A DNA stretch of 34,349 nucleotides, from the NCBI GenBank assembly GCA_028280525.1, contig JANQLR010000216.1, forward strand, positions 1 to 34,349. The letters run 5' to 3'. The notes under the pieces were generated by a model. It was not told the origin of the DNA and did not search any database. It was given only the letters and a program-made list of their open reading frames with translations. Origin of the DNA: Longimicrobiales bacterium (lineage in GTDB: Bacteria > Gemmatimonadota > Gemmatimonadetes > Longimicrobiales > Gaopeijiaceae). This document shows positions 1 to 34,349 of this stretch, piece by piece (the first letter of the stretch is position 1; each line of letters begins with the position of its first letter). A program made the position numbers and the translations under genes.

Positions 1-474
1 GCCTCCTTCGGACTCCAGGCCGACCGCGCCGACGAGTTCTTCGACATCTCGCAGTGGATCCGGAACCTCGCGGCCGGTCTGACCGCCCCGATCTTCGACG
101 GGGGACGGCTCCGCAACAACGTCCGCGCCGCGGAGGCGCGCTACGCCCAGGCCGGCGCCGCCTACGCCCGCTCCGTCCTGACCGCCTACGGCGAGGTCGA
201 GGTCGCCCTTCTGCGCCACGGCCAGGAGCGGGACCGGCTCGACTTCGTCGGTTCGCAGCTGGAGGAGGCGACCTCCTCGGTCGACCTGCAGAGCCGCCGC
301 TTCGCCGCGGGCGTCGCCGGCTACACGGACTACCTCGACGCGCTTCGCGCGCGCCTCCTGGCCGAAACCAACCTCACGCAGGCGCGTCGCGACTTCGCCC
401 TCGCCCGCCTCTCGGTCCACCGCGCCCTCGGGGGCGGGTGGGTCGTGCCCTCCGAAGCCACGGACACCCCATGA
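1..474 (+). CDS. TolC-family outer-membrane efflux factor, C-terminal part (start lies outside window)
   Basis: Reading frame 1 is open from the first base to a TGA at 472-474 and gives the last 157 residues of an outer-membrane factor. The segment has the usual OMF pattern: a strand and turn ending in TAPIFDGGRL, followed by long alanine- and arginine-rich helices (RAAEARYAQAGAAYARSVL, then LQSRRFAAGVAGYTDYLDA) that form the periplasmic helical barrel. The family forms the trimeric exit duct of tripartite pumps. The stop overlaps the start of the adaptor gene by four bases (ATGA), so this is the first visible gene of a pump operon. The signal peptide and N-terminal half are missing only because the window starts inside the gene. 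The substrate cannot be read from the sequence. Confidence 0.88.
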   Translation, partial: ASFGLQADRADEFFDISQWIRNLAAGLTAPIFDGGRLRNNVRAAEARYAQAGAAYARSVLTAYGEVEVALLRHGQERDRLDFVGSQLEEATSSVDLQSRRFAAGVAGYTDYLDALRARLLAETNLTQARRDFALARLSVHRALGGGWVVPSEATDTP

Positions 475-1733
475 GCGCCCGCAGAAACCTCCTCCTCTCG
501 GTCGGCATCCTCGGCGGGATGGTCATCTTCGCAGTGGCCCTCGTCCGGCTTCGCCCCGAGCCGCCGCGCACGCCCCCGCCCTCTCGCATCCCCGAGGTGC
601 AGACGGCGGCGGTGCGCACCGTGACCGGGCCGCTCACCGTCGAGGGGAGCGGGACCGTCCGCGCCCGGGCCGAGGTCGCGCTGGCGCCGCAGGTCGGCGG
701 GCGGGTCGCGTGGCAGTCGGCGTCGCTCATCCGGGGTGGGCGGGTCTCGGCGGGCGAGCTCCTCCTGCGGATCGAGGCGGCGGACTACGAGAACGCCGTG
801 CGCCAGGCCGAGGCTCAGGTGGCGGAGGCGCGGGTCGGACTCCTGCAGGCGGAGGAGGAGGCCCGGATCGCCCTGGAAGAGTACCGCCAGTTCGCGGCAC
901 GCTCCGGGGTCTCGGTCGAGTCGGCCTCCCCGCTGACGCTGCGCGAGCCGCAGCTCGAGTCGGCGCGGGCGGCACTCGCGCGGGCGGAGGCGCAGCTCGC
1001 CGACGCGCAGCTCTCTCTCGATCGAACGGAGCTCACCTCGCCCTTCGACGGCGTCGTCGTCTCCGAGTCGGTGGACGTCGGGAACCTCGCTCAGCCGGGG
1101 ATCGCGATCGCCACCCTCTTCGCCGCCGACCCGGTCGAGGTCATCGTGCCGGTCTCCGACCTCTCCGCCGGACTCCTCCCGGGGCTCTGGCAGCTCCGCG
1201 CCGGGGACGGCGACCGGACGCTCGGTGCCCGCGTGCGCGCCTCGTACGGCGGGCGCAGCTGGGAGTGGGAGGGCTTCGTCGACCGGGCCCAGGCCGCACT
1301 CGACGAGCAGACGCGCACCGTCGACGTGATCCTGCGCGTCCCGAACCCCTTCACCGCCGCCCGCCCGGTCGACGGCGGCGACGCGACCGACGCGCCGCCC
1401 CTCCTCGTCGGCGAGTTCGTGGACGTCGCCATCGACGGGACGGTGGGCGAGTGGAGCGTCGTCCCGCGCACCGCGCTCCAGACCGGGAACGAGGTGTGGC
1501 TGGTCGAGAACGAGCGCGTCCGCATCGTCCCGGTGCGCGTGCTGCAGCGGGTCGAGGAGCGGGTCTACGTGGACGGGGACATCCCGCCCGGGAGCCGGGT
1601 GGTCGTGGCCGGGATCACGCTCGCGACGAACGGGATGGAGGTGACCCCGGTCGGGGAGGACGCCGGACCGCCCCCGATGCCGATGGAGACCGCCTCGGCG
1701 GATGAGGCGAACGCGTCCGGAGGGGACCGATGA
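471..1733 (+). CDS. RND efflux periplasmic adaptor (membrane-fusion protein)
   Basis: A 420-residue HlyD/AcrA-type adaptor that links an inner-membrane RND pump to an outer-membrane duct. The chosen ATG overlaps the stop of the TolC-like gene; the frame stays open further upstream, but that part is antisense-like noise. Residues about 7-25 (LLLSVGILGGMVIFAVALV) form an N-terminal membrane anchor or uncleaved signal. Next come a lipoyl-like half motif (VEGSGTVRARAEVALAPQVG), a coiled-coil hairpin rich in A, E, Q and R at about 100-180, the second lipoyl half (LTSPFDGVVVSESVDVGNL), and beta-barrel and membrane-proximal domains. The start of the RND gene overlaps its stop by four bases, implying translational coupling and equal expression of the pump parts. 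Confidence 0.92.
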   Translation: MSARRNLLLSVGILGGMVIFAVALVRLRPEPPRTPPPSRIPEVQTAAVRTVTGPLTVEGSGTVRARAEVALAPQVGGRVAWQSASLIRGGRVSAGELLLRIEAADYENAVRQAEAQVAEARVGLLQAEEEARIALEEYRQFAARSGVSVESASPLTLREPQLESARAALARAEAQLADAQLSLDRTELTSPFDGVVVSESVDVGNLAQPGIAIATLFAADPVEVIVPVSDLSAGLLPGLWQLRAGDGDRTLGARVRASYGGRSWEWEGFVDRAQAALDEQTRTVDVILRVPNPFTAARPVDGGDATDAPPLLVGEFVDVAIDGTVGEWSVVPRTALQTGNEVWLVENERVRIVPVRVLQRVEERVYVDGDIPPGSRVVVAGITLATNGMEVTPVGEDAGPPPMPMETASADEANASGGDR

Positions 1734-4700
1734 ACGTCCTGCGCGGACCGGATGGCGAGGTCGTCGTCCCCGACGACGACGCCCCGCCGCCGACGCTCGA
1801 GGACCTCGAGCACGGCGAACACGGGGAGCACCTCCCCTCGGGCCCGATCACCTACATGGCCCGCAACGGGGTCCCGGCCAACCTCCTGATGATCCTGATC
1901 GTCGCGGCCGGCCTCTTCTCCGCTGGCCAGCTCGTGCAGGAGGTCTTCCCCGAGTTCTCCCTCGACACGATCCAGATCACCGTCCCCTACCCCGGCGCGA
2001 CGCCGGACGAGGTCGAGGAGTCGATCGTCCAGAAGATCGAGGAGCAGATCGAGGCGGTGGAGGGGATCAAGGAGATCACCTCGACGGCGGCCGAGGGGCT
2101 CGGGATCGTGACCGTCGAGCTCGAGCTCGGCGCGAGCGTCTCCGACGCCCTCGACGACATCAAGGCGGAGGTCGACCAGATCCAGACCTTCCCCGAGGCG
2201 GCGGACCGCCCCGCGGTGGCCGAGCTGACCAACCGCCAGTCGGTCATGCGCCTGGCGGTCTACGGCGACGCCTCCGAGCGAACCCTCAAGGAGATCGCGT
2301 ACGGGATCGAGGATCGCCTCGCCCAGCTCCCCGAGGTGTCGTACGTCGCCGCCGCCGGGATCCGCCCCTACGAGATCTCGATCGAGATCCCGTCGACGAC
2401 GCTGCGCGCCCTGGGGCTCACCCCGCGCGAGGTCGCCAACCGGGTCCGCGACGCCTCCCTCGACCTGTCGGCGGGGAGCATCGAGACGGCGGCCGAGGAG
2501 GTCCGCATCCGGACGATCGGCCAGAACTACGACCAGCAGGACTTCGAGGAGATCGTCCTCATCTCCCGCGCCGACGGGACGACGATCCGGCTGGGCGACA
2601 TCGGCACCGTCGTCGACGGGTTCGAGGACTCCGACCTGATCACCCGCTACAACGGTCAGCCGTCGGCGCTGGTCGAGGTCTTCAGGACGTCGGACGAGAA
2701 GGTGCTGGAGATCGTCGAGGCGATCCAGGTCGCCCTCGAAGGTGACATTCGCCCGAGTCTGCCGGCCGGGGTCGAGATCGACATCTGGGAGAACAACGCG
2801 ACCGTGCTCCGCGGCCGCATGAACCTCCTGATCAAGAACGCGATCATCGGGCTGAGCCTCGTCCTCCTGGCGCTGACCCTCTTCCTCGACCTGCGCCTCG
2901 CCTTCTGGACGGCGGTCGGGATCGCGATCTGCTTCATCGGCACCTTCGCCGTGATGCTGATCCTCGGGGTCTCCGTGAACGTCCTCTCCCTCTTCGCCTT
3001 CATCCTGGCGATCGGGATCGTGGTCGACGACGCGATCGTGGTGGGTGAGAACATCTTCGCCGAGCGAGAGGCGGGCCGGACCGACGTGCGTGCCTCCGTC
3101 TTCGGGGCGCACCGGATCAAGGCACCGGTCACCTTCGCCGTGCTCACGACCGTCACCGCCTTCGTCCCGCTCCTCCTCGTGCCGGGCGTCTTCGGGAAGA
3201 TCATGGTCGCCATCCCGATCGTGGTGATGTCGGTCCTCTTCCTCTCGCTGATCGAGACGCTCTTCATCCTCCCGAACCACCTGTCGCACCTCCCGCCTCC
3301 GCACGAATCGGCGACGAACCCGGTGACCCGCTTCTTCGAAGGGGTGCAGAAGGGGGTGGATGCCCGGCTGCAGCGCTTCATCGAGGGGCCGCTCGACCGC
3401 GCGATCGCCTTCGCGATCCGCGCGCCCTCCGTCGTGATCTCCGCCGCGGTCGGGCTGATCGTGGTGGCGATCGCCCTCGTGCCGGCCGGGATCCTCAAGG
3501 TGGAGTTCTTCCCGGAGGTCGAGGGGGACGTGGTCACCGCCTCGCTGCAGATGGCGGAGGGCACGCCGGCCGCCATCACCTCGACCGCGGTGGATCGGAT
3601 CCAGCGAGCGAGCGAGCGGGTGGCCGCCCGCTTCGAGGAGGATCGGCCGGAGGAGCTCCCGGATCTCCTGGAGGCGACCTACTCCACGGTCGGGGCGGGC
3701 GCACCCGGCGGCGGCCCCGATGCGAGTACCGGGGCGAGCACCCTCTCGGCGAACATCGGGGCGGTGCAGGTCCGGCTCCTGGAGGCGGAGGACCGGAGGA
3801 TCTCGGCGAAGGCCTTCGAGGAGGCGTGGCGGGAGGAGGTCGGGAAGATCCCGGGCGCCGAGGCGCTGACCTTCGCCTCCTCGATCATCGGGGGTGGCGC
3901 CGCGATCAACCTCGAGATGTCGCACCCCGACACCGAGCGGCTCGCCGAGCTCGCCGACGTGGTGATGGAGGAGCTCCAGCGCTTCGACGGCGTCTTCGAC
4001 GTCGACTCGGATCAGGACGCGGGGCTGCGGGAGATCCAGCTCACCCTCCTCCCCGCCGCACGTACCCTCGGCCTCGATCTGGACGACGTGGCCCGCCAGG
4101 TGCGCGGTGCCTTCTTCGGAGAGCAGGCGCTCCGGGTGCAGCGCGGTCGCGAGGACGTGCGCGTCTACGTGCGCCTCCCCGAGAACGAGCGCGACGCGAT
4201 CGCGGACGTCGAGCAGTACCGGATCCAGACCGAGTTCGGCGGCGAGGTGCCGCTCGATCAGGTGGCGACCGTCGCCTTCGGCACCTCCCCGACCTCGATC
4301 AACCGAAAGGACTCCCGTCGCGTCCTGACCGTCACCGCCGACGTCGACCCCCAGATCGTCTCCGCGGCGCAGGTGTCGACGGCGCTCGAGGAGGAGATCC
4401 TCCCGGAGCTGATCGCGCGAGACCCGCGGCTGACCTGGGCCTTCGGCGGGGACCAGGCCGAGCAGGGGGAGACGAACGCCTCCCTGGCGAGCGGCTTCCT
4501 CCTGGCGATGATCGTCGTCTACGCGCTGCTCGCGATTCCCTTCGGCTCGTACCTGCAGCCGCTCGTCGTGATGGCGGCGATCCCCTTCGGCATCGTCGGG
4601 GCGCTCGCCGGCCACCTCATCCTCGGCCTCTCCGTCGGGCTGCTCAGCCTCTTCGGGATCATCGGGCTCTCCGGAGTGGTGGTGAACGACTCGCTCGTGA

Positions 4701-5047
4701 TGATCGACTTCATCAACGAGCGGGTGCGGGCCGGAATGCCGTACCGCGAGGCGATCCTGGACGGGGCGAAGCGGCGCTTCCGACCGATCATGCTCACCTC
4801 GCTCACGACCTTCCTCGGGGTCGCGCCGCTCGTCTTCGAGCGGAGTCTGCAGGCGCAGTTCCTGATCCCGATGGCCGCCGCGCTCGCCTTCGGCATCGTC
4901 TTCGCGACCGGGATCCTGATGGTCGTCGTCCCCGCGCTGGCGACGGTGCAGTACGGGTTCACGGAGTGGCGCAAGGAGCGGAAGGCGACGCGGGGGCGCG
5001 GGCGGGGCGAGGCGACGAGGCTCGCGGGGGCCCCGGCGGGGGACTGA
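1730..5047 (+). CDS. RND-family efflux permease (AcrB/HAE-like)
   Basis: A 1105-residue resistance-nodulation-division permease, slightly longer than AcrB (1049). It carries an acidic N-terminal cytosolic extension of about 40 residues (PDDDAPPPTLEDLEHGEHGE) before the usual GPITYMARNGVPANLLM entry to TM1. Two large periplasmic porter loops separate TM1/TM2 and TM7/TM8. TM4 carries the proton-relay acidic pair in FILAIGIVVDDAIVVGENI. In TM10, GLSGVVVNDSLVMIDF aligns by eye with GLSAKNAILIVEF of AcrB, so the relay lysine position is Asn; this is a variant seen in other RND branches. It forms the third gene of the pump operon. The substrate (drugs, lipids or metals) is unknown; no CusA-type methionine cluster was obvious. 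Confidence 0.93.
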   Translation: MNVLRGPDGEVVVPDDDAPPPTLEDLEHGEHGEHLPSGPITYMARNGVPANLLMILIVAAGLFSAGQLVQEVFPEFSLDTIQITVPYPGATPDEVEESIVQKIEEQIEAVEGIKEITSTAAEGLGIVTVELELGASVSDALDDIKAEVDQIQTFPEAADRPAVAELTNRQSVMRLAVYGDASERTLKEIAYGIEDRLAQLPEVSYVAAAGIRPYEISIEIPSTTLRALGLTPREVANRVRDASLDLSAGSIETAAEEVRIRTIGQNYDQQDFEEIVLISRADGTTIRLGDIGTVVDGFEDSDLITRYNGQPSALVEVFRTSDEKVLEIVEAIQVALEGDIRPSLPAGVEIDIWENNATVLRGRMNLLIKNAIIGLSLVLLALTLFLDLRLAFWTAVGIAICFIGTFAVMLILGVSVNVLSLFAFILAIGIVVDDAIVVGENIFAEREAGRTDVRASVFGAHRIKAPVTFAVLTTVTAFVPLLLVPGVFGKIMVAIPIVVMSVLFLSLIETLFILPNHLSHLPPPHESATNPVTRFFEGVQKGVDARLQRFIEGPLDRAIAFAIRAPSVVISAAVGLIVVAIALVPAGILKVEFFPEVEGDVVTASLQMAEGTPAAITSTAVDRIQRASERVAARFEEDRPEELPDLLEATYSTVGAGAPGGGPDASTGASTLSANIGAVQVRLLEAEDRRISAKAFEEAWREEVGKIPGAEALTFASSIIGGGAAINLEMSHPDTERLAELADVVMEELQRFDGVFDVDSDQDAGLREIQLTLLPAARTLGLDLDDVARQVRGAFFGEQALRVQRGREDVRVYVRLPENERDAIADVEQYRIQTEFGGEVPLDQVATVAFGTSPTSINRKDSRRVLTVTADVDPQIVSAAQVSTALEEEILPELIARDPRLTWAFGGDQAEQGETNASLASGFLLAMIVVYALLAIPFGSYLQPLVVMAAIPFGIVGALAGHLILGLSVGLLSLFGIIGLSGVVVNDSLVMIDFINERVRAGMPYREAILDGAKRRFRPIMLTSLTTFLGVAPLVFERSLQAQFLIPMAAALAFGIVFATGILMVVVPALATVQYGFTEWRKERKATRGRGRGEATRLAGAPAGD

Positions 5048-5133
5048 GGGGCGGAGCGCGGCGCCGTCCCACCGGGGTGCGGGCGGGCGCCCGAGTCCGG
5101 GCCGGTGTTCGGGCGGGCGGCCCCGAGCCTGCC

Positions 5134-6810
5134 TCAGCGCATCCGTTCGAAGCGCATGTCGTACACCCGCGACTGGTGGACCGACAGGCCGGTGACCTCG
5201 CCGTTCTCGCCGCGCAGGACCCGGACCAGTCCGAGCGAGCTCTGCCAGGCGTCGCGGTAGACCGGGCGGGCATCGATCCGCCTCCCCGGTCGTCGTACGA
5301 AGTAGAGGCTCCCCTCCTCCGAGCTCACCTCGAGGCCGAACTCCGCGTCGGCGGCCCAGTAGCTCCCGACGAGCTCCTCGATCATGCCCGGGGTCACCTC
5401 CTCGGGCGCAACGGGCTCGACGCGGGTGTACCGGTCGACCGCGACCTCCCCCTCGGCCTCGACCGAGCTCCCGCCCTCCGCCTCGCTGAAGGTCATCGTG
5501 CGGCCCGACGCGCCGATGGCGAAGGCATCCCCGCCGGCGGAAATCGGGTGGAGGGGCGCGCCGCCCCAGCGCAGCTCCCCGTTCCGGATGCGCACGCGGG
5601 TCGCGACGCCGGTCTGCTCCTCGACCCAGAGTCCCTCCCAGCGCGCGAGCGACGATTCCGGTACCGCGACGGCCGCCACGTCTGCGGCGGGCGCCTGCAT
5701 GATCCCGCCCAGGTAGATGTCCGCGACCTCCGCCCCGAGCCCCCCCGGGTTCACATTCGCGACGTTGCAGAGGACGGCGACGTCGAGGCCGTGATCGGGG
5801 AAGCGTCCGAGGTAGGCGCGGTAGCCGGAGGTGGCGCCCGTGTGGGTGACGGAGGGCACGCCGCCCGATTCGCCCACGAAGAGTCCGCGCGCGTAACGGA
5901 TGGTCCGACCGTCGTTCAGGACGCCCTGCTCCTGCATGAGGCGCGCGAAGTCGTCCCCGAAGAGCCGCGTGCGGAAGGCGGCGTGATTCCAGCGCAGGAG
6001 GTCGTGGACGGTGGTCAGGAGCCCCCCGTTGCCGTGCACGTTCTCGATCGGCTGGTTGATCTCGAAGGTCTCACCGTCCTGGCTGTACGCCGTCGCCCGC
6101 CCCGGAACGATCCTGCGGTAGTCGTCGCGCCACTGCGTGTCGAGCATCCCGACGGGCTCGAAGATCCGGATCCGGGAGAAGTCGGCGAAGGACATCCCGC
6201 TCACCCGCTCGACCAGGATCGCCATCAGGTTGTACCCGGAGTTCGAGTACGAGTACTCGTGCCCGGGCTCGAAGTTGAGCGCGGTCTGGCGCGCGATGAT
6301 GTCGAGGACGTGGTCGTGGCTGTGGGTGCGATTCCCCCGCCCCCACCCCGACATTCCGGCGACCGAGCCCCAGTCGCGCAGCCCGCTCGTGTGGTTCATC
6401 AGGTGGGTGATGGTGATCGGCGTCCCGTAGTCGGGGACCTCGGGGATGTACTCCCGGATGTCGTCGTCCAGGGCGAGCGCCCCGTCCAGCGCGAGGAGGA
6501 CGACCGCCGCGGCGGTGAACTGCTTGGAGACCGAGCCGTTCTCGAAGACGGTGCGGTCGGTGTTGGGGATCCCCCACTCGAGGTCCGCCATTCCCCACGC
6601 CTCCGCGAGAACGGTGAGCCCGTCGCGCGCCACGCCCACGGCACACCCCGGGGTGGTCGCCGTGTCCCACTCGGCGAAGACGGCGTCCACCTGCTCGCCG
6701 GCGTCCTCCGGCGCCTGCGCGGCGGCGGGGGCGGCGAAGGCGAAGGCGGCGAGGAGGCCCGTCGCGAGGATCGGAGGAAGGGGTCGAGTGGCGGGGAGTC
6801 GGGACGGCAT
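5134..6810 (-). CDS. Exported serine hydrolase, beta-lactamase/AmpC-like (S12) family
   Basis: A 558-residue class C beta-lactamase-like serine hydrolase. The start at 6810 was chosen because it directly gives a signal peptide (basic start, LPPILATGLLAAFAF core, AAPAAAQA cleavage site); an in-frame ATG at 6843 would add only eleven residues. All three S12 motifs are present: SVSK (Ser93, Lys96), Y188-S-N190 and H323-T-G. The fold covers about residues 40-390. A C-terminal extension of roughly 150 residues, ending VYDMRFERMR, resembles the lipocalin-like domain seen in D-amino-acid peptidases and esterases of this family. Likely periplasmic, acting on peptides or esters; true beta-lactamase activity cannot be assumed. 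It converges with the pump operon and diverges from the next gene. Confidence 0.9.
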   Translation of the reverse strand: MPSRLPATRPLPPILATGLLAAFAFAAPAAAQAPEDAGEQVDAVFAEWDTATTPGCAVGVARDGLTVLAEAWGMADLEWGIPNTDRTVFENGSVSKQFTAAAVVLLALDGALALDDDIREYIPEVPDYGTPITITHLMNHTSGLRDWGSVAGMSGWGRGNRTHSHDHVLDIIARQTALNFEPGHEYSYSNSGYNLMAILVERVSGMSFADFSRIRIFEPVGMLDTQWRDDYRRIVPGRATAYSQDGETFEINQPIENVHGNGGLLTTVHDLLRWNHAAFRTRLFGDDFARLMQEQGVLNDGRTIRYARGLFVGESGGVPSVTHTGATSGYRAYLGRFPDHGLDVAVLCNVANVNPGGLGAEVADIYLGGIMQAPAADVAAVAVPESSLARWEGLWVEEQTGVATRVRIRNGELRWGGAPLHPISAGGDAFAIGASGRTMTFSEAEGGSSVEAEGEVAVDRYTRVEPVAPEEVTPGMIEELVGSYWAADAEFGLEVSSEEGSLYFVRRPGRRIDARPVYRDAWQSSLGLVRVLRGENGEVTGLSVHQSRVYDMRFERMR

Positions 6811-6968
6811 GGCAGGCGGGGCTGAGGGAGCGGGCCGCCCCATCTGTACGAGGGGTCCCCCGGGAGCAGCAAGCCATCGACCCCTGCCGACGCGGACGCG
6901 GGCGCGAGCCGGGTCGCCTGCCGGAGCGGAGCCTCAAGCCCTGCCGGGAAGCTCCGACCCTTCGACCC

Positions 6969-7841
6969 ATGGAGACGCAGCAGGAGACGACCGGACCACC
7001 GCCCGCCTCCGCCGGGGGACCGATCGAGGTCTGCGGGGGAGAGCCACTCGCGCCCGGGTGGCTTCGGGAGCCCGCGGAGCTTCTCGCGCGGTGGGCCGCT
7101 GCCGAGGAGGCCGCCTTTCGGGGCCCGACGCCCGCCCCTGCGGTGCCGTCGCACACGGGCCTCTTCGCCCCGGGGGCGTTCCTCGCCCTCCTGCTCGTGC
7201 GACGGCTCTGCCGGTGGTACCTCCGCGGCGTGACCCCGGCGCTCTCCCGCGTGGTGCGGGTCTGGGCCTTCACGGACCGTCTCGAGGCCCGCGAGCTGGT
7301 CAGGGCGCTCGTCCCCCGCCGTCGGTCGGCGACCGACTCGTCGCCCTCCCCGCCTCCCGTCCTGCCGAGCTCTCGCGACACCGGCTCGTCCTCCCCGAAA
7401 CCGGTCCACGACCCGAGTCCCGGGGGAGCCGACCCCGGTGCCGACAGGCTCGACTATGGCTCCCCGAGGCTCGACCCCGACCGGATTCGCGAATGGGGTC
7501 GCCGGCACCTGGAGCGCACCGAACCGGGGGAGACGCGCGTCATCCCGCTCCGCCGCCCGGCGCCAGCCGAGGTGGCCGTGCCTCCGCACGTGGCGGAGAT
7601 GATGGCGCGCCTGCGAGAGCGGAAGCGCCAGCAGACGGCCCACGCGAGCTACGTGCGCGCCGAGCGGAGCGTTGGGCGCCCGGCCACCCTCGCCGAGGCC
7701 TTCGCCGAGGCGCGACGCCGCCGCGAGGGAGCCACGCCTCGGGGCGACGGCGGAGCCGGAGGGCCGGCCGCTGCGGCCGACTCCGATCCGCCCTCCGGGA
7801 CGGAGGGCGAGCGGACGAAGTCGTGGGTGATCGCCGACTGA
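6969..7841 (+). CDS. Uncharacterised protein, 290 residues
   Basis: I do not recognise a family. The frame starts at an ATG without a clear ribosome-binding site (a gggaag lies about 20 bases upstream). Third-position GC is high throughout, as in the neighbouring genes, which supports real coding; longer frames on the opposite strand read as arginine/proline-rich noise. Residues about 64-90 contain a hydrophobic stretch (GLFAPGAFLALLLVRRLCRWYL) that might be one membrane helix or a buried helix. A low-complexity Pro/Ser/Asp linker follows (about 120-160). The C-terminal part is charged and probably helical (HVAEMMARLRERKRQQ and LAEAFAEARRRREG). It ends 13 bases before the stop of the convergent permease gene. 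Confidence 0.55.
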   Translation: METQQETTGPPPASAGGPIEVCGGEPLAPGWLREPAELLARWAAAEEAAFRGPTPAPAVPSHTGLFAPGAFLALLLVRRLCRWYLRGVTPALSRVVRVWAFTDRLEARELVRALVPRRRSATDSSPSPPPVLPSSRDTGSSSPKPVHDPSPGGADPGADRLDYGSPRLDPDRIREWGRRHLERTEPGETRVIPLRRPAPAEVAVPPHVAEMMARLRERKRQQTAHASYVRAERSVGRPATLAEAFAEARRRREGATPRGDGGAGGPAAAADSDPPSGTEGERTKSWVIAD

Positions 7842-7854
7842 TCCTCGGGAGCGC

Positions 7855-10581
7855 CTACTCCGCGACCAGCGCGATCGCCGGATCCACGCGGGTCGCGCGC
7901 CGCGCCGGAAGCCAACCGGCCACCGCGCCCAGTCCGAGGATCGTCAGCGCAGCGCCGATCAGGACGACCGGATCGTTGGGGCGGACTTCGAAGAGGAGCA
8001 CCTCGAGCCACCGGGCGCCGTACCACGCCCCCCCCGTGCCGAGGGCCACCCCGAATACGCTGAGTCGGATGGCGGAGCCGAGGATCATGGCCCGGACGGA
8101 GTCAGGCTGTGCCCCGAGTGCCATCCGGATCCCGATCTCGCGGCGACGGCGAGCCACGTTGCCGGCGAGGACGCCGTAGGCGCCCACGGCCGCGAGTGCC
8201 AGCGCGAGTCCGGCGAAGGTCGTCATGAGGAGCGCAGCGAACCGCTCCTGGGCCCGGACGCCGTCGAGCAGCGAGGCCATCGATCGGGGACGGTAGAGGA
8301 CGAGTTGGGCGTCGATGCCGGCGAGGGCGCCCTCGATCCCCTCCCGAACCGTCCGCACCTGCACCCCCGGCTGGAGCCGGATCGTCTGGATGAGCGGCCA
8401 GTTGCGGTCCTCCGAGAACTGCGCGTGCGGGATGTAGGTCTTCACCGAGGTCGCGCCGCGCGGATCGTGCGCCGTGTTCTCCACGACGCCGACGATCCGG
8501 CGGACCTCGTTCCCGACCGCGACCAGCTGCCCGACCGGATCCACCCCGCCGAGGTCCGGATGCTCGGTCATCGCCTGGTTCACCCAGATCACCGGAGGGT
8601 CGTCCGGCGAGGGCTCCCGCCACTCCGCCCCCCGGACCGCCCGGATCCCCATGGACTCGAAGTAGTCCCCGGCGATGACGCGGACATCGGTGCCGATCCA
8701 CCGCTCATCCTGGCCCTCCCACTCGCCGTTCCACCCCTCGCCGACCCACGCCAGCCCCCACGTGTTGAAGCGTCCGTTGCCCGGGAGCCACTGCACCGCG
8801 CCGGCCGCCGCCACGCCGGGGAGGGCGGCCACCTGTCGCTGGAACCGCTGGTGCACATCGTGGCGCTCGGCACCGGTCGGGTAGCGCGAGGTCGGAAGGT
8901 GCACCTCGACCGTCCACACGTCGCCGTCGTCGAAGCCGAGCGGGGCGCCCTGCAGCGCCAGGAAGCTCTTCAGGAGGAGTCCCGAACCGGCCACGAGGAG
9001 GACCGCGACCCCGACCTGGGTCACGACCAGTCCCCCGCGGATTCGAGCGAGCCGCCGGCTCTGCGTCCCGGTCCGACCGCCGCCGCGCAGCGTGGCCCCG
9101 GGCGAGGTCGCCGAGATGCGGAGTGCCGGGAGGAGTCCGAAGATCAGGAGCGCCCCGAGCGCGCTGGCCAGCCCGAAGAAGAAGACACGGGAGGAGAGTC
9201 TGGGTGTGGCGACGGCGGGAAGCGCGTCCGGGGCCAGGGCGAGCAGCGCCCGGATCCCCACCGATCCGAGAGCCACGCCCGCGACCGCGCCCATCGCGGC
9301 GAGGAGCACGCTCTCGGAGAAGAGGTGCAGCACGAGCCGGCCCCTCCCCGATCCCAGCGCCCCGCGGACCGTGACCTCGCGCTGCCGGGAGAGTGATCGG
9401 GCGAAGACCACGTTCGCGACGTTCACGCAGGCGGAGACGAGGATGAGCGCCACCGCCACCGCGAGGATCCAGAGGAGCTTCGTGCGGGTCGGGCCGACGA
9501 TCTGGGCCTGCAGTGGATGGATTACCGTCTTCCAGCCGTCGTACCCCTCGTTGGCCTCGGCAAGACGGGCGCTCAGCGCGTCGAGTCGGGACTGCGCCGC
9601 CTCGCGCGACAGCCCCGGCCGCAGCCTCGCGATCGCGGTCAGGTAGAAGTTGCCCCAGCTGTTCGAACCCCCCTCGGTCAGGTTCTGCGGGAGCCAGACA
9701 TCGGTCGCGCCCCCCATCGGATCCTCGAAGCCGGCGGGCATGACCCCGACGACCTCGTAGCGGATCCCATCGAGCTCGATCGTCTCGCCGAGCGCCCCCG
9801 ACTGGCCGTCGAAGTGTCGCTGCCACAGCCCCTCGGAGAGGACGGCGACCGGGGCGCCGGCATATCCGGGCTCGGGGAGGAAGCTCTCCTCCCGCAGGAA
9901 GGCCCGCCCGAGCCGCGGCGCAATCCCGAGCGTCTCGAAGTAGCCGTGGCTCACCCGCTGCGTAATCAGCCGGACCGCGCCATCGTCGGTCGTCAGGTCG
10001 GCGCCGAGCTCCCGGTAGGTGTACAGCGTGCCCACCCCTTCGAAGACATCGCCCCACTCCATCTGGGCGGCGACGACGGGGGCGCGCAGGTAGCCGAACC
10101 CGCCCTGGCCCTCCCCGATCTCGACGTCCTCCAGACGGACGAGCCGCTCCGCCTCCGGGTAGGGAAGCGGCTCCAGGAGGACGGCGTCCAACACGGTGAA
10201 GACGGCGGTGTTCGCCCCGACGCCCAGACCGAGCGTCAGGACCACCAGCAGGGTGAACCCCGGCGCCCGCCGCAGCGACCGCACCGCCCGGGCCAGCTCA
10301 CGAACCCCCTCTCCCATCGACATCCTCACCTCCCGTTGGATTCGGAGTCGTCGAGCGCCCGGCCCGACGACGCGAGCGCGCCGCAGCTGACGCGCCACCT
10401 CCTCAACCTCCCCCGCGGCCGCCAGGAGCGACTCCGCGTCGCGCCCAGCATCCAGACCGTCCTCGAAGTGGGCCCGGAGTTCCCGTGACACTTCCGCGCG
10501 CTCGCGCAGTCCGAGACCGGCGCCCTGGACGACGCCCCGAATCCACACCTCGATGGCTTCGGGAAGCGGGGGCGCACTCAC
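7855..10581 (-). CDS. ADOP-type permease (MacB/FtsX-like, no ATPase) with N-terminal prefix domain
   Basis: A 908-residue duplicated MacB-like permease of the ADOP (Acidobacterial duplicated orphan permease) family. The GTG start at 10581 overlaps the PadR stop by four bases (GTGA), with a GGAG-containing site upstream; an open extension upstream of it lies inside padR. Residues about 1-75 are the 'permease prefix' domain (REVSRELRAHFEDG-like helices). Two MacB-periplasmic plus FtsX halves follow. TM1 is in FTLLVVLTLGLGVGANTAVF. The first FtsX half contains ILVSACVNVANVVFARSLSR. The second half begins near GGLVVTQVGVAVLLVAGSG and ends in the hallmark RRREIGIRMALGA and PARRATRVDPAIALVAE. No ABC ATPase is encoded nearby. 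The role is unknown; transport or envelope-stress functions are inferred only from MacB homology. Confidence 0.92.
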   Translation of the reverse strand: MSAPPLPEAIEVWIRGVVQGAGLGLRERAEVSRELRAHFEDGLDAGRDAESLLAAAGEVEEVARQLRRARVVGPGARRLRIQREVRMSMGEGVRELARAVRSLRRAPGFTLLVVLTLGLGVGANTAVFTVLDAVLLEPLPYPEAERLVRLEDVEIGEGQGGFGYLRAPVVAAQMEWGDVFEGVGTLYTYRELGADLTTDDGAVRLITQRVSHGYFETLGIAPRLGRAFLREESFLPEPGYAGAPVAVLSEGLWQRHFDGQSGALGETIELDGIRYEVVGVMPAGFEDPMGGATDVWLPQNLTEGGSNSWGNFYLTAIARLRPGLSREAAQSRLDALSARLAEANEGYDGWKTVIHPLQAQIVGPTRTKLLWILAVAVALILVSACVNVANVVFARSLSRQREVTVRGALGSGRGRLVLHLFSESVLLAAMGAVAGVALGSVGIRALLALAPDALPAVATPRLSSRVFFFGLASALGALLIFGLLPALRISATSPGATLRGGGRTGTQSRRLARIRGGLVVTQVGVAVLLVAGSGLLLKSFLALQGAPLGFDDGDVWTVEVHLPTSRYPTGAERHDVHQRFQRQVAALPGVAAAGAVQWLPGNGRFNTWGLAWVGEGWNGEWEGQDERWIGTDVRVIAGDYFESMGIRAVRGAEWREPSPDDPPVIWVNQAMTEHPDLGGVDPVGQLVAVGNEVRRIVGVVENTAHDPRGATSVKTYIPHAQFSEDRNWPLIQTIRLQPGVQVRTVREGIEGALAGIDAQLVLYRPRSMASLLDGVRAQERFAALLMTTFAGLALALAAVGAYGVLAGNVARRRREIGIRMALGAQPDSVRAMILGSAIRLSVFGVALGTGGAWYGARWLEVLLFEVRPNDPVVLIGAALTILGLGAVAGWLPARRATRVDPAIALVAE

Positions 10582-10931
10582 CCGCCGGCGTCTCCGTTCC
10601 CCGCCGGTCGCACGCCGATCCGGCCCAGCGCCTCGACGAGGGTGTTCCACTGGTCCTGCTGCGACGCCAGCCACTCCCGACCCGTCTCGGTGACCTCGTA
10701 GTACTTCCGACGACGACCGGTGGGGGCCTCACGGCTGAACGACGTCAGCAGACCGCGGTTCTCCAGGTTGTAGAGGAGCGGGTAGACGGTCGACTGGCCC
10801 AGGGCCAGGAGCCCGCCCGAGCCACGCTCCAGCGCCTCGACGAGCTCGTAGCCGTACATCGGGGCTCGGTCCAGCAGGGTCAGGACGGCCAGCGGGGCAG
10901 CCCCGCGCGTCCATTCGCGCTCGAGCGTCAT
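10578..10931 (-). CDS. PadR-family transcriptional regulator
   Basis: A 117-residue PadR winged-helix regulator. The ATG at 10931 was preferred over a GTG at 10961 because GGAG lies eight bases before it and because the GTG would start inside the upstream palindrome. Family features are APLAVLTLLDRAPMYGYELVEAL (helices 1-2), GQSTVYPLLYNLENRGLL (recognition helix region), the wing with RRRKYYEVTETGREWL, and a C-terminal dimerisation helix (QQDQWNTLVEALGRIG). PadR proteins usually repress their own operon and are released by small ligands or stress. The gene overlaps the ADOP permease by four bases, so it most likely controls that permease. Confidence 0.9.
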   Translation of the reverse strand: MTLEREWTRGAAPLAVLTLLDRAPMYGYELVEALERGSGGLLALGQSTVYPLLYNLENRGLLTSFSREAPTGRRRKYYEVTETGREWLASQQDQWNTLVEALGRIGVRPAGNGDAGG

Positions 10932-10961
10932 CACGGGTTCTCCGGCTGAGGTTCGTCGCAC

Positions 10962-10983
10962 ATACTATGTACAACATACTGTG
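10962..10983 (-). promoter_or_regulatory. Probable PadR operator/promoter of the padR-ADOP operon
   Basis: An A/T-rich island in very GC-rich DNA lies 31-52 bases before the chosen padR start. On the plus strand it reads ATACTATGTACAACATACTG, with core arms ATGT and ACAT separated by ACA and outer arms that match at most positions. ATGT/ACAT half-sites are typical of PadR-family operators. The same bases may also provide a -10-like element. That PadR binds here is an inference from position and symmetry. Confidence 0.6.
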
Positions 10984-11020
10984 CGCGAAAGAGGTCGCCG
11001 CGAACGGGCCCTCTCGGGCT

Positions 11021-11497
11021 TCAGTTGAACCAGGCGCCCTCGTCGATCCAGGCGCGGACGATCGCGATCTGCTCCGTCGTCATGGGATCGCGCTGCCACG
11101 GCATGCGGAGCCCGAAGCTCTGGCGATCCTCGAGCTTGATCACGAGGTAGCTGTTCTGAGCGTCCCCGGGGATGACGACGGTGTTCTGCGGCTCTCCCTG
11201 CGCAACGACGTCGACCATCGTCCGCCACGCGATCTCGGGCGAGGACATGTCGAGGTCGGCCTTGATCGCGGGTCGGCCGTGGCAGCCCGAGTTCGTGCAG
11301 CCGATCTGCTCGAAGAGCGGGAGGACGTCGTGGTTGAAGCTGACCGTAACCCCGGCGGCCGGCCCGGTGGGAAGCCCGGGCTCCTCCGGCGGGAGCGGCT
11401 CCGGCGTCGTTTCGGGCGCGGCCGGATCGGAGCCGCCGCAGCCCGCGAAGCCGGTGACGAGGAGCAGAAGCGCGGTTCGAGGGAGTCCAGCAGTCAT
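11021..11497 (-). CDS. Small lipoprotein with possible c-type heme site
   Basis: A 158-residue protein with a lipoprotein signal peptide (TALLLLVTGFAGC; lipid-modified Cys20), then a Pro/Glu/Thr-rich linker to about residue 48. The folded part starts with VSFNHDVLPLFEQIGC, the same opening as many periplasmic cytochrome c domains, and carries Cys67-TNSG-Cys72-His73, a CX4CH spacing instead of the standard CXXCH. Met132 in GLRMPWQRD sits where a distal heme ligand is expected, followed by TTEQIAIVRAWIDEGA, the typical C-terminal cytochrome helix. Heme binding is therefore likely but unproven. It lies 119 bases downstream of the isocitrate dehydrogenase gene on the same strand; a functional link is not evident. 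Confidence 0.78.
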   Translation of the reverse strand: MTAGLPRTALLLLVTGFAGCGGSDPAAPETTPEPLPPEEPGLPTGPAAGVTVSFNHDVLPLFEQIGCTNSGCHGRPAIKADLDMSSPEIAWRTMVDVVAQGEPQNTVVIPGDAQNSYLVIKLEDRQSFGLRMPWQRDPMTTEQIAIVRAWIDEGAWFN

Positions 11498-11523
11498 GGC
11501 CCGACAGGCTGAAGAGGCGTTCA

Positions 11524-11541
11524 GTAATCTTCCGCCATTAC
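11524..11541 (-). promoter_or_regulatory. Inverted repeat upstream of the cytochrome-like lipoprotein gene
   Basis: GTAAT and ATTAC form a perfect five-base inverted repeat with an eight-base spacer, 27-44 bases before the lipoprotein start. It is one of the few A/T-rich spots here and could be an operator or part of the promoter. No regulator can be assigned. Confidence 0.3.
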
Positions 11542-11616
11542 CCGGACCCGATCGAGTAGTTCTCCCGGCCGGAGTGGTGCGCGGTGCGCGACGGTCGACC
11601 GACGACGCTCCCGGGC

Positions 11617-13851
<2,235 letters not shown>

Positions 13852-14017
13852 CGTCGCGGGGTGCGATGGAGGTCGGCGGAAGCCGTACTTGTGGGATGCG
13901 GGGCAACATGCTCAGTCTCGGGGGGCCGCGACAGATGACCCGGCCGCTCCCGGGCTCTCGTCCGGAGCCGGAGCCCCACCCTTCCCCTCCCACGCCTCCC
14001 CGCGCCGACGCCCCCTC

Positions 14018-15250
14018 ATGCGCATCCTCGTCCTCAACGCCGGCTCCTCTACCCTCAAGTTCCAGCTCATCGAAACCGACCTCGAGCGGATCGCCGAGGA
14101 CCGCGACCGGCGCCTGGCGAGAGGCGCCATCGAACGCATCGGCGGAGAGGCCATCATCCGGGCGCGAGGGGAGGATGGCGGGAAGTGGTATCGGACCGCC
14201 GAGCTCCACTCGCTGCAGGAGGCGATCGACCACGTCCTCCGCTGGCTCGTGTCCGAGGAGGGGCCGCTCGGATCGATCTCGGAGATCGACGCGGTCGGAC
14301 ACCGCGTCGTGCACGGCGGCGAGGCCTTCAGCAGCTCGGTCCGCCTGACGCCCGAGGTGATCGACGAGCTCGAGGATCTCATCGACCTGGCCCCGCTCCA
14401 CAATCCGCACAACCTGCGCGGGGTCGAGGCGATCGAGCGCGCGCTCGGCGCCGACATTCCGCAGGTGGCCGTCTTCGACACCGCCTTCCACCACGGGATG
14501 CCGCCGGAGGCCTACCTCTACGGCATCCCGTACTCGTACTACCGCCGCTACGGCATCCGGAAGTACGGCTTCCACGGGACGAGCCACCGCTACGTGGCGC
14601 TGCAGTGGCGGCGCCTGAACGGGCGGGAGAACGGCGGCACGCTCATCACCCTGCACCTCGGGAACGGCGCGAGCGCCTGTGCGATCCGCGACGGCCGCTC
14701 GATCGACACCTCGATGGGCTTCACCCCCCTCGACGGACTCCTGATGGGGACCCGTTCGGGAACCACCGATCCCGCGATCGTCGACTACATCCAGGGGAAG
14801 CAGGGCCTCTCCAACCGCGAGGTGCAGACCCTCCTCAACAAGCAGTCGGGCCTCCTCGGAGTCAGCGGTCTCACCCACGACATGCGCGAACTCCTGGAGG
14901 AGGTCGAGGAGTTCGACGACCGACGCGCCCGGCTCGCGATCGAGATGTTCTGTTACCGCGCCCGCCACTTCATCGGGGCCTACCTCGCAACGCTCGGCGG
15001 CGCGGAGGCGGTGGTCTTCACCGGGGGCATCGGCGAAAACGCGGCGGGCATCCGGGCCAAGATCTGCGGCGGGCTGGAGTTCGCGGGACTCGAGATCGAC
15101 CCGGTCGCGAACGAGGCCGAGTCGGAGGTGGGTCGCCGGATCAGCGTGGAGGGCTCCCGGCTGGAGGCGTGGGTGATTCCGACCGACGAGGAACTGCTGA
15201 TCGCGCGAGACACCTGCCGGCTCGTGATGGGGGCGCCGAACCCCTACTGA
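14018..15250 (+). CDS. ackA: Acetate kinase
   Basis: A 410-residue acetate kinase that interconverts acetate plus ATP with acetyl phosphate plus ADP in the cytosol. The start was set at the ATG that gives [19 protein letters not shown], the invariant phosphate-binding N terminus. Other family signatures are [29 protein letters not shown], the [20 protein letters not shown] block (adenosine and phosphate binding), [14 protein letters not shown], and the C-terminal [11 protein letters not shown]. The frame is open upstream to 13556, but that part is antisense to icd. No phosphotransacetylase gene lies in the window, so the usual ackA-pta pair is split or the partner is elsewhere. It ends ten bases from the stop of the convergent HAD gene. 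Confidence 0.97.
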
Positions 15251-15260
15251 GGGGGCGGAT

Positions 15261-15734
15261 CTACTCCCCGAAGACCCGCTCGTGCAACTCCGCGATCGCC
15301 CCTCGGCCGCCCTCGGCCTCGAGCACCACGTCGACAACCGCGCGCAGCGCCGGGACCGCGTTCGCGGGACACGCCGACCACCCCGCAATCCGGGCCGCCT
15401 CGACGTCCTTCGTCGAGTCGCCCACGAATCCCACCTCCGACAGGGGGACGCCGCGCTGCCGGGCGACCCGCTCCAGTACGGCGGCCTTGTCCTTCGCCCC
15501 GCGGTGGAAGGCGCTCCAGGGGAAGCGGTCCTGCAGCACCTCGGTCATCCGGCTCGCCTCGCCGGTGACGGCGATGAGGGGGACGCCGCGTCGGTGGAAG
15601 GAGAAGAGCGCGTCGATGTCGATGAAGGAGAGCGACTTCGATTCCCGGCCATCCTCGTCGATCAGAACCCGACCGTCGGTGAGGACACCGTCGAGATCGA
15701 GGAAGAGGAGGGCGGGACGTCGGAGTCGGGTCAC
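15261..15734 (-). CDS. KdsC-type HAD phosphatase (probable nonulosonic-acid phosphate phosphatase)
   Basis: A 157-residue C0-class HAD phosphatase like KdsC and the KDN/NeuNAc-9-phosphate phosphatases. Seen: nucleophile motif DLDGVLTDG, the ITG-like threonine in IAVTGEASR, lysine in RGAKDKAAVLE, the acidic motif FVGDSTKDVEAA, and the KdsC-like tail GGRGAIAELHERVF. The GTG start at 15734 overlaps the stop of the NeuB-like gene (GTGA), so the two are translationally coupled. KdsC-type enzymes dephosphorylate the product of a PEP-condensing sugar-acid synthase, which fits the neighbour exactly. Which sugar phosphate it acts on (Kdo-8-P, KDN-9-P or Neu5Ac-9-P) cannot be read from sequence; a 9-phosphate is favoured by the NeuB-family partner. 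Confidence 0.88.
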   Translation of the reverse strand: MTRLRRPALLFLDLDGVLTDGRVLIDEDGRESKSLSFIDIDALFSFHRRGVPLIAVTGEASRMTEVLQDRFPWSAFHRGAKDKAAVLERVARQRGVPLSEVGFVGDSTKDVEAARIAGWSACPANAVPALRAVVDVVLEAEGGRGAIAELHERVFGE

Positions 15735-16558
15735 ACCCGCCTCAGCTTGTCGCGGGCCGGGCGCTCGACGTCGAGGAGCCGCTGCTCCCCGTCCCCCCGG
15801 ATCTGCTCGACCCGGCGGATACGCTGTACCATGCACCGCATCTCCCCCGGCTCCACCGAGAGCTTCTGATCGGAGCCGAACCACCCGCGATCGAGGGTGA
15901 AGTGGCGCTCGACGACGGAGGCGCCGAGCGAGACCGCGACGAGGGAGGCCAGGTCGTCCGCCTCGTGCCCCGACCACCCGACCGGGAGCCGGTAGCGGTC
16001 GCGCAGCGATCGGACGCGCCGAACGTTGGCGTCCGCGTCGGCGGTCGGGTAGGCGCTCGTGCAGGCCAGGAGGATCGTCCACTCCGGGTCGACGACCTCG
16101 AGCGCGGCGTCGACCTCCTCCAGCGTGGACATTCCCGTCGAGATGATCAGGGGACGGCCGGTCTCCGCCGCACGGCGGACGAGCTCCAGATCGGTGAGCA
16201 TCGGCGAGGAGATCTTGTGGAAGCCGGGCTCGAGCGCCTCGACCTCCTCGAGGGCGCCGACGTCCCAGGCGGAGGCTCCGAAGAAGAGCCCGAGCCGGTC
16301 GCACTCCTCGATGATCGGCCCGTACTCCTCGACGGAGAGCTCGAGCGCCCGCTTGAGGTCGCCGTTCGTGTCGCCGAAGGGCGACTCCCGGGGCCGCGCC
16401 AGCTCCGCCTCCGAGTACACGACGTCCACCGTCCGCTTCTGGAACTTCACGGCGTCGCACCCCGCCGTGTGGGCCGCGCGGACCATCTCGAGCGCCTTCT
16501 CGACCGAGCCGTTGTGGTTGATGCCGATTTCGGCGATGACGAAGGTGCGGGAGTTCAC
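15731..16558 (-). CDS. NeuB-family sialic/nonulosonic acid synthase lacking the SAF domain
   Basis: A 275-residue NeuB-type synthase, which condenses phosphoenolpyruvate with a hexosamine, hexose or its phosphate to a nine-carbon sugar acid. The GTG start gives the family N terminus (FVIAEIGINHNG). Further signatures are CDAVKFQKR, FHKISSP, LIISTGMS, LLACTSAYPT, GWSGHE (His198) and VERHFTLDR (His219, the expected metal ligands). The TIM-barrel domain is complete, but the protein stops at PARDKLRRV, where NeuB enzymes (about 350 residues) continue into a roughly 60-residue antifreeze-like SAF domain that closes the partner's active site. The stop overlaps the HAD start by four bases. No CMP-sialate synthetase or epimerase gene is in the window. 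Confidence 0.9.
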   Translation of the reverse strand: MNSRTFVIAEIGINHNGSVEKALEMVRAAHTAGCDAVKFQKRTVDVVYSEAELARPRESPFGDTNGDLKRALELSVEEYGPIIEECDRLGLFFGASAWDVGALEEVEALEPGFHKISSPMLTDLELVRRAAETGRPLIISTGMSTLEEVDAALEVVDPEWTILLACTSAYPTADADANVRRVRSLRDRYRLPVGWSGHEADDLASLVAVSLGASVVERHFTLDRGWFGSDQKLSVEPGEMRCMVQRIRRVEQIRGDGEQRLLDVERPARDKLRRV

Positions 16559-16701
16559 GGTGTCGGTGGTGCAGGGAAGACGGGCGCGGTCGCGCGGTGG
16601 GCAAGTCTCACCGAGGGGGCGGACCGGCGCAACCGGGCACGCGTGTGGGGTCGAGTATCGGCGCGGAGGGGTGGGCGGCTGAGTCCCGCCGGCCCGCGGG
16701 G

Positions 16702-17937
16702 TCAGACGCGGCGGAAGACGAGCGCCGCGTTCGAACCCCCGAAGGCGAAGGAGTTGGAGAGGGCGTACTCCGCCCCGTGCGCCGGCATCTCCTCGACCGG
16801 GAGGAGCGGCAGGGCGCAGTCGGGATCGACGGACTCCAGGTTGGCGGTCGGAGGGATCCGCTGCTGTCGCAGCGCTTCGATCGTCCACGCCGCCTCGATC
16901 GCCCCGGCGGCCCCGACCAGGTGGCCGTGCGCCCCCTTGGACGAGCTGACCGGGAGCGATCCGAGGTGATCTCCGAAGACCTCCCGGATCGCCTCGCACT
17001 CGACGACGTCACCCTGGATCGTGGCGGTGGCGTGCGCGTTCAGGTAGGCGATCGCGTCCGGAGGGAGTCCAGCGTCCTCCAGCGCCACCCGCATCGTGCG
17101 GATCTGTCCGTCCGCCAGCGGGGCGGTCAGGTCGTGCGCGTCGCTCGCCGCGCCGTACCCGACAATCTCGGCCAGGGGACGCCCCCCGCGAGCCTCGACG
17201 GCGGCCTCGGACTCGAGGAGGAAGACGGCCGCTCCCTCACCCATCACGAGCCCGGTGCGCCCCGAATCGAAGGGCCGGCTCGCTCGATCCGGCTCTCCTT
17301 CGGCATTGGCCAGCGCACCGAGCTGCTGCCAGGCCGTGACGGTCGCGCGGGTCAGCTGCGCCTCCGTGCCTCCCGCGAGGACGCGCTCGAGATACCCGTC
17401 CCGCACCGCGCGGAAGGACTCGCCGAGCGCCATCGCCGAGGAGACGCACGCGACCGCCCACGACTGGACGGGCCCCTTCGCACCCGTGTGCATCGACAGG
17501 TGCGCGGAGGCGGCGTTCGACATGATCAGCGGGACCGCAGCGGGCCGCAGGCGGGAGCCGGCCCGCCAGCCGCCGTACTCGCTCTGGAGGTACTCCGCGC
17601 CCCCCAGCGCCGACCCCAGGTAGACGCCGAGGCGCTCCAGCTCGGGCTCCTCCGGCTGCCACCCGGCGTGCTGCAGCGCATCGACTCCCGCCACCACCGC
17701 CATCCGTCCGGCCCGGGGCATCAGCCGGGCACGCATGCGGGGGATCACCGGCGATGGGTCGAACTCCGCCGGTGCGACGATGGCGTCCTCCTCCGGTCGC
17801 TCCCCCTCGCGCGGCAGGATGGAGCCCGCGGTCCGCCCGGTGCAGAGCGCGTCGAAGGCGGTCTCGACCTCGTTGCCGATCGGCGAGACGACGCCGATCC
17901 CGGTGACGTAGACCCGTTGACGGGCCCGGTCAGGCAC
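16702..17937 (-). CDS. Beta-ketoacyl-ACP synthase (KAS I/II, FabF-like)
   Basis: A 411-residue condensing enzyme, usual length for FabF. It decarboxylates malonyl-ACP and joins it to an enzyme-bound acyl group. The thiolase-fold triad is complete: Cys164 in VACVSSAMALGE, His302 in NAHATATIQGD (the HATAT form also found in plant KAS I, rather than HGTGT) and His339 in GAHGHLVGAAG, with Lys334 before it. It ends in SNSFAFGGSNAALVF. The GTG start overlaps the stop of the acyl carrier protein gene by eight bases, so the pair is one transcriptional unit. Its place next to an alpha-oxoamine synthase suggests a specialised lipid pathway rather than housekeeping fatty-acid synthesis; this is an inference. 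Confidence 0.93.
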   Translation of the reverse strand: MPDRARQRVYVTGIGVVSPIGNEVETAFDALCTGRTAGSILPREGERPEEDAIVAPAEFDPSPVIPRMRARLMPRAGRMAVVAGVDALQHAGWQPEEPELERLGVYLGSALGGAEYLQSEYGGWRAGSRLRPAAVPLIMSNAASAHLSMHTGAKGPVQSWAVACVSSAMALGESFRAVRDGYLERVLAGGTEAQLTRATVTAWQQLGALANAEGEPDRASRPFDSGRTGLVMGEGAAVFLLESEAAVEARGGRPLAEIVGYGAASDAHDLTAPLADGQIRTMRVALEDAGLPPDAIAYLNAHATATIQGDVVECEAIREVFGDHLGSLPVSSSKGAHGHLVGAAGAIEAAWTIEALRQQRIPPTANLESVDPDCALPLLPVEEMPAHGAEYALSNSFAFGGSNAALVFRRV

Positions 17938-18169
17938 CGCTCGTGCCGATCAGCTCGTCGACGATGCGAACCGCCTCGCCGAGCGTACCGAAGTTCGCCT
18001 GATCGTCGCTCAGGACGATCTCGAACTCCCGCTCGACCTCGCGCACCAGCTCGGCCGTGGAGAGGGAATCGAGCCCCATCTCGACCGGGGTGGCCTCGGG
18101 TCGGACATCGTCCGGGTGGACGCCGAACTCCTCGACGAGGAGCTGGGAAAGGAAGGGGAGGGCGGACAT
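17930..18169 (-). CDS. Acyl carrier protein
   Basis: A 79-residue acyl carrier protein. Ser35 in EMGLDSLSTAELV is the phosphopantetheine attachment site; the following acidic helix (REVEREFEIVL) and the final VRIVDELI helix match the four-helix ACP fold. The ATG at 18169 was chosen because it gives standard ACP length; the frame is open upstream but reads as non-coding. No strong ribosome-binding site is present. The gene sits between the oxoamine synthase gene (112 bases upstream) and the condensing enzyme (overlapping downstream). Dedicated ACPs beside serine-palmitoyltransferase-like genes are known in several bacteria, so it probably carries the acyl chain for that enzyme. Confidence 0.92.
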   Translation of the reverse strand: MSALPFLSQLLVEEFGVHPDDVRPEATPVEMGLDSLSTAELVREVEREFEIVLSDDQANFGTLGEAVRIVDELIGTSGA

Positions 18170-18192
18170 GGAGGACTCGGAGCGGAACGCTT

Positions 18193-18211
18193 CGTAAGGA
18201 CGGAACTTACG
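18193..18211 (-). promoter_or_regulatory. Perfect inverted repeat just upstream of the ACP gene
   Basis: CGTAAG and CTTACG form a perfect six-base inverted repeat around a seven-base centre (gacggaa), 24-42 bases before the ACP start. Position and symmetry fit an operator for a dimeric repressor over a promoter for the ACP-KAS pair. The short stem and lack of a T-tract argue against a terminator. The regulator is unknown. Confidence 0.4.
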
Positions 18212-18281
18212 GCCACCGCGGGGTGGGATTCCAGTGGTTGGGTCTCGTAGCGGGGTCTGCGGAGGAGGTGACCGCGACGCC

Positions 18282-19478
18282 TCAGATGAGGCCGTGGCGT
18301 CGCCCCACGCGGGTCCAGGCATCGAGCGCCCGGTCGAGGTGATCCCGGGTGTGCGTCGCCATGTAGCTGGTGCGGATCAGCGCCCGGCCCGGTTGCACGC
18401 CAGGCGAGACGAAGGGGTTCGTGTAGACCCCGTGCTCCTCGAGGAGCTCCTGCCACACGTGCAGGGTGCGGGCGTCGTCGCGGATGAAGACGGGGACGAT
18501 CGCCGTCGAAGTCTCCCCGAGGTCGAAGCCGAGCGACCGCAGCCCCTCGACCACGTAGCGCCCGTTCTCCTGAAGCCGTTCGATCCGCCACGGCTCCTCC
18601 TGCATCACCTCGAGCGCCGCGAGGGCCGCCGCGACCGTCGATGGGGCGCCGCTCGCGGCGAAGATGAAGGAGGGCGCGTGGTGGCGCACGAAGTCGAGGA
18701 CGTCGGCCCGGCCCACGAGGAAGCCGCCGGTACTCGCCAGCGACTTTGAGAAGGTGCCCCCGATCAGATCCACCCGTGACTCGACGCCGAAGTGGTGCGC
18801 CGTCCCCCGTCCACCGGGACCGAGCATCCCGAGGCCGTGAGCATCGTCGACCAGGACGCGCACGCCTCTCGCCTCCAGCGGCGGGAGGAGAGCCGGCAAG
18901 TCGCACACCTCGCCCTCCGCGCTGTACACCCCGTCCGCGATCAGGAGTGCGGCTTCGCTCTCCTGCAGGCGATCCAGCTGGCGTTGGAGCGAAGTCACGG
19001 AGTTCCGGCGATAGCGGACGAAGCGGGCACCGCCGGCGAGCGCGAGGCGGATCCCGTCGTAGATCGAGGCGTGCACGCTCCGGTCGATGAGCGCGACGTC
19101 GCCCTCGCCCAGGAGCGCCGCGCAGACCGCCAGGTTGACCTGATACCCGGTCGTGAAGACGAGCGCGGCCTCGTATCCGTAGAACTCCGCCAGCCGCTCC
19201 TCGAGCTCCTCGTGCAGCGCCATCGTGCCGTTCACGAAGCGCGACCCGGTCATGCTCGTGCCCAGGGTCCCGATCGCCTCCGTGGCCGCCGCACGCACCT
19301 TCGGGTGGGTCGTGAGACCGAGGTAGTTGTTGGACCCGAGCATCAGGACCCGCCGACCGTCCAGCACCGCCTCCGGCCCGTCGTTCAGCTCGAAGGAGCG
19401 GAAGTAGGGGTAGGTCCCGGCGCGCCGAGCCTCCCGCGCCGCCTCGAAGGCGCGCACCTTCTCCCAGAGGTCGCTCAC
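18282..19478 (-). CDS. Alpha-oxoamine synthase (serine palmitoyltransferase/AONS-like PLP enzyme)
   Basis: A 398-residue PLP enzyme that condenses an amino acid with an acyl thioester, releasing CO2, to give an amino-ketone. Active-site residues are present: His136 in IDRSVHASIYDG (stacks on PLP), Asp211 and His214 in VDDAHGLG, and Lys245 in GTFSKSLASTGG (Schiff base). The YPYFRSFE start, LGSNNYLGLTTHP, TGSRFVNGTMALHEELE and the RTSYMATHTRDHLDRAL tail are closer, by recall, to bacterial serine palmitoyltransferase-like enzymes than to BioF; no other biotin gene is nearby. The GTG start overlaps the FMO stop by four bases. With the following ACP and KAS genes it suggests a sphingoid-like or aminolipid product. 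The amino-acid substrate is unknown. Confidence 0.9.
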   Translation of the reverse strand: MSDLWEKVRAFEAAREARRAGTYPYFRSFELNDGPEAVLDGRRVLMLGSNNYLGLTTHPKVRAAATEAIGTLGTSMTGSRFVNGTMALHEELEERLAEFYGYEAALVFTTGYQVNLAVCAALLGEGDVALIDRSVHASIYDGIRLALAGGARFVRYRRNSVTSLQRQLDRLQESEAALLIADGVYSAEGEVCDLPALLPPLEARGVRVLVDDAHGLGMLGPGGRGTAHHFGVESRVDLIGGTFSKSLASTGGFLVGRADVLDFVRHHAPSFIFAASGAPSTVAAALAALEVMQEEPWRIERLQENGRYVVEGLRSLGFDLGETSTAIVPVFIRDDARTLHVWQELLEEHGVYTNPFVSPGVQPGRALIRTSYMATHTRDHLDRALDAWTRVGRRHGLI

Positions 19479-20773
19479 GCCGCGCCCACCTCGCGCAGGG
19501 CTCGGTCGAGGGCGGCCTGGTAGACCGCACCGCGTACGTATACGTCGTGCCTCGGACTACGTACATACCGACGACCGCCCCGAAGGTCCGGCCGGTGCGT
19601 GCGTCGTCGCTCGTCGAAGGCCCCGACGTCCCCGCCGTCGCGGCGGCGCTCCAGCCACGCGCCCACCAGTTCGGCCTGCTTCCCGATGAGCGGGTACGCC
19701 GCCCCGTCCGTCTCGAAGACCCCCAGGAAGAAGAGGTCGGGGTACCGTCTCGAGAAGACGTTCAGGTAGAGATCTGGAAGCTCCTCCACAGGCTCGCGAT
19801 CCTCCCCCCGGAGGAATGGGAAGCGCCACGCGTACCCCGTCGCCCAGACGATCAGGTCGAAGCTCTCCTGCACCCCGTCCGCGAAGCTGACCGCGGCGCC
19901 GTCGATCGAGGTCACGTCCCGCCGCGCCTCGATGTCGCCGTGCGAGAGGTGGTGGAGGAGCTGCGTGTTCATGATCGGGTGGGAGCGCAGGATGGGGTGA
20001 TCGGGTCGCTGCAGGCCGTAGCGCTCGAGATCTCCGACCAGCAGCCGCCCGACCAGGAGGCCGAAGATCCGCTCCTCGAGCCAGGTCGGCATGGTCGGAC
20101 CCGAGTGCGCGAAGACGTCCGCGGGCACCCCGAAGATGTGTTTGGGGATGAAGTGATAGCCACGGCGGAGACTGATCCGGGCGGAGCGCGCGTGGCGGGC
20201 CGCGTCGCAGGCGATGTCGACACCCGAGTTCCCGCCCCCGACGACCAGGACCCGCTTGCCCGAGAAGAGGTCGGGGGAGCGGTAGTCGAAGGAGTGCATC
20301 TCCTCCCCCTCGAAGCGGCCGGCCAGCTCCGGCATGCGCGGGTACCAGGTCATCCCCGTCGCGACCACCAGCGCCGAGGCCTCGATCTCCTCCCCCGAGT
20401 CGAGACGGACGCGCCAGCGCCCCTCCCCCACCCGCGTCGCCTCCTCCACGCGCACGCCGAAGGTGATGTGGTCCACGAGGTCGTGGTGGGTCGCGTACGA
20501 CTCGATGTACGCCTGAATCCGGTCGTGCGAGGGGTAGTCGGGGTACGTCTCCGGCATCGGGAAGTCGGGGAGGCCCGACACCGACCGCGAGGAGATGAAG
20601 TGTGCCGACTCGTACATCGGCGTCCGCTCCCGGTCGATGTCCCAGATGCCGCCCGGCTTCCGCCCGGCATCGACGATCCGGCAGGGGAGTCCCCGCCGCC
20701 GAAGCGCCGCCCCGGCCATGAGGCCCGAGGGACCCGCGCCCACGACGAGGATCGGAGGGTGGGAGCTCTGCAT
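19475..20773 (-). CDS. FMO-type flavin-dependent monooxygenase
   Basis: A 432-residue flavin-containing monooxygenase. In order: FAD-binding GAGPSG (residues 12-17), the FMO fingerprint FxGxxxHxxxY as FEGEEMHSFDY (154-164), the NADPH-binding GGGNSG (179-184), and the ATGY-like motif in VWATGYAWRFPFL. The family oxygenates soft nucleophiles (N or S) or, in Baeyer-Villiger relatives, ketones. The ATG has a GGTAGGA site seven bases before it. The gene starts 22 bases after the oxyR stop and overlaps the alpha-oxoamine synthase gene by four bases, so it belongs to that operon. It may oxidise the amine or ketone made by the synthase; this is inference. Confidence 0.9.
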   Translation of the reverse strand: MQSSHPPILVVGAGPSGLMAGAALRRRGLPCRIVDAGRKPGGIWDIDRERTPMYESAHFISSRSVSGLPDFPMPETYPDYPSHDRIQAYIESYATHHDLVDHITFGVRVEEATRVGEGRWRVRLDSGEEIEASALVVATGMTWYPRMPELAGRFEGEEMHSFDYRSPDLFSGKRVLVVGGGNSGVDIACDAARHARSARISLRRGYHFIPKHIFGVPADVFAHSGPTMPTWLEERIFGLLVGRLLVGDLERYGLQRPDHPILRSHPIMNTQLLHHLSHGDIEARRDVTSIDGAAVSFADGVQESFDLIVWATGYAWRFPFLRGEDREPVEELPDLYLNVFSRRYPDLFFLGVFETDGAAYPLIGKQAELVGAWLERRRDGGDVGAFDERRRTHRPDLRGGRRYVRSPRHDVYVRGAVYQAALDRALREVGAA

Positions 20774-20795
20774 GGCGGATCCTACCGACCCCCGC

Positions 20796-21716
20796 TCACG
20801 AGGAGAAGTCCGTCTCCAGACGCGTCGAACGAATGACCTCGAGGAGCCGGCGCACGCGCCGAGCGCTCGGCGTCGACGGGCGGAAGGCGACTCCGATCGT
20901 GCGGGTCGGGGTCGGGTCGTGAATCCGCCGCCACGCCACCCGCTCCGAGAGCGCTCGGGGGATCCGCGCCGCGAGCGACGGTACCACTGCGCACCCGACT
21001 CCGGCGGCCACCATCCCGAGGAGGGTCTCGACCCCGGTCGCGTGGGCCGGGACGACGCTCCCGACGCCTCCGCAGACCTGAAGCGTGTTGTCCCGAAGGC
21101 AGTGCCCGTGCTCCATCAGGATGACCTCGCCCGCGGGGACATCGTCGCGGGCGACGTGCGGTGCGGCGGCGAGGGGGTGCGCGGCCGGGAGGGCGAGCAC
21201 GAGCTCCTCCTCGAAGAGCGGGGTCTGCTCCAGGCCGTGGTCGCCGACGGGGAGGGACAGGATCGCGGCGTCCAGGCGGTCCGCCTGCAGCGCACCGATC
21301 AGCTGCTCCGTCAGCGCCTCGGTCAGGAGGTAGCGGGCCTCGGGAAAGGCGTCGATCAGCGGCGGGAGGAGCGAGGGAAAGAGGTAGGGTCCGAGGGTGG
21401 GGATCGCCCCGAGGCGGACGTATCCCGTGACCGACTCGCCCTCGTCGGACTCGGGGGTCAGCGCAGCGGACTCGAGGAGGACGCGGTCCACCGTCTCCAG
21501 GATGAAGACGCCCTCCGGCGACAGCTCGACGCGGCGGGAGGTGCGCGAGAAGACGGTGCACCCGACGGCGGCCTCGAAGCGGCGCACCAGCGCCGAAAGC
21601 GACGACTGCGCCATCCCGCACGCCTCCGCCGCCCGACCGAAGTGGAGCGTCCGGGCCAGGACGGAGATCGCCCGGAGATCTCGAAGGGACAGTCGTTGGA
21701 GCGCGTCGGACAGCAT
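20796..21716 (-). CDS. oxyR: LysR-family peroxide sensor OxyR
   Basis: A 306-residue LysR regulator. The N-terminal helix-turn-helix spans about residues 8-65 (LRAISVLARTLHFGRAAEACGMAQSSLS...). The effector domain contains the OxyR redox centre HCLRDNTLQVC, with Cys206 and Cys215 nine apart as Cys199 and Cys208 are in E. coli OxyR, which form a disulfide on contact with H2O2. The ATG at 21716 gives the usual N terminus; the frame stays open far upstream through antisense katG, which is not coding. There is no Shine-Dalgarno site. It is divergent from katG, the classic OxyR target, and only 22 bases before the flavin monooxygenase gene on the same strand. Confidence 0.95.
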   Translation of the reverse strand: MLSDALQRLSLRDLRAISVLARTLHFGRAAEACGMAQSSLSALVRRFEAAVGCTVFSRTSRRVELSPEGVFILETVDRVLLESAALTPESDEGESVTGYVRLGAIPTLGPYLFPSLLPPLIDAFPEARYLLTEALTEQLIGALQADRLDAAILSLPVGDHGLEQTPLFEEELVLALPAAHPLAAAPHVARDDVPAGEVILMEHGHCLRDNTLQVCGGVGSVVPAHATGVETLLGMVAAGVGCAVVPSLAARIPRALSERVAWRRIHDPTPTRTIGVAFRPSTPSARRVRRLLEVIRSTRLETDFSS

Positions 21717-21950
21717 GGGTCGATTGATCGATAGAGTCGAATACAGCGACCAATATCGGACCGTTGATCGTCCCTGTCGATTCCGGTAGCGTAGCGGCCC
21801 GGATCGAAGGGGTGCGCTCTGCCCACCGGTTCGGGACTCCGCGGCACCCCGACGAGGTCGCGGAGTAGCCAGAAGCCCGGGCCACCGACTCTCCGGACCC
21901 CCCGACCCCCGGGTCGAACTCGAACTCGAACTTCCCACGGACTGCAGATC
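21717..21950. promoter_or_regulatory. Divergent oxyR-katG control region
   Basis: A 234-base region between two divergent starts. The first 60 bases next to oxyR are unusually A/T-rich, with repeated TCGAT/GATCGAT elements and a GATAG...CAATATC stretch (about 21722-21757). This partly recalls the ATAG-N7-CTAT pattern of OxyR sites, but I could not find a full four-element site. A TATCGA hexamer on the minus strand, 11 bases before the oxyR ATG, could be its -10, which would give a nearly leaderless transcript. The katG-proximal part is GC-rich and without evident motifs. Confidence 0.45.
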
Positions 21951-24176
21951 ATGGCTGAAGAGACCGGACCGAAGGCGGGCAAGTGCCCCGTCATCCACGG
22001 CGCCCCCGGACAGGGGTCGCTCGAAGGACGCACCAACCGGGACTGGTGGCCGAACCGCCTCAAGCTCGACATGCTCCACCAGAATCAGCCGGTGTCGAAC
22101 CCGATGGCGGACGACTTCGACTACGCGGCGGAGTTCGCGAAGCTCGATCTGCAGGAGCTCCGGAAGGACCTCTTCGAGCTGATGACCGACTCGCAGGAGT
22201 GGTGGCCGGCCGACTACGGGCACTACGGCCCCTTCTTCATCCGCCTCGCCTGGCACTCGGCCGGGACCTACCGGCTGACGGACGGCCGCGGCGGCTCCTC
22301 CTCCGGGACGATCCGCTTCGCGCCCCTCAACTCGTGGCCGGACAACGGGAACCTGGACAAGGCGCGCCGGCTCCTCTGGCCGATCAAGAAGAAGTACGGG
22401 CGGAAGATCTCGTGGGCCGACCTCATCATCTTCGTCGGCGACTGCGCGATGGAGTCGATGGGCTTCGAGACCTTCGGCTTCGCCGGCGGCCGTGAGGACC
22501 GCTACGAGCCGGAGATCGACATCTACTGGGGCCGCGAAGACAACTTCCACGGGCCCGACTTCGTGCAGGAGCGCTTCAGCGAGGAGCGCGAGCTCGAGGT
22601 GCCGCTCGGGGCCTCCGAGATGGGGCTCATCTACGTGGACCCGCAGGGGCCGGACGGGAAGCCCGATCCGATGGCCGCCGCGCACGACATCCGCGTCACC
22701 TTCGGCCGGATGGCGATGAACGACGAGGAGACCGTCGCGCTGATCGCCGGGGGGCACACCTTCGGGAAGATGCACGGCGCCGGTCCGGGGTCGCACCAGG
22801 GCGCCGAGCCCGAGGCGGCCGCGATCCAGGAGCAGGGCTTCGGCTGGACGTCGGACTACAGGTCGGGGCACGGAGTCGACACGATCACCTCCGGCCTCGA
22901 GGGTGCCTGGACGCCCGATCCGACGAAGTGGGACAACGGGTACTACGACACCCTCTTCGGCCACGAGTGGGAGCTGACGAAGAGCCCCGCCGGCGCCTGG
23001 CAGTGGGCCCCGAAGGACGGCGCCTCCGCCGACGCCGTGCCGGACGCGCACGACCCGAACGTCCGACACGCTCCGGTCATGGCGACGACCGACATCGCCA
23101 TGATGGAGGACCCGGAGTACCTGAAGATCTCGAAGCGCTTCCACGAGGACTTCGACTACTTCCGCGAGCAGTTCGCCAAGGCGTGGTTCAAGCTCACGCA
23201 CCGCGATCTCGGACCGAAGTCGCGCTACCTGGGCGCGGAGATTCCCTCCGAGGATCTCCTCTGGCAGGATCCCATTCCCGCGGTCGATCACGAGCTGGTC
23301 GACGCCGACGACATCGCCGCCCTCAAGGCGAAGATCCTCGACTCCGGCCTCTCGATCGGGCACCTCGTCTCGACGGCGTGGGCGTCCGCCTCGACCTACC
23401 GCGACTCGGACCGTCGGGGCGGAGCGAACGGCGGTCGGATCCGCCTGGCGCCGCAGAAGGACTGGACGGTCAACCAGCCCGGTCGTCTGCAGAAGGTCTT
23501 CGAGGTCCTCGAGACCATTCAGAGCGAGTTCGAGGCGTCGCAGAACGGGAGCGGCAGGAAGATCTCGATGGCGGACCTGATCATCCTCGGCGGGTGCGCC
23601 GCGGTCGAGAAGGCGGCGAAGGACGCCGGCGTTCCGGTGGAGGTCCCCTTCACCCCGGGCCGGACCGACGCCACCGACGAGATGACCGACGCGGACTCCT
23701 TCCGCTGGCTCCAGCCGGTCGCCGACGGCTTCCGGAACTACGAGTCGGCCGTCCTTCCGCTCAAGACGGAGGAGCACCTCGTCGACAGGGCGCAGCTCCT
23801 CACGCTGAGCGGGCCGGAGATGACCGTCCTCGTCGGGGGGATGCGGGTGCTGAACGCGAACTTCGAGCAGTCGAAGCACGGCGTCCTCACCGATCGCCCG
23901 GAGCAGCTCACGAACGACTTCTTCGTGAACCTCCTCGACATGGGCACGAAGTGGGAGCCGACCGACGCCGAGGAGCGGACCTTCGAGGGGCGCGATCGCG
24001 CCACCGGCGACCTGAGGTACACCGCCACCCGCGCCGACCTGATCTTCGGCTCGAACTCGCAGCTGCGCGGGATCGCCGAGGTCTACGGTGCGGACGACGC
24101 GCACGAGCAGTTCGTGCACGACTTCGTGGCGGCGTGGGACAAGGTCATGATGCTCGACCGCTTCGACGTGACGTGA
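21951..24176 (+). CDS. katG: Catalase-peroxidase KatG
   Basis: A 741-residue bifunctional heme catalase-peroxidase that removes H2O2. It has the standard two-domain length. Distal heme residues are Arg98, Trp101 and His102 in [13 protein letters not shown]; the proximal ligand is His269 in [10 protein letters not shown]. The Met-Tyr-Trp adduct needed for catalase activity can form from Trp101, Tyr228 (GLIYVDPQG) and Met254 (GRMAMND). The C-terminal, heme-free repeat starts near [18 protein letters not shown], where the distal motif is degenerate, as is normal. The ATG has no strong ribosome-binding site. It is divergently paired with oxyR, implying induction by peroxide, and is followed by a GC-rich hairpin. 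Confidence 0.97.
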
Positions 24177-24211
24177 TCGGCGGCTGACCGGACGGGCCCA
24201 CGGGCCTGTTT

Positions 24212-24249
24212 CGAGGGCGGCGTCTCCCGGTGTGGTGGCGCCGCCCTCG
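24212..24249 (+). terminator. GC-rich hairpin after katG
   Basis: CGAGGGCGGCG and CGCCGCCCTCG form a perfect 11-base stem with a 16-base loop, starting 36 bases after the katG stop. There is no clear T-tract after it, so intrinsic termination is plausible but not certain in such GC-rich DNA. Confidence 0.55.
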
Positions 24250-24330
24250 TGTCGTTCCGCCCTCACTGCGCCGGGCAACGTCCGCCCGTACATTCGCCGT
24301 CCTCCCCTTCCCTGTAGACAGGACGGTTCG

Positions 24331-27300
24331 ATGTCGCGCGCGCTCGCTCGCCTTCGGTGTACGCTCTCGTTCCCGGCGCCCCTCACGGCGCTCGCCGCCC
24401 TCGTGGCGATTCCCCTCGCCGCCCAGTCCAACTCCGACGCACCACCCCCGCTCCGGGCGCAGCCCGGCGGCGGTCCCATGCACGCGGCGGAGGCGACCGG
24501 CGGGGACCGATGGGCCGACCTCGAGCTGCCCGAGTCGCTCCTCGACGGCTACGAGTGGCGCAACGTCGGACCGGATCGCGGCGGGCGTTCGATCGCGGTG
24601 AGCGGGGTTCCCGGTCGACCCAACGAGGCGTACTTCGGCGCAACCGGCGGCGGGCTCTGGAAGACGACGAACGGGGGCGACGACTGGCACCCGGTCACCG
24701 ACTTCCAGGTCACGTCGGCGTCGGTCGGCGCGGTCGCGGTCAGCACGACGAACCCGGACCTCGTCTTCATCGGCATGGGGGAGACGTGCATTCGCGGCAA
24801 CATCATGCCGGGCGACGGGATCTACCGGTCGCGGGACGGGGGAGACAGCTGGGACCACATCGGCTTCGAGGAGGTCGATGCGATCTCGAAGATCCGCGTC
24901 CACCCCGACAACCCCGACATCGTCTACGCGGCGCTCTTCGGGAAGTACTCGGTCCCGAGCGAGGAGCGCGGCGTCTACAAGTCGACCGACGGCGGCGACA
25001 GCTGGGAGCGAATCCTCTTCCGCGACGAGCGAACCGGCGCGATCGACCTCGTCCTCGATCCGTCGAACCCCGACGTGATCTACGCCGCGCTCTGGGAGGC
25101 GTACCGAAAGGAGTACCAGATGTCGTCCGGCGGCCCCGGGTCGGGGATGTTCAAGTCGACCGACGGCGGGGAGACGTGGACCGAGCTCACGCGCGCCCCG
25201 GGGATGCCGGAGGATGGCGTCGTGGGGCGGATCGGCCTCGCGGTCTCCGGGGCGAACCCCGACCGCGTCTACGCCCTCTTCGAGCACGCGGACGGCGGGC
25301 TCTTCCGCTCGGATGACGGCGGGGAGAGCTGGGAGCTGGTCAATGACGACCGCGCCATCCGTCAGCGCGCCTTCTACTACACGCACGTCTTCGCCGACCA
25401 CTTCGACGAGGACGTCGTCTACATGCAGAACACCTCCTTCTTCCGCTCGGAGGACGGCGGCGAGACCTACGAGCGCATCAACAACGGCACGCACGGCGAC
25501 TTCCACGACCTGTGGATCAGCCCGGAGGATCCGTCGCACCTCGTCGTCGCGAACGACGGCGGCGGCGCGGTCAGCTACGAGACCGGCGCGCAGTGGACCG
25601 ACCAGGAGTTCTCGACGGCGCAGTTCTACCACGTGGTGAACACGCACCACACCGTCTTCCACGTCTGCGGATCGCAGCAGGACAACTCGACGCTCTGCCT
25701 GCCGATGGACTGGAATCGGAACCGCTTCTTCGGAGGCGCGCGCGGGGCCGATCTGACGCGCGGGTCGATGAATGTGGCCTACCGAGCCGGCGGCGGTGAG
25801 CCCGGCTACATCGCCCCCGATCCGAAGGACGTGGACGTCTTCTACTCGGGGACGAACAACGGTCGCTACATCGACAAGTTCAACAAGCGTCTCGGGACCT
25901 CGCGCGAGGTGAACCCGTACCCGTGGTTCTACTCCGGCGAACCGGCGATCGACATGGTCGAGCGGTGGCAGTGGACCTTCCCGATCCTCTTCAGCCCCCT
26001 CGATCCGAACACGCTCTACGCATCCTCGAACCGACTCTGGCGGACGACGGACGGCGGCAACAGCTGGGATCAGCTCTCGCCGGATCTCACCCGCGCGGAC
26101 CCGTCGACGCTCCAGCGCACGGGCGGCCCGATCACCGGCGACATGAACGGCCCCGAGGTCTACGCGACGATCTTTGCCGTGGGCCCGGGGAAGGTCGACA
26201 TGGACGTCATCTGGACCGGCTCCGACGACGGGCTCATCCATGTGACGCGAGACGGCGGGTCGACGTGGACGAACGTCACCCCGGACGACATGCCGGAGTT
26301 CGGGCGGGTCACGCTGATCGACGCGTCCGCCTTCGACGCCGGGACCGCGTACGCCTCCGTCCGCCGCCCCCTCCTCGACGACCGCGCTCCGTACATCTGG
26401 AAGACGAACGACTACGGCGAGACGTGGACGAAGATCGTCGACGGGATCCCCATGGGCGCCTACGTCCACGCCGTGCGCGAGGACCCGACGCGGCGCGGGA
26501 TGCTCTACGCGGCCACGCAGCGGGGCGTCTTCCTCTCGTACGACGACGGTGCGAGCTGGGAGAGGCTGAACAACGGCTTCCCGGACGTGCCGGCGGTGAG
26601 CCTCGTGGTCGAGGACGACGAGATTGCGATCGCGAGCCACGGCCGCGGCTTCTGGGTGCTCGACAACGTCGCGGCGCTCCGCCAGTGGCAGCCCGGGATG
26701 GAGGACCAGCCGCTGAAGCTCTTCGAGCCGGCAACCGCCCATCGGACCGCGAACGGTGCGATGCTCTCCTTCTGGCTCGCCTCGGAACCCGAGGAGGCCA
26801 AGCTCGAGATCCTCTCCGGTGACGGCGAGGTCCTCCGGACCTTCGAGACGGCGGTCGAGGGCGAGGAGCGCGACCGCTGGCAGGGACCGGCCCTCGAGGT
26901 CGAGGCGGGACTCAACCGGCTGAGCTGGGACCTGCGGACGCAGCCGGCCGCGAGCTTCCCCGGGATGATCCTCTGGGGCGTGCGCACCATGTCGCCGACC
27001 GTTCCGCCGGGGGAGTACACCGTGCGTCTGACCGCCGACGGCCTCACCGACGAGACCACGATCCGCGTCGAGCGGAATCCGTGGATCACCGACGTCAGCC
27101 AGGAGGACCTGCAGGCGCAGTACGACTTCGCGATCCAGATCCGCGAGAAGGTCAACGAGGCGAATGGTGCGGTCATCGCGATCCGGCGAATGAAGCACCA
27201 GCTCGAGCAGCGGCTCGAAGAGGACGATGATCCCGCGCTGCGCGAAGCCGCCGACCGCCTGGTGACCACGGCATCCGAGATCGAGGCGAACATCTACCAG

Positions 27301-27579
27301 GTCCGAAACCGTGCCGGGCAGGACCCGCTCAACTTCCCGATCAAGGTGAACAACCGCCTGGCGAACCTGCTGTCGATGGTCGAGCGGGGAGACGGCCGTC
27401 CGACGACCGGGATGTACGAGGTCTTCGACATCATGGTCGAGCGCCTCGCGGGCTTCACGACCGCGCTCGACGCGGTGTGGGCCAACGAGATGGCGGCGGT
27501 GAACGCGGAGCTAGAGCGGCGGGGGATGGAGCCGCTCGATCCGTGGGATGAGACGACGCCGGTGCCGGCGCCGAGGTGA
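24331..27579 (+). CDS. Secreted Asp-box (VPS10/sortilin-like) beta-propeller protein
   Basis: A 1082-residue exported protein. The ATG at 24331 was chosen because it follows an AGGA site and gives a signal peptide ending in PLAAQS (residues about 15-31); the upstream extension is not coding. At least ten Asp-boxes (S/T-x-D-x-G-x-T/S-W) are visible, among them TTNGGDDWHPV, SRDGGDSWDHI, STDGGDSWERI, STDGGETWTEL, SDDGGESWELV, TTDGGNSWDQL and TRDGGSTWTNV, marking blades of one or two propellers up to about residue 780. A beta-rich region follows, then a charged helical C terminus (VIAIRRMKHQLEQRLEEDDD to VNAELERRGMEP). Such proteins are often annotated as glycosyl hydrolases, but no sialidase catalytic set was recognised. 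The function is unknown; it is likely periplasmic or extracellular. Confidence 0.88.
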   Translation: MSRALARLRCTLSFPAPLTALAALVAIPLAAQSNSDAPPPLRAQPGGGPMHAAEATGGDRWADLELPESLLDGYEWRNVGPDRGGRSIAVSGVPGRPNEAYFGATGGGLWKTTNGGDDWHPVTDFQVTSASVGAVAVSTTNPDLVFIGMGETCIRGNIMPGDGIYRSRDGGDSWDHIGFEEVDAISKIRVHPDNPDIVYAALFGKYSVPSEERGVYKSTDGGDSWERILFRDERTGAIDLVLDPSNPDVIYAALWEAYRKEYQMSSGGPGSGMFKSTDGGETWTELTRAPGMPEDGVVGRIGLAVSGANPDRVYALFEHADGGLFRSDDGGESWELVNDDRAIRQRAFYYTHVFADHFDEDVVYMQNTSFFRSEDGGETYERINNGTHGDFHDLWISPEDPSHLVVANDGGGAVSYETGAQWTDQEFSTAQFYHVVNTHHTVFHVCGSQQDNSTLCLPMDWNRNRFFGGARGADLTRGSMNVAYRAGGGEPGYIAPDPKDVDVFYSGTNNGRYIDKFNKRLGTSREVNPYPWFYSGEPAIDMVERWQWTFPILFSPLDPNTLYASSNRLWRTTDGGNSWDQLSPDLTRADPSTLQRTGGPITGDMNGPEVYATIFAVGPGKVDMDVIWTGSDDGLIHVTRDGGSTWTNVTPDDMPEFGRVTLIDASAFDAGTAYASVRRPLLDDRAPYIWKTNDYGETWTKIVDGIPMGAYVHAVREDPTRRGMLYAATQRGVFLSYDDGASWERLNNGFPDVPAVSLVVEDDEIAIASHGRGFWVLDNVAALRQWQPGMEDQPLKLFEPATAHRTANGAMLSFWLASEPEEAKLEILSGDGEVLRTFETAVEGEERDRWQGPALEVEAGLNRLSWDLRTQPAASFPGMILWGVRTMSPTVPPGEYTVRLTADGLTDETTIRVERNPWITDVSQEDLQAQYDFAIQIREKVNEANGAVIAIRRMKHQLEQRLEEDDDPALREAADRLVTTASEIEANIYQVRNRAGQDPLNFPIKVNNRLANLLSMVERGDGRPTTGMYEVFDIMVERLAGFTTALDAVWANEMAAVNAELERRGMEPLDPWDETTPVPAPR

Positions 27580-27589
27580 GGTAGGAGGA

Positions 27590-27608
27590 GGGCCGCCTGG
27601 AGCGGCCC
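27590..27608 (+). terminator. Small hairpin after the Asp-box gene
   Basis: GGGCCGC and GCGGCCC form a seven-base stem with a five-base loop (ctgga), eleven bases after the stop codon. It is the first of two stacked hairpins; on its own it is a weak terminator candidate. Confidence 0.35.
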
Positions 27609-27621
27609 GAGGGGAAGGATG

Positions 27622-27660
27622 GGGCGGGATCGGTCGAGGTGGCCGATCCCGCCCTTCTTT
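27622..27660 (+). terminator. Intrinsic terminator between convergent genes
   Basis: GGGCGGGATCGG and CCGATCCCGCCC form a perfect 12-base stem with a nine-base loop, directly followed by TTCTTT. This has stem and T-run in the correct order for the plus strand, 43 bases after the Asp-box gene. It may also slow readthrough from the convergent minus-strand operon. Confidence 0.75.
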
Positions 27661-27723
27661 CGCCCCCCTTGGGTGGCCACCCTCCATACGTTGGAGGGGG
27701 CGGGGGGGTGGGCTGCGGCGGGT

Positions 27724-28914
27724 CTAGCTCCCGCCGAAGAGCCCCACCGGAAGACCGTAGGCGAAGTCGGTCCTCAGGTCGGAGTCGCGAGTCAGTCGGT
27801 TCCGCTCCACCCCGAGGGAGAAGGTCACCCAACCTCCGAACGGCGGTCGGACCTCCGCGCCGGAGTTCAGAAGGAAGACGGGGCGCTGAGAGTCCTGAAA
27901 CTCACCCTCGACCTCGACGAACGCCTTGGTGCGGTTCCCGCCCATGTAGAGCCGCGAGCCGAGAGCGGCCTTGGCCTCGAAGTCCCCGGACAACGAGTCG
28001 CGTACCGCGCCGACCTGAGTGCCGATCAGAAGCTGACCCCAGCTTCCCGCTCGCAGTCCACCGGTCGCCCAGAACGCATGCTCCTGGACGGCCAGCCCCG
28101 TTCCGGTCGAGTCCGCGGCTTCCGCGCGGCCCGCGTAGGCCACCTCCAGGATGCCGGCGTTCCAGTTCCTCTCTTCGTGTTCCCGGATCCTCTTCCGTAC
28201 CAGCGCGTCGAAACCGGGAGACTCGAGATTCTCCAGGAAGCTCCGCAGCCTCGCACGGTCGTCGGCTTCCGGCAGGGATGCCACGAGGGTATCGATGACG
28301 CCATCCCGCACGCCCATGCTGTCATTCACGATGATGTTCGCCAATCGATCCGCCGCCCGCGCGATCGGGTGGACTGCATCGCGGAGGATACCGGCGGCGG
28401 TTCTGATCGAGTCTCGAACTGCCTCCAAACGGCGGAGGTCGAGGCTGTCGAGCAACTGGCCTGCGACCTCGCTTCCGCGCAGGTCACCACGATCGATCAG
28501 TGCAGTCCGGATCCCCCAACCCACACTGGAGGCGGGCGATGCATCGTCGGAGCGCCGAGTCGCCAGAGAGATGCGCGTTCGGTACAGCGCCGCACGTGCC
28601 TGGTAACGGTCGATCGTCAGGTTGCGCCCGCCGATCAACAAGGCCGGCGCGAACTCGGCTGCGAAGCTCCTGGGGATCGCCAGTCCGTCACCCGTCAGGT
28701 TCGAAACGGCGACCGCGAGTTCGTTGATGTCTCCGGGGCGCAGGATGTTGCTCGGCTCGGTCCCCAGGAGGTTGAAGGCCGGGGACTGTGGCACGGCGAA
28801 CTCGAGTCGGAACCTCGAGGCGAGCGAGTCCGACCGTTCCTCCTCCTGAGCCGTGACGGGAAGCGCGATGAAGCCACAGATCGTCGCGCAGAGCCCGAGC
28901 GTGAAGAGCTTCAT
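27724..28914 (-). CDS. Exported protein of unknown function, probable outer-membrane beta-barrel
   Basis: A 396-residue protein with a signal peptide (KLFTLGLCATICGFIALPVTAQ). After it comes FAVPQSPAFNLLGTEPSNI followed by LRPGD and FAAEFAPALLIGG, a pattern I associate with uncharacterised surface proteins but cannot name. The middle (about 150-260) is helical and charged. The last 130 residues alternate short polar and hydrophobic stretches with glycine and aromatics (ILEVAYAGRAEA, AFWATGGLRAG, LGSRLYMGG, WVTFSLGVERNRL), as in an outer-membrane barrel. Its ATG overlaps the stop of the preceding 134-residue gene (ATGA), making it the last gene of the PadR-ADOP operon. Confidence 0.8.
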   Translation of the reverse strand: MKLFTLGLCATICGFIALPVTAQEEERSDSLASRFRLEFAVPQSPAFNLLGTEPSNILRPGDINELAVAVSNLTGDGLAIPRSFAAEFAPALLIGGRNLTIDRYQARAALYRTRISLATRRSDDASPASSVGWGIRTALIDRGDLRGSEVAGQLLDSLDLRRLEAVRDSIRTAAGILRDAVHPIARAADRLANIIVNDSMGVRDGVIDTLVASLPEADDRARLRSFLENLESPGFDALVRKRIREHEERNWNAGILEVAYAGRAEAADSTGTGLAVQEHAFWATGGLRAGSWGQLLIGTQVGAVRDSLSGDFEAKAALGSRLYMGGNRTKAFVEVEGEFQDSQRPVFLLNSGAEVRPPFGGWVTFSLGVERNRLTRDSDLRTDFAYGLPVGLFGGS

Positions 28915-29315
28915 GCCGCCTCCTCACCCAGATCCACGTAGATCAGGAAGGCGAGGGCGTGACGGTTCATCGACCCCTCCGAGATCAACGAGCCCACCTC
29001 CTCGCCCCCCTGGTAGATCCGTACCGTGATGGCGAAGCGCCCGGTTCCGTCCGGGTTGGCGATCAGGCCCTGTGCCCGCACCGTCTGGCCGACGAGGTCG
29101 GCCGCAGGGCCCAGCTCGAAGCGGTCGTCGCCCGCGAAGAGGAAGTCCCCCTCCATGGGGTTCTTCAGCCCGTCCGGCAGGACCATCATCTGGTAGGATC
29201 CAGCGAGCGCGTAGCCGCTGGAGATCTCTACGTCGACGTCCCCACCCGACGGGTCGATACCGATGGTGCCCTGGATCATCCGACCCTCCAAGCTGGTGTG
29301 CGCGTTCGTTTCCAC
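28911..29315 (-). CDS. Small beta-rich protein of unknown function, 134 residues
   Basis: I do not recognise a family. It begins at a GTG 24 bases after the ADOP stop and ends in an ATGA overlap with the exported protein gene, so it is firmly within the operon. The sequence is mostly predicted strands and turns (IQGTIGIDPSGGDVDVEI, SYQMMVLPDG, GRFAITVRIYQGGEEVGSLI, ALAFLIYVDLGEEA), consistent with a beta-sandwich. There is no signal peptide or membrane segment, so it should be cytosolic or exported by another route. The phrase NPMEGDFLFAGDDRFELGPAADLVGQTV suggests a ligand-binding or structural domain, but no catalytic motif is visible. Confidence 0.78.
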   Translation of the reverse strand: METNAHTSLEGRMIQGTIGIDPSGGDVDVEISSGYALAGSYQMMVLPDGLKNPMEGDFLFAGDDRFELGPAADLVGQTVRAQGLIANPDGTGRFAITVRIYQGGEEVGSLISEGSMNRHALAFLIYVDLGEEAA

Positions 29316-29339
29316 CCGGTTGGACGGACGCGCCTCCCG

Positions 29340-31973
29340 CTATTCCTCCCGCAGCACCCTCGCCGGGTCGACCCGGGTCGCTCGAAGTGCCGGCCCCAAC
29401 GCCCCCAGCAGCGACGCTCCGACCAGGAGAATCGGGACTGCCGCGAAGGTCAGGGGGTCGCGTGCGTCGATGCCGTACAGGTTCTCGGCAATCGTGCCGG
29501 TGGCCCGGAAGGCGATCAGCGCCCCGATGACGACCCCGAGGGCGGCCACCGCGCCGGTCTGTCGAAGGACGCCTCTGCGCACGGCTCCGGGTTCCGCTCC
29601 GATCGCCAGCCGGATGCCGATCTCCCGGCGGCGTTGCTGGACGCCGTACGCCGCCCCCGCCTGCAGGCCGATGAGCGCGAGCATCAGAGCCATGGCGGCG
29701 AGGGAGGCGAGCATCCAACTCAGGAAGCGGTCGGTCGAGAGGTCGTCCGCGAGCGCATCGCGCCCGGTTCGAAGCTGCCCGATGGGCTGAGCGGGATCGA
29801 CCCTCCCTACCGCCTCCCGGATCTCCGCGATCGGCACGGGAACGCCCGGTGCCACCCGAATCGCCAGCGAGGTAATCACCCTCTCGTCGCGTGAGGCGGC
29901 CAGGACCCGATCGAATCGACCGCTGCGATCATCGGGGCTCTCGAGCCGCAGATCGTCGGCAACCCCGACGATCCGCACGGGGTCTCCCTCCGCCCACAGA
30001 GGTCCGTAGGCCCCCACCGCCGACTCCGCCGAACCGAAGGCGAGATCCGCCCACGCTCGGTCGATGATGATTCCGTTGGAGCCGGCATCCCCGGGCTCGA
30101 ACCACCGTCCGGCGACGAGTCGAACGCCCATCGCATTCGGTCCGTCGTCGTAGACCTCCAGGTAGGGGACGATGTCCGGCTCCAGACCCATCGACTCGCC
30201 GTTGGAGTCGAGAAGGTCGTAGCCGAAGGAGATGCCCGCGATCGTCGGCGCGACCGCGTCGACCCCCGGGATCGCCTCGAGTTCGCGGAGGATGCGACTC
30301 ATCAGCACCCGCTGGCTCTCGGGGTCGGGGTAGCGAGCCGGAGTCGGGTCGATCATCAGGCTGGCGGTGTGATCGACGTCGTATCCGACATCGGTCGCGT
30401 TCAGGCCCACGTAGCTGCGCAACACCAGCGTGGCGCCGATGAGGAGCACGAAGCTGAGGGCCACCTGAGCGGAGAGCAGCCCGGAGCGGAGTCGGCGTGC
30501 ACCCCGGCCGTCCGAGTGGCGCCGGTCGCCGGTCGCACCACCCACCAGCCGATCGCCGGAGAGGAAGAAGGCGGGGACGACGGAGAGGGCCGCGGTGAAC
30601 ACACCGATCGCCGCGAGTCCCATCGCCAACACCCTGGGGTCGAGTACGAACCGATTCGGCGCCATGAAGGCGACGGACCGCGGGAGGAGGCTGGGGACCA
30701 ACCCCAGCATCCCCTGAGTCGCGAGGGTCGCGGCGACGATCGCCGCGAGCCCGAGGAGCGCGGCCTCGCGCCACCACCGGACGAGGAGCGTGCCGCGGGA
30801 GGCTCCGAGCGCCCGCATGACCTGCGTCTCCCTGCGCCGATCCGCCGCCCGGATCGAGGTCAGAAGCGAGGCATTGGCGATGGCGATCAGGACGAGGGCA
30901 GCCACGGCCAGCCCCACCAGGATGAGCGCGGATCGCACCCCCCGACTCCAGTACCGGCGTTCGATGCTGTTGAGCTTGATCCAGGCCAGCTTCGCGTTGT
31001 CGAGCCGTTCGACGAGCACCGGGCGCAGTTCGTCCGCCTGCGTCTGGACCGATTCGATCGTGCGTCCCTCCGGGATGCGGGCCACGAGTTCGCCGTACCG
31101 GCCCGTCCTGCCCAACGCCTCGAGCGCATCGGACATCGGGACGAAGAGGGGCGCGCCGAAGCGCATCGGGAAGCGGAAGTCCCGCGGCATCACGCCGATG
31201 ACCGCAACCTCGATCTCGTCGATCGTGATCGGATCTCCGAGCGACCACCCCTCTCGCTCGAGACGGACCGCGTAGTCCCAGGTGGCGATCGCGACCGGAG
31301 CGCTCCGCGCGAACTCCTCCGCTGCGAAGGCCCGCCCTCGGACCGGCTCGACGCCGAGCGCCGCCTCGGCCCCGGCGGTGAGGCCACGGATGGAGACGCT
31401 CTCCGCCTGGCCGCGATCGGTGCGCGCAACGTCGAAGCTCGAGTGCAGGCCGGCGTGGGTGAACAGACCGGCCTCCGACCAGCTCCCGGCGGTCGCCGGT
31501 CCGAGGTAGCGGGTCCAGTACCGTTCCGGCTCGTCCGACGCATCCACCTCCACGATCCCGCCCGGGTCCGCATACGGCGCCGGTTCCAGCATGATGCCGT
31601 ACACCACCGCCCACGTCGTCAGCGCCGTCGCCATCGCGAGCGCCAAGCTGCCGACGATGACCCCCGTCGGTCCCGGCGACCTCACCAGCCGGCGCGCAGC
31701 CCCGGTCCAGCCCCGCACCTCCCCCGCGAACCACTCCATCATCCCGTCCCCTCCCGTCGTCGTCCGTCCAATCTTCTTCAGTTCCTGCTTCCGCCCCGCC
31801 ACACTCCCGAAGCGTCGCTCGGCCTCCGCTCGGGCAGCGTCCGGTGTCCACCCCTCCTCCACGAGCCGATCCGCGGTCTCGAGCAGGTGGTGCTGCAGTT
31901 CCCAGTCGATCCCGTCGTTCTCGGTCTGGGAGAAGAGGGGGAGCCGACGTTCGATGGGATCGTGGCTCCTCAC
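29340..31973 (-). CDS. ADOP-type permease (MacB/FtsX-like, no ATPase)
   Basis: An 877-residue duplicated MacB-like permease with an N-terminal prefix domain (IDWELQHHLLETADRLVEEG, then TPDAARAEAERRFG). Membrane segments begin with VIVGSLALAMATALTTWAVVYG. The first FtsX half has LILVGLAVAALVLIAIANASLL and RRRETQVMRALGASRG; the second has SAQVALSFVLLIGATLVLRSY and ends with RRREIGIRLAIGAEPGAVRRG and LRATRVDPARVLREE. The start is a GTG three bases after the padR stop. This and the permease at 7855-10581 are distant paralogues, each downstream of its own PadR gene; sequence identity looks limited outside the family motifs. No ATPase is encoded in the operon. Confidence 0.92.
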   Translation of the reverse strand: MRSHDPIERRLPLFSQTENDGIDWELQHHLLETADRLVEEGWTPDAARAEAERRFGSVAGRKQELKKIGRTTTGGDGMMEWFAGEVRGWTGAARRLVRSPGPTGVIVGSLALAMATALTTWAVVYGIMLEPAPYADPGGIVEVDASDEPERYWTRYLGPATAGSWSEAGLFTHAGLHSSFDVARTDRGQAESVSIRGLTAGAEAALGVEPVRGRAFAAEEFARSAPVAIATWDYAVRLEREGWSLGDPITIDEIEVAVIGVMPRDFRFPMRFGAPLFVPMSDALEALGRTGRYGELVARIPEGRTIESVQTQADELRPVLVERLDNAKLAWIKLNSIERRYWSRGVRSALILVGLAVAALVLIAIANASLLTSIRAADRRRETQVMRALGASRGTLLVRWWREAALLGLAAIVAATLATQGMLGLVPSLLPRSVAFMAPNRFVLDPRVLAMGLAAIGVFTAALSVVPAFFLSGDRLVGGATGDRRHSDGRGARRLRSGLLSAQVALSFVLLIGATLVLRSYVGLNATDVGYDVDHTASLMIDPTPARYPDPESQRVLMSRILRELEAIPGVDAVAPTIAGISFGYDLLDSNGESMGLEPDIVPYLEVYDDGPNAMGVRLVAGRWFEPGDAGSNGIIIDRAWADLAFGSAESAVGAYGPLWAEGDPVRIVGVADDLRLESPDDRSGRFDRVLAASRDERVITSLAIRVAPGVPVPIAEIREAVGRVDPAQPIGQLRTGRDALADDLSTDRFLSWMLASLAAMALMLALIGLQAGAAYGVQQRRREIGIRLAIGAEPGAVRRGVLRQTGAVAALGVVIGALIAFRATGTIAENLYGIDARDPLTFAAVPILLVGASLLGALGPALRATRVDPARVLREE

Positions 31974-31976
31974 CGG

Positions 31977-32303
31977 TCAGCCCCGGCCGCTGGTCGCGAT
32001 CTGCTCGACGGCCGAGACGTAGCGCTTCCAGCGCGCACGCTCGCCGGCGAGCGCCTCCCGACCGGCGTCGGTCAGGCAGTAGTACCTGGCCCGGCGGCCC
32101 TTGCTGCTGATCCCCCAGGTCGAGGCCAGCAGTCCGCGCTTCTGCATGCGATGCAGCGCGGGGTAGAGCGCCCCCTCCTCGATCTGGAGATCACCCTCGG
32201 TCGACTCGCGAATCCAGTCGAGAATCCCGAAGCCGTGCAGCTCCTGCGCGGCTGCGAGCGTCTCCAGGATGAGGAGTTCGAGCGTGCCCTGAAGAACGTC
32301 CAT
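31977..32303 (-). CDS. PadR-family transcriptional regulator
   Basis: A 108-residue PadR regulator, the typical short length. The ATG at 32303 gives the canonical MDVLQGTLELLILETLA start; the upstream frame runs into the palindromes and is not coding. The recognition region EEGALYPALHRMQKRGLL, wing (WGISSKGRRARYYCLTDAGREAL) and a single C-terminal dimer helix are present. It is three bases upstream of the ADOP permease gene, and two palindromes precede it, so autorepression of the four-gene operon is the simplest reading. Confidence 0.92.
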   Translation of the reverse strand: MDVLQGTLELLILETLAAAQELHGFGILDWIRESTEGDLQIEEGALYPALHRMQKRGLLASTWGISSKGRRARYYCLTDAGREALAGERARWKRYVSAVEQIATSGRG

Positions 32304-32327
32304 GGAGTCGTCCGTTGCGAGTGTTGG

Positions 32328-32370
32328 CCTAAATGGATTAGGACAATGGTCGTAGCCTAAACGGATTAGG
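32328..32370 (-). promoter_or_regulatory. Tandem palindromic operators of the second padR-ADOP operon
   Basis: Two nearly identical 15-base palindromes, CCTAAATGGATTAGG (32328-32342) and CCTAAACGGATTAGG (32356-32370), lie 25-67 bases before the padR start, 28 bases apart from start to start. Each has perfect CCTAA/TTAGG arms around five bases, and the two differ at one central base. They are A/T-rich in a GC-rich region and sit where the promoter should be. Binding by the adjacent PadR is inferred from position and symmetry. Confidence 0.75.
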
Positions 32371-32489
32371 TCAACGGGCAGGGTCACCCGAGGGTACGAG
32401 GGCCGCGCTCATCCCGACGTTCGACCCGGCCGAATCTAGGGATTGACGTCCGGGTCACCGCCCGGAGGACTCCCCGCCCCCATCTGACC

Positions 32490-33497
32490 GTGCCTTCGGA
32501 AACCTCGAAAACCGGATCCACCCTCCTGGACCCATCGGTGCTCGCCGAGCGGGCGCGGGAGCGCGTGCTCGCCGGTCCCGCACTCGCCTCGGCGCTGGCG
32601 GGGCGAGACGACCTCGCGGGGATCGACCTCAGCGGCGCCCACCTCGACGGAGCCTCCCTCGCGGGCGTCCGTCTCTTCAAGGCGTGCCTGGACGGTGCAT
32701 CGCTGCGGGGAGCCGACCTCTCCGGGGCCGAGCTCTCCGGAGCGAGTCTTCGGGGAGCGAATCTGCAGCACGCTCGACTCGTGGGCGCAGGACTCGGGAT
32801 GGCCGATCTGACCGGGGCGAAGGCCTTCGAGACCGACTTCACCCACGCGGTCCTCACCGGGGCGACGCTCGCCGGCGCGACGCTGACCTGCGCCGTCTTT
32901 CGTGACTCCCGCATGCGGGAGTCGGATCTCCGAAACGCCGATCTCCACACCGCCGACCTGCGGGGCGCGGAGCTCAGCGGGTGCGACGTGTCGGGCGCCT
33001 CCTTCGACGAGGCGGACCTGCGGTCCGCAAAGCTCCAGCAGGTGAAGGGATACCGCTCCGCGGAGTGGTTCGGCGCGGATCTCCGGGACATCAACTTCAC
33101 CGGTGCCTACCGGCTCCAACGGTACGTGGCCGACGAGAACTACATCCACGAGTTCCGGCACTCCGGGCGGCTCCAGCGGATCCTCTACTGGATCTGGTGG
33201 GCGACCAGCGACTGCGGCCGCAGCGTCGGCCGGTGGCTGATCATGATTTCCCTGATGGCGTCGGTGTTCGCCGCCGCGTACGCCTGGGTCGGTGTGGAGC
33301 TGGGTCGCCACGCCCCCAGCGCCCTCACCTACTACTACTTCAGCGTCGTCACGCTCACCACGCTGGGGTACGGCGACATCCTGCCCACCTCGTCGATGGG
33401 GCAAATCCTCGTCCTCGCCGAGGTGGGGCTGGGGTACATGATGCTCGGCGGCCTCATCTCCATCTTCGCGAACAAGATGGCTCGGAGGGCGGACTAG
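32490..33497 (+). CDS. Pentapeptide-repeat / two-TM potassium-channel fusion protein
   Basis: A 335-residue fusion. Residues about 41-205 are pentapeptide repeats of the A(D/N)LxG type (for example GASLRGADLSGAELSGASL), forming a right-handed beta-helix of roughly 30 units. After a linker, TM1 is at about 249-269 (WLIMISLMASVFAAAYAWVGV). A pore loop carries the selectivity filter T291-L-G-Y-G-D296, and TM2 follows at about 306-328 (ILVLAEVGLGYMMLGGLISIF). This is a KcsA-like pore with a cytosolic N-terminal helix-shaped domain, expected to form a tetramer in the inner membrane. The GTG start is the first in frame; a GGAGGA lies rather far upstream. The next gene follows without a single spacer base. 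Confidence 0.92.
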   Translation: MPSETSKTGSTLLDPSVLAERARERVLAGPALASALAGRDDLAGIDLSGAHLDGASLAGVRLFKACLDGASLRGADLSGAELSGASLRGANLQHARLVGAGLGMADLTGAKAFETDFTHAVLTGATLAGATLTCAVFRDSRMRESDLRNADLHTADLRGAELSGCDVSGASFDEADLRSAKLQQVKGYRSAEWFGADLRDINFTGAYRLQRYVADENYIHEFRHSGRLQRILYWIWWATSDCGRSVGRWLIMISLMASVFAAAYAWVGVELGRHAPSALTYYYFSVVTLTTLGYGDILPTSSMGQILVLAEVGLGYMMLGGLISIFANKMARRAD

Positions 33498-34343
33498 GTG
33501 TTCCGTTGGACGCGCAGGCGCGACCCCAGGGCCGAGCTGAAATCTCGCATCGGCAGCTACGAGCTCCCGAGCTTCCCGGCCGCCGCCGTGGGCACGCTGA
33601 GTCTGCTGCGCGAGGACGCGGAGCTGTCGGAGATCGCCGCGCGGCTCGTGGCGGACCCGGGGTTGAGCGTCCAGATCCTCCGGACCGTGAACTCGGCCGC
33701 CTTCGGTCTCCGGCAACCGGCGGACACCGTCGCCTTCGCGGTCTCGCTCCTGGGACGGTCCCGGGTGGAGGCGCTCGTCCTGGCCGCTGCAGTGGCCGAC
33801 GCGCTCCCCGACGACGGGCCCATCGACCTTCGCAGGTTCTGGAAGACCTCGGCACAGCGCGCCTGTCTCGCCCGGGATCTCTCGGGCACCCTGAACCGTT
33901 CCGGCGCCGTGGAGGCCTTCACTGCAGGGCTCCTTCAGGACATGGCCGTCCCCGTGCTCGCCGCCGCCTTCCCGGACCGGTACGTGCCTCTCTACCGGAG
34001 CGCCGGCAACGCTGCCGAGGTGAGTCTCTGCGAAGTGGAGCGGGAGGAGTTCGGGTTCGACCACGCCGAGATCGGCGCCATGATGGCTGAATCCTGGGAC
34101 CTTCCCGAGGCGCTCATCACGGGGATCGCCGACCATCACCGCGACGGCGGGCAGGCTCCGATCGCCGTGACGGCGGCCTCGAGGGTCCGGCACTCGGATC
34201 CCGCCGACGACCTGGCCACCTTCAGGGAGCACTGCGCGTCGGCGCTGGGGATCACGGGGAACGCGCTGAACGCCTTGATCGAGAAGGCGGAGGCGGAGGC
34301 ATCGTCGCTGGCGGAATCCATGACCCCGAACCGCGCGCGCTGA
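33498..34343 (+). CDS. HDOD-domain signalling protein
   Basis: A 281-residue protein with an HDOD domain, an HD-related output fold found in bacterial signalling proteins. The family pattern is clear at about residues 20-200: YELPSFPAAAVGTLSLL, ADPGLSVQILRTVNSAAFG, AVSLLGRSRVEALVL, then FTAGLLQDMAVPVLA, where a catalytic HD pair is absent, and FGFDHAEIGAMMAESWDLP with IADHHRDG. There is no receiver, GGDEF or other partner domain and no membrane segment, so it probably acts through protein contacts in the cytosol. The GTG start directly abuts the TAG of the channel gene, indicating translational coupling. It ends six bases before the window edge. Confidence 0.9.
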   Translation: MFRWTRRRDPRAELKSRIGSYELPSFPAAAVGTLSLLREDAELSEIAARLVADPGLSVQILRTVNSAAFGLRQPADTVAFAVSLLGRSRVEALVLAAAVADALPDDGPIDLRRFWKTSAQRACLARDLSGTLNRSGAVEAFTAGLLQDMAVPVLAAAFPDRYVPLYRSAGNAAEVSLCEVEREEFGFDHAEIGAMMAESWDLPEALITGIADHHRDGGQAPIAVTAASRVRHSDPADDLATFREHCASALGITGNALNALIEKAEAEASSLAESMTPNRAR

Positions 34344-34349
34344 CCCGAC

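Follow-up and report, generated by a model that had tools for sequence, protein, structure and literature searches.

Which lipid would be built by a block of four adjacent genes, encoding an FMO-like protein, an alpha-oxoamine synthase, an ACP and a beta-ketoacyl-ACP synthase (KAS), in a Longimicrobiales bacterium? The probable answer is the backbone of sphingolipids, a class of membrane fats that used to be considered uncommon among bacteria. The block lies in a 34,349-nucleotide stretch, analysed as a whole and called the window here. A first-pass annotation had described it as a candidate new amino-lipid pathway of four same-strand genes, with a GTGA overlap between the FMO and synthase genes and an 8-base overlap between the ACP and KAS genes. 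The open reading frame coordinates bear out this layout. The block and its neighbours are as follows.

20796..21716, minus strand: OxyR-like LysR regulator (LysR_substrate and HTH_1; OxyR model NF008361 206 bits, below the cutoff of 329)
19475..20773, minus strand: FMO-like protein, 432 aa (FMO-like 158 bits; GTGA overlap with the SPT gene)
18282..19478, minus strand: SPT-type alpha-oxoamine synthase, 398 aa, the condensing enzyme (profile, PDB match, tree and AlphaFold model)
17930..18169, minus strand: ACP, 79 aa, with Ser35 in GLDSL (PP-binding 40 bits)
16702..17937, minus strand: FabF-like KAS, 411 aa (fabF model 382 bits)
15731..16558, minus strand: NeuB-type nonulosonate synthase without a SAF domain, 275 aa (PF03102 226 bits; NnaB 230 bits, below the cutoff of 400)
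15261..15734, minus strand: KdsC/KDN-9-phosphatase-like HAD protein, 157 aa (NF058599 87 bits, below the cutoff of 180)

The Pfam-type families of the block are FMO-like, Aminotran_1_2, PP-binding and ketoacyl-synt N and C. The FMO and synthase genes overlap by 4 bp, the ACP and KAS genes by 8 bp, and a gap of 112 bp separates the synthase from the ACP, for which a longer reading frame reaching 18322 is a matter of start-site choice. The LysR gene, which is divergent from katG, ends 22 bp upstream of the FMO start and is possibly the first gene of the transcript. A scan for promoters and terminators gave a single promoter-like site and a single terminator-like site, both outside the gaps between the genes at issue. 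The GC content of the block genes (0.67-0.73) is like that of the flanks and is uninformative on foreign origin.

The synthase scored 455 bits against NF047600 (cutoff 640) and 332 bits against bioF (cutoff 426). It remained below the cutoff of every curated NCBIfam SPT model (455 vs 640, 365 vs 500 and 289 vs 670 bits) and is therefore termed SPT-type; the enzyme of locus L041 (528 bits), which adjoins Aca and SDR homologues, is also under the curated SPT cutoff. Among PDB sequences, it matched SPT at 370 bits and cysteate acyltransferase at 230 bits, and among E. coli references it matched BL21 Spt at 248, Kbl at 224 and BioF at 149 bits. Its AlphaFold model (pLDDT 94) had SPT (8guh/3a2b) as the top structure match. 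The tree and the accompanying motif table contain 55 rows, including 30 of at least 80 named loci and 20 AOS genes from genome loci, and the rows were picked for spread, not at random. In this tree, which has a midpoint root and long outgroup branches, the synthase falls in a 100/100 clade of seven Gemmatimonadota and six Myxococcota/delta-proteobacterial enzymes, the stem branch of which is long (0.74). E. coli BioF, Kbl and the organism's own C137 sequence lie outside the SPT group (100/93). SmSpt and SpSpt lie within a 51-row group (99/97), although their inner placement is not settled by the tree. The catalytic residues H136, D211, H214, K245 and R369 are invariant in a 12-row alignment. 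By profile, sequence, tree and structure, the enzyme is SPT-type; a BioF or KBL identity was ruled out by profile, tree and structure, and a CqsA identity by profile only.

Sequence comparison supports the view that the ACP and KAS form a dedicated pair with a non-housekeeping KAS. The KAS reached 382 bits against the fabF equivalog model (cutoff 494) and was narrowly under the wider PRK07314 subfamily cutoff (381.6 vs 387); the genome has a housekeeping FabF copy on contig C10 (602 bits). In a tree that has long branches, including that of the window KAS (0.98), the KAS is set apart from FabF/FabB at 100/100. A housekeeping FabF identity was ruled out by the model score, the tree and the separate C10 copy. 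C164, H302 and H337 of the KAS are invariant in a 10-row alignment, and Ser35 of the ACP lies in GLDSL, which is taken here as the ACP active-site motif. The earlier statement that active-site residues are intact is confirmed by the invariant SPT and KAS residues and by the presence of the ACP and FMO motifs. The ACP is 54-56% identical to the SPT-adjacent ACPs of G035, G036 and G117-G120. In BLAST, it is nearer to E. coli AcpP (34 bits) than to BL21 AcpR (20 bits), and an AcpR-type identity was rejected on these scores. A scan of 16 window proteins found no AasR acyl-ACP synthetase.

In all seven family genomes with this SPT clade, the SPT gene is followed by genes for an ACP and for a KAS that is not of the housekeeping kind, counting the G120 KAS (41% match, L037), though it is cut by a contig end. 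A linkage this complete is more than chance. Together with the profile, PDB match and tree, it supports the proposed combination of an SPT-type synthase with its own ACP and a KAS distinct from the housekeeping one; the contrary outcome named in the first-pass annotation (grouping with BioF, a housekeeping KAS and no linkage) was checked and not observed. The ACP and KAS might still build an unrelated lipid and merely be neighbours of the SPT gene, since the special KAS is also present in 9 of the 114 family genomes that lack this SPT clade, six of which (G089-G093, G113) carry an Aca-type gene on the same contig. However, the pair stands directly after SPT, or after SPT and the SDR, in every genome with this SPT clade, and in the tree the window KAS joins the KAS found next to SPT in G035/G036 (98/98), not the second copies. 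The neighbour explanation is therefore improbable.

The ketone reductase had been noted as absent from the block. This stands for the window, where no SDR was matched at E 1e-4 and no remnant was present in the 112-bp gap between SPT and ACP, but not for the relatives. Six of the seven clade genomes have, between SPT and ACP, an SDR related to E. coli BL21 'epi'. It is the presumptive ketoreductase and is absent only in the window. The window's genome has a candidate on C119. This SDR scored 182 bits against the profile of SPT-linked SDRs; BL21 epi scored 204 bits, and two generic epimerases of the window's genome scored 88 and 61. Pairwise, it gave 64-113 bits to the SPT-linked SDRs (2/18 at 109 or above), which gave 109 or more among themselves; the C119 copy is cut by a contig end (262 aa). 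It is thus a candidate Epi/CerR-type reductase with an incomplete gene.

The N-acylation step points in the same direction. An Aca homologue lies near this SPT in G036 and G117-G120 and in four of six Myxococcota/delta SPT-clade loci, and the profile of the SPT-linked Aca family matched BL21 YghO/Aca at 371 bits. Aca-type genes occur in 9/9 SPT genomes vs 46/112 other family genomes (Fisher p 0.0006, kinship ignored). The window's genome carries its own Aca/YghO homologue on C76, 44% identical to the SPT-linked copy of G119 and 30% (178 bits) to BL21 YghO, which is a candidate Aca/bCerS-type N-acyltransferase. It lies beside a glycosyltransferase, and because family genomes that lack SPT keep this arrangement too, the C76 Aca may serve another lipid.

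Given the Aca and Epi-like homologues elsewhere in the genome and the SDR in the relatives' blocks, the block most probably encodes the opening step of a sphingolipid (ceramide-type) pathway whose genes are split across the genome, with a KAS-loaded private ACP, the C76 Aca and the C119 reductase; the sequence evidence gives this reading a probability of about 0.68. In this pathway, the KAS would condense an acyl chain with malonyl on the dedicated ACP, and shared fatty-acid reductases and a dehydratase would complete the chain there. SPT would then join the ACP-bound chain, with loss of CO2, to an amino acid, of which serine is the likeliest, giving 3-oxo-sphinganine. The C76 N-acyltransferase and the C119 reductase would convert this to dihydroceramide. 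The private ACP would thus be loaded by chain extension through the KAS, whereas Rhodobacteria load AcpR via the acyl-ACP synthetase AasR. What had been proposed as a new amino-lipid pathway comes down to a variant form of the ceramide-type synthesis of bacteria.

The active-site region bears on the amino acid substrate. The window SPT has K245 (the PLP lysine), H136 (the stacking histidine), N50 and R369 (the carboxylate Asn/Arg) and A275 (alanine at the position of SulA Lys281); N50, R369 and A275 are kept in 13/13 clade members. The roles of the SPT substrate-binding residues, and alanine vs SulA Lys281 as a separator of SPT from SulA, are described in parts of PMC9304779. The sulfonolipid (SulA/CapA) reading was set aside, and a capnine-like product, which had been suggested earlier, is unlikely because the SulA-specific lysine position, as defined in those parts of PMC9304779, is alanine. 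Position 274 is Ala in 13/13 clade members and Ser/Thr in 42/42 others, position 277 is Gly/Ala in 13/13 and Met/Leu/Pro/Ile in 42/42 others, and all 13 members have a three-residue insertion after DGxRL. This clade-specific change in the predicted active-site region is a new point. The altered motif and the scores under the SPT model cutoffs leave room for an amino acid other than serine, which would lead to a different class of long-chain base. The long stem branch agrees with such a shift. In contrast, the clade keeps N50, R369, H136 and the separating A275, and in the Gemmatimonadota as well as the Myxococcota/delta group it is linked to ceramide enzymes of the Aca/Epi type. A non-serine substrate is unlikely on this balance, though worth bearing in mind.

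The FMO falls outside the conserved unit. Its motifs GAGPSG and FEGEEMHSFDY, which are presumably the FMO-class motifs, are intact, but it adjoins SPT in only one of the seven clade genomes, the window's own, and the proposed conserved four-gene pathway fails on this point. The seven nearest relatives of the FMO (57-63%) are located away from any SPT, and in six of their genomes no SPT was matched at E 1e-90. Five genomes of the phylum sample have both SPT (E 1e-100) and FMO (E 1e-60), on the same contig only in the window's genome. The FMO had no match in the 80 named loci listed, many of which are short, or in 30 further AOS loci. No conserved FMO-SPT link outside the window was found in the opened SPT loci, in the FMO loci or, by contig, in the phylum sample. 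G045 keeps the LysR-KatG pair without the block, and in G042, G043 and G046, pieces of 15 to 16.5 kb at katG have neither block nor LysR. The nearest solved FMO is 8z12, on which a literature search found no paper. The FMO at the head of the block is probably a newcomer, a neighbour specific to this lineage that would share the transcript.

A functional role of the FMO would instead mean that it oxidises the SPT product, by N-hydroxylation or Baeyer-Villiger oxygenation of the 2-amino-3-ketone, to an oxidised amino-ketone lipid, in place of ketone reduction by a block enzyme. Its GTGA overlap with SPT and intact motifs fit this role, as does its presence in the one clade genome whose block lacks the SDR. 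The scattered distribution of its relatives and the candidate reductase on C119 argue against it, and such a role is doubtful. Still less probable is the combined proposal that a remodelled SPT subfamily and a KAS-loaded private ACP make an amino-ketone base that a co-transcribed FMO oxidises instead of in-block reduction, giving an undescribed lipid class.

The NeuB-HAD pair begins 143 bp past the KAS on the same strand, with a GTGA overlap between its two genes. Like the LysR gene, it does not figure in the first-pass annotation of the block. In G117-G120, SPT is preceded by genes for a sulfotransferase, an Aca-type protein and a sugar transferase, and NeuB and HAD could supply a nonulosonate head group for a ganglioside-like glycolipid where those genomes carry the sulfotransferase. 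However, NeuB-HAD lies near SPT in only one of the seven clade genomes. The best NeuB relative (51%, in G299) adjoins a HAD gene, and a HAD relative stands beside NeuB in five of the six opened NeuB loci of relatives, none of which has an SPT match. The organism's own cytidylyltransferase on C78 adjoins a Maf flagellin glycosyltransferase. A ganglioside-like product is very improbable, and by sequence NeuB-HAD is probably a separate acidic-sugar pair, which would act independently of the ceramide-type module.

Parts of PMC9386255 place bacterial sphingolipids in Bacteroidetes and Proteobacteria and describe the rhodobacterial genes aasR, epi, acpR, spt and aca in Caulobacter and E. coli BL21. 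The window resembles this system in having SPT beside a specialised ACP, and Aca and Epi homologues in the genome. It differs in gene order and SPT subfamily, in having a KAS in place of AasR, and in an ACP that is not AcpR-like. The closest solved structure, the Sphingobacterium multivorum SPT (3A2B/8GUH; 46% identity, TM 0.96), also has alanine at the SulA lysine position, but lacks the three-residue insertion and has FSASMTP where the window has a FAAS[GA][AS]P-type motif. The SulA cysteate acyl-ACP transferase (7U7H; 28EH) shares the fold and, according to parts of PMC9304779, uses acyl-ACP; it differs at Lys281 and in its weaker PDB match. The block is also akin to class-wide Gemmatimonadota SPT-Aca-SDR clusters; of 24 loci opened, 19 have an Aca homologue as well as an SDR homologue together with SPT. 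The SPTs of these clusters are 45-51% identical and form a separate clade, and at E 1e-4 neither an ACP nor a KAS was matched in those loci.

The KAS within an SPT block is a new point. No description of SPT with a KAS was present in the titles or opening abstracts of the open-licence PMC papers found by search, and the word 'ketoacyl' does not occur in the main text of PMC9386255. In G117-G120, the block together with the sulfotransferase, sugar transferase and Aca homologue would predict sulfated glycosphingolipids. The SPT subfamily of Gemmatimonadota and Myxococcota with its own motif, and the ACP-KAS pair in Gemmatimonadota, suggest a second acyl-commitment route to sphingolipids, in which the chain would be extended on a private ACP rather than supplied by an acyl-ACP synthetase.

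The window spans an entire contig, C293, of a draft genome of 4.15 Mb (427 contigs, completeness 94.75%). The block lies on the minus strand of this contig, where its genes and their neighbors are arranged in the following order of transcription.

Genes of the block and its flanks
20796-21716, minus strand: OxyR-like LysR regulator, followed by a 22-bp gap
19475-20773, minus strand: FMO, overlapping the synthase gene by 4 bp
18282-19478, minus strand: alpha-oxoamine synthase, followed by a 112-bp gap
17930-18169, minus strand: ACP, overlapping the KAS gene by 8 bp
16702-17937, minus strand: KAS, followed by a 143-bp gap
15261-16558, minus strand: NeuB without SAF domain and KDN-9-phosphatase-like HAD, overlapping by 4 bp

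The four genes, their overlaps and their intact active sites had been described in the first-pass annotation and were all borne out, while the flanking genes on both sides were overlooked there. The LysR gene is divergent from katG (21951-24176), and the lipid block may be co-transcribed with this oxidative-stress regulator because the gap between them is only 22 bp. The LysR-katG pair is also found in G045, a genome from which the block is absent. The adjoining katG shares 72-77% identity with its counterparts in four of the sister genomes from the genus, and this speaks against mis-binning of the contig; no katG match was found in the fifth, G044.

Tree, structure and residues all mark the synthase as SPT-type, although its scores stay below curated cutoffs. 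Its top NCBIfam model is serine palmitoyltransferase (SPT; 455 bits, cutoff 640), followed by BioF (332) and glycine C-acetyltransferase (329), and none of the models reached its cutoff. Among solved structures, the SPTs of Sphingobacterium (370 bits) and Sphingomonas (268 and 265) precede a thermophilic oxoamine synthase (255), KBL (233) and cysteate acyltransferase (230), and among E. coli references BL21 Spt (248) precedes Kbl (224) and BioF (149). The AlphaFold model (pLDDT 94) matches Sphingobacterium SPT best (TM 0.96, 46% identity). In a 55-row tree, drawn with a midpoint root and long outgroup branches, the synthase falls into a 13-row clade with 100/100 support, while the inner branching of the wider SPT-like group lacks support. 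The clade comprises seven Gemmatimonadota genomes of the same family and six loci that carry a Myxococcota or delta-proteobacteria label. Outside it lie BioF, Kbl and the C137 paralogue from the window's genome. The clade's Myxococcota SPT ORFs (L138, L139, L141-L143) begin about 120 to 195 codons ahead of the aligned part, and these ORF starts make an N-terminal extension likely.

According to PMC9304779, one marker position carries Lys in SulA (Lys281) but Ala in SPT. The equivalent residue is Ala275 in the synthase, which therefore looks like an SPT by this marker. Position 274 is Ala in all 13 clade members and Ser (36) or Thr (6) in the other 42 rows, while position 277 is Gly or Ala in all 13 and Met, Leu, Pro or Ile in the others. 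A three-residue insertion after DGxRL is present in 13/13 members and in full in 0/42 other rows. An enzyme that resembles SPT at Ala275 thus has remodelled surroundings of its active site, and its substrates are putative.

At E 1e-90, the synthase occurs in nine of 121 family genomes, seven of them in the clade; the window's genus includes five further genomes, and it is missing from all of these. ACP and KAS genes lie downstream of SPT in 7/7 clade genomes, and in six an SDR of about 330 residues stands between SPT and ACP. Only the window lacks this SDR, in agreement with the earlier remark that the usual ketone reductase is missing from the block. A second ACP-KAS pair adjoins the first in G117-G119, lies close by on the opposite strand in G035 and G036, and is found on contig C216 in the window's genome (L245:5316-6796; KAS 384 bits on fabF, below cutoff). 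In the KAS tree, the window copy clusters with those adjoining SPT in G035/G036 (98/98). The 12 rows of this special KAS type separate at 100/100 from FabF/FabB of E. coli and from the FabF that the window's genome itself encodes. On the fabF model (cutoff 494), the own FabF passes with 602 bits and the window KAS fails with 382; the latter is 5 bits short of the cutoff on the wider PRK07314 model. The own FabF gene sits in a cluster that we take to be plsX-fabH-fabD-fabG.

Four loci (L037-L040, in G120, G119, G118 and G117) carry in one run a sulfotransferase (PF17784), an Aca-type GNAT, a DXD sugar transferase, SPT, SDR, ACP and KAS, with the second ACP-KAS pair in three of them. Families were assigned on L038 and homologues were found in all four. 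Judged by gene content, this run is a candidate sulfated glycosphingolipid cluster.

The GNAT and SDR families accompanying SPT are homologues of Aca/YghO and epi of BL21, as their 11-row profiles retrieve YghO (371 bits) and epi (204 bits), respectively. In PMC9386255, ceramide synthesis in Caulobacter and BL21 has Aca for its N-acyltransferase and epi for its presumptive reductase. Both families lie beside SPT in 19 of 24 opened class-wide loci, and GNAT lies within about 1.2 kb downstream of SPT in 4/6 Myxococcota/delta loci. Across the family, GNAT is present in 9/9 SPT genomes versus 46/112 others. The window's genome has one GNAT homologue, on C76; it forms a pair with a glycosyltransferase, an arrangement shared with SPT-less genomes and counted against a ceramide role. 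The SDR on C119 of the window's genome reaches 182 bits with the SDR profile, versus 88 and 61 for two own generic epimerases; the gene runs off the contig end and has low pairwise scores, which were counted against its assignment. The glycosyltransferase-GNAT pair is kept in SPT-less family genomes (L220, L223, L224, L228-L230), where the Aca-like enzyme perhaps acts on another substrate. In G092 (L275:3651-9851), an Aca-type GNAT, ACP-KAS and a gene read as glycosyltransferase-like are clustered, with no SPT match there.

The 4-bp overlap suggests that FMO and SPT are co-transcribed. FMO relatives occur in 52 of 395 phylum genomes (E 1e-60), and the seven closest (57-63% identical) form an eight-row clade with the window FMO (100/99). 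No SPT match was found beside these seven in the opened pieces (4.2 to 15 kb), and their surroundings differ. Two are from same-genus sister genomes without SPT, at a common location together with what we read from the ORFs as lspA and a DUF411-like gene. In G035, an SPT-clade genome, the close FMO relative is on a different contig from SPT. At the thresholds applied, five phylum-sample genomes have matches to both SPT and FMO, on the same contig only in the window's genome. FMO may act on the SPT product, since the only block with FMO is also the only one with no SDR, a single case in which cause and chance are inseparable.

NeuB relatives (E 1e-45) occur in 22 of 395 genomes, including the window's own. 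An HAD relative adjoins NeuB in five of six opened loci of relatives, and in three of these five it lies within an ORF whose start we read as a CMP-sugar synthetase. SPT was near NeuB in none of the six. On C78 of the window's genome, a cytidylyltransferase adjoins a Maf flagellin glycosyltransferase. The simplest reading is that NeuB-HAD serves a flagellar or surface sugar.

No description of this kind of block was found among the papers, mostly open-access, that were listed for SPT with KAS, FMO or Gemmatimonadota. By analogy, the block would work like the SPT with a private ACP (AcpR) of Rhodobacteria: in both, the ACP adjoins SPT, but the window ACP is not AcpR-like and KAS occupies the place of AasR. 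KAS would extend an acyl chain onto malonyl carried by the dedicated ACP, shared fatty-acid enzymes would complete the chain there, and SPT would receive it from this ACP. What is new is that SPT has a KAS as partner and that its clade bears a signature of its own.
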